Below the pieces are notes generated by a model. It was not told the origin of the DNA. It worked only from the letters and a program-made list of their open reading frames with translations, and did not search any database. DNA of 64,000 nt, from NCBI GenBank assembly GCA_903901875.1, contig CAIUSO010000055.1, positions 62,001-126,000 of the forward strand, in the 5' to 3' direction. This document shows positions 1 through 64,000 of this stretch, piece after piece. Numbering within the stretch: position 1 is the first letter of the stretch; each line of letters begins with the position of its first letter. A program made the translations under genes and the position numbers. The DNA is from an uncultured Geobacteraceae bacterium (lineage in GTDB: Bacteria > Desulfobacterota > Desulfuromonadia > Geobacterales > Pseudopelobacteraceae).

Positions 1-19
1 TTGGTATAACGATTTGTGC

Positions 20-2080
20 TCATACATTCTTCTTCCGCAACCATGTCTCCAGTAAACGGAAGAGGTCGTTTTTTCTCAACGGGAGTGCTACGTAGTCATT
101 CATGCCTGCGGCCAGGCAATGTTCCCGGTCATTGTCCAATACATCTGCTGTTATTGCGATTATCGGCACGTCATGATTGATTACCCGTGAACGGGGATCT
201 CTAATTATTTTCGTAGCAGAAACCCCATTCATAACGGGCATAAGACAGTCCATAAACACGAGATCATAATCAATAGATTCAAGTGCGTTAACAGCAGCCT
301 TTCCATTTTCGACAACATCAATTTCATAGCCCAATGCTTCAAGCAGGTTTACCGCAACTCTTTGGTTAATGAGATTGTCTTCTGCGAAAAGGATACGAAC
401 CTGCCGTTGTTTATCCGGTGAATCCCACTCAGGTTCATGTGACTGCGAAAGGGATTTTTTTTCTGTCGTGTGGTCGATGGTTGCCATAACCGTCTCTTTG
501 TTAGTGAGATCATCTTCAATTTCATAATAGGCAAGCTTTTCAAACATGGCGGTAAACCAAAAAGTTGAACCCACCCCGACTTCACTTTCCACCCCTATAT
601 TTCCCCCCATAAGGAGGACAATCTGTTTTGAAATTGCCAATCCGATTCCCATCCCTTCGTACTTACGGGTTGCCGATCCATCAGCCTGGGTAAAAGGATC
701 AAAAATTTTATTACAGACCGAAGCGTCCATACCGATGCCCGTATCTTTGACTTCAAAGCGGATTACGACCACCCCAAGTTGATCAATCTCACTCCGCACA
801 TTAAGCTCTATACTCCCACCTCTCTGGGAAAACTTAATGGCATTGCTTAAAAGATTAGATATGACCTGGCAGAGTAGTTTTGGATCTCCGTTAAGGCGAA
901 GCGGGACATCAGGAGGTATCGTATGGCGTAACTCCAGCCCTTTCTCTTGAGCGAGAATGCCTTGCATGTGCAGGATATCTGAGAGAGCTTTTTTCAAATT
1001 AAATTCAACTATCACCTGGCTCAATTTGAATTTTTTAATATCTGAGAAGTTAAAAATATCATCGATAATATTCATCATATGGTCACTGCTTATCTGGCAA
1101 ATCTTAATAAATTCCTGTTGTTCTTCCGTCAGTTCTGTATCGGCAAGTATCTGAAGGACACCAATAATACCGTTCATTGGTGTCCGTATTTCATGACTGA
1201 TGGTAGCGAGGAATTCACTTTTTGCTCTATTCCCCGCTTCCGCCTCTTCTTTGGCGACAAGGAGCTCTGCTTCTGCTTTAAGTCGTTCAGTGATGTCAAA
1301 GAAGATCAAAAGATGTTCTCCGACAAAATAATCATCCAGCGGTGCTATACTGGCTATAACCGTCTTTGTCGACCCATCCTTGCATCGGACGTTTGTCTCC
1401 ATTGCATCAAATATGCTCCCATTCATTTCTGCCTTTTCGCGTCTGACTTCCCACTCAGCGGTAAATTTGTTACGTGCGAATTCATCGGGACAAACCCGTG
1501 TCCACCACTCTTCCAATGTTGAAATATCGCCCAGCGTATAGCCATATGTTTTAATAAATGCTGGATTTAAAAAGGTAAATCGAGCATTCTCATCGATCAG
1601 TACTTGAGGGACGGGAGATGCGTTGATGGTTGATCTGAATCTCAGACCACTTCGCAACAGCCTGTCTTCATAGTTTTTTATATCAAGAAAGACCTTAACT
1701 TTTGCTCTCAGCACATCCATCTGAAATGGTTTGGTAATACAATCAACAGCACCGGTGTTATATCCTTTATAAATACTCGCAAGGTCATTAAAGAAGGCAG
1801 AGATAAAGATGATAGGCATATGCCTCGTTCGCTCCTGTGAACGAATTAATCGAGCAAGCTCGTAACCATCGATACCGGGCATCTGTACGTCCAAGAGTGC
1901 CAAGGCTGGGGTTTCTTGCTCTATCATCAAGATTTCCAGTGCCGTTTCACCACTCTCTGCCATAAGTAATTCAACATCAAGTTCATCAAGTGCTTCCCTG
2001 ATGACAAACAGGTTGCTTGAACTGTCATCTACCACAAGGACTTTACTGAAAGATATTTTGGATTTTGATACTGATCGCAT
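20..2080 (-). CDS. Soluble hybrid histidine kinase (REC-PAS-HisKA-HATPase-REC)
   Basis: Predicted cytoplasmic sensor kinase of 686 residues with no membrane segment. Domains in order: receiver (about 12-130, phospho-acceptor D64 in ALLDVQMPG, conserved Lys present in ITKPF), PAS (about 148-265), HisKA with H297 in the H-box [10 protein letters not shown], HATPase_c (about 395-515; N-box [10 protein letters not shown]-box DTGIGMD), and a second receiver (about 560-680, D611 in MDCLMP). In the second receiver the Lys normally found before Pro in the KPF/KPL motif is Leu (ALPL), so its phosphorylation may be abnormal. The start is supported by AAGGAAT upstream of the ATG. It is last in a minus-strand signalling run after a lone receiver and a receiver/PAS protein, so it may exchange phosphate with them (inference). 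Input signal unknown. Confidence 0.9.
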
Positions 2081-2153
2081 TGGTATTCCTTTTCAGCTTT
2101 CAATGGTTACGGTTGTTGATGTGTCACAAAAGCGGCACTGAATGGTTATGGTT

Positions 2154-2290
2154 TTATCGTTGTCCAGGCGATACCGGCATTTGCACATCCAGTAATGCCA
2201 GTGCTGACTGAATGACGAGAAGGTTGGTCGAAACATCGGCAACGACAAGGACCTTTCCAGGGGGAGTGATGCAATTGTTTTCAAAATATG
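2154..2290 (-). pseudogene. Collapsed receiver-domain remnant
   Basis: Between two receiver genes, one minus-strand frame reads a peptide containing GKVLVVADVSTNLLVIQSAL joined directly to ALLDVQMP, then a stop at 2154-2156. These two pieces match the start of the receiver domain of the next gene ([19 protein letters not shown]) and its phosphorylation-site strand (ALLDVQMP), with about 25 intervening residues missing. The first acidic-pocket Asp has also become Ala. It is best read as a decayed, internally deleted duplicate of that receiver. It has no convincing ATG or ribosome site of its own. Confidence 0.65.
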
Positions 2291-2302
2291 TATTGACGAG
2301 AC

Positions 2303-2671
2303 TCAATCTAGTGCCTTAAGGAGAGCTGCAGTCAGTTCACCCCGGGTAAATGGTTTTGAAAGTTTTGCCTTAGCACCGGCTTGTTCAGCAAGAGCAAGAG
2401 TGTCCTGAAAGCTCAAGTGACGTGCTCCCCCCGAAACAGCAACAACAGGGATATCGCTCCGTAACTGCATCATGGTTTTAATCATCTCCAGCCCTTCAAG
2501 AGTAGGCATAATGATATCCGCTATCACCACATCTGGTGGATCTTCTTGAAACCGTCGCAGCCCCTCTTTTCCATCACCCGCAGTGGAAATCTTATGGCCT
2601 TCACGCTCCAGCATTTTGGTAATCATAAAGCGAATCTGTTCATCGTCATCCACTACCAATATATGCGCCAT
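2303..2671 (-). CDS. Single-domain response regulator (CheY-like)
   Basis: A 122-residue stand-alone receiver. The acidic pocket is VVDDDE, the phospho-acceptor D52 is in VVIADIIMP, the switch Ser is in VAVSGG and the Lys is in KLSKPF, so all catalytic positions are present. There is no output domain, so it acts by protein contact or as a phosphorelay intermediate. Its ATG lies one base after the stop of the upstream receiver/PAS gene, which implies translational coupling and one operon. The nearby hybrid kinase (20-2080) and the stressosome genes upstream are plausible partners (inference). Confidence 0.9.
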   Translation of the reverse strand: MAHILVVDDDEQIRFMITKMLEREGHKISTAGDGKEGLRRFQEDPPDVVIADIIMPTLEGLEMIKTMMQLRSDIPVVAVSGGARHLSFQDTLALAEQAGAKAKLSKPFTRGELTAALLKALD

Positions 2672-2672
2672 A

Positions 2673-4676
2673 TCAATACCCCTTCGCTGTCAATTCCCAT
2701 ACTTCGCGAGAAAGCTTTTGGAGATTACCTTCGGCAACTTTTCGCCATGAGATGTCAACATCAACGATGGCTGCGTAATTCCTGCCGCCAACGGTAAATG
2801 GATTCACCTTGCGAGTAAACCAGCGTTCCTTATCAGAAATAGCACAGCTAAAATCCATGGACAGTTCAGGCAGATTGCCGCCTAGCACCGATTTGATGCG
2901 TGTAATGAAGTCGCCATTGGGAAAGCAATTCATGCCTGTGATTGATTGGCACGCGATAAAATAATTTGAGCCCACACCAAACAACTCTTTGTCACGTTGA
3001 CTTTCATCCAGGAAATGATCCCACGATTTATTGGTCTTGGTTATAGTGCCTAGTTCATCGATCACACAGATAAGTGACGACATACCATCAAGTGTGATGG
3101 CAGCCCCGGCCGCTTGACAGAGCTGAAGTTCCATTTCTTTGATATCAGTAATGTCAGTGATATAGCCATGCCACAGAATGCTACCGTCCACGAGCTTTTC
3201 CGGGCGTGCCGTCCCATAATGCCATCGCACCCCTCTACTCGTAAGTATTACGCGATACTCATGTGTCCATGGCCGCATAGTCCGTGCAGATTCTGCAATA
3301 GAGGCAACAACACTACTATAATCGTCACGATGCAAGAGAGTTAAGACCTTTGAAGCGTCTTTTAGCGCCTCTTCTGGTGTCATTTCATAGATTTCGCTGA
3401 TGGAATCACTTGCGTAGGGGAAACAGGTACTACCGTCGGGAAATATACGATATTGATAGAGCATTCCGGGCACCTGACGACTCAACGTTGTCAAGAGGGA
3501 ATGGCTTTTCTGCAATTTTTCTTCCAACTGTTTACGGGCACTTATGTCACGCATCACCGCAATGACATGCCACTCATACCCATGACGATGAACAGCCAAA
3601 GATAATTCAATAGCGATCTCATCACCGTTTTTTTGTAGCGCGGTCAGCTCAACAGTTTTATTTTTTGGGGTATCAGCATCGAGCTTCAGGATGTTTTGGA
3701 GGAGCGGTTGGTATACCGAGGAGATACACCGAGGTTCCAGTAATTCACTGAACTTTTTTCCAACAACTTCCATCTTGCCGTAACCGAAAAGAAGAGCAGC
3801 TGCTGGGTTCCAGAATGCTATCTGCTCCCGTGAATCAATCATTATAATGGCATCTGATGCTGATTCCGTTATGGATTGCAATGTTGCCTCAGCTTCTTTG
3901 CGGGCTGTTATATCTCGCAAACTACCAATGGTTACCTGCTTGCCATGCTGGACTACGGTGCTTAATGAGATATCAACCCACAGTTGACTTTCATCTGGGC
4001 ACTGAATGATCCATTCAAATGAGCTGTTACCTTCTTTTACCGCCTCCATGACTTTTTCTGCAATAGCTTCAGCTGACGGACGCCCTCCCGGCTGTAATTG
4101 CGGTGAAAAGTGTTTCGAGTGTTGCCCTATGAGTTTATCTCTCTCAATGCGCAATAACTGTTCAGCAGCTTTATTGCAATCAATGATGACACAATCGCTT
4201 ATCATGAGATTAGCATCGGCAGAGCATTCGAAAAACTGCCTGAAACGCTCCTCGCTTTCCAGTAGTTGTCGTTCAATTCTCAAGCGATGAGCACACGACA
4301 GTAAACACTCAAAAAGCTGTTTAATACTGACCGGTTTCATGACATATTTATCAATGTTGACTTCAATAGCCCGTTTCAGGTAATCCAAACGTTCAAACGC
4401 AGTCATAACAATAATAGGTACAGCCCGATCGAGTACTCGTATCTGCTCAGTCATAGCCAGGCCATCCATTACCGGCATATGTATGTCAGTTATGACAATA
4501 TCGGGCACCTGTGAGGTATAAATATCCATTCCTTCGGCACCATTACGAGCAGTCAGCAATGTCGAGCAGTAACGGGATAGTATGGGGACCGATAAATTGA
4601 ATATTTCTTCCTCATCCTCCACATAGAGAATAGTAAGTGTTTTAAGGAAGTTACTATCTACAATGTCTGTATTCAT
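2673..4676 (-). CDS. Receiver plus multiple PAS domains, no output domain
   Basis: A 667-residue protein with an N-terminal receiver (about 12-130, D64 in VITDIHMPVMDG, Lys in VMKPV). About four PAS/PAC segments follow (about 145-265, 268-390, 395-525, 540-655), recognisable from repeated endings such as GSLRDITARKEAE, AVMRDISARKQLE and GYITDITDIKEME. The protein ends shortly after the last PAS (LSREVWELTAKGY) with no kinase, GGDEF, EAL or DNA-binding domain. It may be a sensory scaffold or a truncated kinase. It follows rsbT by 73 bases and precedes a lone receiver by one base, so it probably belongs to the stressosome operon. A ribosome site (AGAGAGA) precedes the ATG. Confidence 0.85.
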   Translation of the reverse strand: MNTDIVDSNFLKTLTILYVEDEEEIFNLSVPILSRYCSTLLTARNGAEGMDIYTSQVPDIVITDIHMPVMDGLAMTEQIRVLDRAVPIIVMTAFERLDYLKRAIEVNIDKYVMKPVSIKQLFECLLSCAHRLRIERQLLESEERFRQFFECSADANLMISDCVIIDCNKAAEQLLRIERDKLIGQHSKHFSPQLQPGGRPSAEAIAEKVMEAVKEGNSSFEWIIQCPDESQLWVDISLSTVVQHGKQVTIGSLRDITARKEAEATLQSITESASDAIIMIDSREQIAFWNPAAALLFGYGKMEVVGKKFSELLEPRCISSVYQPLLQNILKLDADTPKNKTVELTALQKNGDEIAIELSLAVHRHGYEWHVIAVMRDISARKQLEEKLQKSHSLLTTLSRQVPGMLYQYRIFPDGSTCFPYASDSISEIYEMTPEEALKDASKVLTLLHRDDYSSVVASIAESARTMRPWTHEYRVILTSRGVRWHYGTARPEKLVDGSILWHGYITDITDIKEMELQLCQAAGAAITLDGMSSLICVIDELGTITKTNKSWDHFLDESQRDKELFGVGSNYFIACQSITGMNCFPNGDFITRIKSVLGGNLPELSMDFSCAISDKERWFTRKVNPFTVGGRNYAAIVDVDISWRKVAEGNLQKLSREVWELTAKGY

Positions 4677-4749
4677 CGTTTTTTATCTCTCTTCACGACA
4701 AGGCAACAACAATTGCCTTGATCAGTTCTGATAAAGATGTGAATTTTCG

Positions 4750-5157
4750 TCATGCCCTTTTCCTGATGAGTGAAAAAGTTACTCTGGTAAGACCCTGTCT
4801 TGATTCAATATTAAACAAGCTTACCAATCGACAGGTACCAGGAAGACCGGCTCCCAGCCCTCCCCCTGTGCTGTAACCATCTCGCATGGCTTCCACTACG
4901 TTGTCAATTCCAGGACCATGATCTTCAATGGTGACCTGTAGATGGAGCTCATCACTATTAGAGTCATCTCGTAACGTACACACCCCTTCAGTAGCATAGT
5001 TTATTACATTACGTGCGACCTCTGAGACCGCTGTTGCTACACGAGTCTGATCAGCCGTACTAAAGCCGATACGTGCAGCTTCTCTGCGTACTGTTAATCG
5101 TGCACAAATGATGTCAGAGATGCCATTGATAGGAACCCGTATAAGATCACTGGACAT
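4750..5157 (-). CDS. rsbT: RsbT-like serine/threonine switch kinase
   Basis: A 135-residue HATPase of the anti-sigma-factor/RsbT family. In known stressosomes RsbT phosphorylates RsbS and RsbR, and on release it activates a downstream partner. The N-box is VSEVARNVINYA and the G1 box is EDHGPGID; the glycine-rich lid is STGGGLGAGLPGTCRLV. Length fits RsbT (about 133 residues). The ATG overlaps the end of rsbS by 11 bases. No RsbU phosphatase or sigma-B gene follows; the next genes are two-component proteins, so the output differs from Bacillus (inference). Confidence 0.88.
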   Translation of the reverse strand: MSSDLIRVPINGISDIICARLTVRREAARIGFSTADQTRVATAVSEVARNVINYATEGVCTLRDDSNSDELHLQVTIEDHGPGIDNVVEAMRDGYSTGGGLGAGLPGTCRLVSLFNIESRQGLTRVTFSLIRKRA

Positions 5158-5542
5158 AGTTATCTCTCTTAAGACAGATGTCTCCTCTCGTTGACATGCG
5201 AATTTCCAGTCGTTTCATCGCTTGCTCCAGATTAAATACGCATTCCGCCCGGATCAGATCACTGCCCATTTCTACCATAGACAGGGCTACAAACGGCTGA
5301 ACACCGCTTATAACAACATCCGCACCCAGTAACTGGGCCATACAGACCGTATCATTAATTATGCGGGCCATATAAGAATCGACCACATCCAGTGCTGTAA
5401 TATCAATGGCAACACCCTGTGCTTCAGTATCTGAAATTTTTTTTATCAGATCAGACTGGAGGCAAAGTGCGTCATTGTCAGTAAGGTCGGTTTGAATAGA
5501 AATCAGGAGGATTCTACCGAGGCGTATGATGGGAACTCTCAT
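5147..5542 (-). CDS. rsbS: RsbS-like STAS scaffold protein
   Basis: A 131-residue single STAS-domain protein. In stressosomes RsbS is the scaffold that sequesters RsbT and is phosphorylated on a conserved Ser. The segment DITALDVVDSYMARIINDT has the typical STAS phosphorylation loop with Ser after Asp. It starts at an ATG overlapping the rsbR stop in an ATGA arrangement and runs 11 bases into rsbT. The gene order R-S-T with overlapping ends is the canonical stressosome cassette. Confidence 0.9.
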   Translation of the reverse strand: MRVPIIRLGRILLISIQTDLTDNDALCLQSDLIKKISDTEAQGVAIDITALDVVDSYMARIINDTVCMAQLLGADVVISGVQPFVALSMVEMGSDLIRAECVFNLEQAMKRLEIRMSTRGDICLKRDNYVQ

Positions 5543-6420
5543 TGTTGCGCAGCACCGTTAATGGTCTCAATGCGCCTACCGACCATTTTTAGTGCTTCAG
5601 CAACTCCTGCGCGCAGTGATACGCGACTAATAACGTTAGAAAAACTAATATTCAACTTGGTCAGGGTCTGGGCCCCTTCTGGGCTGATTCCGGTCATGAC
5701 GATTTTAGAGCCCAGCAACTGCGCTGCATCTACCGCTTTCATGATGTGGCGGGCAACACCGGTATCAAACACCGGAACACCGGTGACATCTATAATAGTG
5801 ACAATTCCTTCGTGCCGGGTAATGGCTTCCAGCATTCGTTCCGTAAATTGGCGGGCACGGATAGTGTCGATTACCCCTACTAATGGCAAGAGCAGAACGT
5901 TATTCCAGAGGAGAATTACCGGGGTGGACAGTTCAAGGAGAGATTGACTCTGTTGGGTGATAACCTTCTCCCGAGCAGTGGTATACGAGTCAAATGTTAA
6001 CAGCGTCAGTTGATCAAGAAGTACGCCTAATACATCAACACAACCATTAAGTTGATCTGGGGAATCTGAAAGCGTTGTTATCAATTTTTTCGTAATGGTT
6101 CGCTTAACCGCAACTACGTAAAGAGCTGTATCCATAGGCCTGATACCACGTTTTGCATGGTCTCCGCTCAATTCACTGACGACAACCCCCAACCTGCTGC
6201 CGGCCTGGATTGCTGACGACTCTTCATTCCAGTCTTTGAAATATGCTGATAGTTCTGTAATATACGTATCAGCATGCCGATGGATTTCATCGCGGTTCAG
6301 TATACCGGGATACTTGGCACCCATCGTTTCCATGACATGACTCGTCCATTCATCATTCAGAACGTCTCTGTTGTGCTCGATTATGGTTGATAATAGTTTA
6401 CTAAAAGCCTTTGCAGACAT
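5539..6420 (-). CDS. rsbR: RsbR-like stressosome sensor (N-terminal sensor plus STAS)
   Basis: A 293-residue protein. The helical N-terminal half (about 1-150) resembles the RsbR N-terminal sensor family, and the C-terminal STAS domain (about 165-280) contains GIVTIIDVTGVPVFDTGVAR, whose Thr residues lie where RsbR proteins are phosphorylated. It should form the mixed RsbR/RsbS shell of a stressosome and sense the input; the ligand is unknown. A strong ribosome site GGAGG lies about 10 bases before the ATG. It is first in the operon, downstream of a -24/-12 promoter near 6538-6554 and next to a sigma-54 activator gene. Confidence 0.88.
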   Translation of the reverse strand: MSAKAFSKLLSTIIEHNRDVLNDEWTSHVMETMGAKYPGILNRDEIHRHADTYITELSAYFKDWNEESSAIQAGSRLGVVVSELSGDHAKRGIRPMDTALYVVAVKRTITKKLITTLSDSPDQLNGCVDVLGVLLDQLTLLTFDSYTTAREKVITQQSQSLLELSTPVILLWNNVLLLPLVGVIDTIRARQFTERMLEAITRHEGIVTIIDVTGVPVFDTGVARHIMKAVDAAQLLGSKIVMTGISPEGAQTLTKLNISFSNVISRVSLRAGVAEALKMVGRRIETINGAAQQ

Positions 6421-6537
6421 GCGGTGTGATCCTCCGATTGATTAATAGCTATATGCTGATGTGATAACAGAAAGAATAAGTCGCTGTGTTGAAACAAAAC
6501 AAATTGAGCCGTTTTATCTGACTAGCTACATTACTCT

Positions 6538-6554
6538 AGCATATTTTGTGCCAA
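6538..6554 (-). promoter_or_regulatory. Sigma-54 (-24/-12) promoter of the rsbRST operon
   Basis: On the minus strand the sequence TGGCACAAAATATGCT has GG at 6552-6551 and GC at 6540-6539, exactly the GG-N10-GC spacing of RpoN promoters, with a near-consensus TGGCAC upper half. Transcription would start near 6527, leaving a leader of about 107 bases before rsbR. The adjacent upstream gene (6689-9046) encodes a sigma-54 activator, which strongly supports the call. Confidence 0.7.
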
Positions 6555-6617
6555 TTATCTGGGAAGCCGTAAACACCTGTTTGTTATAGATCTAGCTGCG
6601 ATTTCGGAATGGGATTA

Positions 6618-6664
6618 GTGTTGTTTTGAAACGATACCCCCCACCAACCGCGTTAAAACAACAC
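6618..6664. repeat. 10-bp inverted repeat, candidate activator site upstream of the sigma-54 promoter
   Basis: Arms GTGTTGTTTT (6618-6627) and AAAACAACAC (6655-6664) are perfect inverted repeats separated by 27 bases. They lie about 65-110 bases upstream of the -24 element, where enhancer sites for sigma-54 activators normally sit. They could instead be a hairpin at the end of the activator gene, but no T-run follows on the minus strand. Confidence 0.45.
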
Positions 6665-6688
6665 AACCGGAAAGGGAGGGCAGGTGGA

Positions 6689-9046
6689 TTACTTGGATGC
6701 GTAGTAGAACGCAGAGCGGCCTATTTTCAAGATTTTTGCTGCTAAGGTTTTATTCCCCTCACAACGTTCCAATGTGATGGAAATTATTTGCTCATCAAGC
6801 AATTTCAGGGAAAGGTTCTCGGTCGGCAGGGAAAGATTGTAGTGGGTTGTATCAGCAGTGCTCGGTTGCTCAGGTTTCTGTATTACATTCTTTAAGATGA
6901 TATGGTGCGTATCAACGTCGTCCTCGTCAGAGATAAGCACGGCCCTTTCAAGACAGTTTCGCAACTCTCTGATATTGCCAGGCCAATGGTATTGATATAA
7001 ACTTTGAATCGCTCTGTCTGTGATTCCGACCCTCTTGCGACCGAGCTGTGAACCGATATTTTTGAGTAAATAATCACACAGTGCAGGCAGATCCTCCATG
7101 CGGTTTCTTAAGGGTATCAGAGTGAGCGGAAAAACACTAATTCGGTGATAAAGGTCCTCGCGAAACGCACCTTCCGTAACCATTTCTTCAAGGTTCCGGT
7201 TGGTTGCAACAATGATTCGGCAATTAACTGTCTCGGATCTATCCGAACCCACTTTTTCGAAGGTCCGATCTTCGATTACCCTCAGAAGTTTTGCCTGCAG
7301 CGAAAATGACATATCTCCTATTTCATCCAAAAAGATGGTACCGCCATTGGCCGAAGAGAACTTGCCGTCACGGTCAGAGTCTGCGCCGGTAAACGCCCCC
7401 CGCTTGTGTCCAAACAACTCCGTCTCCAGCAAATTATCCGGAATGGAAGCACAGTTTACCGTAACAAAACGGCCCGTTACGTTTTTGTTAGCCGAGTGGA
7501 TCGATCTTGCAAGAAGTCCCTTGCCACAGCCGCTTTCACCGTAGATTATGGCAATAGTTTGAGGTGTTTTGGCAACTATCGTCGCAAGATTGAGAACCTT
7601 TTTCATCTCGGTATTGACAGTCAAAAAATTTTGAAAAGAAAATCCCTCTAACTCCTGTTTTTTATAATATTCAAGCTCATTCCGCAACACAGTCCTATCA
7701 GTAACATCTTGCAATGTACCGGTAGACCGTTGGATTTGGCCGCTATGATCGTAGTCAATCTCCCAATGAAAGTGTACAAATTTAATATCCCCCCCCGGAA
7801 GCAACAGTCGCAACGTCACACTTTTCGTCGTATCGTTCAGCGGTGGTTGGTAGCAGACTTGATCATATTTATCACGATCATCGGGATGAATCGTAGTTCG
7901 GATTTTTTCAAGGGTAATGGGATAAACCGGGTTTAACTCCAGTATCCGGTAAATTTCATCAGAGCAGGTGAAGCTGCCCGTTATGTGGTTGAATTCCCAA
8001 TTACCCAGCTTCGCAATGCGTTGCGCCTCCTTCATTCTTAATTGACTGACCTGCAAAGCTTCCTCTGCGATAACCCGGTCTGACTTATCATGGAATAACA
8101 TGGCGAACCTGTCAGGGCCCGGTGAAAAGGCATAGATAAAGTAATGTCTTTTGTTAATGCTTGAATATCGAGTAAAACGTTCCGGATCACCCGAAAGTAC
8201 CAGCCTGTTGTAAACGGCTGTTATTTGTAAATCGTCAATGAGTGGCAATTCTGAAAGTGTTTTTCCAATGATCTCTGAACTTTTGAGGCCCGACAATCTT
8301 TCAAAAGCCGAATTAACCTCTATAAACTTGAAATCGCAGACGTTTGCCAAGTCGTCATATACAACTTCATGGAGGGCGAACCCCTCTGACATGTTATAAA
8401 AAAGGGATTTATACTTCGATTTGTTGCCAATGAGTTGGTCTCGCAATATCCTTGATTCGGTGACATCGCGAGCAACGACCAATATTCCGATAATTTCTGA
8501 TTTACTATTGTGTAGCGGTTTTTTTAGTGTATCAAAGCACCGCCGGTTTCCATTGGGGAGGGTAAACCAATTTTCTGATCTGAAGCTTTCACCTGTTGCG
8601 ACTACATCAAGATCTTCGTTACGATATGAGTTCAATAGAGCGGAATTTGAAATAAAATCTTCATCGCTTTTACCAATCATCTCTTCCCGTGTAGATCCAC
8701 ACCCCTCTTCTGCAAAAGCCCGATTACACCCTCTATACACCCCCGAAAGGTCTTTCCAGAGAATATAATCCTGCATGGCATCAATAATGAGACTGAGAAC
8801 TTCCGGGCTATTAAATGTATAAAGGGATTTGTACTGAGCTAATAATTCTTCATTAATATGTAATGTCTCAATCAGTTGGGAATTTTGCATTTCAAGTTCT
8901 ATCTGCTGAACCTGCAGTTCGTGCAGTTGACGCCTCTCGGTAAAGCTTGCGAAAGGAGAGATCAAATTATGATCCGGTGAAGCCAGTCTCTCTTCTGCCT
9001 GTTCCCTGAGTTTATTCGACTTTTCTTCAAAATTCTGTATGATCAA
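6689..9046 (-). CDS. PAS-containing sigma-54-dependent transcriptional activator
   Basis: A 785-residue enhancer-binding protein: a coiled N-terminus, three PAS-like regions (about 85-200, 205-325, 340-450), a sigma-54 AAA+ domain (about 475-700) and a Fis-type helix-turn-helix at the very end. Walker A is GESGCGKG (503-510), the sigma-54 contact loop GAFTGA is intact (550-555), and Walker B is TIFLDE. There is no N-terminal receiver, so activity is likely controlled by PAS ligands. The apparent start is TTG at 9046; the ribosome site is weak, so the start is uncertain. The next transcription unit, rsbRST, has a sigma-54 promoter and is the obvious target (inference). Confidence 0.9.
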   Translation of the reverse strand: MIIQNFEEKSNKLREQAEERLASPDHNLISPFASFTERRQLHELQVQQIELEMQNSQLIETLHINEELLAQYKSLYTFNSPEVLSLIIDAMQDYILWKDLSGVYRGCNRAFAEEGCGSTREEMIGKSDEDFISNSALLNSYRNEDLDVVATGESFRSENWFTLPNGNRRCFDTLKKPLHNSKSEIIGILVVARDVTESRILRDQLIGNKSKYKSLFYNMSEGFALHEVVYDDLANVCDFKFIEVNSAFERLSGLKSSEIIGKTLSELPLIDDLQITAVYNRLVLSGDPERFTRYSSINKRHYFIYAFSPGPDRFAMLFHDKSDRVIAEEALQVSQLRMKEAQRIAKLGNWEFNHITGSFTCSDEIYRILELNPVYPITLEKIRTTIHPDDRDKYDQVCYQPPLNDTTKSVTLRLLLPGGDIKFVHFHWEIDYDHSGQIQRSTGTLQDVTDRTVLRNELEYYKKQELEGFSFQNFLTVNTEMKKVLNLATIVAKTPQTIAIIYGESGCGKGLLARSIHSANKNVTGRFVTVNCASIPDNLLETELFGHKRGAFTGADSDRDGKFSSANGGTIFLDEIGDMSFSLQAKLLRVIEDRTFEKVGSDRSETVNCRIIVATNRNLEEMVTEGAFREDLYHRISVFPLTLIPLRNRMEDLPALCDYLLKNIGSQLGRKRVGITDRAIQSLYQYHWPGNIRELRNCLERAVLISDEDDVDTHHIILKNVIQKPEQPSTADTTHYNLSLPTENLSLKLLDEQIISITLERCEGNKTLAAKILKIGRSAFYYASK

Positions 9047-9087
9047 TTATGTATCCAGTTTTTCCCATAAGTTATTTTTGGCAGGTA

Positions 9088-9117
9088 GAATTACATGATA
9101 TCAATCTGGGCTGTCAA
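9088..9117 (-). promoter_or_regulatory. Sigma-70-type promoter of the sigma-54 activator gene
   Basis: The minus strand has a perfect -35 TTGACA (9117-9112), an 18-base spacer and a -10-like TAATTC (9093-9088). The start would be near 9081, about 35 bases before the TTG start codon. It separates the activator from the lipA end. Confidence 0.45.
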
Positions 9118-9186
9118 TGACTTAATTGTTTTTGCACCACGTACTGAGCACAATTCTCATTAACTTCGAGAATAGACAAACGTTTT

Positions 9187-10038
9187 TCAATCGCCATCAA
9201 GGTACTTCCCGGCATGGTAAGAGCTTCTCACGTAGGGGCCGCTCTCCACATGGCTGAAACCGCTTGTCTGGGCCCTTTCCCGCAGGGAGTCGAACCGCTC
9301 CGGCCGGATATACTCCTGTACCGGAAAGTGATGACGGCTCGGGGCCAGATACTGCCCCATACTCAGATAGGAACATCCCGCCCCGTACAGGTCAGTCAGA
9401 ACCTGCAATACCTCCTCCTCCGTCTCCCCCATGCCCAGCATGATACCGGACTTGATGCGGATTGCCGGGGCCAGTTCTGCGCAGCGATGAAGGACCTGAA
9501 GAGAACGTCCATATTCGGCACCGCTCCGGATGTGGTACAACCGGGGCACCGTTTCCACGTTATGGGCAATGATATCGGGACCGGAGGCAACGACCGTCTC
9601 CAGGCTTGATTCCGCACCCAGAAAATCGGGAATGAGCAGTTCGATCCGGGTGGCGGGAGAAGCGGCTCGAAGCGCCGTTACCGTGGCGGCGTAGAGCCCG
9701 GCACCCCCATCGGGCAGATCGTCCCGGGTCGGACTGGTGATAACCACATGGGAGAGGTTAAGACGCCGGACCGCCTCGGCCACCCGCTCCGGTTCATGGG
9801 GATCAACGGGCAATGGCTCCGTTTTTTCCACATTGCAGAAACTGCACTGGCGGGTACACAGCTTCCCCAGAATCAGGAACGTTGCCTGGCCACAGGAAAA
9901 ACATTCGGAGATATTGGGACAAAGGGCCTGCTGGCAGACCGTATTGAGCCGTAATTCCCCCAGCAACTGCTGCATTTCCTGCTGGTCTCCCCGATTGACC
10001 TTTTTCCGCAGCCATTCCGGCTTTCTCGTTATATTCAC
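9187..10038 (-). CDS. lipA: Lipoyl synthase
   Basis: Radical-SAM enzyme that inserts two sulfurs into octanoyl chains bound to GcvH and other lipoyl domains. It has 283 residues. The auxiliary cluster cysteines form C-X4-C-X5-C (VCQQALCPNISEC), the SAM cluster is CTRQCSFC (CX3CX2C), and the C-terminal RSSY motif (YVRSSYHAG) that binds the auxiliary cluster is present. Start is GTG, overlapping the octanoyltransferase stop as GTGA. It ends the glycine cleavage/lipoylation operon, which supplies the cofactor GcvH needs. Confidence 0.96.
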   Translation of the reverse strand: MNITRKPEWLRKKVNRGDQQEMQQLLGELRLNTVCQQALCPNISECFSCGQATFLILGKLCTRQCSFCNVEKTEPLPVDPHEPERVAEAVRRLNLSHVVITSPTRDDLPDGGAGLYAATVTALRAASPATRIELLIPDFLGAESSLETVVASGPDIIAHNVETVPRLYHIRSGAEYGRSLQVLHRCAELAPAIRIKSGIMLGMGETEEEVLQVLTDLYGAGCSYLSMGQYLAPSRHHFPVQEYIRPERFDSLRERAQTSGFSHVESGPYVRSSYHAGKYLDGD

Positions 10039-10859
10039 CGGTCTACCCCTTCCAGATTCCAGAGATCGGACCGGTATCTGCCGGCCAACAGTTCCCCGCA
10101 GGTGCGTTGTTCTTCTTCGGAGAGCCGGCTGCGGAGCAGTTCTACCGCAAAGTGGCCGGAAAATTCAGTCTCCAATCTGGCCATCAGCGTCTCTCTGGTA
10201 TCGGACACAGCGCATTCGGCAAGACTGACAACCCCTGCCGCGTGATCGGGGGTCTTGTCCCGCATATACCCCAGACCATCCACCGCACGATTGAGCAGGG
10301 GGATCGAGCCATGCTGGAAAATTGCCCCCTTCAGCCGCCGCTGGGCATTGCCGCCAATTTTTTTACCATTAACCAGAATATCGAAACTTTCCTTGCCGGC
10401 AAAGCAGAACGGAGTCCGTTCCCCCAGGCGGGTCCCCTCGGGGGAAGCATCCACCGCATAGGCGGCGTCAAGCCCCAGGGAACGGTAGAAGGTGAGCAGA
10501 AAACCGGTCAGCACCCGGAAGGAATCCTTCACCGACGAGACCGGTGAAATCTGCTCCGGAGCACAGACCAGCGAATAGGTAATTTCATCGCCATGGTAAA
10601 TAACCCCGCCACCGGTGATGCGTCGCACCACCGGAACGGAAGTAGTCCGGCACCGGTCGAGATCGAGCACTTCCGCCGCCTGTTGAAAGCGTCCCAGTGA
10701 AAGAGTTGGCGGATCCCAGCCATAGAGTCGAAGCACGGGGAGAGAAGCCGGACCGGAGAAAGATCGGAGCAGTGCCTCGTCGATGGCCATGTTCTCGGCA
10801 CCCGTTACGGGGGGAGTCACAATGAGTCGCCAGCCTGCCGGAGATGTTTTGTCTGTCAT
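10035..10859 (-). CDS. Octanoyltransferase / lipoate-protein ligase family (LipM-like)
   Basis: A 274-residue biotin/lipoate A/B ligase fold protein. RRITGGGVIYHGDEITYS is the ligand-binding motif of the LplA/LipM group. PFCFAGKESFDILVNGKKIGG places a Cys where LipM octanoyltransferases have their catalytic Cys, followed by the usual Lys. In this family the enzyme moves octanoate from acyl carrier protein to GcvH, preparing the substrate for LipA directly downstream. LipM function is inferred from the Cys and context; a lipoate ligase role is the alternative. Confidence 0.85.
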   Translation of the reverse strand: MTDKTSPAGWRLIVTPPVTGAENMAIDEALLRSFSGPASLPVLRLYGWDPPTLSLGRFQQAAEVLDLDRCRTTSVPVVRRITGGGVIYHGDEITYSLVCAPEQISPVSSVKDSFRVLTGFLLTFYRSLGLDAAYAVDASPEGTRLGERTPFCFAGKESFDILVNGKKIGGNAQRRLKGAIFQHGSIPLLNRAVDGLGYMRDKTPDHAAGVVSLAECAVSDTRETLMARLETEFSGHFAVELLRSRLSEEEQRTCGELLAGRYRSDLWNLEGVDR

Positions 10860-10945
10860 AGTAGTCTGTTCACTGGTCTTATTGACGTAAAGGGCACCGC
10901 AACAACATGATCACGGTGCCCCCTTATTCCGCTCTACGTATCTTA

Positions 10946-12394
10946 TTACCCGACGCAGCAGACTTTCTGCTCACGGGCCGCCTTGGTCTCATCCAGCCGT
11001 GATATCGGCATGGTCAGGGGGGCATCGTGCAGTGCCTGGGGATTCTGCTCGGCCGCCTGGGCCGCTTCGATCATCACCTCGATAAAGGCATCCATGGTCG
11101 CCTTGCTCTCGGTCTCCGTCGGCTCGATCATAATCGCTTCCTTGACAATCATCGGGAAATACACCGTTGGCGGATGGTAGCCCCGGTCGATGAGGAATTT
11201 GGCGATATCAATGGCGTGGACGCCATGGGCAAGCTGTTTCGATGCGGAGAAGACACATTCATGCATACAGGTCATATCGTAGGGGAGGTCATAGTAGGGC
11301 TTCAGCCTCTCCTTGATGTAGTTGGCATTGAGCACCGCCTGCTCGGACACCCGGATCAACCCTTCCCGCCCCAGCATGATGATGTAGGCGTAGGCCTTGG
11401 CCATAACCCCGAAGTTGCCGAAGAAATTGGCCGTACGGCCAATGGTGCCCGGATTGGCGGTTTCCAGCTGCAGAATTCCCTCATCGTCCATAACGATACG
11501 GGGCTGGGGCAGGAACGGAATCAGGGCATTTTTGACCCCCACCGGACCCGAACCGGGACCACCGCCACCGTGGGGGGTGCCAAAGGTCTTGTGCAGGTTC
11601 ACATGGATCACGTCGAACCCCACATCCCCCGGCTTCACCTTGCCCATGATGGCATTGAGATTGGCACCATCGTAGTACATCAGCGCGTCATGGGAATGGG
11701 CAATATCACTGATCTCCTTGATGTGGGGGTTAAACAGCCCCAGGGTGTTGGGACAGGTCATCATGACCGCCGCCACTTCATCGGTCATGGCCTTCTTGAA
11801 CAGCTCCAGATCCATGTCACCGTAGGGGGCCGTCGGCACGGTGATGATCTCATAGCCGGCGATGGCGGCCGAAGCCGGATTGGTGCCGTGGGACGAATCG
11901 GGAACCACCACGTATTTCTTTTTGTCCCTGTTCCCCCGGGAGGCGTGATAGGCGGCAATCAGCATGATGCCGGTCATCTCGCCATGGGCACCGGCCAGCG
12001 GCTGGGTCGTGACCTCGTCCATGCCGGTAATGTCGGCCAATAGCTGCCCCAGGTCATAGAGCAGCCCCAGGGTTCCCTGACACAACTCCACACCACCCGG
12101 CAGGAGAGCGGTCATGGGGTGGAACGGCGCAAACAGGGCAGCGGCATTCTCCAGCACCTTGGCGTTGTATTTCATGGTACAGGAGCCGAGGGGATAAAAA
12201 TTGGTATCCACGGAAAAATTCCGGCGTGACAGATTGGTAAAGTGCCGTACCAGATCAAGCTCGGACACTTCGGCAAGGCCGGCCCGTTCGGCACGGAGCA
12301 GTGATTCCGGCAGGGGCGATGCGCCCGGCACATCGGAAGCCGGCAGTTTGACCCCCCGTCGACCGGGAGTTGATTGTTCATATATCAGTTGCAT
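10946..12394 (-). CDS. gcvPB: Glycine dehydrogenase (decarboxylating) subunit 2
   Basis: C-terminal half of the split P-protein, which decarboxylates glycine with PLP and transfers aminomethyl to GcvH. It has about 482 residues. The PLP lysine lies in HVNLHKTFGTPHGGGG, and STMKYN-type and YYDGANLNA motifs are typical of the family. The ATG at 12394 (MQLIYEQSTPGRRG) is chosen over a TTG three codons upstream, because family members start with this segment and AAGAAGAGG lies nine bases before it. It lies 62 bases after gcvPA. Confidence 0.96.
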   Translation of the reverse strand: MQLIYEQSTPGRRGVKLPASDVPGASPLPESLLRAERAGLAEVSELDLVRHFTNLSRRNFSVDTNFYPLGSCTMKYNAKVLENAAALFAPFHPMTALLPGGVELCQGTLGLLYDLGQLLADITGMDEVTTQPLAGAHGEMTGIMLIAAYHASRGNRDKKKYVVVPDSSHGTNPASAAIAGYEIITVPTAPYGDMDLELFKKAMTDEVAAVMMTCPNTLGLFNPHIKEISDIAHSHDALMYYDGANLNAIMGKVKPGDVGFDVIHVNLHKTFGTPHGGGGPGSGPVGVKNALIPFLPQPRIVMDDEGILQLETANPGTIGRTANFFGNFGVMAKAYAYIIMLGREGLIRVSEQAVLNANYIKERLKPYYDLPYDMTCMHECVFSASKQLAHGVHAIDIAKFLIDRGYHPPTVYFPMIVKEAIMIEPTETESKATMDAFIEVMIEAAQAAEQNPQALHDAPLTMPISRLDETKAAREQKVCCVG

Positions 12395-12456
12395 GGTTGT
12401 CAACCTCTTCTTAAGTAGTTACGAATAAATTCCGGCAGCACCGCACAAAGCACGTG

Positions 12457-13812
12457 CTAAAAATGAATGGCGGTCAATTCGCTCTGCAACGCATCCACAA
12501 ATTTATCGATTTCCATTTTGCTCCGTTTTTCGGTGACCGTTACCACCAGACAATTCTCGGAACCAAGGTAATACTGCCCCAGGGGCACACCGGCGGCTAT
12601 CCCTGTTTTCAACAATTCAGCCACGACCTCAGCCGCATCCTTCGGCAGTGAAATGGTGAATTCATTGAAGGTCGGAGCCACTTGCAGCACCGTCACTCCC
12701 GCAATGGCGGCCAGCCGCTCCTTGGCGTATTCAGCCTTGTCCCGGTTCAGACGGGCCAGGTCTGCCAACCCCTCTTTGCCGATGGCAGAAAGGAAGATGA
12801 GCCCCCGCAGAGCGCAGAGCCCCTGGTTGCTGCAGATGTTGGAGGTGGCCTTGTGCCGTTTGATATGCTGTTCACGGGCCTGCAGGGTAAGCACATAGCC
12901 ACGGGTACCGTTCTTGTCGACGGTCTCACCGACGATACGCCCCGGCATGTTGCGGATGAAGGTTTTCTTTGCGGCGATGAAGCCGAAAGAGGGACCGCCG
13001 AAGGAGAGCGGGTTCCCCAGGCACTGGCCGTCGCCCACTGCGATATCAATGCCGGTTTCTCCCGGAGTTTTGAGGATGCCGAGGGCGATGGGATAGACCG
13101 AGCCGATCAGCAGGGCACCCACCCCGTGGACCTGTTCGGCCACGGCGGTAAAATCCTCGATACTGCCGAAGAAATTCGGATTCTGCACCAGCAGGGCCGC
13201 CACACTGTCATCCAGCAGGGAGGCAAGTTCGGTCCGGTTGAGCAGACCATCCAGCGGTTCAATCTCGATAATTTCCACATCCAGATTGAACAGATAGGTT
13301 TTCACCACCTGACGGGAAAAGGGGCTTACGGAACCGTCGATGACAATTTTGTTCCGTCCGGTGATGCGCAAGGCCATCATGGCCGCTTCGGCACAGGCCG
13401 TACCGCCGTCATAGAGGGAGGCGTTGGAGACATCCAGACCGGTCAGGCGGCAGATGGCGGTCTGATATTCGAACAGTGCCTGCAAGGTTCCCTGCGAGCA
13501 TTCGGGCTGATAGGGGGTATAGGCGGTGTAGAATTCGGCACGGTTTGAGAGGTGATCCACCACGGCCGGGATGATATGATCGTAGAAGCCACCACCGATA
13601 AAATTGACCATCCCCGGGGTATTGTCTCCGGCGAGTTGCTGCATCCTGCCAAAGGTCTCGAATTCTGACATACCGGCGGGAAGGTTGAACGTCTTCGCCC
13701 GCAGTTCGGCGGGAATCGGCGCAAAAAGCTCTTCAACGGAAGCGACGCCGATGGTGGAAAGCATCTGGGCTATCTCTTCCGGTGTATGGGGGCAATAGTG
13801 ACTGTCGTTCAT
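12457..13812 (-). CDS. gcvPA: Glycine dehydrogenase (decarboxylating) subunit 1
   Basis: N-terminal half of the split P-protein, 451 residues; it pairs with GcvPB to form the heterotetrameric P-protein. Family segments visible include [21 protein letters not shown], split here by YQPE, and [12 protein letters not shown] near the end of the catalytic region. It starts at ATG with AGGGGACC upstream and lies 13 bases after gcvH. Confidence 0.96.
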
Positions 13813-13825
13813 GAGTATGGTCCCC

Positions 13826-14197
13826 TTACAGCGTTTTCAGGTAGTCGTCGTACTGGGCCTGGGTCATGAGATTTTTCAGTTCCGCCTCATCGGCAATCTC
13901 CACCTGTGCCATCCACCCCCCATCTTCAGCACTCTCGTTCACAACTTCGGGTGCGGTATCGAGTGCGTCATTTACCTTGACCACCTTACCGGAGACCGGG
14001 GCAAAGATATCACTGGCTGCCTTGACCGACTCAATGCTGCCAAGCAGACCGAACTGGGTGACCGTTGTACCGATTTTCGGCAGCTCCACAAAGGTGATAT
14101 CCCCCAGTTCATGGGCCGCATGTTCGCTGATGCCGACACTGCCGATCCCTTCCGTTACCTTGACCCATTCATGTTCCTTGGTAAAATATGTTCCCAT
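13826..14197 (-). CDS. gcvH: Glycine cleavage system H protein
   Basis: A 123-residue lipoyl carrier that shuttles the aminomethyl group between the P, T and L proteins. The lipoyl-lysine is in [11 protein letters not shown], and the sequence starts with the family pattern [11 protein letters not shown]. The ribosome site GGGAGGA lies before the ATG. Its lipoylation would need the octanoyltransferase and LipA in the same operon. Confidence 0.97.
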
Positions 14198-14245
14198 TGT
14201 GTATTCCTCCCTTTTGTATGTGTAAAACTGGCAATAGTACCATTA

Positions 14246-15337
14246 TCATCCCCGAACCGACCCGTCCTTGAAGAACGGCAGTTCGCACACGGTTGCTTCC
14301 ATGGTGATCCGTTCATGACAGATCGTCAGCGGCGTCCCGACGACCGCCAGTTCGGGCAGAACAAAGCCGATGCCGATACCTTTGCCAACCATCGGTGAAA
14401 AAACACCGCTGGTTACCATGCCGACGTTTTCCCCACCGGAACAGATATCGTAAAAGTGCCGTGGCGAACGGCGACCGTTGACCTCAAAGGCCACCTTCTG
14501 TCGCGGGGGCCCTTGCTCTTTCTGACGGAGCAATGCCTCTTTGCCGACAAAGGTGGTCTCAAAGTTAACAAACCCTTCCAGCCCCGCTTCCAGTGGGGTG
14601 GTTTCCTCATCGATATCGCTGCCGTAGAGGGAATAGCCCACTTCAAGCCGGAGCACGTCCCGCGCCCCCAGACCGGCAGGTTTGACCCGTTCGTCCTCAA
14701 GCAGCAGATCCCACAGTTCACCAACCTTGTCCGCCGGAATAAAAATTTCGTATCCCAGCTCGCCCGTATAGCCGGTGCGGCTGACGATTGCTTCCACGCC
14801 GAGAATGTTCAGGGTAATAAAACGGAAATAGGGAAGTGTGGCGACCTCTTCTCCGAATACTTCGACCATGACATAGCGGGAAAGGGGGCCCTGCAGGTCA
14901 AGCTTGCCGGTTGCAGCGGTAATATCGGTAAAGCTCCCCCCCGTAAGGCGCTCCTTGATGACGGCAAAATCCTTCGGCGCGGTGGCTGCGTTGACAACAA
15001 TCATCACCTTGTCTTCGGCAAGACGGAAGACGATCAGATCATCGACAATCCCCCCCCGTTCGTTGAGCAGGAAGCCGTAGCGGGACCGCCCCAGCGGGAT
15101 GGTCTGCACCGAAAAGGTAAAAACATCTTCCAGTCCATCGGCAACGAAATCACCCTGAAAGATGAACTCCCCCATATGGCAGATGTCAAACAGGGCAGAA
15201 CTGCTGCGGCACCAGCTATGCTCGGCAATGATCCCCTCGTACTGGATCGGCATATCCCAACCGCCAAACGGTGCCATCAGGGCGTTCAAAGCCCGGTGCC
15301 GACCACAGATCGGCGTAGCCTGAAGTTGTTCTTCCAT
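14246..15337 (-). CDS. gcvT: Glycine cleavage system T protein (aminomethyltransferase)
   Basis: Transfers the methylene group from aminomethyl-GcvH to tetrahydrofolate, releasing ammonia. It has 364 residues from the chosen ATG at 15337, which has GAGGGAGA upstream; an in-frame extension to 15493 lacks family similarity. Family motifs include APFGGWDMPIQY near the start, FDICHMGE and SRTGYTGELGYEIF. First gene of the gcvTHPAPB-lipM-lipA operon. The leader between 15338 and 15491 was inspected for a glycine riboswitch without success. Confidence 0.95.
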   Translation of the reverse strand: MEEQLQATPICGRHRALNALMAPFGGWDMPIQYEGIIAEHSWCRSSSALFDICHMGEFIFQGDFVADGLEDVFTFSVQTIPLGRSRYGFLLNERGGIVDDLIVFRLAEDKVMIVVNAATAPKDFAVIKERLTGGSFTDITAATGKLDLQGPLSRYVMVEVFGEEVATLPYFRFITLNILGVEAIVSRTGYTGELGYEIFIPADKVGELWDLLLEDERVKPAGLGARDVLRLEVGYSLYGSDIDEETTPLEAGLEGFVNFETTFVGKEALLRQKEQGPPRQKVAFEVNGRRSPRHFYDICSGGENVGMVTSGVFSPMVGKGIGIGFVLPELAVVGTPLTICHERITMEATVCELPFFKDGSVRG

Positions 15338-15491
15338 GGTATGTTCTCCCTCTGCGGAATTGTGTGTATGTGTGAGAAGTGATACTGCTCTTTTTGGTAG
15401 GCTGTTTTTTGCGTCTATGGTAGTGTAAATCTGCTCTCCACGCAACCTGAAAAACCGTCTGAAAACTAAATTTCTTTCAAGAAAGATCACC

Positions 15492-16202
15492 ATGGCCCCC
15501 TCCGGTTTACCCCCCCGAAAATTTCACCCGAAAGGGGTCACCCTGCTCCACGAAGATCGGGATCTGATCGTCGTGGAGAAACCGAGCGGCCTTTTGACCA
15601 TCGGCACCGGACGGGATGGTGCCCGGACGGTTCACTCCATCCTCAACGACTATGTGCGCAAGGGGGATCCCCGCTCGCGAAACCGGGTCTATATCGTCCA
15701 TCGCCTTGACCGGGAGACCTCCGGTATCCTGGTACTGGCCAAAAGCGAAGAGGTCAAGGCCCACCTGCAAAACAACTGGCAGGAGGTTGACAAGCGGTAC
15801 CTCACCGTGATCCATGGTTCCATCACGCCGCCACGGGGCACCATCAGCAGCTATCTTGCGGAAAACAGTGCCCTGAACGTCTATTCTACCACAGACCAGG
15901 CGGTGGGGAAGTTGTCCCACACCGAATATGCGGTTCTGAAAGAATCACGGGGACTGTCGCTGCTGGATATCCACCTGCTGACCGGACGAAAGCACCAGAT
16001 CCGGGTCCATCTGTCAGAGAAGGGGTATCCGGTGGTGGGAGACACCAGATATGGTACCGGCGACCGGTATGGCACCCTGGCGCTCCATGCCCGCTCCTTG
16101 CGTTTCACCCATCCGGTTAACGGCAAAAGACTCACCTTCGAAACCGCCATGCCGGAGTTTTTCATCAGACTGGTTGGTAAGCTTGAGCTGCCTCTCCCGT
16201 AA
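15492..16202 (+). CDS. RluA-family RNA pseudouridine synthase
   Basis: A 236-residue pseudouridine synthase that isomerises uridine in RNA. The catalytic Asp is in VHRLDRETSGILVLAKS, and GRKHQIRVHLSEKGYPVVGD is the second family signature. There is no S4 domain, so it resembles the short RluA/TruC-type enzymes; the target is unknown. It is divergent from gcvT, with about 150 bases of shared upstream region. Its end overlaps the downstream GIY-YIG frame. Confidence 0.93.
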   Translation: MAPSGLPPRKFHPKGVTLLHEDRDLIVVEKPSGLLTIGTGRDGARTVHSILNDYVRKGDPRSRNRVYIVHRLDRETSGILVLAKSEEVKAHLQNNWQEVDKRYLTVIHGSITPPRGTISSYLAENSALNVYSTTDQAVGKLSHTEYAVLKESRGLSLLDIHLLTGRKHQIRVHLSEKGYPVVGDTRYGTGDRYGTLALHARSLRFTHPVNGKRLTFETAMPEFFIRLVGKLELPLP

Positions 16203-16482
16203 TACCGGCTCCGAACAGGGGGATCAGGGGGGAAACTGGCAGGTTTACCTGATTCTCTGCTCCGATGACTCTCTCTACACCGGCATTACCACCGATGTGA
16301 AGCGCCGTTTTGCCGAGCATGCTTCCGGCCGGGGAGCCCGCTATTTTCGCGGGAGACAACCGCTCCGGGTAGTATTTCTTGAGGAAAACCACACGAGGAG
16401 CAGTGCCAGTATTCGGGAGTGTTCCCTCAAAAAACTCACCCGAACCGCAAAACTGCGCTTGATCGATTCTACCACCATTTGA
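16183..16482 (+). CDS. GIY-YIG domain protein (UPF0213-like)
   Basis: About 99 residues with the GIY-YIG core WQVYLILCSDDSLYTGITTD followed by RRFAEHASGRGARY, matching the small UhbX/UPF0213 nuclease-like group. No ATG or GTG lies close to the domain. The nearest start-like codons are TTG at 16183 or 16174, both inside the end of the pseudouridine synthase gene, so translation is probably coupled to it. The start is therefore uncertain. It is immediately followed by the spermidine-synthase-like gene. Confidence 0.8.
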   Translation: MSCLSRNTGSEQGDQGGNWQVYLILCSDDSLYTGITTDVKRRFAEHASGRGARYFRGRQPLRVVFLEENHTRSSASIRECSLKKLTRTAKLRLIDSTTI

Positions 16483-16502
16483 CACCCTACGAGGATCGCA
16501 CC

Positions 16503-17198
16503 ATGGCACAACCCTGGAAAGTACTTGAAAGCATTCCCACCATTGAAGGGATATTGGAGCTGCGCCAACGGGGGGAGCGGGATTTTCTGATCATGATCGG
16601 CCCCCAGGTGCTGATGAACAGCCTGTCAAACCGGTCGGAAATCATGCTCGGTCAATTGGGGTGCCAGCACGTGAAGGGTGGCAGCACCCCCAAGGTTCTG
16701 GTGGGGGGACTGGGCATGGGATTTACTCTCAGGGGGGTCCTTGACAACCTGCCGGTGGCAGCGGAGGTGGTTGTCGCCGAGCTGAACCCGGTGGTTCATG
16801 GCTGGTGCCGCGGGCCACTGGCAGCCATGACCGGCCATGCCATCGCCGATCCACGGGTAACCGTGGAGATAGGCGACGTATCCGACCACATTGCCCGGAT
16901 CGCCGCCGGACCGGCCGAAGGGCGATACGATGCCATTATCCTTGACCTCTACCGGGGGCCCCACGCAAAAACGGACGCCAAAAGCGATCCGCTCTACGGC
17001 AGCCGTGCCATCGAAAAGATGGGGAACGCCCTGAAACCAAACGGGGTGGTGGCGATCTGGGGGGAACAGTACGACGAAGGGTTTGACCGGCGGTTACAGA
17101 ATGCCGGCTTCACCGTCACCACCCCCCGCCCCGGCAAGGGGGGACTTCGACATGTGGTTTTTCTCGGCAAGCGGGGAAAAAAATCACGAATTGGTTAA
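16503..17198 (+). CDS. Spermidine synthase-like SAM-dependent protein
   Basis: About 231 residues from the ATG at 16503. KVLVGGLGMGFTLRGVL is the SAM-binding glycine loop, VVVAELNPVVHGWCRGPL has the acidic residue that binds the ribose, and YDAIILDLYRGPHA resembles the catalytic-loop strand of spermidine synthases. It lacks the usual N-terminal beta-hairpin domain, as do many uncharacterised spermidine-synthase-like methyltransferases. Substrate unknown. Confidence 0.8.
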   Translation: MAQPWKVLESIPTIEGILELRQRGERDFLIMIGPQVLMNSLSNRSEIMLGQLGCQHVKGGSTPKVLVGGLGMGFTLRGVLDNLPVAAEVVVAELNPVVHGWCRGPLAAMTGHAIADPRVTVEIGDVSDHIARIAAGPAEGRYDAIILDLYRGPHAKTDAKSDPLYGSRAIEKMGNALKPNGVVAIWGEQYDEGFDRRLQNAGFTVTTPRPGKGGLRHVVFLGKRGKKSRIG

Positions 17199-17224
17199 TC
17201 GTTTTCAGGTATCATCGCCACCCA

Positions 17225-19399
17225 TCACTTCCCCGCCATGGCCTCCCTGATTGACAGGGCAATCCGCTTCCGTTGGGGATCGGCCGACAGCACCTTTACC
17301 TGCACCACCTGACCCGCCTTGACCGCGTCGTGGGGGTCCTTGACGTACCGATTGGCCAGGTGGCTGATATGGACCAGCCCATCCTGATGGACACCCACAT
17401 CCACAAAGGCACCAAAGGCGGTAACATTGGTGACCACCCCCTGCAGCACCATCCCCTCTTTCAAATCGCCGATTTCCCGAATATCGTCCCGAAAAGTCGC
17501 CGCCTGAAACTGACTCCGGGGGTCACGCCCCGGTTTTTTCAGTTCGGCCACGATGTCGTGCAAGGTCGGCAGACCAACGTTGTCCGTCACATAGCGTTTC
17601 ACCGGAATGCGGTCAACCAGGGCTGCATCGGTCAGAAGCTGCGGCAAGGTAACCCCCAGATCGGCGGCGATGGTTTCAACCAGCCCATACCGTTCGGGAT
17701 GGACGGCACTGTTGTCGAGGGGCTGTTTTCCATCCCGAATACGGAGGAACCCCGCTGCCTGTTCAAACGCCTTGGCACCGAAGCGGGGCACCTTGAGCAG
17801 TGAGGCCCGATCGGCAAAGGAACCATGTTCGTCACGATAACGGGAGATGGCCTTGGCGAGGGAGGGTCCCACACCGGACACGTAGGAGAGGAGTGCCCAC
17901 GAAGCGGTGTTCAGATCCACACCGACAAAATTGACGCAGGACTCCACCACCCCGTCCAGGGATTTTTTCAACATAACCTGATTGACATCATGCTGATACT
18001 GGCCAACGCCGATACTCTTCGGATCGACCTTGACCAGTTCACCCAAAGGATCCTGAAGTCGCCGGGCGATGGAGATGGCGCCACGTATCGTCAGATCAAG
18101 TTCGGGAAATTCCTCACGGGCGATTTCAGACGCCGAATAGACACTGGCACCCGCCTCGCTGACCGAGATGACCGGCAGCATTTTTCCTTCCCCGGCCAGA
18201 GTTTCCTTGACGAACAGCTCCATCTCCCGCCCCGCCGTACCGTTACCAACGGCAACCATCTCAATCTGGCAGTTTTTCACCATGCGGAGCAGTTCCTGAC
18301 GGGCCTGGGGAAGCCGCCCCTCGCCAATGTGGGGGTAGATGGTCACATGTTCCCGAAACCGGCCATTTTCATCGACCGCCGCCAACTTGGAGCCGGTGCG
18401 GAAACCGGGATCAATGCCGAGCACCCGCTTCCCTCCGGCCGGCGGTGCCAGCAACAACTCCCGCAGATTTCGGGCAAACACCTTGATGGCCGCCTCATCG
18501 GCCCGCTCCTTGCTTTCGAGGCGCAGTTCCACCTCGATGGAGGGGGCGATCAGCCGTTTGTAGGCATCTTCAGCCACCCGTTCCAACAGCGGGGTAAAAA
18601 TACTTTCCGCCACGATCAGGCGGGCCTTCATACCAACAAGAATCTGCTCCACCGGGGCAACAATGGAAAGATAGAGCACCTCCTCCTTCTCACCACGGCG
18701 CATGGCCAGCATCCGGTGGGACGGCACCGCCGACAGTGGTTCCTGATAGTCATAATACATCTCGAACTTGGTAACTTTATCCTTGTAATCGGCGGAGACA
18801 CGGCAGGTCATTATCCCCTGTTCGCCGGTCAGCCGCCGCACCATCCCTCTGACATCGGCGTTATCGGAAAGCCGCTCCGCCAGAATGTGGCCGGCCCCCT
18901 CCAGTGCCGCCGCTGCATCGGGCACATCCCGGTCAGGGTCAACAAAGTGAAGTGCCGCCTCTTCGGCCGTCCCCCGGGTCACCTGCTGGGCTGCCATGAG
19001 ATCGGCCAGCGGTTCCAGTCCCCGCTCCCGGGCAATGGTTGCCTTGGTACGCCGTTTCGGCTTATACGGAAGATAGAGATCCTCCAGCACGGTTTTCAGA
19101 CGGGCAGATTCAATTCTCTCCCGCAATTCGGAGGTCAGTTTCCCCTGCTCCTCAATGGATTTCAGGACGGTGACCCGCCGTTCCTCCAGCTCGGAAAAAT
19201 AGGCGAATTGTTCCTCTATGGTACGAATTGCCACTTCATCCAGCTCGCCGGTCCGCTCTTTCCGGTAGCGGGCGATAAAGGGAACCGTTGCCCCCTCCTG
19301 CAATAGCTCCACCGTATGCTCTACCTGGGCCGGCCTGAAGGAGGTCGCCTCAATGATACAGGCGATGAGATTCCGATAACATGCTTCACTCAACTTCAT
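17225..19399 (-). CDS. tex: Tex-family RNA-binding transcription accessory protein
   Basis: About 724 residues from the ATG at 19399 (GGGAGCA upstream). Order: Tex N-terminal helical domain, YqgF/RuvC-like domain (VLGIDPGFRTGSKLAAVDENG), helix-hairpin-helix region (NTASWALLSYVSGVGPSLAKAI) and a C-terminal S1 RNA-binding domain (GMVLQGVVTNVTAFGAFVDVG). Tex is a nucleic-acid-binding factor linked to transcription and stress tolerance. It is last in an apparent operon with photolyase, 31 bases upstream. Confidence 0.95.
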   Translation of the reverse strand: MKLSEACYRNLIACIIEATSFRPAQVEHTVELLQEGATVPFIARYRKERTGELDEVAIRTIEEQFAYFSELEERRVTVLKSIEEQGKLTSELRERIESARLKTVLEDLYLPYKPKRRTKATIARERGLEPLADLMAAQQVTRGTAEEAALHFVDPDRDVPDAAAALEGAGHILAERLSDNADVRGMVRRLTGEQGIMTCRVSADYKDKVTKFEMYYDYQEPLSAVPSHRMLAMRRGEKEEVLYLSIVAPVEQILVGMKARLIVAESIFTPLLERVAEDAYKRLIAPSIEVELRLESKERADEAAIKVFARNLRELLLAPPAGGKRVLGIDPGFRTGSKLAAVDENGRFREHVTIYPHIGEGRLPQARQELLRMVKNCQIEMVAVGNGTAGREMELFVKETLAGEGKMLPVISVSEAGASVYSASEIAREEFPELDLTIRGAISIARRLQDPLGELVKVDPKSIGVGQYQHDVNQVMLKKSLDGVVESCVNFVGVDLNTASWALLSYVSGVGPSLAKAISRYRDEHGSFADRASLLKVPRFGAKAFEQAAGFLRIRDGKQPLDNSAVHPERYGLVETIAADLGVTLPQLLTDAALVDRIPVKRYVTDNVGLPTLHDIVAELKKPGRDPRSQFQAATFRDDIREIGDLKEGMVLQGVVTNVTAFGAFVDVGVHQDGLVHISHLANRYVKDPHDAVKAGQVVQVKVLSADPQRKRIALSIREAMAGK

Positions 19400-19430
19400 G
19401 ACTGCTCCCTGTTCGTGTTCAAAGTAATTT

Positions 19431-20777
19431 TCAACCGTTACGCCGAATATATTCGGCCACGTCAAATTTCCGTTTGCAGCCGTTGTAATTCATGTAGCGC
19501 ACTTTGCCAAAAACCGGCCGTTCGCCCCAGGCCCGGTCATGGACGCCCCCCATGCACCAGGCGATTCCGGCATAGCCGTTGGGATCACGCCCGTCGAGCT
19601 GATAGCGGTCGTTCAGTCCGATGGCAACAGCCATGGCCTCCGCCACAGTGGGGGACCATTCCAGAATTTTCTTGGCCCAGTACATCCGAAGATAGCCATG
19701 CATGGTGCCATCGCGAACCATCTGCCGCTGGGCGGCATTCCAGAGGGGATCGTGGGTTTCTCCCCGGTCAAAGGTCGCTGCGTCATAGAGGTATTCACGC
19801 CGGTCGTGGCGGTGTTCCGCCACGTTCTTCGCTCCCCAGGCGGGAAAGCCGGCTACCATATCATAGGAATCGTTATAATGACAAAAATTATCGGACAGTT
19901 CCCGCCGGATGATCAGCTCTTCCAGAAAGGCCTCCACAGAGGGGGAAAAGAGCAGTTCCCGCCCCACCTCCAGAGCCACCCGCTGGGCCGAGAGCTGTCC
20001 AAAATGCAGCCAGGGGGAAAGGCCCGACTGGCCATCGGCACAGGGATCATTCCGTCGTTCGTTGTAATCGTCAAGCCGGTCTGCGATAAATTCACCAAGT
20101 TTCTCCCGGGCGGCGACCTCACCCGGCAGCATTCCGGTGACCTCGCCGACGGCATGATCCACCGCAATCCCCGCCAACTCCCGCTGAAGGTCAAAGGGGG
20201 GTACCGGTTCGGGCCAGGGAAACGGATGGATCTTCAGGGAGGGAAATTCATCGAGAAAATCGGGGAGCAGACGCCTGATTTTGGGGCGAATGGTATAGGC
20301 ACCAAACTCCTGCTTACCGGACGCAACCCGGCAGGGGACAATATTGTGGGCATCCACCTCGACACAGGCAACGGGCAGCTGTCCGGCAACCTGCTCCCGC
20401 CACCGCCGCTTGATCCTAAGCGGATCGAAATCTGTCACCAGCAATCCCACCGGTCGCCCCAGGACAAAACGGCAGAGCTCTTCGGCAGGGTTTCCCCGGA
20501 GCAGGATCAGCGGAATAGCAAGCCGGGCAAGGTCGGCTGCCACCTGGGCCACCCCCCGGACCATGAATCCATAGTGACGAAGCGTAGCACCCAGAAAGGC
20601 GGGTGCCAGCGTAAAGACCACCGCCAGCGGCACCCCCAACGCCAGTGCCCGTTCCTGGGCATGGAGCAGGGCCCAGTTGTCATTAACCCGTTGGTCACGG
20701 CTCATCCAGTAGATAACCGGTGCAGGGTGCTCCTGAATGTGATTGAGTGCATATATGCGGGAAGGATGGACAGTCAT
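19431..20777 (-). CDS. phr: Class II CPD photolyase
   Basis: A 448-residue FAD-dependent enzyme that splits cyclobutane pyrimidine dimers using light. Class II features are visible: YWMSRDQRVNDNWALL at the start of the photolyase domain, SPWLHFGQLSAQRVA, and MHGYLRMYWAKKILEW in the FAD pocket, ending WCMGGVHDRAWGERPVFG. The ribosome site AAGGAG lies seven bases before the ATG. It follows the unknown 649-residue gene by 21 bases. Confidence 0.95.
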   Translation of the reverse strand: MTVHPSRIYALNHIQEHPAPVIYWMSRDQRVNDNWALLHAQERALALGVPLAVVFTLAPAFLGATLRHYGFMVRGVAQVAADLARLAIPLILLRGNPAEELCRFVLGRPVGLLVTDFDPLRIKRRWREQVAGQLPVACVEVDAHNIVPCRVASGKQEFGAYTIRPKIRRLLPDFLDEFPSLKIHPFPWPEPVPPFDLQRELAGIAVDHAVGEVTGMLPGEVAAREKLGEFIADRLDDYNERRNDPCADGQSGLSPWLHFGQLSAQRVALEVGRELLFSPSVEAFLEELIIRRELSDNFCHYNDSYDMVAGFPAWGAKNVAEHRHDRREYLYDAATFDRGETHDPLWNAAQRQMVRDGTMHGYLRMYWAKKILEWSPTVAEAMAVAIGLNDRYQLDGRDPNGYAGIAWCMGGVHDRAWGERPVFGKVRYMNYNGCKRKFDVAEYIRRNG

Positions 20778-20798
20778 GGTACGGCTCCTTTTTATGTG

Positions 20799-22748
20799 TT
20801 ACCAGATATAGTCTCGGGCGATATCCCGTTTATCCCTGCCGGAGAGGATATGCATGATTCTCATCTGGGCAACCTTCTGGGGGGAGAGAGTACCGAGGGG
20901 AATATAGACGATCTTCCGGTCCCGGCGGGCGGCATACTGTTTGAATATTGAACGGGGCGGGCGGACGGCAACATAGACCACATGTTTTTCAATGGAGTAA
21001 TCGAGTGCCGCCAGCAGCAGGAGCTCCCCCCTGCTTGCGGCCCCCCGGTAATCGCCATCGCTCCAGACATCCATCATCCGCCGGGGTGGATAGGAGAGGA
21101 GGAAGCCGCCGTATTCGCAGCGGCAGATGCCCGGCCCCACGATATTTTCCGCCGGATCGGTGGCGTAGAAGGCCATATCCGATTCCTGTTCATGTTCCCC
21201 CAGCCAGGTCATGCGGTACGGATAGCTGTCCCCTTTCCCTCCGTCATCAAAAATAACCACCAGTGAACCGACACCGCCGGCAACCCGCTGCTGCTCCCGC
21301 ACGTAGATGGTACCTTCGTGCATAGAGCGCACCGTTTCACGCATATCGATGCCATCCAGCAGAGACGAACTGAATTTTTCGGTACGGCTCTGCTCTTCGG
21401 AAAGCTGCTGGCACCCCTTCCGTTTCAGGAAGCGGCCATACTCCTCAACGGCAATATCCTCCGGCGGATAGGAGCAGATGGATGGATTGTCAAACCCCTC
21501 CAGCCATTGACCGGTGACCGTTTCCCGTTTCCGTTTGAGCAACCCCAGCTGAGAAAGTCCCTTGTGTCGTTTCTGCCGTGGCCGGAACCGGATACGCCTG
21601 CTTCCCCCCCAGATCTCTTCGGGGGTGATGGTGATGGTCGGCAGGTCACTGCTGTCACTCTGCCAGGGATAAGTGGTGGCAAGGCGGCAGAAGGCGTAGG
21701 CAAAGTTATCATCGACACACCCCCGGGCCGCCGCCAGAAGCTGAAACATATCGGGAAGCAGCATCCCCCCCTGGAGCGCATAATTACGGGCGAAGCGAAA
21801 AAACGCCCGTTTCTGCCAGATATGAATGTCGTCCCCGGTTTCCTGACGATAGTGGCGAGCCGCCTCACTGAAGAGGTGATACATGAGGCGCTGCCGGTCG
21901 AGGAACAGGCCGGAGGCACCCAGATGACGGGCGGTCCGGGCCATGGCATTTTCCATCATCCGCTCTTCGGACAGCTGTTCCTTACCGCCATTAATCAGCT
22001 CCAGGGCATGGAACCGTTTGCGAAGGCCGGTCCCCTTTTCCACCGGTTCCTCCGGCAGGGGACCACGGCGCAGCTCATAGACACCCGACAGAAAGGGAAA
22101 TTCGGCCAGAATCTCCCGGCAGGAGTCGGGATGCAGATTACTCAGTGAGATGCCGTCACGGCGGGTCCGCTCCAGCGGAGCGGCCTGCGCTTCCCCGTAG
22201 AGCTGCCTGATCCGCTCCAGATGGGCCATGCCGCAGATAAAGAGGATGCGCCCATGGCTTTTCGCCAGTTGCTGAAGCCGGTAGGCCATCCCCTGTTCCC
22301 GCCGCCGGTCCTCCTGACAGGGAGACTCTCCACTAAAGGCGGCCAGGTACTCACCATAGTACGCCTCCAGACCGATACGACTGATGCTGTAGGAATCGGG
22401 AAGTCGTTCATGGTGACCGGGATAGGAATCCAGGTCCACATCGATACAGTGGAGCGGAATACCACATTCCCCGGCCCGCCGGGCACCTTCCACCAGCGGG
22501 TCGGCCGGTTCTATGAGCAGATACACGCTCTCCGTTCCGGCCCGGTAGCTGAGTACCGAAATCTGCGGCAGCCGCCGTACTCCGCGGAGGAACAGCTGTT
22601 CAAGGGTGGCGGGAAGCTCGATGGCGATGACATCGGGGCGCACCCGTTCCACGGCCATCCGCACCAACTGGGCACACTCCATCCGGTAATGGAGCACCGG
22701 CAGGGCATGGACCGCCCCAAACTGTTCGAGGAAAAGACGTTTCGGCAT
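20799..22748 (-). CDS. Unknown 649-residue protein with TraB/DUF5682-like N-terminus
   Basis: Not firmly recognised. The N-terminal part (about 1-230) has conserved-looking blocks: VRPDVIAIELPATLEQ, IPLHCIDVDLDSY and RILFICGMAHLERI. They resemble the TraB/PrgY/GumN or DUF5682 class, where such Glu/His motifs occur. The middle is helical, and the C-terminal part (about 440-649) contains GSLVVIFDDGG and IEKHVVYVAVRPPR. No signal peptide or membrane helix. It starts two bases after a MoxR-type ATPase, and DUF5682-type proteins are known to pair with MoxR ATPases, usually together with a VWA protein that is absent here. A role with the ATPase is inferred. Confidence 0.6.
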   Translation of the reverse strand: MPKRLFLEQFGAVHALPVLHYRMECAQLVRMAVERVRPDVIAIELPATLEQLFLRGVRRLPQISVLSYRAGTESVYLLIEPADPLVEGARRAGECGIPLHCIDVDLDSYPGHHERLPDSYSISRIGLEAYYGEYLAAFSGESPCQEDRRREQGMAYRLQQLAKSHGRILFICGMAHLERIRQLYGEAQAAPLERTRRDGISLSNLHPDSCREILAEFPFLSGVYELRRGPLPEEPVEKGTGLRKRFHALELINGGKEQLSEERMMENAMARTARHLGASGLFLDRQRLMYHLFSEAARHYRQETGDDIHIWQKRAFFRFARNYALQGGMLLPDMFQLLAAARGCVDDNFAYAFCRLATTYPWQSDSSDLPTITITPEEIWGGSRRIRFRPRQKRHKGLSQLGLLKRKRETVTGQWLEGFDNPSICSYPPEDIAVEEYGRFLKRKGCQQLSEEQSRTEKFSSSLLDGIDMRETVRSMHEGTIYVREQQRVAGGVGSLVVIFDDGGKGDSYPYRMTWLGEHEQESDMAFYATDPAENIVGPGICRCEYGGFLLSYPPRRMMDVWSDGDYRGAASRGELLLLAALDYSIEKHVVYVAVRPPRSIFKQYAARRDRKIVYIPLGTLSPQKVAQMRIMHILSGRDKRDIARDYIW

Positions 22749-22750
22749 GG

Positions 22751-23569
22751 TTACCCCAGGTACGGCAGTGCTTCATTACCAAGGATACGGGTCACCGCCA
22801 GCCGGAGCAGGTCACGGGGGGGCTGACCACCCGCTGCGGACATTTTCAGGGCATAGCGGGCGATGTTGATGCCGTCCCGCACCGAATAAAGCTCATCGGC
22901 ACCATGGGCACGTTGCAGGAAGGAAACCACATATTTGAGAATTTCACTGTCCGCAAAGGGAAGATTTTCCCGAAGAATAACCAGCTCCTCGTCCGCTTCG
23001 GGAAAATCGATGAAGATCTGGGGCTGGAGCCGGGAGTGGATATACTCGGGGATTTCAAAGGTAGAAGAATCCTCATTCATGGTGACCACAATGCGGAACT
23101 CCTTCCGGGCCGGGATACGGAGACCGGTGATAATCGACTCCACATAACGGCGATCGTCCAGCAGAGGAGCCAGTGAGGCCCACGCCTTTTCGCTCATGCG
23201 GTTCCCCTCGTCGAGGATCAGCACACCACCGGTCACCATGGCAGAAACCAGTGACGAAGCGGCATACTGAATTTTACCGTCGGGACCGATGACCGGGGTG
23301 ACGATCAGATCTTCCGGTCGGGTATCCATGGTTGCCTGAAACAGGTAGACCGGCCGTTCCAGCCGTTTAGCCGCAGCATAGGCCAGGGTGGTTTTCCCCA
23401 CACCCGGCTTGCCGATCAGCCGCGGGTTAAAGGGAATATCCCGTTCGTCAATGACCATCCATGCCGCCAGCAACTGCAGTAACAGCTCGTCCTGGCCAAC
23501 CCACGAAAGATTCAGCTCCACCGGACCAGCCAGCGACAGGGTAATTCCATCGATTACAGTAGTTCTCAC
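22751..23569 (-). CDS. MoxR-type AAA+ ATPase
   Basis: A 272-residue single AAA+ module. Walker A is GKPGVGKTTLAYA, Walker B is GGVLILDEGNRMSE, sensor 1 is RIVVTMNED and the arginine-finger region is IHSRLQPQIFIDFPEAD. MoxR-like ATPases act as chaperones that remodel partner complexes. Start is GTG with GGAGG eight bases upstream. It is the first gene of the operon ATPase, unknown protein, photolyase, tex. Confidence 0.88.
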   Translation of the reverse strand: MRTTVIDGITLSLAGPVELNLSWVGQDELLLQLLAAWMVIDERDIPFNPRLIGKPGVGKTTLAYAAAKRLERPVYLFQATMDTRPEDLIVTPVIGPDGKIQYAASSLVSAMVTGGVLILDEGNRMSEKAWASLAPLLDDRRYVESIITGLRIPARKEFRIVVTMNEDSSTFEIPEYIHSRLQPQIFIDFPEADEELVILRENLPFADSEILKYVVSFLQRAHGADELYSVRDGINIARYALKMSAAGGQPPRDLLRLAVTRILGNEALPYLG

Positions 23570-23758
23570 GAATCAACCTCCATTAAAATCATTGTCACGC
23601 ACATTACTTCAAAAACCACCGGTCCGGCACAAAAAAATTACCGTTCCCCACCACCATACGACTATAAAATTGTTTGTAATAATTATCATTGGAGGGTATC
23701 ATGTAACTGCGTAGTCTGGTAGTATGTAACCGTTACTATTCAGTGAGAGGATTATGTT

Positions 23759-24214
23759 ATGTTACCAGCAATGGTTTCAGACATAGCACAAAAGGCTTCC
23801 CGGTTTTCCGCTGCGCCATCGCACTCTCCTCAGCAGGAGGACAAGCTAGCTGGGTCGGGCAGTGCTGCTGCGACAGCGTCAGCTACCAAGTATACCCCAC
23901 CAAAAGAAAATGTCATTGATACCGTAAATTTATCCGGCAAGTCATTGCAGGCATCTTCCTCCATAACCAAGACCCAGATTGAAGATACTAAAAAACTGGA
24001 GCAGAAAAAAGAAACGCTAAAAAAGGTTGAAGGCACAACCAACATGGGTTCCACATCTTCACGGGTGCAGTTCGTCTATGACCAGAAAGGAACATTAATG
24101 GTACGGTATATGGATTCCGCCGACAGGCTTATCTATCAGGTGCCATCCGCATTGATGCTGCGCATGAAGGAGGATGAGGCACAGAATGCCCGGAAAGTTG
24201 ACATGAATGCGTGA
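23759..24214 (+). CDS. FlaG-like flagellar-type protein
   Basis: A 151-residue hydrophilic protein. The N-terminal two thirds is low-complexity, rich in Ser, Ala, Lys and Thr. The C-terminus RVQFVYDQKGTLMVRYMDS followed by YQVPSALMLRM has the pattern of FlaG proteins (a beta hairpin followed by an IP..-hydrophobic end). The ribosome site GAGAGGA lies eight bases before the ATG. No other flagellar genes are nearby, so the assignment is tentative. Confidence 0.55.
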   Translation: MLPAMVSDIAQKASRFSAAPSHSPQQEDKLAGSGSAAATASATKYTPPKENVIDTVNLSGKSLQASSSITKTQIEDTKKLEQKKETLKKVEGTTNMGSTSSRVQFVYDQKGTLMVRYMDSADRLIYQVPSALMLRMKEDEAQNARKVDMNA

Positions 24215-24246
24215 GGGGGGCGACCGACCTGATATCATAAGTGGCT

Positions 24247-24293
24247 AAAAGCAAACGAGGAAACCAGATCAGATGGTTTCCTCGTTTGCTTTT
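24247..24293. terminator. Bidirectional intrinsic terminator
   Basis: A perfect 20-bp stem: AAAAGCAAACGAGGAAACCA (24247-24266) pairs with 24274-24293, with a 7-base loop. The ends are A-rich on the left and T-rich on the right, so it works in both directions. It sits between the convergent FlaG-like gene and the small alanine-rich gene. Confidence 0.9.
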
Positions 24294-24335
24294 ATACGCA
24301 ACAGAACCCGGAACGACTACGGTCCAGATTCCCGT

Positions 24336-24659
24336 TTAAATTGCACTAACTACGGCATACGCCCGTTCTGCACTCTTCTGTGCCACTGTCTTTTGCACAG
24401 CAACTGTATCACGTGCCGCCTGAGTTGCCAGCTGTTGTGCTGTTTTCAGTGCCTCTTCTTTTGCAGCGGTAGCCTTCCGCTCAGCCAATTTCACCGCCTG
24501 GGGAGAAATGGTAACCGTATCTGACCTGCTCGATGCCACCGTTTTCTGGGCATCCTGCGCGACCTGAGGCACCGATACCTGAGTATCGGTCTTCGCCTGC
24601 GGATTTATCTGGGTAGCAACACCCAAAACACTGTTCGGTGATAATGCGGTAATTGCCAT
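24336..24659 (-). CDS. Small alanine-rich protein of unknown function
   Basis: 107 residues from ATG 24659 (GAGGTGAGG upstream; an in-frame ATG seven codons earlier has no good ribosome site). Ala, Gln, Thr and Val dominate. The segment SRSDTVTISPQAVKLAE recalls the motif of small motility-associated proteins, and a long helix (about 60-105) follows. No signal peptide. It converges on the FlaG-like gene, which may hint at a motility link, but the function is unknown. Confidence 0.6.
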   Translation of the reverse strand: MAITALSPNSVLGVATQINPQAKTDTQVSVPQVAQDAQKTVASSRSDTVTISPQAVKLAERKATAAKEEALKTAQQLATQAARDTVAVQKTVAQKSAERAYAVVSAI

Positions 24660-24860
24660 TGTCCTCACCTCCTCATGCACAAAAAAGCCATACCTTAGGT
24701 GTCATTTTCTCCCTATTCAACGCGTTATGCAAGATTTTTTTTCACGATTTTTCTCTCATCTGAAACTTTCATCTTGGCAAAGAGTCATTTCAATGTGTTA
24801 AGCTACAAACCTTCACTACCATCATACCGTCTTAACACGTCAAGACAAGGGGATTTCACA

Positions 24861-25862
24861 ATGGAACGACGAAAATTGGGTTCACAGGGGCTGACCGTTT
24901 CCGCCCAGGGACTGGGTTGCATGGGAATGTCCGACTTTTACGGTGAGCGAAACGAAGCGGAGTCAATCGCCACGATCCACCGCGCCCTGGACCGGGGAAT
25001 TGATTTTTTCGATACCTCCGATATGTATGGCCCCTTTACCAACGAGGAACTGCTTGGCCGGGCACTCAAAGGACACCGCAACCAGGTAATAATAGCCACC
25101 AAGTTCGGCATCATGCGGAGCAAACCGGTAAAGGATGGGTGGGCACCCATCACCGGCATCAATGGCCGCCCCGAATACGTCCGGTCGGCGTGTGACGCCT
25201 CCCTCAAACGGCTTGGGACTGACCATATCGACCTCTATTATCAGCACCGGGTGGATCCGGAAGTACCGATTGAAGAGACCATCGGTGCCATGTCCGAACT
25301 GGTTTCAGCCGGAAAAGTGCGTTTTGTCGGACTCTCCGAGGCCGGTGCCCAGACCATCCGGCGTGCCCACACCATCCATCCGCTTTCGGCCCTCCAAAGT
25401 GAATACTCTCTCTGGAGCCGGGATATGGAAGAGGAAATCCTCCCCACCCTGCGGGAGTTGGGCGTCGGCTTTGTCGCTTACAGTCCTCTGGGACGTGGTT
25501 TTCTGACCGGGCAGTTGAAGAACCCCGACGATTTTGCCGCCGATGACTACCGGCGCAACTCGCCCCGTTTCCAGGGGGACAACTTTGCCCGCAACCTGGA
25601 ACTGGTCGAACGGATCACCGCCATTGCGGCGCGGAAAGGGATCAGCACCGGCCAACTGGCACTGGCCTGGGTAATGGCACAGGGGAACGATATCGTACCG
25701 ATTCCCGGCACCAAACGACGCAGATACCTTGAAGAAAACGTTGCCGCCGCTGCAGTGACGATTACGGCGGAGGAACTCGCTGAAATCGCCGGCATCCTTC
25801 CTGCCGGAGCGGCATCGGGAGAGCGCTATCCGGCAGCCATGATGTCATATGTCAATCGATGA
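24861..25862 (+). CDS. Aldo-keto reductase
   Basis: About 333 residues. NADPH-dependent oxidoreductase of the YajO/AKR13-type group acting on carbonyl compounds. The catalytic tetrad is visible: Asp and Tyr in FDTSDMYG, Lys in VIIATKFG, His in [10 protein letters not shown]. Cofactor-binding [14 protein letters not shown] is near the end. Start ATG 24861 is chosen because [19 protein letters not shown] is the family N-terminus. The MFS gene overlaps its stop by four bases. Confidence 0.92.
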
Positions 25863-27064
25863 CCGGTGCGATGCCTGACGACACACGGCGCATCACTCCG
25901 TTTCTGCTGCTCTGCCTGATCGGCTTTGCGGCTTTTTTCAGTGCCTATCTCCGTATTCCGGTCATGCCGCTCTTTGCCGCCACCATGGGGGCCGGACCGA
26001 CCCAGGTCGGCACCATCAACGGCGCGTTCATGTTGACGGCCGGATTGCTGTCGATTCCCGCCGGCCTGGTGGCAGACCGGATCGGGAGAACGATTCCGAT
26101 CATCCTCGGCATTGCCGCCACGGCCCTCTCCTCGTTTCTGGTCACCCGCTGCCACCAACCGGGAGAAATGGCGGCAGCCTATGTGCTCTTTGGTGCCGGC
26201 CTTGCCGCCTTTGCCCCCGGTATGCTGTCACTGGTGGCGGATGTGATGCCTTCGGATAAAATCGGCCGGGCCTACGGCTGGTATACCACCGCAATTTACA
26301 TCGCCATGACCCTGGGACCGGCAAGCGGCGGCTATCTGGCCCAGCAGATCGGACTACGGCAGGTGTTTCTCGTCTCGGCACTGCTCCTCTCCGGAGTGAC
26401 GGTCATGGCCCTGTTCCTGCTCCCCACCGGCCCTCCCCGCCACCGGAACGAGCTCCAGGCAGCCCTGGGGGCCAGCAGAGAGCTGCTCCGCCACCGCTCC
26501 CTTCTGGCCTGCCTACTGGCAACCCTCGGCAGCTGCATCGGTTTTGGCGTATTTCTGACCTTTCTGCCACTCTACGTAAAGGAGCTGGGGCATGGCCCGG
26601 CAGAGGTCGGACTGATATTTGCCGCCCAAGCCATCACCAATGTGGTCGGAAGGGTGCCCATCGGCAGCCTGTCGGACCATGTGGAACGACGCCATCTCAC
26701 CAGCGTTGGCCTGGCCCTCCTGTCGTTGTCGCTCCTTTCCATGGGGCAGGTGCAGCACCCACACCTTTTGATGGCCTGTGCGGTCCTCATGGGTGTCGGC
26801 ATGGCACTCACCTTCACCGCCATCGGCGCGTTGATCGCCGAACTGGTCCCCGCCGTACAGCGGGGAATGGCAATGGGAATGTACAACAGCTGTATCTATC
26901 TCGGCATGATGGCAGGTGCCACCACCATGGGGCTGGTGTTGAAGCGGGTCGGCTATCAGACCGGCTTTGCTGCCGCAGCCGCAGTAGTGCTTATCACCGC
27001 AGTACTGTTTGCCTGGTTCATGGGGCGACAAGCTGCGCCAGCCACTCCACGCAATCTGACCTGA
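25859..27064 (+). CDS. Major facilitator superfamily transporter
   Basis: A 401-residue inner-membrane permease with about 12 hydrophobic segments. The loop 2-3 signature appears as [17 protein letters not shown], and its repeat in the second half as [17 protein letters not shown]. The start ATG overlaps the aldo-keto reductase stop (ATGA), so the two genes are co-translated and may share a metabolite. Substrate unknown; drug/metabolite efflux is the commonest role of this type. Confidence 0.9.
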
Positions 27065-27077
27065 AGGAGCCCATTCC

Positions 27078-27977
27078 GTGGCCAATATTATTCTGTTAGC
27101 AATCTGTCTTCTGGCCGGACTGGGCCTCAGCAAAACCGGCCGTTTTCCCGCAGCCACCCCCTCCGTGCTCAATGCCTTTATCATCCACATTTCCCTGCCG
27201 GCATTGGCCATACTGCACATTCACAACCTGAAACCGGACAGTTCACTTATCCTGACCGCTGCCATGGCCTGGCTGCTGTTTGGCTGTTCCTGGCTGATTT
27301 TCGGCACAGTCGGGGCCCTCTGTTCTCTGGACCGGGGCACCACCGGTGCATTGATTCTGGTAGCAGGCCTGGGTAACACCTCATTCGTTGGCCTTCCGAT
27401 GATCGAGGCCTATTTCGGAAAGGAATATCTGGGAATCGGCATCATTGTTGACCAACTCGGTTCCTTCATGGTGCTCTCCACCCTCGGTATTTTCGTTGCC
27501 ACATACTACTCATCCGGCACCACCTCCCCCGCCGAGATGGCAAGAAAAATCATCAAGTTCCCCCCCTTTCAGGCCCTCACGGCGGCCTTACTCCTGAGGC
27601 CCTTCCCCTTTCCCGATTGGACCGTCACCATACTGGAAAAGCTTGGCGGCACCCTCACCCCCCTGGCCCTCGTCTCGGTCGGATTCCAGCTCCGCTTTGG
27701 CGGAATGGGGGCCATCGCCGGCCCACTGGCAGCAGGCCTGGCCTACAAACTGTTCCTCGGCCCCCTGACTATTTTCGCCCTCTATACGCTGGTGATAGGT
27801 GCTACCGGCACCGCCGTCAAGGTGACCATCTTTGAGGCTGCCATGGCACCCATGATTACGGCAGGGATTATTGCCATTGACCATGATTTACGTCCACAGC
27901 TGGTCGGCATGCTGGTGGGAATCGGCATCCCCCTGTCATTCATTACCCTCTACTTCTGGCACTGGTTCCTTGTCTGA
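27078..27977 (+). CDS. AEC (auxin efflux carrier) family permease
   Basis: A 299-residue membrane protein with about ten hydrophobic segments, starting at GTG with AAGGAG upstream. The N-terminal half contains FPAATPSVLNAFIIHISLPA and GNTSFVGLPMIEAYFG; the end contains FEAAMAPMITAGIIA. All are typical of bacterial AEC permeases, which carry organic acids or similar. It probably belongs to one operon with the reductase and MFS genes, starting 14 bases after the MFS stop. Confidence 0.88.
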   Translation: MANIILLAICLLAGLGLSKTGRFPAATPSVLNAFIIHISLPALAILHIHNLKPDSSLILTAAMAWLLFGCSWLIFGTVGALCSLDRGTTGALILVAGLGNTSFVGLPMIEAYFGKEYLGIGIIVDQLGSFMVLSTLGIFVATYYSSGTTSPAEMARKIIKFPPFQALTAALLLRPFPFPDWTVTILEKLGGTLTPLALVSVGFQLRFGGMGAIAGPLAAGLAYKLFLGPLTIFALYTLVIGATGTAVKVTIFEAAMAPMITAGIIAIDHDLRPQLVGMLVGIGIPLSFITLYFWHWFLV

Positions 27978-27990
27978 CTGACTCCTGAAC

Positions 27991-28013
27991 AAAAAAAACC
28001 CGGCAAGGCCGGG
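27991..28013 (-). terminator. Intrinsic terminator of the 28-kb small-gene unit
   Basis: Stem CCCGGC/GCCGGG (27999-28004 with 28008-28013) has a three-base loop and is flanked at 27991-27998 by eight A, which read as a T-run on the minus strand. It follows the stop of the 65-residue gene at 28051. Confidence 0.8.
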
Positions 28014-28050
28014 CTGAGAGAAAACGGAGAACATCTGGAGGCTGCCCTCC

Positions 28051-28248
28051 CTATTTTGCAACAACCTGTTTTTTCCGTTCCTCAAGCTCCTTTTCATGCT
28101 CAAGCTGCCTCATCAATACTCTCCTGACATGGCGTTTTATCTCATCTTCCCGCCATTTTCTTTCCAGTATGGCATACAAAATTATCAGCGGCACGGCGCA
28201 CACCATCATCAGCAGCCCGGCAATTATGAAATAAAAAAGTGCTTCCAT
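28051..28248 (-). CDS. Small inner-membrane protein
   Basis: 65 residues: one N-terminal membrane helix (ALFYFIIAGLLMMVCAVPL, continuing IILYAIL), then a charged helix rich in Arg, Glu and Lys. The ribosome site is weak (GGTGGTG). It lies downstream of another small membrane protein and a periplasmic rhodanese on the same strand, before a terminator. No family recognised. Confidence 0.55.
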   Translation of the reverse strand: MEALFYFIIAGLLMMVCAVPLIILYAILERKWREDEIKRHVRRVLMRQLEHEKELEERKKQVVAK

Positions 28249-28299
28249 CCCACTATCACCACCAGCGGTGCCGGCCTGCCGCCAGCCGGTCGAACCTGC

Positions 28300-28554
28300 C
28301 TACCTTCCCTGTTCGATCATCTTATGATTCCCGGCTTCCATCTCTTCTTCGCGCATCTGCTGAGCCACCAGCAGCTCCCTGGCTCGCTGTTTTCTCCGGA
28401 GTTCTTCATCATGTACATCAAGGGTTTCACCGATTGCGGTCACCCCCACGGAGACCCCTCCCATAAAAACAGCCACAACTGGAAACAGCATCAGTAACGA
28501 TGCGTTGGGTACAGAAGCGGAAAAGGTTTGTACTATTTCCAGGAAGATGTCCAT
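28300..28554 (-). CDS. Small membrane protein
   Basis: 84 residues: one hydrophobic helix (ASLLMLFPVVAVFMGGVSV), then a charged helix (EELRRKQRARELLVAQQMRE). The ATG overlaps the rhodanese stop (TAATG), so it is translationally coupled to it. No family recognised. Similar architecture to the 65-residue gene that follows. Confidence 0.65.
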   Translation of the reverse strand: MDIFLEIVQTFSASVPNASLLMLFPVVAVFMGGVSVGVTAIGETLDVHDEELRRKQRARELLVAQQMREEEMEAGNHKMIEQGR

Positions 28555-28904
28555 TACTTGACAATCGGCCTTCCCAGGGCGGTGGCGGCACTCTCCATGC
28601 TCCCCAGGTTTTCCACATCCAGATAACCCGCGCTTTTGAGGGATTCCAGGGCCAGTGCAGACCTTCTGCCAGAGCGACAGTAGAGGTAGATTTTGCCCTG
28701 TTTGTCTCCCGTAACGCCACCTATCTGCCGCTCAATCTGGTTATACGGGATAAACGCCGCTCCCTCCAGATGGCCGGCTTGCCACTCCCCTGCATCCCGC
28801 ACGTCAATGACCACCGGCATCACTTTCTCCTGTACACCTCCATATACGGAGGTAACCATCGGCATTACTACAGCCAGAATTACCAAAAGCAGTTGTTTCA
28901 TCAT
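28554..28904 (-). CDS. Exported rhodanese-domain protein
   Basis: 116 residues from the ATG pair at 28904/28901 (GAGAGGAAAT upstream). A signal peptide (MKQLLLVILAVVMPMVTSVYG) precedes a single rhodanese domain with VIDVRDAGEWQAGHLEGA and active-site loop YCRSGRRSA carrying the catalytic Cys. It should transfer sulfane sulfur or bind thiols in the periplasm. First gene of a three-gene unit with two small membrane proteins. Confidence 0.88.
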   Translation of the reverse strand: MMKQLLLVILAVVMPMVTSVYGGVQEKVMPVVIDVRDAGEWQAGHLEGAAFIPYNQIERQIGGVTGDKQGKIYLYCRSGRRSALALESLKSAGYLDVENLGSMESAATALGRPIVK

Positions 28905-29110
28905 ATTTCCTCTCCGAACATCAGCGTACTGATACGGTAATACCACAGATGGAGTTGTTTGTCATCTACGAGGTCGAGAGTATCACCTCTGATAACCTGC
29001 ACCATGGCTCACCGCCCCCCCTGCAATTATTTCAAACCTTGTAATTTCAAGTTAATGTGATAGAGTTCACTAAGGAAGTCTATTAGTGCAGAGCCAATTG
29101 CAAATAAATT
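28905..29110. other. Gene-poor intergenic stretch, left part
   Basis: From the rhodanese start to the REP-like repeat there is no supported gene. Together with the repeat and the sequence to 29311 this gap is about 400 bases. It should hold the promoter of the rhodanese unit, but no clear -35/-10 pair stands out. Confidence 0.4.
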
Positions 29111-29195
29111 GTCATCCCCGAATGCCTTTATCCGGGATCCAGTTTTTTTTAGACAGTTAGAATCTGGATGCCGGCCTAAAGCCTGCCGGAATGAC
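29111..29195. repeat. REP-like imperfect palindrome
   Basis: Two 32-base arms, 29111-29142 (begins GTCATCCCCGAATGCC) and 29164-29195 (ends CCTGCCGGAATGAC), form an imperfect inverted repeat separated by 21 bases. The arm sequence GTCATTCCGGCAGGC...ATCCAG is the type found as dispersed intergenic repeats in many proteobacterial genomes. A decayed REP-associated transposase lies about 700 bases away. Confidence 0.7.
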
Positions 29196-29311
29196 ATCGT
29201 TTTGGACTTTTGCAAGAGCCTCTGCAATCAACAATTCCTGTGGCAAGGTACGGGATGTAACATCTCGACAAGAGGCTACGCGCAACAAGTGAGACTTTCA
29301 CTGGAGAGCCC

Positions 29312-29854
29312 ATGGGACAGGAAGATACACGTCAGTCACCAGACAAAACGGAGCGGGTTGAGCTTCACGCCGGCTCCCAGGCGGCGATTATCGCCCTGGT
29401 AGAGAGAAACCGCCAGACAAAGTTTCGGAAAAAAATCGCTGCCACTCTCTTCTGGCTGGCTCTCCTTCTGGTGACACCCCCAACGTTTTGCAGTTTCTAC
29501 TGTGGAAACATCATCGGCACCACATTCGAGACGTCCCTGCTCCGCAACTACCCCCTTGCGACCAAAAAGATCATTCGAAGTGCCGTCATCATGGATGGAT
29601 GGTATTTAAAAGCCTTCGCACCTCTCTTCGGTGGCTTTTGGGAAGCCCACGAGATACAACTCCGCGAAGCGGTAATCGCCCTCGGTATGGAAGAAACCGG
29701 CGAGGGGGAGCGTGATCGGGAAAAGATCCGCACATTACGCGAAGAGGTGGGGGCCAGCCTGCTTGTCAATCCCACAACAGCCAAAAGGGCCCTGACATTT
29801 GCCGTCTATGAACATCCTCCGGTAAAGAAGTCCATCGTCCTTCCCCCGGAATAA
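29312..29854 (+). CDS. Membrane-anchored protein of unknown function
   Basis: 180 residues: a charged N-terminus (about 1-42), one membrane helix (AATLFWLALLLVTPPTFCSF), then a mostly helical soluble domain (about 75-180). GGAGAG precedes the ATG. Two Cys follow the helix (FCSFYCGN). No family recognised. It stands alone between a REP-like repeat and a mobile element remnant. Confidence 0.6.
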   Translation: MGQEDTRQSPDKTERVELHAGSQAAIIALVERNRQTKFRKKIAATLFWLALLLVTPPTFCSFYCGNIIGTTFETSLLRNYPLATKKIIRSAVIMDGWYLKAFAPLFGGFWEAHEIQLREAVIALGMEETGEGERDREKIRTLREEVGASLLVNPTTAKRALTFAVYEHPPVKKSIVLPPE

Positions 29855-29876
29855 CCGTCCGACCAGGAACTTCAAA

Positions 29877-30326
29877 GGGGACGTTGTTGATTAGTTGGCT
29901 ACCTTGACTTCTTCTGCTATCTTTCGCTCATGCCCCGTACAGCACGTATAGACATACCCGGTTTGTTGCAGCACGTTATCGTTCGCGGAATCGAGCGACG
30001 GGATATTTTTATCGACAACAATGACCGCCGTCTGTTCCTTGAACGTCTCTCCAAACTTCTTGTCGAAACCGGCACCGAATGCCTTGCCTGGGCACTTATG
30101 TCCAACCATTTTCATCTGCTTATTTGCCCACGTGTGACAAACCTTTCCGTCTTCATGCGCCGCCTACTTACCGGATAAGGGAGTGCCATTTTAGCGGGGT
30201 TGCAGTTGCCAGGGCGCTGAACATGACACGTTCAGGTGTGAGTGTGGCGGTAAAGCGTGGAGGGGAGATTGTCAGCAGGAATCCGGCTCTCAGGGGCAAG
30301 TTAGTTGACTGATCAACAACGTCCCC
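29877..30326. mobile_element. 450-bp decayed REP-associated transposase element with 15-bp terminal inverted repeats
   Basis: The boundaries GGGGACGTTGTTGAT (29877-29891) and ATCAACAACGTCCCC (30312-30326) are perfect inverted repeats, with weaker symmetry further inward (TTAGTTGGCTA / TTAGTTGACTG). They enclose a broken Y1-type transposase gene. No target duplication was identified. This looks like a solitary RAYT unit carried with its own flanking repeats. Confidence 0.75.
29930..30312 (+). pseudogene. REP-associated tyrosine transposase (RAYT), internally deleted
   Basis: The first 82 codons read MPRTARIDIPGLLQHVIVRG and then ALMSNHFHLLI, which holds the HUH-type His-X-His metal site of Y1 transposases. 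A stop follows at 30176-30178. A second frame (to 30312) resumes with a typical RAYT C-terminal helix-turn-helix-like tail (VAVARALNMTRSGVSVAVKR). The middle, including the usual catalytic Tyr region, is missing, so the gene is inactive. Confidence 0.8.
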
Positions 30327-30342
30327 CTGATGTTACAGGGTA

Positions 30343-30642
30343 CTAGTACCACTTTGCTGTATCGTTGGCATTCTTCCGGAAGAGGGCACGATTTGACTGT
30401 TGCTTTTTCTCCCCCCGATTTGTTTTGCGAATGGTGCCAAAGGGTTTCCCCCCGTGACTGTCCAGAATAGGCTGGAGTTTTCCTCCCCCACCCTGCCCGG
30501 AAACCGGTACAGTACCTCCGCTGGGCTGAGTAGGCACAACGGGCGAAACTCCCCCGGAGGGATTCGGTATCACCTTGATCTCCCCAAAAGCCGGAATGGC
30601 CATTGCAAATACAATCAGCACTATCATGGTAATGTTGTTCAT
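30343..30642 (-). CDS. Small exported protein, Gly/Pro-rich
   Basis: 99 residues from ATG 30642 (GGGGAAG upstream). Signal peptide MNNITMIVLIVFAMAIPAFG, then a Gly/Pro/Ser-rich spacer (VIPNPSGGVSPVVPTQPSGG) and a basic tail (RKTNRGEKKQQSNRALFRK). No known domain. It lies 59 bases downstream of the hemerythrin-GGDEF gene on the same strand. Confidence 0.6.
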   Translation of the reverse strand: MNNITMIVLIVFAMAIPAFGEIKVIPNPSGGVSPVVPTQPSGGTVPVSGQGGGGKLQPILDSHGGKPFGTIRKTNRGEKKQQSNRALFRKNANDTAKWY

Positions 30643-30701
30643 GAGCTTCCCCTTCTCTCCCCACCCATAGTTGGGGGCTCTGCGCCGTCTCTTCACCCCC
30701 C

Positions 30702-32102
30702 TCATCGGTCAACCCTGCAACAGTTTCTTCCGGATTTTTTCGCCAGATAGAGGGCCCGGTCACTTCGTGCCAGCAAGTCATCACCGGTTTCGTTCTCCCG
30801 CAACTCGGCAAGTCCGACACTTATGGTCACCGACCGGGAAAGGTGCAACGGATTCAGCTGTTCGACCGCTCTCCGCATTCTCTCGGTCACACCATGGGCA
30901 ACATCCAGCAGGGTCTCCGGCAGCAGGACGACAAACTCCTCTCCGCCAAACCGCCCGATAAGATCACAGTCCCGCAAACAAGACTTCAGGCTTTGTGCCA
31001 CATGGGTCAACACCGAATCACCGATGGCATGGCCGTAAGTATCATTAATATTTTTAAATAGATCAATATCAAAAAAGGCCACCGTGAGGGGGCGCCCGTA
31101 CCGGTGGGAACGCACAACCTCCTCTTCGAGACGTCTGGTAACCATGCGCCGATTGCCAACCCCGGTCAGAGCATCGGTTAACATCAGTTGTTCAAGCTGC
31201 TCGGTGCGGCGGGCAACCTCCTGTTCAAGTTCCCGGTTTGACTGACTAAGCAGTGCCTCCGCCTGTTTGATACTGGTAATATCGGTTGCCGAAGCGATCA
31301 ACCCCAACATGATACCGGTAGTATCAATGCGCGGCAGAACACGTTCAAGGAACCAGTGGTACATTCCGTGGTAGTCACGCAGACGATACTCCACCTCCAC
31401 TGAACCGGACTCAGCCATTACCGATTCAATCAGTGCCAGATAGCGACTCCGGTCTTCCGGATGGACAAACGTAAGCCACTCATCGTCCAGGGTACTATCA
31501 TCTTTCACCCCGACAAAATCACTCCAGGCACGGTTGAAAAAACCACGGGCACCGGTAGCGTCAGAAACCCAGATCAGTACCGGCGTGTGATCAGAAATAA
31601 GTCTGAAGCGTCGTTCCGTTTCGGTAAGTGCTCCGAGCAGCATCCGCTCAACCGGCGAAATGTCCACCAGCAGTTCGTCAAACTGTTTCTGTCCCTGTGT
31701 ACCTCCTGGCACCCCCTGGGCGATTTTCAAATCGGACCCCAAAATGTGGGAGATCAACCAAGTAGTAAGAAATTCAAGTACCTGTTGGGACACCTCTTCC
31801 TGAAGCAGATCCGGACGAAGCAGGATTTCCTGGGCTTTCTCCACAAAAAGGGAGTGGGCATGGCGATGGCTGACTTTCTCCTCATCTGGAAGGGAACAGC
31901 CGTCCATCAGCTTTTCCTCTGCACGGAAATGACTTGCCGCATATTCGAGCAACTGGCCTGCGACATCCCGCACTTCCGGTAGCCGCCCCCCTTCGACAAT
32001 TGCGGCAGCCAGCACATTAATAAAATCGACCAGTTTTCGATGCTGCCGATCGATTTCCCCAATGCCGATTTCAAAACTTTTATTCCAATAAAAGAACTGC
32101 AT
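30702..32102 (-). CDS. Hemerythrin-PAS-GGDEF diguanylate cyclase
   Basis: 466 residues from ATG 32102 (an upstream GTG lacks a ribosome site). A bacteriohemerythrin domain (about 1-130) supplies the di-iron ligands in GEIDRQHRKLVDFIN, HFRAEEKLM, HRHAHSLF and SHILGSD. A PAS domain follows (about 165-285), then a GGDEF domain with GRFGGEEFVVLLPE, a GGEEF active site. RDCD five residues before it is the inhibitory I-site (RxxD). It is predicted to make cyclic-di-GMP in response to oxygen or redox state. It lies downstream of the large hybrid kinase. Confidence 0.92.
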   Translation of the reverse strand: MQFFYWNKSFEIGIGEIDRQHRKLVDFINVLAAAIVEGGRLPEVRDVAGQLLEYAASHFRAEEKLMDGCSLPDEEKVSHRHAHSLFVEKAQEILLRPDLLQEEVSQQVLEFLTTWLISHILGSDLKIAQGVPGGTQGQKQFDELLVDISPVERMLLGALTETERRFRLISDHTPVLIWVSDATGARGFFNRAWSDFVGVKDDSTLDDEWLTFVHPEDRSRYLALIESVMAESGSVEVEYRLRDYHGMYHWFLERVLPRIDTTGIMLGLIASATDITSIKQAEALLSQSNRELEQEVARRTEQLEQLMLTDALTGVGNRRMVTRRLEEEVVRSHRYGRPLTVAFFDIDLFKNINDTYGHAIGDSVLTHVAQSLKSCLRDCDLIGRFGGEEFVVLLPETLLDVAHGVTERMRRAVEQLNPLHLSRSVTISVGLAELRENETGDDLLARSDRALYLAKKSGRNCCRVDR

Positions 32103-32164
32103 ATACCGAAGCCCCCGTTTTTTTGACACAATAGGAAGGAAATCACCATTCCAACAAGCGTCGG

Positions 32165-35100
32165 TTACCTTTCCTCGCAGTTCTTGACGAATTCCTTTAT
32201 TTCTCCATCCAGCTGTTCGGCCAATCCCCCCCAGAGCTCACGCTGCTGACGGTCACGGGCCAGAGTTTCCAGAAAAGCAGCGGTTTTTACGATGCGGGGG
32301 GCAGAAATATTGGCCGCCGCCCCTTTGATCGAGTGGGCCTGCACCCGCACCCCATCGTCATCGCCATCACACAGTGCCTGCTGGAGCGAGGCGATAAAAG
32401 CCGCCGTATTCCGTATAAACATATCGGTGAACAGCGGCACCATCTCCTGGTTACCCCCCAGACGCTTCAAAAGATCGTCCAGATCAAATACCGGCAGCTC
32501 CGGGACTTCCGATTGGGAAGCAGTAACTGCTAATTCAGCCGACGGCTTAACGCTGTCATCGGCACCGTTACTACAGTGCTGTTGAGTGGAAACAGGCTGA
32601 TATTCCCCCTCCCCCGTCCCCAGAAGCCGCCCCATAACCGTCACCACGTCATCGGCCTGAAACGGCTTGCTGATATAGTCATCCATACCGGACTCCCGAC
32701 ACCGCTCCATATCTTCCTTCATGGCGTACGCCGTCATGGCCACGATGGGAACGTGTCCCCCCTGAGACTCCTCCAACTCCCGAATCCGTCTGGTGGCCTG
32801 AAAACCATCCATTACCGGCATCTGCACATCCATAAAGATGATATCGTAGCGACCGTTCAGCCAGGCTTTCAACGCCTCCTCGCCATTTTCCACAATGGTG
32901 ACGGCGTGCCCGAAGCGGGTCAGTATGGTTTTGATAAGAATCTGGTTAACCGGCACATCATCGGCAACCAACACGGTACGCCGCAGTCTGTTCTCCAGTA
33001 GCTGATAGCGGGTAACGGCAGGTTTTACTTCCGTTGGCCCGAGAGCACCCGGTGCCATCAACAGGCAGAGCAGATCTTGAACTTCAGAAAAGACCAGAGG
33101 TTTGGTGAGGTATCCATTGACGTTCAACTCCTGGCATCGGCGGGAATCACCCCGCATGCCGGCACTCGGCATCATGACGCAGAACGTCCGGTCATACTCC
33201 GGATGGCTGCGAATATCTTCCACCAGTTGCCACCCATCATACTCCGGCATCTGGATATCAGTCAGTACGAAATCAAAGGGACGACCGGCGGCGTGGGCTT
33301 CTGCCATCAGGCGGAGGGCGTTTCTGCCATCCCCGGCCCGTGTACTGGCAACACCCCACGTATCCAGAAACTGGGCAAGCAGGTCTCGGTTAAGGGCCAC
33401 ATCATCAACCACAAGGGCCGAACGCCCCCTGAGCGGCTGAGAGGCTGGTACCGCAGAAACTGACCGCTGCATACCAAACCGTGCGGTAAAGATAAACGTG
33501 CTTCCTTTCCCCACCACACTTTCTACCCGGATGGCCCCCCCCAGCAACTCAACGAGGTTTTTTGAAATTGCCAGGCCAAGACCAGTCCCACCATAGGACT
33601 TGGTAGTTGACAGGTCCCCCTGCTCAAATGGTTCGAAAATCTTCTTCATTTTCTCCGGAGAGATGCCAATTCCACTATCCTGAACGGTGAACGAGAGCAG
33701 ACAGCCCTCGTCATCCTCCTCAACCAACTGCACCAGCAGCTGCACATTCCCCCGCGAGGTAAACTTGATGGCATTGCCAACCAGATTGATCAGAATCTGG
33801 CGCAGTCGCCCCGGATCCCCCACCAGAGCATCGGGGGTCTCCCGACTCACGTCAAAAAGCACCTCCAGCCCTTTTTCTGCTGCACGCACGGCAATACCCT
33901 GCAGGGTCAGTCCAAGGGCGGTCCGAAGAAGAAACGGCACATCATCCCGCTCGATTTTACCAACCTCGATGCGAGAGAAGTCGAGAATATCGTTAATAAT
34001 CGAGAGGAGATTATCGGCAGAATCCTTCACGGCATTCAGATAGGTTTTTTGCTCACTGTCAACCTCGGTGGTGAGACAGAGCTCCGTCATACCGATAATT
34101 CCGTTCATCGGAGTTCGAATTTCATGGCTCATGTTAGCCAGAAACATGCTTTTAGCTTCACTGGCCGCTTCAGCCCTGGTTTTCAGCTCTATACTGATCT
34201 GCAAATCCTTTTCCCGCTGACGCAGGATGCTGACGATAACCCAGATACCCGACAAAAGAGCCACAATGCAGCAGAAGGTCAGAAGGGCTATTTCCTTCAC
34301 CGAATTACGCCAGTTGGCAAGAAAGAAATCTTCGGCAATCGAGAGGTTGACTATGAGCGGATAGCGTTTCACCACCCGGGCCGCCCCGAGACGGGCCTCC
34401 CTGACATTATCCTGGGAGAAGCGGGGACTGTTCACATAGATAACATCATTAGACTTCTTCATGGTGTTGACGATGGCGTAGGTGGAGCCTCTCTTGTTGG
34501 TTTTACCGATCAGGCTGTCTTTTCGTGGCCAGTTGGTCAACAGGGTAAAATCATTCCGATAGAGGAGAATTGCCGAACCTTTGCCAAGATTTTGACCCAA
34601 CTGTTCATAAAAGCTGGTGAAGACGTCTGCCGAAATCCCCACCAGAACCAGCCCCAGCATGTTACCGTGACTGTCGTTGAGGCGATGGCTGATATAGAAT
34701 ACCCACTTGCCATTCCCCTTATTACGTACCGAGGTACTGACAAAGTCATCGGCACCGCCCGGTGCCTGCTGAGCCCTGAAATAATCCCGGTCGGCCAGAT
34801 TGATGGGAGGGGGGGGAAAGGAACGGGTAAAATTGATGACCTCACCATCATTGGCAACCACCGTAGCCACGTCGATCTGTGGCAGTGATTCGGTCTTGTC
34901 CTTGAGCATCCGGAAGATTTTCTCCGTCCTCAGTTTGTTCTTGAAAACCAGCGGCGTATCGGCTCCTTCAGCACGGACCCTTTCGGCGATACTATCAAGA
35001 GCGAGGTACGCGGAGGCCATGGTCTGATAGGTCTGCTCCGCAAGCACCAGTGAACTGTTGCTCATCTGCTTTCGCCACACCTCTATCTCCTGATTGCGGA

Positions 35101-35206
35101 GCGTCATGATGGCGAAATAAGACAGGGCTAGAAGAATCAGGACAATAACGCCCCCAAAGTAGATGGTGAGCTGGCTTGCCTTGAATTTTTCCCAAAGGTT
35201 GGACAT
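32165..35206 (-). CDS. Membrane hybrid histidine kinase (Cache-HisKA-HATPase-REC-REC-Hpt)
   Basis: 1013 residues from ATG 35206 (GAGGTG upstream). TM1 about 14-36, periplasmic double-Cache-like sensor about 40-295 ([19 protein letters not shown]), TM2 about 306-328. HisKA has H361 in [11 protein letters not shown], and HATPase has NLVGNAIKF and DSGIGIS. Two receivers carry D650 (LTDIQMP) and D793 (FMDVQMP), and the C-terminal Hpt has H958 in [11 protein letters not shown]. This is a complete BarA/TorS-type phosphorelay in one chain. No dedicated DNA-binding regulator is adjacent; the lone receiver at 40870-41247 or the c-di-GMP enzymes are candidate partners (inference). Confidence 0.93.
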
Positions 35207-35314
35207 TGAGCACCTCATACACCACGTATCAGACGCTGCTGATACAGACCTGATTTTCACCGACTTCCGCCGACATGATACACGTTACATGAGTACGGGT
35301 CAACGAGAACACCG

Positions 35315-37798
35315 TCATCGGGAAAGCAGATTAACCCTCTGAAACTCTCGGATTCCTTCGGCAGCAAGCGGTCTACTGAAAAAATACCCCTGGATTATGT
35401 CACACTGCTGGTATTTCAAAAAGGTGAACTGTGCTTCATTTTCTACCCCCTCGGCAACCACTTTTTTTCCGAGGGTGTGGGCAAGGGCAATGGTTGCCGC
35501 CGCAATGGCCGCATCATCGGCATTATGCTCGATGTCCTGGACAAATGACCGATCGATTTTCAGCCGGTCCACCGGAAACATCTTCAGATAACTGAGTGAG
35601 GAATAACCGGTACCAAAATCATCAATGGACAATGACACCCCCATCTCTTTCAGTCGACGCAGGTGTTGAATGGTTACGGCCGGATTGTCCATGGCGACAC
35701 TTTCAGTTATTTCAAGTTCCAGAGCAGCCGACTCGATGCCATATTCCGTAAGTATGGCCGCCACCAGAACCGGCAGATCTTCCCGTTTCAGATCTACTGC
35801 CGACAAGTTTACCGCCACACGAAAGGGGGGCATCCCCGAATCCCGCCACTCTTTCAGCTGTGCACAGGCACTCTTGAGGACGAATTCGTCTATCTGCACG
35901 ATCATTCCGGTTTCTTCGGCAACCGGGATAAACCGATCCGGCGGGATCAAACCAAGCCGGGGATGGTGCCAGCGGACCAGTGCCTCCACGCCAACCATCA
36001 GACCGGTGGCAACATCGATCTGGGGCTGATAGTGCAGCAGAAATTCATGGCGTTCAATGGCCTCACGCATATCGCTTTCCAGGGATAGCCGGGCATGGGC
36101 TTTCGCATTCATATCCGCCATGAAAAACTGGTAGTTATTCCGGCCACTGCTTTTTGCATGATACATGGCCAGATCGGCATTTTTCATCAGTTCATCGGGA
36201 GTTTCTCCGTCGTGGGGGTACAGACTGATGCCGATACTCGGCGTGATGTACAGGGTACGCCCCTCCAGAAAGTAGGGCTGGGACAGATTGTGCTGAATGC
36301 CCTGCACAATAGGGGCAACGGCAATTGCGGTCTGAATTTGGGGGAGCACTACGACGAACTCATCCCCCCCAAATCTTGCAACAATATCCGCGCTCCGCAC
36401 CGTATCCAAGAGTCGGGCAGCAACCTGAGAGAGCAGCATGTCGCCAACATGATGACCAAGGCTGTCATTTATATTCTTAAACCTATCCAGATCAATAAAG
36501 AGAACCGCCAGAAGGGTCTCCCCCCTCTTGGCAAGTTCCAGTACCTGGGATAACCGTTCACTGAGGCTAAAGCGATTGGCCAGATTGGTCAGATGGTCAT
36601 AGTGGGCCATGTGCTCAATTTCCAGTGCCGCATTTTTTCGTTCGGTTATGTTGGTAAAACTCCCGATATAGTTGATTATTTCTCCGTCATCATTGCGCAC
36701 CACCGAGATGGTCAGCCATTTCGGGTAGCAACTGCCATCCTTCCGTCTGTCCCAGATTTCCCCCTGCCAATAATCGGACGCAAGAAGCTGCTGCCACATA
36801 TCGACAAAAAAATCTTTCGGCTCCCGACCGGAATTGAGAATACCGGGATTCTTGCCGAGCACATCACGTTGACTGTACCCGGTCATGCGGGTAAATGCGC
36901 GGTTTGTAGCGAGTATTTTGTTCTGCTGGTCAGTAATGACAATCGCTTCGCCGCTATGTTCAAATACCCGTGCCATCAGCCGCACCTGGATTTCCGAATA
37001 ATTCCGTTCGGTCACATCAAGCAGGCTCATCATCAAATGTTGCTCACCATTAAAAAGAAATGGCACAAACTGGCAATCCACGTCCAACTCCCTGCCAAAT
37101 GACGTGACAAGATGGTACTCCCCCCGTTGCTTGACACCGGTGTCAAGGGCCCGCTCGGCAGAGGCAAACATCCCCGATTCTTTCCACGAGGGAAGCTCTC
37201 TGAAATTTTGTTCCATTAACCGCCCCACCGACGCACCGACAATGGCAGCCGCCGTTTCATTGGCGGAAAGGGCCTCCCCGGTACTCCGGTAGGTGACAAT
37301 ACCAACCGGGGAGGTGGAGAGAATGGTCTGGATATAGTTCATGGCATCCCGTATCTGCTCTTCCGCCCGCGCCCGTTCGACCAGCTCCTCCAGCAGACTC
37401 TCCCGCACCTGTGCAAACTCACCCCTGTTCCGCTCACCATCTTCAAGACAGCGCCCCAATTCCTGCGCCAGCTGGACATTTTTGTCCCCCAGCTTCTGGC
37501 CGTTTTCCAGCATCACCAGATACAGCTGCAGCAACGATTCCATCCGGTCAAGCCATGATTCGGGAATAGTAAGGTGGAAAAGTTCCCCTTCGCAGCAATG
37601 CCACCCTGCAGGATGACCGCAGGTGACAATGATGCCGGGGCAGAGTGAAGCAAATGGCGCAAGGGCAGCCTCGGCAGCCGGAAATTCTGCGGCGAACAAC
37701 ACAAAGGGGCGACGACAGACATCCTTCCGAGAGAGAAGGGACACAAACCGGAATCCATCCGGTGCCGGGTCACAAAGTGAAAGTAACAAAGCGCTCAC
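35315..37798 (-). CDS. PAS-PAS-GGDEF-EAL cyclic-di-GMP protein
   Basis: 827 residues from a GTG one base after the FIST gene stop (TGATGTG), with GGGAG upstream. An unrecognised N-terminal region (about 1-105) and a coiled coil precede PAS domains (about 150-265 and 272-390). GGDEF has an intact ARFGGDEFVVVLP active site plus an RSAD I-site, and EAL has an intact VEALVRWHHP and IDDFGTGYSSL. Both synthesis and breakdown of c-di-GMP are possible from the motifs. Tight coupling to FIST suggests that the FIST protein supplies the signal. Confidence 0.92.
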   Translation of the reverse strand: MSALLLSLCDPAPDGFRFVSLLSRKDVCRRPFVLFAAEFPAAEAALAPFASLCPGIIVTCGHPAGWHCCEGELFHLTIPESWLDRMESLLQLYLVMLENGQKLGDKNVQLAQELGRCLEDGERNRGEFAQVRESLLEELVERARAEEQIRDAMNYIQTILSTSPVGIVTYRSTGEALSANETAAAIVGASVGRLMEQNFRELPSWKESGMFASAERALDTGVKQRGEYHLVTSFGRELDVDCQFVPFLFNGEQHLMMSLLDVTERNYSEIQVRLMARVFEHSGEAIVITDQQNKILATNRAFTRMTGYSQRDVLGKNPGILNSGREPKDFFVDMWQQLLASDYWQGEIWDRRKDGSCYPKWLTISVVRNDDGEIINYIGSFTNITERKNAALEIEHMAHYDHLTNLANRFSLSERLSQVLELAKRGETLLAVLFIDLDRFKNINDSLGHHVGDMLLSQVAARLLDTVRSADIVARFGGDEFVVVLPQIQTAIAVAPIVQGIQHNLSQPYFLEGRTLYITPSIGISLYPHDGETPDELMKNADLAMYHAKSSGRNNYQFFMADMNAKAHARLSLESDMREAIERHEFLLHYQPQIDVATGLMVGVEALVRWHHPRLGLIPPDRFIPVAEETGMIVQIDEFVLKSACAQLKEWRDSGMPPFRVAVNLSAVDLKREDLPVLVAAILTEYGIESAALELEITESVAMDNPAVTIQHLRRLKEMGVSLSIDDFGTGYSSLSYLKMFPVDRLKIDRSFVQDIEHNADDAAIAAATIALAHTLGKKVVAEGVENEAQFTFLKYQQCDIIQGYFFSRPLAAEGIREFQRVNLLSR

Positions 37799-37799
37799 A

Positions 37800-38957
37800 T
37801 CAGGCTCCCAGCAGACAGATGACGCAGGTGGCGTTATGAAAGTAGGGGGTTGTGTGGATTCCATCGGGACCAAGAAAAGGTCCGATCTCGCCAAAAGAGG
37901 GGAAACCGACCAGAGGAATCTGCCGGCCAACTGCAGCCAAAATAGCCCGCGTTTCCTCTGCCCCATACTCTTTCAGCTGCCATTTCCTCCCCACGCAACT
38001 GATAACGATGACAGCAGCGGGGATGAAGCCGGTGCTGAGCAACCGTTCCATACCGGTCGATATGGCACCAAGCAGCTGCCCGCTATCGGCTGCACTGACC
38101 CGAATCGTTGCACCGCACGGAGAACTGCCGAAGGTGGTGATGGTTCCCGAATCGCGGGAATATTTCTGCAGCACACGGAGAGAATACTGATCAAGGCCCG
38201 AATTGATCGAAGTGGTAAGGGCCAGAACCCCCATATCAGCATCTGCCAACGGCTTACCGGTCTGGGCCTTGATAAACCCGTAGGGTGTCTGGCCGCTGAT
38301 ACGCCGAATCACCTTCCCTTCGGAGTCTTCGATAACTCCGGAGCAACCGATCGGAACAAATCCACTGGTAGAATGGGTCAGAAACGGCATACTACCTGAG
38401 GCAAGCAATACTGCCACCCCGTCTTCTATGATCTGATCGTTAAAAAATATCCGACTCCGCGTAAACTTCCGGTCGTCGCCGGTCAAACCACCGAAGAAAG
38501 GAATACGTAAGACATCCCGCACTCCAGACACAATGGCGGTACCATCGGAAGTGACACCATCGGCCAGTACAAAAGCCCAGCCGGCTTCCCCCCCCAACCG
38601 GTCAACGGCCGTTACGGTGCAGCTTCGGGCGGTCCCATGGGAATCCATTCCCGCGCCGATCTCAACGGCACTGCTCCAGCGCACCGTCCCCCCCGATGAG
38701 ATACCAAGGGCGCAGATACCATGGTGGGCGGTCAGTGAGGCTTCATAAATACCGTCACCGGTACCGCCGAAAACAATAACCTCACCACCATCCAGTCCAT
38801 CCAGCAACCCGTCATAGAAATCTTCATAGCCGGTTTCCACCGCTATGGAGGCAAAGAGCAGAATCACTTCGGGGGAGAGCCCCTTCAGTGCCTCACCGAT
38901 TTCACTGCCCGCCCGATAAGCATCCACTACCGTTGTACAGACCGATTTGTAGAGCAT
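37800..38957 (-). CDS. FIST sensor-domain protein
   Basis: 385 residues covering FIST N and FIST C domains, without a signal peptide or membrane helix. Typical parts: FGGTGDGIYEASLTAHHGI, FFGGLTGDDRKFTRSRIFF and the C-terminal VGFPSFGEIGP. FIST proteins are predicted small-ligand (amino-acid-like) sensors that pass signals to kinases or cyclases. The downstream GGDEF-EAL gene starts one base after its stop, so the pair probably works together. Confidence 0.9.
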   Translation of the reverse strand: MLYKSVCTTVVDAYRAGSEIGEALKGLSPEVILLFASIAVETGYEDFYDGLLDGLDGGEVIVFGGTGDGIYEASLTAHHGICALGISSGGTVRWSSAVEIGAGMDSHGTARSCTVTAVDRLGGEAGWAFVLADGVTSDGTAIVSGVRDVLRIPFFGGLTGDDRKFTRSRIFFNDQIIEDGVAVLLASGSMPFLTHSTSGFVPIGCSGVIEDSEGKVIRRISGQTPYGFIKAQTGKPLADADMGVLALTTSINSGLDQYSLRVLQKYSRDSGTITTFGSSPCGATIRVSAADSGQLLGAISTGMERLLSTGFIPAAVIVISCVGRKWQLKEYGAEETRAILAAVGRQIPLVGFPSFGEIGPFLGPDGIHTTPYFHNATCVICLLGA

Positions 38958-39059
38958 ATATTGTTCCTTATCACAATCGATATTACAGTAAAAAACATTT
39001 ATATACCTTTTTTAGTAATGGTGCTACTCATAAGCTTGCAGTTTAGTGTCGTATTGTGC

Positions 39060-39075
39060 TAATCAGTACTGATTA
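39060..39075. promoter_or_regulatory. 16-bp perfect palindrome in the FIST/chemoreceptor divergent region
   Basis: TAATCAGTACTGATTA is a perfect palindrome 58 bases upstream of the chemoreceptor ATG and about 100 bases upstream of the FIST start. Perfect 16-bp symmetry in a divergent intergenic region is typical of a dimeric repressor or activator site. The binding protein is unknown. Confidence 0.5.
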
Positions 39076-39132
39076 ACGCTCTGTTTTCACCCTTCTGTTG
39101 CTACCCAATTTTCTTATTTTAGGAGGCCCCCC

Positions 39133-40743
39133 ATGCAGCACGATTATTCATCCACTCCGGTACGAAGCGGCTTGCGCATCAGCATTGCCCTCAAGATCCT
39201 GTTGGCCGCCGGAGCCGCCCTGCTCACGGGTCTTCTTATCGTCGGCGGAGCAGCGCTCTATCTGGAGCGAGAGGCACTGATTTCCCTGCAACGGGAAAAC
39301 AGCATGGCATTTGTCAACCTGATGGGGGATGACATCGAGAATGCCATGATGGCAGATGATATGAAAAAGGTCGATGCCTACATCAAAGAGGTCATTGACC
39401 ACAAACGGGCCATCAGCTTTTCAGTCTACGGCGAAAAAGGAATTCAACGGGGAAGCGGCGTTCAGGGGGATGCTAAAGTTGCTGAGGTTCTCAAAAGCAA
39501 TGCTCCGGTGACTTCCGAAACAGTTCTGAACGGTTCCCATGTTCTTGAGACCGTTCTGCCGCTCTCCAACGAAGAGCGATGTCAGAAATGTCACGATAAA
39601 GATGTCAAGGTGTTAGGTGCCATCAAGCTTATCACCAGTACCGAGCAGGGGTATGCTGCAAGCAGAAAGGCGACTTTTCTCCTCCTCCTGTCAGGTGCGG
39701 GGGCACTTGCTGCCAGTTTTATCTGCCTGATGATTGTCCTCAATCTTACCATAACCCGCAAACTGAAGGATTTTGTTGCCAAGGTCACCGACCTTGCCAG
39801 GGGTGAGGGGGATCTGACCAAACAAATTCTTATCACCTCCAACGATGAATTCGGCCAGTTGGCCGATGAAATCAATACTCTGGTGGAAAAAATCAGGAAA
39901 ATAATCTCCCAGATTGCCCAAACCAGTCAGATGGTTTCATCCTCGGCCATCCAACTCCAATCTAATGCCGAACAGATTGCCACCGGAGCTGAAGAAGTAT
40001 CGGCCCAGGCCGAAACCGTTGCCACGGCGGGTGAGCAGATGTCTGCCACCTCCGGCGACATTGCACAAAATTGCCAAATGGCATCGGAAGGTTCACAACT
40101 GGCCAGTGCCGCTGCCGTTTCAGGTGCAAAAGTTGTCGATGAAACCATTGGCGTCATGAACAGCATTGCCGACCGGGTGAGAAAATCAGCCAAGGCGGTT
40201 GAGAGCCTTGGGAGCCGTTCCGACCAGATTGGAGAGATCGTCGGGACCATCGAGGATATCGCCGACCAGACCAACCTGCTGGCACTCAATGCCGCCATTG
40301 AGGCGGCCCGGGCAGGAGAACAGGGACGAGGATTCGCCGTTGTTGCCGATGAAGTACGGGCACTGGCCGAACGTACCACACGGGCCACACGGGAAATTGG
40401 CGAAATGATCAAAGCCATTCAGCAGGAGACCAAAGGGGCGGTTATCGCCATGGAAGAGGGGGTTTCAGAAGTCGGCAAGGGGAGCGAAAAGGCCGCCGAT
40501 TCAGGAAAAGCCCTTGAGCGGATCCTCCAGCAGATTAACGATGTCAACGCTCAGATTCACCAAGTGGCCACTGCAGCCGAACAACAGACCGCGACCACAT
40601 CAGAAATCAGCAGCAATATGATCCAGATTACCGAAGTCGTAGCCCAGACGTCCCGTGGTGCCCATGAATCGGCCAGTGCCGCCAATCACCTGTCATCCCT
40701 GGCCGATGACCTCCGAAGGGTAGTGGGGCAGTTCAAGATTTAG
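39133..40743 (+). CDS. Methyl-accepting chemotaxis protein with periplasmic c-type haem motif
   Basis: 536 residues. TM1 about 20-44, periplasmic domain about 45-178, TM2 about 179-204, HAMP about 205-260, then the MCP signalling domain with hairpin RGFAVVADEVRALAERT. The periplasmic domain carries RCQKCH (C150, C153, H154), a CXXCH site for covalent haem c. The receptor may therefore sense redox state or a gas, as known haem-containing chemoreceptors of Geobacter do. AGGAGG lies before the ATG. No other chemotaxis genes lie in the window. Confidence 0.93.
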   Translation: MQHDYSSTPVRSGLRISIALKILLAAGAALLTGLLIVGGAALYLEREALISLQRENSMAFVNLMGDDIENAMMADDMKKVDAYIKEVIDHKRAISFSVYGEKGIQRGSGVQGDAKVAEVLKSNAPVTSETVLNGSHVLETVLPLSNEERCQKCHDKDVKVLGAIKLITSTEQGYAASRKATFLLLLSGAGALAASFICLMIVLNLTITRKLKDFVAKVTDLARGEGDLTKQILITSNDEFGQLADEINTLVEKIRKIISQIAQTSQMVSSSAIQLQSNAEQIATGAEEVSAQAETVATAGEQMSATSGDIAQNCQMASEGSQLASAAAVSGAKVVDETIGVMNSIADRVRKSAKAVESLGSRSDQIGEIVGTIEDIADQTNLLALNAAIEAARAGEQGRGFAVVADEVRALAERTTRATREIGEMIKAIQQETKGAVIAMEEGVSEVGKGSEKAADSGKALERILQQINDVNAQIHQVATAAEQQTATTSEISSNMIQITEVVAQTSRGAHESASAANHLSSLADDLRRVVGQFKI

Positions 40744-40761
40744 CCACTATTTTCACCGCAG

Positions 40762-40810
40762 ACAAGAACGCCGCACAAGCACCGAAACGGTGAATGTGCG
40801 GCGTTCTTGT
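40762..40810 (+). terminator. Long hairpin after the chemoreceptor gene
   Basis: ACAAGAACGCCGCACA (40762-40777) pairs perfectly with 40795-40810, a 16-bp stem with a 17-base loop that itself has CACCG/CGGTG. It starts 19 bases after the stop codon. There is no T-run, so it may act as a mRNA-end stabiliser or with a termination factor. Confidence 0.6.
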
Positions 40811-40869
40811 GGTAATCCCCCGACACTTTACAATCCTATTTCACGATTCTGTAACGCCATTCCCCTCCA

Positions 40870-41247
40870 TTATCCGAACTCGCCCATGGTTTTATTGAGG
40901 ACTTCCATCAATGTAACCAAGCTGATTGGCTTGATGAGTACGGCGTTAAAACCCCTCTCAATGAACCCCTCTACCTCATCTTCAAGTGCATGGGCCGTAT
41001 AGGCAATAACCGGCAGAGTGGCCGTACGGGGGTCAGCCCGGAGGATGTGGCACACGTCCTCTCCGCTCATTCCCGGCATCCTGATATCCAGAAGCACCAC
41101 ATCGTAACCGTGGTCCCCCGAAAGCCTGACAAGGGCCTCTTCACCACTGGCCACCTCATCGGCATTCCACCCTTCCCGCCTGAGAATAGCCACCGCCAGC
41201 TTGCGATTCAACTCGGTATCATCAACAACAAGTACCCGACGGGTCAT
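40870..41247 (-). CDS. Single-domain response regulator
   Basis: 125 residues from ATG 41247 (GTGAGG upstream; an in-frame GTG two codons earlier is less likely). Acidic pocket VVDDTE, phospho-acceptor Asp in VVLLDIRMPGMSG, Thr in AYTAHA and Lys in LIKPIS are all present. No output domain. It converges with the chemoreceptor. It could be the acceptor for one of the hybrid kinases (inference). Confidence 0.9.
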   Translation of the reverse strand: MTRRVLVVDDTELNRKLAVAILRREGWNADEVASGEEALVRLSGDHGYDVVLLDIRMPGMSGEDVCHILRADPRTATLPVIAYTAHALEDEVEGFIERGFNAVLIKPISLVTLMEVLNKTMGEFG

Positions 41248-41371
41248 GGGCACCTCACCGCAACCGATATTTTGACCATTCTTCCCCCCCTTTAAAACAA
41301 ATAATCCAATAATTTAGCCGTACAAAAGCACCCCACAGGTCACTTCAGTTCTGAATATGCCCTCCTCCTGT

Positions 41372-41605
41372 TCAAAGGCGCTGGCTGCGATTTCTGATAA
41401 GCCTCATAAAAAGAACCCCCAGTACCGAAAGGCACAGTCCAACGCAGAGGAACAGGTAACCAAGCGGACGGGCAGTACCCACACCCCAGATATCCCGGTT
41501 ATTCATGAAAAAAATGAGTGCAACACCACCAAACGTACTGAAACCACCGATGATATACACTATAATTGCAACAACTTCTAAAGTAAGAGCTAACGTACCT
41601 GCCAT
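41372..41605 (-). CDS. Small two-helix membrane protein
   Basis: 77 residues with two hydrophobic stretches (LALTLEVVAIIVYIIGGF with a following VALIFF, and LGYLFLCVGLCLSVLGVLF) and a basic tail (MRLIRNRSQRL). GGGGGATG precedes the ATG. No known family. It lies 40 bases downstream of the cohesin-like gene. Confidence 0.6.
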   Translation of the reverse strand: MAGTLALTLEVVAIIVYIIGGFSTFGGVALIFFMNNRDIWGVGTARPLGYLFLCVGLCLSVLGVLFMRLIRNRSQRL

Positions 41606-41645
41606 AACATCCCCCGTTCCACTCGGTTACCACCAAAGCATTAAA

Positions 41646-43826
41646 CTACCACAAACCGACTACTCTGCGCAGAATAACTATGGTATCCCCCAAACTGAAC
41701 TGCTTCCTGCCATTTGGTGTCGGAATACCGTTCACCAGTGGTGCGACGATGCCATGCAATTGATCATATTCAGGGTCTGTCGAGACTTCAGCCCCCGTGG
41801 CCAACCTGAGTGACCGTAATGCATCAGCAATATTTGGCACAATTTTACCTGCCGATGTAACAAGTACACCATCGGCACCAGGCTGGGTTCCGACAAAGAC
41901 AGGACGACCGACTGATGGTGAAACAGTGCCGGCACTGTCTTTCACAGAGGCATAGAGCATATGGTTACCCCACACCGAAAAATTGAACCAGGTTGGCGGC
42001 AGTTCCTGCCACCCCGGATCATCAGACCGGGGTGCTGTGCTCGTTTCGGAAAGGAAGTAACCGGCAACCCGGGCAGCGTCGACCGGAGTCACAACTATAT
42101 CCGACACCTTTAACGTCGTGGATATTTCAGGAACAGTAAATGATTCAACTGCCGGTTGCGTCACATCCCGAAGTGACACAATATTTCTGGTCACACTGGC
42201 ACGGTTTCCCGCCTCATCGATGGCCGTGGTGACGACCGGGTAGGTGCCCGGCGGCGGTACGGGTAGCAACTGAGAGAATACACCGTCCGTCACCGGAAGG
42301 GTGTAGGTCACGCCATTGAAGGTCATGGTGACCGTGGCAGTGGTCTGAGTGTCACTTACCGTTCCGGTCACGGCAATACTCGCTGCAGTGGATGAAATAT
42401 CCTGGGGGGGAGAGGTTATCGTCAGTGAAGGGGCAGAGTTATCATACGTCACCGTACGGACAACGGTAGATGACTTGCCGGCACCATCGATTGCAATAAT
42501 TTTTATGCTGTTCAGGCCGACGGCAAGATTAATGACCGTACTGAAGCTGCCACCGGAAAGCGATACACCCTGCGGAGTGCCACCCATGACGGTGATGATA
42601 ACCGTTGTCTGTTTGTCGATGGTACCGCTGACGGTCAATTCACTGCGGGCCGTTTTGCCGTTGTCGGCCGGTTCCGAGACCGCCAGGGTTGGCACCGTGG
42701 TATCAAGCAAAATAGTGCGGCTGTTGACCGAAACATTGCCAAGAGCATCCGTTGCCGCAACATTCAGCTGATTGGCCCCCGTCTGAAGACGAACCGCATA
42801 ACTGAAGCTACCGGTGCTGGCATCCACATGCACACCATTGACGGTGACCCCCGAAACAGCACTGGCATCAGACACGGTTCCCGAGACATTGAGGATGCTG
42901 TTATTGGTCACCCCGCCGTCTGCCAGTGTGGAGACAACCAGCTTCGGCCCGTCCCTGTCAATACCGGCCTGGCAGGTAGCACCACCCCCCCCGTTGATAC
43001 CACCACACGACCACATCCACGGACCGCTGCCGCTGACCGTGGATGGCACTCCCACGCTACAGAGACCAAGCGTCGGAATGGCGGCGAACAATGCTCCATT
43101 GCTGGCACCGCAACGGCCCACCAGCGAGTCGCCGACAAAGTTGGCTGAGATCGTCTGATCGGTTGTGACATTGGTGACCGTCAGCGGATTGTCTGCTGAA
43201 GTAACGTTACCCGGACCGGTCCAGCTGACAAAATGATACCCGACGGAAGGAATGGCTTTCACCGACGACGTAGAACCACCGGGAGACAGGGTCTGGGGAG
43301 AGACACCCGAAACGGTGCCATTGCCACTTGAAGTAAAGGTTACAACGGGAAAATGTGCCACGGTGATGACACCGGGAACTGACGTTGAAGAAATTTCAGC
43401 CCCGCCAATTTTACCAAGAACAACGTTGTCGAGGACCACCGCCCCGGAGTTCGATGTCAGCACCCTGAAGGTAAGGGTTGCCAGATTGACCGGTGCCCCG
43501 GACAGTGGTAACTGGTCATACACCACCGCCGCAACGGTTCCAGAACCGCTCCCCCCCCCAGTATCCTGTGTGATGACCTGGTCAAAAGCCGGATTAACGA
43601 CAAGTGATACCACCTGGAGCTCGGTGGGCACATAGGTAAAACGGAACTGAAAGCCACCAAGTGCCTCTACAGTATCTGCCTCCACCGCCACTGACACGAG
43701 GGAGCCGCTCTCTGCCGTAACCGAGGCGGGGGTGACACGCACCTGCACTGCCGCCCCCACACCTGGCATCAGGAGAATGAGCACAAACAGCACCATGCAG
43801 ATATGTCGAACGCTATGGATGGACAT
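41646..43826 (-). CDS. Exported protein with N-terminal cohesin-like domain and Ig-like repeats
   Basis: About 726 residues. A signal peptide (HICMVLFVLILLMPGVGA) is followed by a cohesin-type beta-sandwich (about 28-160: VRVTPASVTAESGSLVSVAV, LGGFQFRFTYVPTELQVVSL, NLATLTFRV). Next come a short repeat of the VTFTSSGNGTVSGVSPQTL type, a Cys-containing segment (about 240-290) and several Ig-like blocks (TLADGGVTNNSILNVSGTVS, SEPADNGKTARSELTVSGTI). The C-terminus (VNGIPTPNGRKQFSLGDTIV) resembles half of a dockerin repeat. It starts inside the end of the dockerin-like gene. Probably extracellular; binding partner unknown. Confidence 0.8.
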   Translation of the reverse strand: MSIHSVRHICMVLFVLILLMPGVGAAVQVRVTPASVTAESGSLVSVAVEADTVEALGGFQFRFTYVPTELQVVSLVVNPAFDQVITQDTGGGSGSGTVAAVVYDQLPLSGAPVNLATLTFRVLTSNSGAVVLDNVVLGKIGGAEISSTSVPGVITVAHFPVVTFTSSGNGTVSGVSPQTLSPGGSTSSVKAIPSVGYHFVSWTGPGNVTSADNPLTVTNVTTDQTISANFVGDSLVGRCGASNGALFAAIPTLGLCSVGVPSTVSGSGPWMWSCGGINGGGGATCQAGIDRDGPKLVVSTLADGGVTNNSILNVSGTVSDASAVSGVTVNGVHVDASTGSFSYAVRLQTGANQLNVAATDALGNVSVNSRTILLDTTVPTLAVSEPADNGKTARSELTVSGTIDKQTTVIITVMGGTPQGVSLSGGSFSTVINLAVGLNSIKIIAIDGAGKSSTVVRTVTYDNSAPSLTITSPPQDISSTAASIAVTGTVSDTQTTATVTMTFNGVTYTLPVTDGVFSQLLPVPPPGTYPVVTTAIDEAGNRASVTRNIVSLRDVTQPAVESFTVPEISTTLKVSDIVVTPVDAARVAGYFLSETSTAPRSDDPGWQELPPTWFNFSVWGNHMLYASVKDSAGTVSPSVGRPVFVGTQPGADGVLVTSAGKIVPNIADALRSLRLATGAEVSTDPEYDQLHGIVAPLVNGIPTPNGRKQFSLGDTIVILRRVVGLW

Positions 43827-44766
43827 TAAAACCACTCTTCATCAGGGAAAAATCCGCACGGTCAATTCGCCCGTCCCCATTCAAATCAAGGTCACTGTTA
43901 AAGCATGAACCGCTGTTATCGCTCCCCTTCCCCCCCACAATCCGCAGAATATCCAGGATAGTCACCGTACCCGAGCCATCTATATCCATTGCAGCGGGAC
44001 GAACCAGGGAGCGGGGAGCCGTCCCCCCTGATGGAGCGGGAAGAACACGGTAGCGCTCAATGACACAGCCATTACTGCCATGATTCTCCATAATTTTTAC
44101 CCGCTCACCACCAACTACCCGGTAGCTTGTTGCCGTTTCGGCTCCGAACAGATTATTAAGATTGACATAATCACCACTCTGACTGGCCGATAACAACCGT
44201 GACAGGGGGGACAACGCCACACCATTCATCAATTCGATCGACGAGAGCACCGCCGCTCGGTCTTCCCCCGGGACACTGTATATGTCAGGAACCTTGATAA
44301 TATCGTTGCCAACGGGAATGAGTCCCCCACCATACGGGGCCGTCCGCACGATCAATGCGGCAGTAAGCACCGTCGATCGGGCAACGGCGGTCAGATCGGG
44401 AGTGGACTCAGAAGTTGCCGTAATCTGGTAGCAATATGCTGTCGCAGCATCCAGGTTACCCAGTGTGAAACGATAGTTTCCCGATGCACTGTTGTGCTGA
44501 AATGCCACAGAAGAAGTCTCGACCGGCGTGTGACAGTCTGCGCCGAAAAGTGACAAAACCACCAGGGACGGTTCACTGACTGTTGCCAGCACCGTGAACG
44601 AGCGAGTAGCCACATCGGTCACCCGGTGACCGCTGATCACCGGCACCCCGGCCTCGACCCCAGAGCAGAGCAGAACCCACATGAGCACCATGACGAGCGC
44701 AAGCCGACAACCGGTATCCCACGGGAAAATACCCCTCCCAACCTGTTGAACAGACCGTTTCACCAC
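43813..44766 (-). CDS. Exported protein with C-terminal dockerin-like domain
   Basis: 317 residues. A signal peptide (about 20-40) is followed by a fibronectin-like beta region (about 42-135; VTDVATRSFTVLATVSEPS) and then a C-terminal pair of EF-hand-like calcium loops, DIDGSGTVTILDILRIV and DLNGDGRIDRADFSLMKSGF, the pattern of type I dockerins. Its stop overlaps the start of the cohesin-like gene by 14 bases. A cohesin-dockerin contact between the two products is an attractive inference. Confidence 0.8.
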   Translation of the reverse strand: MVKRSVQQVGRGIFPWDTGCRLALVMVLMWVLLCSGVEAGVPVISGHRVTDVATRSFTVLATVSEPSLVVLSLFGADCHTPVETSSVAFQHNSASGNYRFTLGNLDAATAYCYQITATSESTPDLTAVARSTVLTAALIVRTAPYGGGLIPVGNDIIKVPDIYSVPGEDRAAVLSSIELMNGVALSPLSRLLSASQSGDYVNLNNLFGAETATSYRVVGGERVKIMENHGSNGCVIERYRVLPAPSGGTAPRSLVRPAAMDIDGSGTVTILDILRIVGGKGSDNSGSCFNSDLDLNGDGRIDRADFSLMKSGFNVHP

Positions 44767-44776
44767 ACGTATCCCC

Positions 44777-46342
44777 TTATCCCTTCATTCTGGAGGCAAC
44801 ATACTCACGACCGGAAGCGGTAATATACGTTATGCGGGAATCCCCCCCCATACCACCTTCAACCCGGATACGGGCCACATATTCGCCATTGAACTGCGGT
44901 AATGCCTGGGCGACCAGCTCCGTCACCGTGTAGGTCACCGCCGCCTGTAGCACATTGTTGCCGGAGCTCAACGTAACCGTGGCGGTGGCAGCAGAAACCC
45001 CGTTCCCATCAGGGACCGAGAACGCTCCGCTCAGGGCCTGGGTACGTACTGCACCATTGGCCGGAATTACATGGACCGTTGCCGTTGAACCGGCCGGAAT
45101 ACCGGTGGCAACCAGATTAACGGTTGCCGTAGTTGTTCCGGTCGGGAAGGTAATGTCGGCATTTCCGGTGGGAACAGCCGGCACGGCGGCAACGGACCCA
45201 CTTGAAGTTCCGCTGGTCGGTGTTACGCTGGTGATTAACAGGGTTGGATCATGTGGTACCAGAACATGACCCGGCAAACCGAAGCTGTACGCCGGATTAG
45301 TCCTCCCCGTTGTCCATCCGGTGATATTATTTGATTCAAGTCTGATAATTCCATTACTGCCGTTGCCGGGAGAATAGCAACAGTCGCCATACCCGGTCCC
45401 GCCCAGGGCCTGCATCCACCCCCAGTTATTCGGGTTGACGAGAGTATTTGCCACCAGCCTGATGGCACCGCCGCTTCCCCCGCCACCGGCACCCCCACAT
45501 CCCGAACCGGATGATCGGCCACCGGCTCCGCCATCGGCGTATATTCTTCCCCCACTGCTGTTGGCTGTTGTGCCAACGGTGATTGTTGCCGCGGTTGTTG
45601 CCGTTCCAGCAGCAATCATGATCGCCCCGCCACCACCGCCACCACCGGCACCGTTATAGGATGAGCCCGCACCGCCACCGGCACCACCGGAACCGCCGAT
45701 GAGCGGCAGCAGTGTTGACTGGCCATAGGCAATCCCCCCGAGTGTGGCATAGCTGGGATTGCCACCGGCAGCACCAAAACCTCCGCCACCACCATTATGG
45801 GCACAGTTGGTCGTAGAGTTATAGCCGCCCGATTGCCCTCCCCCGATTCCCTTTCCCGCTCCACCCGGCTGCCAGATTGCACCACCGAACAGTGCCGAAA
45901 ACCCGCCATAACCACCGTCAGAGCCACCGGGCCCGCCGGTTCCCGGCTGACCGTCATCCCCCAGATTCCCGTCTCCGTAGGTACCCGAATTCGTTGCCCC
46001 CGTCAGAGCAGTGACAGAAAGGGCACCCTCTATCTTCACATCCCCGGAGGTGCGAATGATCACCGGTGTGTTGGCAGCATTCCTGGTGAAAGAGACTGTC
46101 ACACCGTAGGGAATGTAGTATGTGGTATAGTCAAGTATCCCGCTGGGCGGTAACGCCACCGTCGTATTTGTTACGGGAGAAAAGGCACCCCGACAGGTAC
46201 TGCTGTTGAAAAAAGCAGCCCCGCAGCTGCTGCCGCTCTCAAAATTAGCTCCGTGGGAATCGGTCAGGCAGAGCAACGAGACAATAACTGCCATGCAGAC
46301 GCACCAGAGCGGTGACATTAAGCTTCTTTTTCCTGTTTCCAT
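44777..46342 (-). CDS. Exported glycine-rich protein
   Basis: 521 residues. A signal peptide ends near TDSHGA, then a short domain with four Cys (about 38-50), a long Gly-rich region (about 120-300, with runs such as GGGGGFGAAGGNP and GGSGGAGGGAG) and a beta-rich C-terminal domain (about 370-515). Gly-rich exported proteins of this kind often occur in surface or matrix structures. It is second in the four-gene operon, 45 bases after the large repeat protein and 10 bases before the dockerin-like gene. Confidence 0.75.
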   Translation of the reverse strand: METGKRSLMSPLWCVCMAVIVSLLCLTDSHGANFESGSSCGAAFFNSSTCRGAFSPVTNTTVALPPSGILDYTTYYIPYGVTVSFTRNAANTPVIIRTSGDVKIEGALSVTALTGATNSGTYGDGNLGDDGQPGTGGPGGSDGGYGGFSALFGGAIWQPGGAGKGIGGGQSGGYNSTTNCAHNGGGGGFGAAGGNPSYATLGGIAYGQSTLLPLIGGSGGAGGGAGSSYNGAGGGGGGGAIMIAAGTATTAATITVGTTANSSGGRIYADGGAGGRSSGSGCGGAGGGGSGGAIRLVANTLVNPNNWGWMQALGGTGYGDCCYSPGNGSNGIIRLESNNITGWTTGRTNPAYSFGLPGHVLVPHDPTLLITSVTPTSGTSSGSVAAVPAVPTGNADITFPTGTTTATVNLVATGIPAGSTATVHVIPANGAVRTQALSGAFSVPDGNGVSAATATVTLSSGNNVLQAAVTYTVTELVAQALPQFNGEYVARIRVEGGMGGDSRITYITASGREYVASRMKG

Positions 46343-46387
46343 ATAAACCTCCTGTCTATCATTGCATCAGTAATCCCTGCTGTCATC

Positions 46388-49300
46388 TTATGCGTTCCAT
46401 CCTGACAATCTGTTCCATACGATCCAATCAACGTAATCCCGTGGTGACCGGCGGTATATTCCGGTGTCCCTCAGGTCACCGGTCACTTGCGCTGCACCAC
46501 CGACACTCCCCACAATCCCCGGCTTAAAAAAGGTAATGGTATCTGCCGGAGTGCTGATCGTGGTGGTTACCCCATAGGGGGTGGTCACCACCACAACCCG
46601 GTCTCCCGGTGCCGCCGTCGCATCAATAACCACTGTCACCGTCAGATGTTCCCCGGTACCATCGCTGGACCAGACCGGCGAATTGTCGATAGCCACGTTG
46701 TTACCCGGCAGTATGGCCACATTGGTGGCCCCCTGGAGATAACGGCCATTGATCGTCAGGGTAAAGGTGGTTCCCACCGTCGGCAATATCTGTGAAATTG
46801 AATTAATGACCGGCTTGTAACCTACCAGCAGCTTTTCAGCAGCCGGCACGGCAGGCATCACCGCCCCCGTCGCCGTTTTTGCGACGATACTCTTCTGACC
46901 GATGGCCACGGCAGAAGTGGCCGTCAACATTACGGTTCCACTTTTTCCGCTCGCTGCCGCAGTCCAGGAACCGATTGAAATACCTTCGGCTGGAATGACA
47001 GAGACACCGGTCACCACACCAAGGCCGGAGCCCGAGAGAGTCAGGGTGGTGGAGCTTCCCGGCTCCAGAATTGCCGGTGCAATGCCGGTAATGGCTCCCC
47101 CCACCACCACACCGACGGCCCCAGACATCGCCGGACTATAGGTGACACTCTGCCGATTTTGAACATCCGGGGTGGTAACCATGATTCCGAGCGGCAATGA
47201 AGTAACCGGGCCGTAGTTGCTGCTTTGAGTCGGGATCGACGGAGCAGCCACCACAACACCCACCGGCTGCGAAATTAATGGAGAATAGGTGGTGCCCGCA
47301 TCCGAGCTCACATGGAATGTGTTTTGCGGTGCCGCCACCTTCGACGTTGTCCAACCGGGAGTGGTGATGGTCACCATCCGATCACCGATGTCAGCACCGG
47401 TAGAAATCGTGAAAGTCACCGTTGCCAGGGTACCGTCCGAGCTGACGGACGGGGGATTATTGACCGATATTCCGCTTGCCGGGAAGAAATCAATACTGCT
47501 GGCAGAGGAGAGGTTTTTGCCGAAAACATTCAAAGTTACCGTCTGTCCCACCATGGCCCGTATGGGCTGCATACTCAATATCCGTGGTTCGGGCAGGGTG
47601 ACCAAAAACTGGTTCGCCCCCGAAGAAGACGGTAAAGCACTGCCGGCAGGAAGGGATACCACCACCGTCCGCATGGTGGTGAGAGCGGTTGAGTCAATAT
47701 CAATAATCACTTCCGGGTTTCCCATCGGGTTTACGGCAAATGAGTTAGCCCTGACCGTAATACCATCCGCCGGTATGAAGGAAAGGGATTTTGCCGATGC
47801 CAACCCGATGCCGTAAACAGTTACCTTCACACCGGAGGTACCGATGGCACCGGTTCCCGGTGAGATACCGGTAATAGTTGATCCAACCGTAACTCCAACC
47901 GGCAGAGACATGGCCGGACCATACGCCACACTGTTACCGGTAGACGGTGGCACCGAAGCGACCTGAACACCAACCATCGGTGAAATAAGGGGGGAATAGG
48001 TAGAGCCGGCATCGGCGGTGACCGCAAATGAATTTGCCACCGAGGGAATTGAAGACGACGTCCAGCCGGGAGTTGTGATGGTAACCACCCGAGTGCCGGT
48101 CGGTGCCGTGGCGGAAACATTCACCATCGCCGAAGCCTGGGTGCCGTCGGCAGAGACAATGGGCGGGTTATTTATCGAGATGCCGGTGGCCGGGCTGATG
48201 TCAATGCTGGTGGCTGAAGAAAAGTTTTTACCAAAGAGGTTTAACGAGAACAGCTGCCCCGTCTGGGCCCGTGTAGGCTGTATACTGAGGATTTGTGGCT
48301 CCGGCAGGGTAACCAGGAACTGATTTGCCGCCGGAACCGCCGGTAACGGGCTCCCGGCGGGAAGCGTGACCATCACCGTCCGCGGCGTGACGGCTGCCGT
48401 TGGATCGATGGAAATACGAACTTCCGGATTACCATCGCTATTGATGGCAAATGATCCGGGTAGCACCGTGATACCGGTGGCAGGCTTGAATGAAATGTCG
48501 GTAGCACCACCAAAGCCGGTCCCAACCACCGTAACCTTCAGGTCAATCGCGCCCACCGGTCCGGTTCGGGGAACAACACCGGTAATGGCCGATCCGACGG
48601 TGACTCCTACCGGGACGGACGCCGCACCATACCCTGCCTGAATACCGGTGGGGCCGTTGGCAGCCGGTCCCACCTGGACCCCCACCTGCGTCGTTACAAG
48701 TGGTCCATAGTTCATAGTCTGTATCGGAGTTACCGTCACAGCATTGGCGGTCCCGCCATCACCGCGGCCGGGAGAAGTTGCGGTGATAGTGGCAGTTCCG
48801 ACAGCGGTGGCCGTAACCGTAACCTGGGCCGAGCGTAACCCGGCCGGAATAGTAACCGTTGCCGGAGCGGAAACCACCCCCCCCGGTGAAACGCCCAAGG
48901 CCACCGGAAAACCGCCCGGAGGAGCAGTATCACTGAGGGAAACCGTAAGCAGATAGGTAAAGGTAAGGCCGGTCAATGTTGTGGGGGGGGAAAGGTTAAT
49001 GGTCGGCTTAGGGTACACCGAGAGCACCGAACCAGCATCTGCCATACCACCACTTGAGGCGGTTACCGTAACGATCTGTACACCCGCACTACCGGTATCC
49101 GGCAGTAAAAGCGGTACAGAAACCGAAGAGAGCCCTTCCGTAATGGTAATTGAAGGGACAACTGACACCAGTGACGGGTCACTGCTCACCAGATTGACGA
49201 CCCTGCCACCAACAGGGGCAAGACCAGGAAGTGAAACCGTCAACACCGCGCCGGGCTGCCCCTGCTGAAGTGCCAACGTCGCCGGAGTGAGGGCGAGGGC

Positions 49301-49915
49301 AGTTCCCGTCACCGGCTGATTCCAGACGGTGACCGCGGCCAACTGGACCAGATACCCCTCACCGGCGGTAAGGATAAAATCATCCCCAGCCACCATATCC
49401 CCATCAACGGCCATGGTCTGCCAGGTACCGGTTGCGGCATCAAGCCGGGAGAGACTGATGAGGGAGGCGAGTCCCATCGAATGGGCAAGCTCCGATGCAT
49501 GATAGCTGTCGGGAAAGCAGGAATAACTGAAAAAGTTCAGACCAGAAAGCAGCGTAACCGGGGAACAGGAGGTATTATTGCCAAGATCCAGCAGGGCCGG
49601 GCCGGTTGAATACACATACAACGCCGTCTGCCCGGTCAGATGAAAATCAACACCGACAGGATTCCCCGCTCCATCCAACTCAGCCCGCAGCATAGTTCCA
49701 TTGGCAGGGTCATAGGCTTCTACGGCGGTAACTGAAAAGGATTTCCATCGGGTCAGCAGCGGGTAGGACGACTTCACACCGGAAGCGAGGGCTTCCGTGA
49801 CCGCGACAACGTTCAGCCCCGGCTGCACCGTAGCGGAAAGCGATGCGGCACCGACTGAACAGGGTAGCATCAGAAGGAGCATTAGTATGCCATATATGGC
49901 TACACGAGATATCAT
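46388..49915 (-). CDS. Large exported repeat protein
   Basis: About 1175 residues from ATG 49915 (a TTG 20 codons upstream is unlikely; a signal peptide directly follows this ATG: YGILMLLLMLPCSVGA). The N-terminal part (to about 210) may be a folded domain with two Cys; Ig-like segments follow (about 205-400), then three 237-residue tandem repeats, each with IPT/TIG-like stretches (LPEPQILSIQPTRAQTGQ, VVTITTPGW). No anchor or sorting signal at the C-terminus. It is the first gene of the exported-protein operon and has a strong promoter. Likely an extracellular adhesin or matrix protein (inference). Confidence 0.78.
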   Translation of the reverse strand: MISRVAIYGILMLLLMLPCSVGAASLSATVQPGLNVVAVTEALASGVKSSYPLLTRWKSFSVTAVEAYDPANGTMLRAELDGAGNPVGVDFHLTGQTALYVYSTGPALLDLGNNTSCSPVTLLSGLNFFSYSCFPDSYHASELAHSMGLASLISLSRLDAATGTWQTMAVDGDMVAGDDFILTAGEGYLVQLAAVTVWNQPVTGTALALTPATLALQQGQPGAVLTVSLPGLAPVGGRVVNLVSSDPSLVSVVPSITITEGLSSVSVPLLLPDTGSAGVQIVTVTASSGGMADAGSVLSVYPKPTINLSPPTTLTGLTFTYLLTVSLSDTAPPGGFPVALGVSPGGVVSAPATVTIPAGLRSAQVTVTATAVGTATITATSPGRGDGGTANAVTVTPIQTMNYGPLVTTQVGVQVGPAANGPTGIQAGYGAASVPVGVTVGSAITGVVPRTGPVGAIDLKVTVVGTGFGGATDISFKPATGITVLPGSFAINSDGNPEVRISIDPTAAVTPRTVMVTLPAGSPLPAVPAANQFLVTLPEPQILSIQPTRAQTGQLFSLNLFGKNFSSATSIDISPATGISINNPPIVSADGTQASAMVNVSATAPTGTRVVTITTPGWTSSSIPSVANSFAVTADAGSTYSPLISPMVGVQVASVPPSTGNSVAYGPAMSLPVGVTVGSTITGISPGTGAIGTSGVKVTVYGIGLASAKSLSFIPADGITVRANSFAVNPMGNPEVIIDIDSTALTTMRTVVVSLPAGSALPSSSGANQFLVTLPEPRILSMQPIRAMVGQTVTLNVFGKNLSSASSIDFFPASGISVNNPPSVSSDGTLATVTFTISTGADIGDRMVTITTPGWTTSKVAAPQNTFHVSSDAGTTYSPLISQPVGVVVAAPSIPTQSSNYGPVTSLPLGIMVTTPDVQNRQSVTYSPAMSGAVGVVVGGAITGIAPAILEPGSSTTLTLSGSGLGVVTGVSVIPAEGISIGSWTAAASGKSGTVMLTATSAVAIGQKSIVAKTATGAVMPAVPAAEKLLVGYKPVINSISQILPTVGTTFTLTINGRYLQGATNVAILPGNNVAIDNSPVWSSDGTGEHLTVTVVIDATAAPGDRVVVVTTPYGVTTTISTPADTITFFKPGIVGSVGGAAQVTGDLRDTGIYRRSPRDYVDWIVWNRLSGWNA
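46526..48709 (-). repeat. Three tandem 237-codon repeats in the large exported protein
   Basis: Units begin with YGPLVTTQVGVQVG (48709), YSPLISPMVGVQVA (47998) and YSPLISQPVGVVVA (47287), exactly 237 codons apart (711 bases). Units 1 and 2 are closely related throughout (for example ANQFLVTLPEP in both); unit 3 (to about 46526) is diverged and includes an extra short VGV repeat. Confidence 0.85.
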
Positions 49916-49998
49916 GAACGCGGTCCCACTACCGTACCAAGGTCTCAATGGCGTATGACAGTCACAAACCGGCAACTTACTTTCATAACAACATTTTA

Positions 49999-50027
49999 TT
50001 TATATTCATTACCCTATTAACTGTCAA
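49999..50027 (-). promoter_or_regulatory. Sigma-70 promoter of the exported-protein operon
   Basis: The minus strand has TTGACA (50027-50022), exactly 17 bases, then TATAAA (50004-49999). This is close to full consensus and lies about 85 bases upstream of the large repeat-protein ATG. The surrounding 49976-50175 region is strongly AT-rich. Confidence 0.75.
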
Positions 50028-50175
50028 CAATAAATTATCAACAATGAATTATTGACAACAAATTCAGACTTTTAAATTTTATATCACATTGAGATTTCCC
50101 TACATACAGATTCCTGAGACTGGGGTATTATGTTCCACATCATAAAAATCTGACTTTGGGAGATCGGGGGAAATT

Positions 50176-50544
50176 ATGGGGATTTCATACCTTTTAAACG
50201 ATGTAACAGGCATAATTATTTCCAACTGGTCGGGAGAAATCAGCGTCGACGACATGACTCAGCACTGGCATACGGTGCTGGAGCAGATGAAGACGCCCAC
50301 GGGAAAGGGTTCACTGATTGATTTTGGCGATGCAAAACCACGGATTAATTTTACCGACCTCACTCACTTTGTGAGCACAATCGTCATTCCGACGCTTCAG
50401 GGAAAAAAGTGGAAAACTGCCATTGTCGCCCACGACCCGTTCCAGTACAGTTCTGCTCGTCAATTCGAAACATTGGTAGATAAACGCCTTGAAATAAAAA
50501 TATTTACAAACCAGGTTGATGCGCTCAACTGGTTTGCATCATAG
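50176..50544 (+). CDS. STAS/SpoIIAA-like protein
   Basis: 122 residues, cytoplasmic. The pattern ISYLLNDVTGIIISNWSGEI and KTAIVAHDPFQYSSARQFETL resembles SpoIIAA-like/STAS-fold proteins of the DUF3478 type, but without a clear phosphorylation Ser motif. GGGGGAAATT precedes the ATG. It stands alone, divergent from the exported-protein operon. Function unknown. Confidence 0.6.
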   Translation: MGISYLLNDVTGIIISNWSGEISVDDMTQHWHTVLEQMKTPTGKGSLIDFGDAKPRINFTDLTHFVSTIVIPTLQGKKWKTAIVAHDPFQYSSARQFETLVDKRLEIKIFTNQVDALNWFAS

Positions 50545-50573
50545 CACGCAGGATTTTACATTATTACTCACCG

Positions 50574-51476
50574 TTATTCTCCATCGGATGTATGTGCCTT
50601 GGGATGGGCCTTGTCATACACTTCCATCAACCGGTCTAAACTGACGTGGGTATATTTCTGGGTGGTCGACAGGGATACATGGCCGAGCAGCTCTTGAATA
50701 GCTCGCAGGTCCGCCCCCCCCTCCAGCATATGGGTGGCAAAAGTGTGCCTGAGTGTGTGGGGCGAAATCCGCTTGAAGGCCGCCAGACGGAGGACATGGG
50801 CATCAACGATGCGCGTCACACTGCGGCGGTTAATCCGTTCCCCCCGGGTATTGAGAAAAACCGCGCCACTCACCTGACTCCCCCTCTCGTCAAGATACTC
50901 CTGCAATGCGGCCAGAGCGCGGCTACCCACCGGGACAATGCGCTCTTTCCCCCCTTTGCCGGTGACCCGCACCATCCCCCCGAAAAGATCAAGTTCACCG
51001 ACATTCAGAGAGGTCAGCTCGGAAACACGGAGTCCGCTTGAGTAGAGGAGCTCCAGAATTGCCCGATCCCGCAGGACATATTTTTCCCCATCATCCGGTG
51101 CCTCCATCAGGGTGGTGGCCTGATCGATATTCAGATGGAACGGCAACCGCTGCTCTTTCTTCGGTGTGGCAATCAGCTCGGCAGGATTGGCCGACACCAC
51201 ACCACGGCGCAGCAGATAGCGGAAAAAAGAACGGATTGCGGCAAGCTTGCGTCCCAGGGAACTTTTCTTCGTGGTTTTCGACAGTCCGGCCAGATACCGT
51301 CTCAGAAACAAATGTTCCAGCTCTTCAGCCCGCACCAGTGCCCCCTTTTCACGAAGGGAAAAGGCCAACAATTGGGCAAGGTCGCTCCCATAGGCCGCCA
51401 GGGTATGGGGGGACACATTACGCTCTATCTGAAGATAATCGGTAAACTGCCGGATCTGTTCCGCAAGGGGGGACAT
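50574..51476 (-). CDS. xerC: Tyrosine recombinase XerC
   Basis: A 300-residue site-specific recombinase for chromosome dimer resolution. It has an N-terminal SAM-like DNA-binding domain ([22 protein letters not shown]), then catalytic residues in [14 protein letters not shown] (Arg), [12 protein letters not shown] (His-x-x-Arg) and [16 protein letters not shown] (His and nucleophile Tyr). Length matches XerC/XerD. It is followed upstream by a small lipoprotein on the same strand. Confidence 0.92.
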
Positions 51477-51484
51477 GGGTGCTC

Positions 51485-51895
51485 CTACTCAAAAGGGGGA
51501 AGGAGACTGTCCAGTTGCCAATTCCCGCTCTTTTCCTGATAGCTCCATTCCTGGCGATAGGAAATCGTTTTCAGTTTATTGGACGGCATCAGGATATAGT
51601 CAAACTCCGCCACCACATCCCCCTGCCGTTTTTCGGGAAGGCAACGGGAGGAGATAACGCGAAAATCGGTGATCGAGAGCCCCTGCTTTTTCAGAGCTGC
51701 CGCCTGTGCCAGAAAAGTTTCCCGCCGTTCCGCCGTGAGGTAGGTCATGCCGGCATTCTCGATTTCCTGCCAGCGCAGCATCCGGTTATAGGCCTTCGTG
51801 CTCCGGCCAAACTCTTCAACCATACCGCTTTTACCGGCACAGGCGGCAAGTAACAGACAGATACCGGCACCTGCGATTCCGATCAATCCTCTCAT
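51485..51895 (-). CDS. Small lipoprotein
   Basis: 136 residues with a lipoprotein signal peptide: [19 protein letters not shown], where LAAC is the lipobox and Cys the lipidated residue. The mature part ends with a short beta-rich domain ([19 protein letters not shown]). AGAGAG precedes the ATG. It lies eight bases upstream of xerC. No specific function known. Confidence 0.75.
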
Positions 51896-52041
51896 GATTA
51901 GACTCTCTCTTTCCCCATAATTTATTTCTTGTTGCTGTCGGAGGCAACCCGATTACCTGCTTCCATCCCTCTCAACTGTTGCCCCATCGGTCCAGTTTGT
52001 GTATAAGTAATGCACGTTATCTTTTCACAAGGAGTTATACC

Positions 52042-52659
52042 GTGGTTCACACTCTTGTTCAGTGGCTGTTAAGCACCATAGGCACCATGGGGTATCCCGG
52101 CATTTTACTGCTCATGGCAATGGAAAGTTCCATTATTCCGGTGCCGAGCGAACTGGTCATGCCACCGGCCGGCTTCCTGGTTTTTCAGGGAAAAATGAAT
52201 CTGGCAGCCGTTATACTCTGCGGTACCATCGGCAGTCTGATTGGTGCCTACGTCAACTATTTTGTCTCCCACTATCTGGGGAGGCCGTTGATAATTAAAT
52301 ATGGCAAATATGTCCTGATACCGCCGGATAAATTTGAGCGGGTCGAACATTTTTTCCTGAAACATGGTGAAATATCAACCTTTATCGGCCGGTTGCTTCC
52401 GGTAATCCGCCATCTGATCTCAATCCCGGCCGGGGTCGCCGGCATGAACCATGTCAAATTTTCCCTCTACACCCTGCTCGGTGCCGGAATCTGGTGTACC
52501 ATCCTGACCCTGATCGGCTATGCCATCGGCGAAAACCAGCAGTTGATCACAAAATACTCCCACCACGCACTCATCTGGGTCGTACTGTTCTGCGCGGTAC
52601 TGGTGGCACTCTATATCCTGAAGCAGCGACGCAGCCCTGCGGCACAAAGAAAATCCTGA
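52042..52659 (+). CDS. DedA-family membrane protein
   Basis: 205 residues from GTG 52042 (AAGGAG eight bases upstream). SNARE-associated/DedA fold: MAMESSIIPVPSELVMPPAG, GTIGSLIGAYVNYFVSHYLG and FIGRLLPVIRHLISIPAGVAGM, where the Arg and Pro residues are the conserved transport positions. DedA proteins help move lipid carriers or maintain the proton gradient. It stands alone, 73 bases before the PgeF gene. Confidence 0.88.
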   Translation: MVHTLVQWLLSTIGTMGYPGILLLMAMESSIIPVPSELVMPPAGFLVFQGKMNLAAVILCGTIGSLIGAYVNYFVSHYLGRPLIIKYGKYVLIPPDKFERVEHFFLKHGEISTFIGRLLPVIRHLISIPAGVAGMNHVKFSLYTLLGAGIWCTILTLIGYAIGENQQLITKYSHHALIWVVLFCAVLVALYILKQRRSPAAQRKS

Positions 52660-52731
52660 CCGGCACATTTTCGGCCAATATGCGTGAGAACACAACATCA
52701 AAGTTACCGAGGCATTTTCGGAGGAAGCACC

Positions 52732-53529
52732 ATGCAGTTACAACGTATCGGCCGTATCCAGTATATTGAAGTGGAATTTCCAGGAACACCCTGTTCCGTT
52801 CAGGGCTTCACCACCCGCCATGAGGGGGTGTCACGCCCCCCGTACAACTCGCTCAATCTGGGGATGAACACCCAGGATCAGCAGGCCACGGTGGAGGGAA
52901 ACCGCAGTCTCCTGGCACGGGCCTTCGGCATCGGCCAGGAGGCACTGGTCACGCCACGCCAGGTCCATGGCAGTGATATCCTGGTCATCAATGAACCCAA
53001 TGAAGACTTCAGCCATTTCCTCTCCGTTGAGGGGGATGCGGTCATTACCAATCAGCCCCGGGTGATGATCGGCATCTGCGTGGCCGACTGTGCGCCCATC
53101 ATCCTCTGCGACCCGGACCATGCCGTCATCGCCGTGGTCCATGCCGGCTGGAAAGGGACCGCCGCCCGCCTGGCGGCCAAAGCTGTGGCAGGCATGCAAT
53201 CTGAATTCGGTTGCAATCCGGCCCATATCCATGCCGCCATCGGCCCCTGCATCCAGAAATGCTGCTACGAGGTCGATGAGCCGGTGAAAAAAGCCTTCAC
53301 ACAGGCAGGTATCACCTGGGATGACTGCACGGAAGCCAAGGGTGCGGGCAAATGGCAGCTGGATCTGGCACAAGCCAATCGAGAGCTGTTGCAGCTTGCC
53401 GGCCTGCCCGGCTCGTCCATAGAACTGTCGGACCAGTGCGTCTGCTGTCACAGCGAACAGTTCTTTTCCTATCGGCGTGACCGGGATGAGTCAGGGCGCC
53501 AGATGGGCTTTATCATGCTTAAAGGGTAA
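52732..53529 (+). CDS. pgeF: PgeF/YfiH laccase-domain protein
   Basis: 265 residues from ATG 52732 (GGAGGAAG upstream). Metal-site residues appear in TPRQVHGSD, VADCAPIILCD and VHAGWKGTAARL, with a later IHAAIGPCIQKCCYEV. Family members include purine nucleoside phosphorylases and a peptidoglycan editing factor. The former polyphenol oxidase name is not well supported. It precedes the comM fragment by 27 bases. Confidence 0.88.
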   Translation: MQLQRIGRIQYIEVEFPGTPCSVQGFTTRHEGVSRPPYNSLNLGMNTQDQQATVEGNRSLLARAFGIGQEALVTPRQVHGSDILVINEPNEDFSHFLSVEGDAVITNQPRVMIGICVADCAPIILCDPDHAVIAVVHAGWKGTAARLAAKAVAGMQSEFGCNPAHIHAAIGPCIQKCCYEVDEPVKKAFTQAGITWDDCTEAKGAGKWQLDLAQANRELLQLAGLPGSSIELSDQCVCCHSEQFFSYRRDRDESGRQMGFIMLKG

Positions 53530-53556
53530 GCTTATCGTCGTACTACGGGGGTACCC

Positions 53557-54612
53557 ATGTTTGCAAAGGTGTTCAGCAGTGCCTTGATCGGAATTGATGC
53601 CATTGTCGTCGATGTTGAAGTTGATCTTGCCCCCGGACTGCCCGCCTTTGCCACCGTCGGACTCCCCGATGGCGCGGTCAAGGAGAGTAAGGACCGGGTC
53701 AAGGCGGCACTGAAAAACTCCGGTTACGACTTTCCGGTCCGCCGCATTACCGCCAATCTGGCCCCCGCCGATATCAAAAAGGAGGGGACCGCCTACGATC
53801 TGCCGATCTCCATCGGTATCCTCGCCGCAACCGGTATCATTGCGGGCCCTCTGCTCCATGCTTACATCCTGCTGGGTGAACTGTCACTGGATGGAGGCTT
53901 AAAGCCGATTCGGGGAGCACTCTCCATGGCGGTTGCCGCCAAGCGGGCCGGCCTCACCGGCCTGATCCTGCCGGCTGAGAACGCCCGGGAAGCGGCCGTG
54001 GTCGAGGGCATTGACGTCATCGGTGCCACCTCCCTCTCCCAGGTCGTCGAATTTCTCAGCGGCAGGGAACAGATCGAACCCTGCCGGGTTGACCTGCAGG
54101 CCCTCTTCACCAGCAGCAGCGACTACGGGGAGGATTTCAGCGAGGTCAAGGGGCAGGAGCATGCCAAGCGGGCCCTGGAAGTTGCCGCCAGCGGCGGTCA
54201 CAATCTGCTGATGATTGGCCCTCCCGGCTCAGGAAAAACCATGATCGCCCGCCGCATCCCGACCATTCTCCCCCAGATGTCATTTGACGAAGCCATCGAA
54301 ACCACCAAAATATTCAGCGTCAGCGGTATGTTGGAAAAGGAACGGGCCCTGCTGGCCATTCGCCCGTTCCGTGCTCCCCATCACACTATTTCCGATGTTG
54401 GCCTCATCGGTGGGGGGACGACGCCAAAACCGGGGGAGGTTTCTCTGGCTCACAACGGAGTTCTGTTTCTCGATGAGCTCCCCGAGTTCAAGAAAAATGT
54501 TCTGGAAGTGCTGCGGCAACCAATTGAAGACGGTCGAGTTACCATTTCCCGCTCCCTCGTTTCCCTCACCTATCCATCCCGCGTTATGTTGGTAGCGGCC
54601 ATGAACCCCTGT
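53557..54612 (+). pseudogene. comM: comM (YifB Mg-chelatase-like ATPase), disrupted after codon 352
   Basis: The first 352 codons are intact. They cover the N-terminal domain ([22 protein letters not shown], joined in the gene), Walker A (GPPGSGKT) and Walker B (VLFLDELPE). Conserved MNPC is then followed by GCAP where family members have PCG. From 54613 the sequence belongs to the integrated element, and the frame continues only to 54831 with unrelated residues. About 150 C-terminal residues are missing and should lie beyond the other end of the element. ComM is a branch-migration helicase for natural transformation, so the insertion probably disables it. Confidence 0.92.
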
Positions 54613-56135
54613 GGATGCGCCCCCTTTTTATTGTTGCCACCATCCGTGGGGGGTAAGTTGCCAAAATACTCTTTAAAATTAAAGGCAAAGAAGAACTCTA
54701 ACTCCTGTGTTTTGCCATCTTCCGTGAGTATTTCTTGCCCTACATCAACACGATTAAGCAAAACCCGAACAATCCGACGCCGGTTTTCTTCTGGAAGTTC
54801 ACACCACCCTGACGCAAGACTTTGCGCCTGACTTATTACATGTTGCCGACCCACCTCGTTCTGCCGTAACCGCACAAGCTCTACTTCCAGCCTTTCAATT
54901 TCAGCAACAATCTGTTGTCGCCTTTCTTCAAGCGGAGCATGCCGTTCACCAAACACTGATTTCGTAACCATTTTATCGGTGAAGAGTTCAAATAGAGAAT
55001 CAATCCTGTTCTGATTTTTGACCTTTTCAGCCTTCATCACTTTCAACTCGTCAGCTTTTTGAGCAAGTAAAGCTTCCGTGTCGGTTTCTGATTTCAATTC
55101 ATCTGGATTCACTACAATTTCATGTAATTTCGGCAGGAAGTGTTCCAAAAGCACGTCTTCGCTAATCTTGTTTTTACATGTAGTGCAGACGTAGCGCGGA
55201 ATTGTCATAGCCTTGTACGGTGCAACGTATAACTTCTTCCCACATTCGCACCGGAGTATTCCGCTGAATAAATACCGGCCTTCTTTCGGCACACCTTCCG
55301 AGTACATCTGTGGTCGTGACGCAAGGATATGCTGGACATTATCCCAAACTTCTTGCGTCAGGATAGGTTCAACTTCCATAGCAATCCATTCGCTTTTGTC
55401 TTTGAGTTCCCAGCTTTTCTTATTCCCTTTGCTCTTTGAATAATTCCGCTGGTAAGTCCCAGTGTAAATAGGATTCACCAAAAGACGCTTCATGCTTTTT
55501 GGCGTCCAGGCGGATTTGGCAGCATAATATCCTGCCTCATTCAGTAGCGTAATGACCCGCTTAATTTTCTGGTGTTCTATAAAGAGCTGGTATGCTTTCC
55601 TAACAATCACAGCTTTTTCTTCGTCTATGACCATGTTGTTCTTATCAGCCCATTTGTAGCCAAACGGTTGCTGACCGGAAATCTTCTTGCCCTCTTGCGC
55701 TCGTGTAATCATTCCAGCCGTGACCCGCGCAGACGTAAGCTCGCGTTCGTATTGTGCCATCGCGCCGGACAAGGCGAAGAACATCCTGCCGGAAGAAGTG
55801 TTCGTATCCAGTTGTCCGTCAATGGAATGAAGTGTTGCACCATACGCCCGGAAATGCGCTTCGATTTCCAGAAGTTCACGCAGGTTCCGCCCAAGTCGGC
55901 TCATAGATGAAAACACCAGACCTTTGATGACACCAGCTTCAACATCGGCAAACATCTTCATGCATTCCGCATTTTTAAGAACGGACTTTCCCGATACACC
56001 AGACAGGTCATATGTTTTAACGATTTTGTATTTCTGCTGACGACAGAACTCTTTTGCCCGTAATGCGTGAATTTCCGGGCTATCGGACTTTGCCTGGTCG
56101 TCAGTCGATACCCTTATCCATACGCCAATGTTCAT
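54570..56135 (-). CDS. Large serine recombinase (integrase)
   Basis: 521 residues. Catalytic domain about 1-150 with nucleophile Ser in RVSTDDQ and motifs [14 protein letters not shown] and [12 protein letters not shown]. The recombinase domain (about 160-260) and a zinc ribbon (CECGKKLYV...CTTC, about 300-330) are followed by a coiled coil (about 350-420). In the integrated state the last 13 codons (from QGFMAA to the stop at 54570) lie in comM DNA, so the C-terminus depends on the attachment site. Its start overlaps the stop of the XRE gene (TAATG). Confidence 0.93.
54601..54620. other. Left integration junction of the element in comM
   Basis: ATGAACCCCTGT (54601-54612) encodes the conserved comM motif MNPC; the following GGATGCGCC no longer fits it. 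The crossover therefore lies at or just after 54612. The serine recombinase frame crosses this point in the opposite direction. The right junction is outside the window. Confidence 0.7.
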
Positions 56136-56623
56136 TATTCTTCCCCTTGGTCGGCGATTTGTACCAATGCCTTAATCTTGTCACACAACCGAGGGTAGTC
56201 TTTATCTGAAGCAAGGTATTCAGTGTATGCCAGTGCAATTATTCCGGCAGCACTGGCCCCTGAGATGTTTGCATCACTATCTTCAATCTCATCCCAAAGC
56301 GCTTTTACAACGGATTTCAGCGCCTTGTTGTCGGTTGATGCCGACGTCGTAACGGGTTGGTCTGAAATTTTCATCTCTCCTTTCTCGCATAGAAACCAAT
56401 TGGCGTTGTAGCCCATTTCCACAAGTGCCACGATACCAACCGGTGATATCAAATGCTTTCCCGCTTCATAGCTCTGCATCATCGGAAGCGAAATTCCAAG
56501 TTCTGGTGCCATTTCAACTTGGGTCTTTTTTAGGGACTCACGGATTTGACGCAAGCGCGACCCAACTTCATGAAAAGGATGAATAATTTTAATTTTTGGT
56601 GTTTTGGATTTATCTTCCATCAT
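56135..56623 (-). CDS. XRE-family regulator of the element
   Basis: 162 residues. N-terminal helix-turn-helix (about 20-75: RLRQIRESLKKTQVEMAPEL, SLPMMQSYEAGKHLI) like CI-type and plasmid regulators; the C-terminal half is helical with no known domain. AAGGAGAC precedes the ATG pair. It is co-transcribed with the recombinase and probably represses the promoter at 56665-56693, where ATCATGTT occurs twice, 31 bases apart (inference). Confidence 0.88.
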   Translation of the reverse strand: MMEDKSKTPKIKIIHPFHEVGSRLRQIRESLKKTQVEMAPELGISLPMMQSYEAGKHLISPVGIVALVEMGYNANWFLCEKGEMKISDQPVTTSASTDNKALKSVVKALWDEIEDSDANISGASAAGIIALAYTEYLASDKDYPRLCDKIKALVQIADQGEE

Positions 56624-56664
56624 GTCTCCTTTTGTTAAACACTTGACACATCATGTTTTCACGC

Positions 56665-56693
56665 TTGACAAAATTGCTGTATCATGTTATAGT
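56665..56693 (+). promoter_or_regulatory. Strong sigma-70 promoter of the element, with candidate operators
   Basis: TTGACA (56665-56670), 17-base spacer, TATAGT (56688-56693). Directly repeated ATCATGTT at 56650-56657 and 56681-56688, three helical turns apart, flank and overlap the promoter and could bind the divergently encoded XRE protein. A transcript would start near 56700 and enter the small-ORF leader region. Confidence 0.75.
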
Positions 56694-56757
56694 CCTGACC
56701 ATAATTGATGTCAACAATAATACACAGCATGCGCGATGGGCGCAAGGGAGGAAACAC

Positions 56758-56781
56758 ATGATTGGAGTAGTAACTGGCTAA
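56758..56781 (+). CDS. Seven-codon leader ORF 1
   Basis: ATG-ATT-GGA-GTA-GTA-ACT-GGC-TAA encodes MIGVVTG, preceded by a strong ribosome site (AAGGGAGGAAACAC). The stop lies in a small hairpin (GGCT/AGCC). Such a short ORF with a strong ribosome site is typical of regulatory leader peptides. It lies on the transcript from the 56665 promoter. Confidence 0.4.
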   Translation: MIGVVTG

Positions 56782-56806
56782 ATCAGCCAACGGAAGACGA
56801 AGCCCG

Positions 56807-56911
56807 GTGACATACAATGTGAAAATATCGTATGCCACTGTCCCTGATAACGTAGTCGCACAAAAAATGGCGACGATAACCAGAATTTTACAGCAAGCTA
56901 TGCAAAGATAA
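56807..56911 (+). CDS. Possible 34-residue small protein
   Basis: GTG start; product MTYNVKISYATVPDNVVAQK then MATITRILQQAMQR, an amphipathic-looking peptide. A weak GGAAG lies 12 bases upstream. It follows leader ORF 1 by 25 bases. Coding is uncertain. Confidence 0.3.
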   Translation: MTYNVKISYATVPDNVVAQKMATITRILQQAMQR

Positions 56912-56944
56912 CCGTCAGTCTGTTGGCTATCGCGTAGCACTTAT

Positions 56945-56984
56945 GAGCCTTTCCGGGTGAAAATTCGGGAAGGCTCTCTCACTC
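56945..56984 (+). repeat. Hairpin repeat, copy 1
   Basis: GAGCCTTTCCG pairs with CGGGAAGGCTC across the loop and is followed by TCTCACTC. It is repeated 118 bases downstream with matching compensatory change in the stem (C-G here, T-A in copy 2), which indicates a conserved RNA fold. Confidence 0.6.
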
Positions 56985-57012
56985 CTGGAAAAGAATTGCG
57001 GAGGTAACACCT

Positions 57013-57036
57013 ATGACAAAAGCACATTGCGGATAA
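57013..57036 (+). CDS. Seven-codon leader ORF 2
   Basis: ATG-ACA-AAA-GCA-CAT-TGC-GGA-TAA encodes MTKAHCG, preceded by GCGGAGGTAACACCT, a strong ribosome site. It sits between the two hairpin repeats and resembles leader ORF 1 in size. Probably regulatory rather than a functional peptide. Confidence 0.4.
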   Translation: MTKAHCG

Positions 57037-57062
57037 ACCCGCCTTAAAATAGCGTTCGCAAC

Positions 57063-57101
57063 GAGCCTTTCTGGTTGATTATCAGGAAGGCTCTCTCACT
57101 C
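57063..57101 (+). repeat. Hairpin repeat, copy 2
   Basis: GAGCCTTTCTG pairs with CAGGAAGGCTC and is followed by TCTCACTC, as in copy 1. It ends 30 bases before the ATG of the 103-residue gene and may control its expression. Confidence 0.6.
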
Positions 57102-57131
57102 ACAAACAACAAACATAAAAAGGGGAAAAAT

Positions 57132-57443
57132 ATGGTCTATTTTGGTAAGAAAAAACTTTGGAAAGAAACAAGTGAACCGATTTTCAAGTACGATTTAGTT
57201 GAAAATGACGGAATCGCTTATAAAAAGATTCGTTTTTATGATGACGCATACGTTGTTAAGGTCAGAAATGAAGGTTTTTGGGATGTGTATGTATCCACGC
57301 AGGACAATACTACAAAGAGTTTTGCTATGTTTAACAGGGAGAGTGCTATTTCACTGAAAATGTATTTTCTTATGACAACGATTTGTTTGTCGGAACGTGA
57401 ACCTTCGCACTACGAACTGATTGAAGGGGGATTTCACGCATGA
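57132..57443 (+). CDS. Unknown 103-residue protein
   Basis: Product begins MVYFGKKKLWKETSEPIFKY. It is beta-rich and hydrophilic, with a single Cys near the end, and has no recognised domain. AAAGGGGAAAAAT precedes the ATG. It is the first real-sized gene after the leader region, and its stop overlaps a small ORF (ATGA). Confidence 0.6.
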   Translation: MVYFGKKKLWKETSEPIFKYDLVENDGIAYKKIRFYDDAYVVKVRNEGFWDVYVSTQDNTTKSFAMFNRESAISLKMYFLMTTICLSEREPSHYELIEGGFHA

Positions 57444-57526
57444 AACCAAAGAAAATGTCAAAAGTGGGTATTCCGACCCATGCCGACCGCGATTCCGGCG
57501 TGATGGCGACCGTCGTTCCGATTTGA
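57440..57526 (+). CDS. Possible 28-residue ORF overlapping tandem repeats
   Basis: The ATG overlaps the previous stop (ATGA) with AAGGGGG upstream. Product MKPKKMSKVGIPTHADRDSG then VMATVVPI. Its 3' half lies in a 23-bp tandem repeat, so it may be a chance frame. Confidence 0.3.
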   Translation: MKPKKMSKVGIPTHADRDSGVMATVVPI

Positions 57527-57552
57527 TGGCGACCGGCATTCCGGTGGCAAGC
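57484..57552 (+). repeat. 23-bp tandem repeat, three copies
   Basis: Imperfect units starting CGACCG at 57484, 57507 and 57530, each exactly 23 bases apart, with shared GATTCCG/GTTCCG/CATTCCG. GC-richer than the surrounding element DNA. The length is not a multiple of three. Confidence 0.6.
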
Positions 57553-57625
57553 CGAGCGGTTGAATGTGAAGGTTCCAACCCGCATTTGACTACGATGCCA
57601 GAAGTTCAGGTTTTGATTGTGAATA

Positions 57626-57674
57626 AGCCACCAGGTTAAATCCGGGGGCTCTATTGTTATGGTGTCTCATGTGC
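57626..57674 (+). repeat. 49-bp direct repeat, left copy
   Basis: Begins AGCCACCAGGTTAAATCC and ends GGTGTCTCATGTGC. It differs from the right copy (60344-60392) at three positions at most. Its hairpin is weakened by the changes (GGGGGCTC rather than GGTGGCTC). The two copies enclose the cargo pair, 2718 bases apart. Confidence 0.8.
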
Positions 57675-58002
57675 GATTTAGCACTCAAACGCTCAATGAT
57701 ACTGCAGGAGGGTGTTGAGATGATTGTGAAGATATGAATTTGAGGAAAAGTTATTACGTGTATAAAGTTGATGAAATTCATATAGTTATTGTTCATGTTA
57801 GGATTTGCCCAGTTGTGAACTTTTCTGGGCATCGCACAATTAATGCGTTTTTAAAGGTAACCCTAAAAACTTGACAATCATGATTGTATGTCTATTTGAG
57901 AATTGGCAGCTAAAATAAGGCAATATAATATAAAATAAATCAATAATACTGAAAATATGGTATATTATAACAGTAAAAACATAGCAAACTTTATAAAAAA
58001 AC
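57675..58002. other. AT-rich intergenic stretch upstream of the cargo
   Basis: No supported gene between the left direct repeat and the cargo promoter. AT content rises strongly after 57840. A second TTGACA (57869-57874) has no good -10. Otherwise nothing is recognised. Confidence 0.4.
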
Positions 58003-58030
58003 TTGACATTTCATTTTTAGTGTGTATATT
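58003..58030 (+). promoter_or_regulatory. Sigma-70 promoter of the cargo pair
   Basis: TTGACA (58003-58008), 16-base spacer, TATATT (58025-58030), in AT-rich DNA about 50 bases upstream of the 54-residue gene. Confidence 0.65.
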
Positions 58031-58081
58031 ACTTCTTTGTTTTAGCTTGACATTCAATCTCTATGAACGGAGTCCAATCTT

Positions 58082-58246
58082 ATGTCGATTGATGAATTGG
58101 TTGCAGCGTTTGAGAGAACGATAATCGATGAGTCGAGGATTCAAGAAGTTGAGGCGCGCCTACAGCAGGCAGAGAATGAATTTGAGCTTGAATCTCGCAG
58201 TAGAGTTATAGATGAGGAGTTTCTTTCTCGCTCATACTGTTTCTAA
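58082..58246 (+). CDS. 54-residue acidic helical protein of the cargo pair
   Basis: Product begins MSIDELVAAFERTIIDESRI and is rich in Glu, with predicted continuous helix (VEARLQQAENEFELESRSR). ACGGAG lies nine bases before the ATG. It ends 26 bases before the predicted peptidase gene, so both share one transcript. It could be a regulator, inhibitor or antitoxin of the larger protein (inference). No homologue recognised. Confidence 0.6.
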   Translation: MSIDELVAAFERTIIDESRIQEVEARLQQAENEFELESRSRVIDEEFLSRSYCF

Positions 58247-58272
58247 TATAATTTAACTGGTAGGGCAACCAA

Positions 58273-60252
58273 ATGATTCCATACTTGGTTTGTGAATTTA
58301 GTAGACCTACCGTCAGCAATTTAGTCAAAGAATGTTTTGGCTCCGATTTCCCGGACATATTCAAAAAAACACAGCTTGTATACCTTTTCCACTATCTAAA
58401 AGATTTAGGTGCTCAATCTGTTCTACTTGAGCGGGAATATATCGACAAGGATTATCTTGAGGATTACTCAAGGTACTATGTCAAATGTTTCAATAATGGT
58501 GGGCACAAGTGTGCGAGGCTGCACTTCTTCAACGATGTAATTGACCACTCTATACTCGATAATGTACTAAAATCAACCCCCAACTCAGCAGCGTATCAAG
58601 CAATATCAAAATCATACCTTGGCTTTATAGTCATAAAGCCCCTTCCACAAACCTTCATAGGCAAAACTTGTTTAAAACAATATTCTTCTCAGGGGGTCAA
58701 TGGCTCCAGTAATAAATTTCTTTTAAAACCATATGACGTAAACCTTTTTGGGATTAGGCTTCACGTTGATACTGTTGCGTTCCAAGAACAGGATAAAGTC
58801 GTGTCAGCTTGTGCTACTACAGCCATTTGGGCGGCCCTTCATGGTAGCCAAGAAAAATCAGTCCGACAAATTCCAGCTTGCAGTGAAATTACAACAAACG
58901 CAATAAACCATATAGACGGTTCGAGTAACCGCTTTCCAAACGACGGCTTGACAAACAAGCAAATTCTTCGGGCACTCGATGCAGAAGGGCTAAAGTATCA
59001 TAACGAGCCACTTGATAAAGTAAGCGCGAAGAGGTTTTTTGAGTCTGTTAAATATCACATAGATAGCGACATACCGTTGATTTTGGGCGTAACTATTCGT
59101 AAACCAGATGAGGAAGATGGTGGGCATGCAGTAACAATATTGGGATATGCAGAAAAAGATGAGCATAATGTATTGTATGTGCACGACGACCGTCTTGGCC
59201 CATTTGCAAAAGCGGTAATAACTGAAGTTGACGGCGGGTGTGAGCTAACTTTGCAGAGGAAAGATGACAATGGCCTGTGGAAAGACCCTCACGAATTCTT
59301 GATTCCCCAAACTCTTATCGTTCCAACGCATAAGAAGGTTCGAATATCTTATGTGTTACCAAGAAATACTTGTCAAATGCTGCTTACAGAATTTAAAAAA
59401 TGGCATTCTGAATTTGATACCCAAATAAGCCAAGAAGAAATAGATAAATACTACTCCTTCAGTCTAAAGCTGTGCGGAATTTCTGAACTTAAGAATTTAA
59501 TTTTTGCCTCTGATGTAACCCTTGCGAACGACAATAATGAACTGGCACTACTTGACAAAGCGCGGTTTTTGACTCACAGTTTTGCTCGATTCCAGTGGGT
59601 AGCAAACTTCAAAGTTAACGGAACACCAGCATTTAAGGTAATGTTTGACGCTACTGACATACCGCAGGGAAATGCAGTGTCATGGTTTTATGTTGAAAAC
59701 AGCAACTTTTCAAAATTACCCTTAAGTATATTAAAAAGTTATGCCAATTCAAAAATAAATATAACGGAACAACATTCAAAAAATTTCTTTAGTTCGTTGT
59801 TGAAGCATTTCAAAAATCCGGCTGACAATTACTTTGAATACTTGAGCACGACTTATGGTGACTTAAGAGCCCCAAAGTATATAAAAGAAGAAGAATGTAG
59901 TGACGGCAACATACAAGAAAATAGTTCCGTAATAGTTTACTATGATGCTGTAGATGATACTTTAGACGAAATCTATACTGAGTATTTAGATAAAATATTG
60001 ATATGGGCTATATCGAGTGATGGCGGTCTGCTTATAGGTGAAGACAAGGGGCATCCAACTCTTACGGGTTTCAAACCAGCAAGAATTTCTGGAGAGTTGA
60101 GAAAAGTTTCGGAAACATGGTTGATTAACTATAAATCAGGTCGATACAGTAGAGACTATGATTGCGTTGATAGCTATCTTTGTAATGCTCTGAATAAGTT
60201 CAAAAGTATCTTCTGGAAATCACGAGAAGCACTTGATTTTGAATTGTTATAG
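58273..60252 (+). CDS. Predicted papain/C39-like cysteine peptidase of unknown role
   Basis: 659 residues, no signal peptide or membrane helix. A central segment has the order expected for a papain-fold peptidase: Gln171/173 and Cys180 in QEQDKVVSACATTAIWAALH, His285 in DGGHAVTILGYAE, Asp305/306 in LYVHDDRLGPF. The first 160 and last 330 residues match no family I recognise. It sits in an AT-rich cargo slot between direct repeats, behind a small acidic gene, on the same element as a TIR-like gene. A defence or effector role is plausible but unproven. Confidence 0.65.
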   Translation: MIPYLVCEFSRPTVSNLVKECFGSDFPDIFKKTQLVYLFHYLKDLGAQSVLLEREYIDKDYLEDYSRYYVKCFNNGGHKCARLHFFNDVIDHSILDNVLKSTPNSAAYQAISKSYLGFIVIKPLPQTFIGKTCLKQYSSQGVNGSSNKFLLKPYDVNLFGIRLHVDTVAFQEQDKVVSACATTAIWAALHGSQEKSVRQIPACSEITTNAINHIDGSSNRFPNDGLTNKQILRALDAEGLKYHNEPLDKVSAKRFFESVKYHIDSDIPLILGVTIRKPDEEDGGHAVTILGYAEKDEHNVLYVHDDRLGPFAKAVITEVDGGCELTLQRKDDNGLWKDPHEFLIPQTLIVPTHKKVRISYVLPRNTCQMLLTEFKKWHSEFDTQISQEEIDKYYSFSLKLCGISELKNLIFASDVTLANDNNELALLDKARFLTHSFARFQWVANFKVNGTPAFKVMFDATDIPQGNAVSWFYVENSNFSKLPLSILKSYANSKINITEQHSKNFFSSLLKHFKNPADNYFEYLSTTYGDLRAPKYIKEEECSDGNIQENSSVIVYYDAVDDTLDEIYTEYLDKILIWAISSDGGLLIGEDKGHPTLTGFKPARISGELRKVSETWLINYKSGRYSRDYDCVDSYLCNALNKFKSIFWKSREALDFELL

Positions 60253-60340
60253 ATGCTACTAATGGTTGATTTGGTGCAATACTGTTGTATAGCTTGTTAA
60301 CGGAATTTTGATGAATCCGAGTAAAGAGTTTAGATTCTAA

Positions 60341-60392
60341 ACGAGCCACCAGGTTAAATCCGGTGGCTCGTTTGTTATGGTGTCTCATGTGC
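60341..60392 (+). repeat. 49-bp direct repeat, right copy, forming a terminator-like hairpin
   Basis: ACGAGCCACC (60341-60350) pairs with GGTGGCTCGT (60362-60371), followed by TTGTT. The repeat proper is 60344-60392. It should end transcription of the cargo pair, 90 bases after the peptidase stop. Confidence 0.75.
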
Positions 60393-60461
60393 ATGTGACT
60401 TTTTCGTTCTTCCAAACTTTATTTCTCGCCGACCAAAATATGCTGTAATATCAGAGAGTTC

Positions 60462-60489
60462 TTGACTCTTACCAGCAATATGCTATATT
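60462..60489 (+). promoter_or_regulatory. Sigma-70-type promoter upstream of a small ORF
   Basis: TTGACT (60462-60467), 16-base spacer, TATATT (60484-60489), the same layout as the cargo promoter. It drives a region with a hairpin (GGGAGG 60591-60596 with CCTCCC 60614-60619, inner GGTT/AACC) and a short ORF. Confidence 0.55.
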
Positions 60490-60652
60490 AAAGCATAATT
60501 TAACCGGGCAGGCTATTTCATGCATAGCGGTGTGACTGTGAACGTGACGAGGTAACCAACAAGAAAACTGATGTGTTAAGTGAAAAAATTGGGAGGATTG
60601 GTTAAAGAACCTTCCTCCCGTAAAAAATATTTATCTGAGAATGGAGCCGTTT

Positions 60653-60721
60653 ATGAACAATAGAGCTGGAATAACCTGTTGCAGTTTTAGCCCGAAAAAA
60701 TGCAGTGAAATGAGATTTTGA
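60653..60721 (+). CDS. Possible 22-residue Cys-rich ORF
   Basis: MNNRAGITCCSFSPKKCSEM then RF; GGAG lies six bases before the ATG. It lies between a hairpin and the attenuator-like RNA. Coding is not certain; it may be another leader-type ORF of the element. Confidence 0.35.
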   Translation: MNNRAGITCCSFSPKKCSEMRF

Positions 60722-60801
60722 TTGTCCCAAGATTTATCCTGACTATATATTTCTGTCATTTTTGTATACTGTAAATAGCTAATATCATTAAGATTTATCG
60801 C

Positions 60802-60829
60802 TTGACATGATTTTATTTTAGAGCATGCT
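60802..60829 (+). promoter_or_regulatory. Candidate promoter of the attenuator RNA
   Basis: Perfect -35 TTGACA (60802-60807) with a weak -10-like CATGCT (60824-60829) at 16 bases. The predicted start near 60836 coincides with the first paired base of the RNA structure. Confidence 0.4.
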
Positions 60830-60836
60830 GTGTCCT

Positions 60837-60983
60837 GCGAGAGAAACTGTAGGAAGAAACTTATCTATTAATTTAACAAAACATAAAGCTTTTGGTGTTG
60901 TACCAAAGCCCGCTCATAAGTCCCAACTTCCTACTTCTACTCTCGCAAATTAGAACCCAAGGACGGACTGAGCGGGTTTTTTA
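60837..60983 (+). ncRNA. Attenuator-like leader RNA upstream of the replication genes
   Basis: GCGAGAG (60837-60843) and GTAGGAAG (60849-60856) pair with CTCTCGC (60940-60946) and CTTCCTAC (60927-60934), with a symmetric 5x5 internal loop. An inner hairpin is formed by 60888-60896 with 60902-60909. Alternatively CCCGCTCA plus GTCC (60909-60923) pairs with GGACTGAGCGGG (60965-60976), followed by six T: an intrinsic terminator. The long stem and the terminator cross each other, so they are mutually exclusive or form a pseudoknot. This is the layout of a transcription attenuator controlling the downstream gene, whose ATG is 37 bases after the T-run. Confidence 0.65.
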
Positions 60984-61019
60984 TTGCCCGAAATTTAAAA
61001 ACAGAAAGGATTTAATATT

Positions 61020-61373
61020 ATGAACAAAGAAAACAATGCTTGTAATTGGATTTTGGACCAGACATTTGGCGACGTTAGAATCATCGATATATCCGGCGGA
61101 AATGTTATATCGGGGATGATTCTTTCAAGATTACTGGCAAATCTGATAAGTGCCGAAAATGAATGTGAAGAAATTCCGATTGATGAGAACTTTTATGAGC
61201 AATGTGTCTGGTTAAACAAACGTCAGATGCGTTTTGGTATTGAAAAACTCGAAATTCTTGGATTTGTTTCTTCTGTGAAAAACCCCAAAACGAAGATGCT
61301 TAAATGCAAAGTTAATGTGCCACTGGTTATTGAAAAAATAAACGAAATACCAAAAAAACATTATGCAATTTAA
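61020..61373 (+). CDS. 117-residue winged-helix-like protein of the replication module
   Basis: No firm family. The pattern GNVISGMILSRLLANLISAE ... YEQCVWLNKRQMRFGIEKLE ... KLEILGFVSSVKNP looks like the winged-helix segment of replication or plasmid proteins, and echoes the N-terminus of the next gene. AGAAAGGA precedes the ATG. It lies directly behind the attenuator RNA and 45 bases before the next gene. Confidence 0.6.
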   Translation: MNKENNACNWILDQTFGDVRIIDISGGNVISGMILSRLLANLISAENECEEIPIDENFYEQCVWLNKRQMRFGIEKLEILGFVSSVKNPKTKMLKCKVNVPLVIEKINEIPKKHYAI

Positions 61374-61421
61374 CTGCTTAAACAGCATTAATCGGCTGGA
61401 TTTTGGTCGAAGGAGTTTGTG

Positions 61422-62609
61422 ATGGAATATAGGAAATTAAGGCGTGCCGTAGTTAAGGAAGAGCTGGTGGCTATCACTGGCGACTACCTAACCGCTATGA
61501 TATTAAATCAGTTCTTATACTGGTCGGAACGTGTAAAAGATTTTGATAAATTTACGCTTGAAGAACAACTACGTGCAGAACGTCATGGTATGGTCATTGA
61601 TATGCCATTAGCTCATGGCTGGATTTACAAAAAAGCTGAAGAACTTTCAGAAGAAATCCTAACATCCTCTTCGATACAGACAATCCGACGGCACATAGCC
61701 AGGCTGATTGAGTCAGGCTTCCTGTCAGAACGCTCCAATCCGTTATACAAATGGGATAGAACAATTCAGTATAGGGCGAATTTAACGGCTATTTCTGAAG
61801 CATTGCAGAGTAAAGGTTATCACCTTGACGGATATTCAAGACCGCTAACTGGCCGAAATATATCAACTTCCAAAATGGAAGATGGAGTTGCTGAAATGGA
61901 AGATGATTCTTCTAAAATGGAAGAGCAATACCAGAGATTACAATCAGAGACTACAAACAGAAAAGAAAAGACAGAGTCTCTGTCTCGCAACAATTTTGAA
62001 AATTATCCAAGTCAAAGCCAACCCCAGAGTCAAACCCCGACATCGACGAAAGTAATTTGTGATGAGGCATACGTTAGTGTCGTTGTCGGAAAATCCAAAT
62101 CAGATGCAACTGCCAAACGGAAAAAACCGCAAGGGGTTGGCGGAGATGGTTCCAGTTTTGCCGGTAACTGGAATTCTTCCGTCAATGTCCCTGGTTTGAG
62201 TTCTGAAGATGTGGCCGGGGTAGTTTCCCGTGTCACCACGGCCCTGAACCAGGCGATTGATTCCACGTTCCGCGAATCCGATTGCCAGAAACATATCAAA
62301 AAGTGCCTTGGCAATGGCATGACGGAAGCGGAATTAATGGCGGTAGTTGACCATGTAGCCGGTTGGCTCGGTGATGAACGACAGGAAGAATTCCTCGCCC
62401 CGTCTTTCATCTTCGGAAGCCGAGCTGGTGAATACGCCCGAAAATCCAAAAAATACGGTAAGAGCAAAGCTTCACGCACCAGTGGCAAGAAGCGTCAGTA
62501 TTACCTCGTTGACCCTGCCACCAACCCAGAAGCAGTTCTTGTTGACGAGGATGATATTCCAGTGGGAACGGATGCTTGGGACAAAGAAGGCAGGCGGATT
62601 GTTCTGTGA
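61422..62609 (+). CDS. Replication-type protein with winged-helix N-terminus (DnaD-like organisation)
   Basis: 395 residues from ATG 61422 (AAGGAG upstream). The N-terminal 130 residues (VVKEELVAITGDYLTAMILN, QFLYWSERVKDFDKF, GFLSERSNPLYKWDRTIQYR) resemble proteins common in integrative elements and phages of Firmicutes, where they act near replication functions. A low-complexity linker (about 145-210, many Ser/Gln) follows. The C-terminal region (about 250-340) is a helical domain of unknown type. It precedes an iteron-like array, as replication initiators often do. Firmicutes relationship and replication role are inferred. Confidence 0.65.
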   Translation: MEYRKLRRAVVKEELVAITGDYLTAMILNQFLYWSERVKDFDKFTLEEQLRAERHGMVIDMPLAHGWIYKKAEELSEEILTSSSIQTIRRHIARLIESGFLSERSNPLYKWDRTIQYRANLTAISEALQSKGYHLDGYSRPLTGRNISTSKMEDGVAEMEDDSSKMEEQYQRLQSETTNRKEKTESLSRNNFENYPSQSQPQSQTPTSTKVICDEAYVSVVVGKSKSDATAKRKKPQGVGGDGSSFAGNWNSSVNVPGLSSEDVAGVVSRVTTALNQAIDSTFRESDCQKHIKKCLGNGMTEAELMAVVDHVAGWLGDERQEEFLAPSFIFGSRAGEYARKSKKYGKSKASRTSGKKRQYYLVDPATNPEAVLVDEDDIPVGTDAWDKEGRRIVL

Positions 62610-62936
62610 ATTCACCGCCACATGGAGACATTGGAAACTAAATTATTTCGCTTCCGAACAGACAGTCGGAAAATCCGTATGACGTTGAATTGGCTTTTAT
62701 AGAATTTTGCTTGCGATGCCAGATTGAAAAGATTTCCGCATGTTGACTTTGCGCCAGGGCTATAAAGACTTTGGCGGATTTCCCACAACTTACTTCCCAG
62801 TGAACCGTTTCTTGTATCATGGGCGTGTGCACCCTATCGGATTTCCGCCATAGCGACGTTCAGGGGTTCGGATGGTGAAGGTGTGCTCTTGGAAGTTAAA
62901 AACCGTCTGACGCGAAGTCTGGTGTGTTCTCAAGGT
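62610..62936. other. Non-coding stretch before the iteron-like array
   Basis: No supported gene. It contains TTTGCTTGCGATGCC at 62706-62720, repeated identically at 63212-63226 on the other side of the array, and several GGATTTCC/GGAAATCC-like words. Confidence 0.5.
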
Positions 62937-63192
62937 TGTTTATTGCCGTTGCTGGGAACGGTTTCAATATCGGTGGAGATTGCAATACCGACGGTGGCCT
63001 TAAATATCGAAGCTGTTTCTTGCCGTTGGTGTGAATAGCGGTGTAGACCTGAAATATCGACGGAAGATGTGAATATCGACGTGTTTATTGAATTCAGCCG
63101 GAAATAGCGGTGTAGATTTGAAATAGTGACGTAAGGTTCAATAGCGAAGTTGTTTCTTGATTCCGACTGCAGAATAACGGTGCTGTTTCTTG
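62937..63192. repeat. Iteron-like ordered repeat array (candidate replication origin)
   Basis: Ten 11-base units of the form AATA-N-CG-N-N-G (such as AATATCGACGG, AATAGCGGTGT) start at 62966, 62984, 63003, 63034, 63053, 63072, 63103, 63122, 63140 and 63173. Spacings are 18, 19, 31, 19, 19, 31, 19, 18 and 33: triplets repeated every 68-70 bases. TGTTTMTTG marks each triplet boundary (62937, 63014, 63082, 63151, 63184). This resembles plasmid iterons behind rep genes. A minus-strand reading frame of 106 codons crosses the array (62930-63250), so a repetitive protein is an alternative. Confidence 0.7.
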
Positions 63193-63300
63193 ATTCAGAT
63201 GTTTCTTGGAATTTGCTTGCGATGCCCAGCCAGGCATCCCCCTTCTTCATAACTACCTACGACCCAAAAACAAGTTTATCTTTTCATTCCCCTTTATTTA

Positions 63301-64000
63301 TCAAATCACATCGTTCATATCAATCTGGTACCCTGAATTTTTCATCTCTTTCGCCAGTTTCATTTTCCACGCTTCGTGTTCATCAAATGCAACGTAGACC
63401 ACGCCGGAAATATCGTTCGGAGTTTCAACGTCACCTTTTACCAGAGCGCAGACATTATTTCGTTGAAGTTTAGCTATAAGGTAGCCATGTTCAAAGACAA
63501 CATTTTGCCTCGCTCTGCCACGTTGAACAGAACTGGCTACATTTTTACCACCAAGGTCACATGGAGAGTACAGAACAACCCCAAAACCGACGTTTGTATA
63601 AGATTCAATCTTTTCGATTATGGTCATTCCTGAACTGGCCTGCTCATGTAGAATTATCGGTTCAAATCCAATCTTTTCGATGAACCTTGCTACAGATACT
63701 TTCATTGCTTCTTCGTGCCCATGTACTATAAACACTTTACCATAGTCCATAGCAGACACTTTCTTACCAGCAGGTTCCGGGTTGCTGATTTTGCTTTCGG
63801 CGTTTTTTATCAGTTCCTTGGTAATATCAACAGAGTGTTTTTCATATTCGACAACATCTGCGCCAGAAATCATCATAAAAACGCCTTCTGCCATATGGTC
63901 ATATTCGTATTTTACAAGTTCGTCGGCAGTCTTTTCCGTTTGTTTAACAACGAGCCTCTTGATTTGACCCGATTGAAGAAAGTGTCCGTCAATCTGAAAC
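63301..64000 (-). CDS. TIR-like nucleotide-binding protein (partial; start outside window)
   Basis: The frame stays open to the window edge (about 233 residues visible, extending upstream of the first in-window ATG at 63894), so the gene is cut at its 5' end. The C-terminal domain (about the last 150 residues: KVFIVHGHEEAMKVSVARFI, LHEQASSGMTIIEKIESY, VLYSPCDLGG, ARQNVVFEHGYLIAKL) matches the TIR-like family known as CAP12/Pycsar-type effector TIR. Such domains cleave NAD or act in anti-phage signalling. The N-terminal part (helical) is unidentified. It is probably a defence gene of the element. Confidence 0.85.
   Translation of the reverse strand, partial: FQIDGHFLQSGQIKRLVVKQTEKTADELVKYEYDHMAEGVFMMISGADVVEYEKHSVDITKELIKNAESKISNPEPAGKKVSAMDYGKVFIVHGHEEAMKVSVARFIEKIGFEPIILHEQASSGMTIIEKIESYTNVGFGVVLYSPCDLGGKNVASSVQRGRARQNVVFEHGYLIAKLQRNNVCALVKGDVETPNDISGVVYVAFDEHEAWKMKLAKEMKNSGYQIDMNDVI

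What the first reader, a model, noticed from the sequence alone, without database searches (positions are those of the whole stretch)
60802..61020. Attenuator RNA controlling a replication module
A long two-part stem (7+8 bp) and a 12-bp terminator share sequence so that only one can form, and the promoter start coincides with the first stem base. Rep genes of some plasmids are controlled by antisense-induced attenuation; an integrated element using this would be notable.
Basis: partly seen in the sequence, partly recalled or inferred. Interest (0 to 1): 0.7.

Follow-up and report, generated by a model that had tools for sequence, protein, structure and literature searches.

The report
Likely RNA switch before replication genes
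An integrated mobile element carries, just before its replication genes, a short RNA leader that can fold into either a long stem or a stop-transcription hairpin, so it probably works as an on/off switch for replication; this kind of switch is known from plasmids, and it has not been shown to work here.

Summary
The structures are real and the coordinates right to within a base. A two-part stem (60836-60843/60940-60947; 60849-60856/60927-60934) encloses the 5' arm (60905-60916) of a terminator whose 3' arm is 60969-60980. The pair beats all 3000 dinucleotide shuffles; with the terminator fixed, 1 of 4000 shuffles matches the stem. One detail is wrong: the core helices share no base but cross (a-b-a'-b'), so exclusivity is plausible, not shown. 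The -35 box is perfect, the -10 poor.

Downstream lie a 117-aa winged-helix-like ORF and a phage/plasmid-type replication initiator, in a serine-integrase element that splits comM. Attenuation is the best reading: the long stem forms first and permits readthrough; capture of its 5' arms would release the terminator.

No antisense promoter above background was found here, and no homologue of this RNA, so covariation is untestable. Among relatives of rep, antisense units sit opposite 9 of 26 free leaders versus 5 of 84 control regions, in a test designed after looking. One relative, L077, repeats the crossing layout. It works like pT181/pIP501 control; membership is not shown.

The parts
60802..60829 (+). 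putative promoter, TTGACA - 16 nt - CATGCT; predicted start 60836
   Evidence: matrix scan score 8.8; not listed by the consensus scan
60836..60856 (+). 5' arms of the two-part long stem (60836-60843 TGCGAGAG; 60849-60856 GTAGGAAG)
60888..60909 (+). small hairpin inside the loop of the long stem (GCTTTTGGT-GTTGT-ACCAAAGC, one bulge; its last bases overlap the A-rich start of the terminator 5' arm); on the minus strand it is followed by a weak T tract
   Evidence: sequence; minus-strand hairpin -7.3 kcal/mol
60905..60916 (+). terminator 5' arm (AAAGCCCGCTCA), lies inside the loop of the long stem
60927..60947 (+). 3' arms of the long stem (60927-60934 CTTCCTAC; 60940-60947 CTCTCGCA), lie inside the loop of the terminator
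60969..60985 (+). terminator 3' arm (TGAGCGGGTTTT, 60969-60980) and U tract
   Evidence: hairpin -25.1 to -26.1 kcal/mol, 52-nt loop
60825..60953 (+). 42-codon ATG frame that begins 11 nt before the predicted start and ends between the stem and the terminator 3' arm; a possible leader peptide only for transcripts from upstream promoters, no clear ribosome site
   Evidence: sequence
61020..61373 (+). orf117, first gene after the leader: winged-helix-like, remote relative or shortened paralogue of the Rep N-terminal domain
   Evidence: 17-26% identity to Rep N domains; model pLDDT 70 with winged-helix-like order of elements; no family match
61422..62609 (+). rep, replication initiation protein (395 aa)
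   Evidence: phrog_428 5.5e-21, phrog_6493 DnaD-like helicase loader 3.6e-14, Phg_2220_C, relatives
62966..63199 (.). degenerate direct repeats (AATA-G/T-CG...), possible iterons of an origin
60462..60489 (+). stronger promoter-like site upstream (TTGACT - 16 - TATATT, TG before the -10) that would also feed the leader
   Evidence: score 11.9;

Best explanation
It is the leader of an orf117-rep operon and works as a transcription attenuator. RNA polymerase starts at about 60836. The two-part stem closes as soon as 60947 is out of the polymerase and holds the terminator's 5' arm in its loop, so by default the terminator fails or is slowed and the operon is read. When something captures the 5' arms of the stem (an RNA or a protein, not identified), the 5' arm of the terminator is free to meet its 3' arm and transcription stops near 60985, about 35 nt before orf117. 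Shown: the sequences, their non-random pairing, the order of folding in minimum-energy nascent-chain folds, and the switch of fold when the 5' arms are blocked. Inferred: transcription, the promoter used, that the two helices exclude each other, termination in vivo, and the trigger.
For: Fold z -3.7; crossing score 0 of 3000 shuffles; two-part stem given the terminator 1 of 4000 shuffles. Nascent-chain folds close the long stem by about 60946, before the terminator 3' arm at 60969. With 60837-60857 blocked the minimum-energy fold becomes the terminator (-29.3 kcal/mol), against the long stem when free (-37.3; outer pair probability 0.998 among nested folds). The terminator sits about 40 nt before orf117, and the one promoter-like site between them (60994-61021, score 7.0, background level) would start at 61028, inside orf117, so orf117 depends on readthrough. 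A distant relative, L077, has the same order of parts: TTGACA, a 12-bp stem near the predicted start, terminator 5' arm inside its loop, terminator, then rep (read by eye); crossing score 0 of 120 shuffles, stem given terminator 7 of 4000.
Against: No homologue of the leader, so no covariation. The core helices share no base and could form together as a pseudoknot, in which case the terminator would work unconditionally. The terminator loop is 52 nt, long for an intrinsic terminator. rep alone could be fed by weak promoter-like sites after the terminator (60994-61021, score 7.0; 61054-61081, score 7.7, start 61088 inside orf117), so readthrough is needed for orf117 but not strictly for rep. 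In L077 the terminator fold wins at full length (-47.5), unlike in the window. Given a terminator, a strong crossing stem is not a family trait: of the 22 leader regions with a terminator-like hairpin (of 31 examined, the window included), only the window (3 of 400 shuffles), L077 (0 of 400) and L094 (4 of 400, a leader inside an upstream reading frame) stand out.
Confidence: 0.52

Rival explanations
1. Antisense-driven attenuation as in pT181/pIP501: a short RNA from the minus strand pairs with the nascent leader and triggers the terminator.
For: Antisense units (minus-strand promoter plus terminator) lie opposite 9 of 26 free Rep leaders in relatives, against 11 of 312 shuffles, and 0 of 19 leaders inside or behind upstream reading frames, and against 5 of 84 control upstream regions of other genes in the same loci. 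L077 has TTGACA-16-GATAAT on the minus strand inside the leader.
Against: Window: no antisense unit; the best minus-strand promoters in the leader score 5.8 and 6.2, levels seen between 3 and 7 times per kb per strand. The one starting at about 61010 would also cover both terminator arms and so block termination (inference). The test was designed after seeing the pattern in several leaders.
Confidence: 0.2
2. Both helices form together: a pseudoknotted, always-terminated small RNA or a plain terminator with an ornamental 5' stem; rep is expressed by leakage.
For: Core helices share no base; stretches of 48, 10 and 21 nt lie between the four arms (coordinates) and leave room for a crossing fold; the stem is stable among nested folds.
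Against: The nested fold uses bases of the terminator arm. No dedicated pseudoknot program was available, so this was not computed.
Confidence: 0.25
3. Ordinary terminator that insulates the operon from upstream transcripts; the stem is chance, and rep uses a promoter after the terminator.
For: Three promoter-like sites upstream, and weak ones after the terminator at 60994-61021 and 61054-61081 that could feed rep; the -10 of the proposed promoter is poor; other GC-rich windows reach similar raw crossing scores.
Against: Composition-matched shuffles reach the score 0 of 3000 times, and the stem given the terminator 1 of 4000. The promoter-like sites after the terminator start inside orf117, so an insulator would silence orf117.
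Confidence: 0.18
4. Leader sensed by a protein, a ligand or a translating ribosome (riboswitch-like, autoregulation by orf117 or Rep, or a leader peptide).
For: Winged-helix-like orf117 is the first gene of the operon; a 42-codon ATG frame, 60825-60953, overlaps the whole stem and ends about 15 nt before the terminator 3' arm; no antisense unit found.
Against: No Rfam match at gathering score or up to E = 1; the ATG frame starts upstream of the predicted RNA start and lacks a clear ribosome site by eye.
Confidence: 0.17

Closest known systems
pT181 repC countertranscript-driven attenuator (RNAI; pre-emptor; stem-loop IV)
   Same: Leader of a rep gene; terminator-like hairpin before the first gene; an upstream sequence forms a competing structure that allows readthrough (passages of PMC5703833).
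   Different: [quoted passage not shown] here the long stem encloses that arm and crosses it, the terminator ends about 40 nt before the start codon, and no antisense RNA gene was found.
pIP501 / Inc18 repR leader with RNAIII (136 nt) and CopR
   Same: Leader with conditional termination before a rep gene (passages of PMC4981023).
   Different: No antisense promoter above background; no Cop-like gene directly upstream (an XRE-type gene is 4 kb away, 56135-56623 minus strand); different Rep family; integrated element.
pSK41 RepA_N leader with RNAI
   Same: Rep with DnaD-like character (for pSK41: passages of PMC5703833; here phrog_6493) and leader RNA control; several relatives here (for example L056, L057, L059) put the ribosome site in a hairpin.
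   Different: No RepA_N Pfam match in the window Rep or in nine relatives; in the window the hairpin looks like a terminator, not a ribosome-site trap.

Membership tests
Antisense-controlled rep attenuators (pT181/pIP501 kind) | leader of a replication-initiator gene | tested here: met
   Rep family matches; orf117 intervenes
Antisense-controlled rep attenuators (pT181/pIP501 kind) | intrinsic terminator between promoter and first gene | tested here: met
   (by sequence only)
Antisense-controlled rep attenuators (pT181/pIP501 kind) | competing upstream structure (pre-emptor) that disarms the terminator | tested here: inconclusive
   competing stem is non-random but crosses rather than shares the arm; exclusivity not shown
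Antisense-controlled rep attenuators (pT181/pIP501 kind) | antisense RNA gene opposite the leader | tested here: not met
   no unit above background in the window; sequence scans only, expression not testable here
Antisense-controlled rep attenuators (pT181/pIP501 kind) | premature termination in vivo, raised by the antisense RNA | not testable with these tools
   needs RNA data
RepA_N (pSK41) replicons | RepA_N domain in the Rep protein | tested here: not met
   no RepA_N match in the window Rep (E up to 0.01) or in nine relatives (E up to 0.1)
Known RNA families (Rfam 15) | match to any covariance model | tested here: not met
   the loci of 15 relatives gave only tRNA matches

The most novel reading that the evidence does not exclude
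A broad group of phage, plasmid and integrated-element initiators (winged-helix, DnaD-like Rep), whose RNA control my searches did not find described, is controlled by leader RNAs. In some lineages an antisense RNA opposes the leader, and its recognition loop can change specificity by exact inversion (L065 versus L071). In others (the window, L077) a crossing-helix attenuator is used, in which the stem that starts at the first transcribed base topologically locks away the terminator's 5' arm instead of pairing with it.
Probability: 0.25. Interest if true: 0.6.

Novelty: new variant of a known kind. Interest (0 to 1): 0.42.

Why it matters
Attenuation of rep genes is established for a few Gram-positive plasmids. 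If it holds for an integrated element whose host phylum hardly has this Rep, and for phage-type initiators, leader-RNA control of replication would be a wider device of mobile elements, also for elements that must stay silent while integrated. The crossing layout is a simple, testable attenuator design, and the antisense loops seen in relatives could give a sequence-readable code for copy-number compatibility.

Tried and rejected
Looked for the leader by DNA similarity in 141 genomes of the order (3 with a match, namely self and two 36-37 nt chance hits, read), in plasmids with the rep gene included (one hit, in rep), in phages and plasmids with the leader alone at E up to 1 (only short terminator-like or chance matches), and by a single-sequence covariance model R1 in 33, 8 and 42 sources, the window included in the first and last, 138 genomes of the order (self, and four at E 0.12-0.9 that look like chance), the contig of L077, 8 genomes that hold Rep relatives and 398 genomes of the phylum of G528, the Bacillota genome behind L013 (4 at E <= 0.05 per genome where about 20 are expected by chance). 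A model built from one sequence is weak, so these negatives exclude only close relatives. orf117 had no relative in viral contigs, plasmids or phages.

Leader peptide: no ATG lies inside 60837-61019, but an ATG frame of 42 codons, 60825-60953, begins 11 nt before the predicted start, and a TTG frame of 43 codons runs 60892-61023. Neither has a clear ribosome site by eye; the first is kept as part of a rival. A type III toxin-antitoxin RNA or a retron RNA was considered and dropped (no tandem repeats, no reverse transcriptase seen beside it; reading; definitions recalled).

A first idea that crossing helices mark the whole Rep family failed: once the terminator is held fixed, only the window, L077 and L094 stand out of 22 regions with a terminator-like hairpin (31 examined). 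L007 and L099, which looked crossing by eye, did not pass, and L006 had no terminator-like hairpin. The antisense-unit test was designed after seeing the pattern by eye in several leaders, so its count is not a blind test; the real-DNA control came afterwards. It used the start of the protein match as gene start for many loci. In L077 the terminator paired with the minus-strand promoter is a hairpin further upstream, so its antisense RNA is less certain than the count suggests. Loci L005, L009, L021, L023, L030, L058, L095 and L102 were not entered in the clustering, nor was L108, fetched later. Two probability lines used wrong base indices (terminator and inner stem) and are not used. Covariation inside two multi-sequence groups was looked at by eye; the sequences are too alike to count, except for the loop inversion.

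Structure search with the orf117 model gave no PDB match at E <= 0.001 (837 matches up to E = 10).

Full report
What is there. The leader lies between a C39-peptidase-like gene (58273-60252) and an orf117-rep operon. Its parts, read and fixed: a TTGACA -35 box at 60802 with a poor -10 (CATGCT, 60824-60829) and predicted start 60836; stem arms 60836-60843/60940-60947 and 60849-60856/60927-60934; terminator arms 60905-60916/60969-60980 and a U tract. Further pairs of the predicted fold use bases of or next to the terminator arm.

More than chance? The fold of 166 nt has z -3.7 (0 of 200 shuffles). A score for crossing helices with a U tract is reached by 0 of 3000 dinucleotide shuffles of the 247-nt region. 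Holding the terminator fixed and shuffling the rest, a two-part stem as good is found in 1 of 4000; counting a single helix only, 3 of 400. In the raw 64 kb the region is second of 1594 windows because GC-rich DNA gives strong helices anyway. The promoter is a moderate match: score 8.8, while scores of 8 or more occur 0.6 times per kb per strand in the window. A better promoter-like site lies upstream at 60462-60489 (score 11.9), and a third at 60722-60751 (8.8).

The genes. The 395-aa protein matches PHROG replication-initiation families and, just above its cut-off, Phg_2220_C. Its N-terminal domain is shared with proteins of Bacillota genomes (18 loci, all titled as Bacillota lineages, in a pattern scan that finds only fairly close relatives), plasmids (17 records, 16 of Bacillota and one of a cyanobacterium) and viral contigs (5 loci; 48 loci with a profile); none of 50,697 phage records matched at E 1e-5. 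In the host's own phylum it is rare: 1 of 395 genomes with the N domain (the own genome) and 2 of 395 with a profile (own genome and one marginal match); in the order 2 of 138 with the whole protein (own genome and a match to the last 42 residues) and 1 of 138 with the profile. The element has therefore probably come from elsewhere (inference). It carries a serine integrase (54570-56135) that lies against a comM-type Mg-chelatase gene (53557-54831) whose Mg_chelatase domain stops at position 163 of 207. A query with the missing C-terminal half from another genome found nothing in the own assembly (without a positive control), so the far end of the element is not located. In G096 (same genus) a different element lies against the complementary C-terminal half of comM (Mg_chelatase 155-205 and Mg_chelatase_C), with a TrwC-type relaxase and an 82% identical C39-like protein. 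orf117 aligns with Rep N domains at 17-26% identity; its model (pLDDT 70) has a winged-helix-like order of elements, without a PDB match at E <= 0.001.

How it most likely works. Minimum-energy folds of growing chains close the long stem by about 60946, before the terminator 3' arm appears. In the complete RNA the outer pair of the long stem has probability 0.998 among nested folds; when the 5' arms are blocked the terminator becomes the best fold. This is the logic of an attenuator with default readthrough. The promoter-like sites after the terminator (60994-61021, 61054-61081) are at background level and would start inside orf117, so orf117 depends on readthrough, while rep alone could escape it. 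What sets the switch is unknown. A 42-codon ATG frame across the stem (60825-60953) leaves translation-coupled control open for transcripts from upstream promoters.

Relatives. Clustering the upstream regions of Rep relatives gave 45 groups (nine loci not entered are named under Tried and rejected). Of one representative each, 26 have a free leader and 19 lie behind or within an upstream frame. An antisense unit (minus-strand promoter and terminator 50-180 nt apart) was found in 9 of 26 free leaders and 0 of 19 others; shuffles gave 11 of 312 and 5 of 228. Upstream regions of other genes in the same loci gave 5 of 84. The test was designed after looking at several of these leaders. So RNA control of rep is probably frequent in this family, which raises the prior for the window without proving it. 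L077 repeats the crossing layout and has a strong minus-strand promoter match inside the leader. Other relatives (L019, L052, L056, L057, L059, L007) have a hairpin whose 3' arm holds the ribosome site, followed by a U tract and the start codon, close to what is described for pT181 and pSK41 (passages read in PMC5703833).

Comparison with the literature. Seen: passages of PMC5703833 and PMC4981023; otherwise only search listings. The listed titles and starts of abstracts do not describe RNA control of this Rep family or a crossing attenuator before the rep gene of an integrated element; papers behind subscriptions are not held and listed papers were not otherwise read, so this is not proof that none exists.

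Verdict. Interest is moderate: the kind is known, the layout and the host element are less usual, and the test is simple.

Noticed in passing
L065, L066, L067, L068 versus L071, L072, positions 2847-2862 of each locus: The 16-nt loop of the leader hairpin before rep is exactly inverted (reverse complement) between two groups of viral contigs, while the 12-bp arms and nearly all of the rest of the aligned leader are identical; over 1.2 kb around it the two groups are 89-93% identical. It looks like a switch of antisense specificity by loop inversion; the listing of one literature search showed nothing obviously on it.
   Followed up: partly
window 54570-56135 and 53557-54831: Serine integrase whose element splits a comM-type gene; another genome of the genus (G096:C170) has a different element at the complementary half of comM, with a TrwC-type relaxase and an 82% identical C39-like protein.
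   Followed up: partly
window 62966-63199: Cluster of degenerate direct repeats (AATAGCGGTGTA / AATATCGACGGA and TTTCTTG) after rep, possible iterons of the replication origin.
   Followed up: no
window 63301-63999 (minus strand, continues past the window end): 278-aa protein with a CAP12/Pycsar TIR effector domain (9.6e-38 for the part inside the window), a probable anti-phage defence gene of the element or its surroundings.
   Followed up: no
window 58273-60252: 659-aa C39-peptidase-like protein, with matches in 13 of 138 genomes of the order, own genome included.
   Followed up: no
window 60583-60619 (minus strand): GGGAGGAAGGTT-ctt-TAACCAATCCTCCC followed by AATTTTTT: a terminator-like hairpin on the minus strand about 95 bases after the strong plus promoter at 60462-60489, as if an antisense RNA ended there; no convincing promoter for it was found.
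   Followed up: partly
L011 (G116:C1:3360591-3360716): A 310-codon frame in the host family matches the last 42 residues of the window Rep at 52% identity, suggesting a conserved C-terminal contact motif.
   Followed up: no
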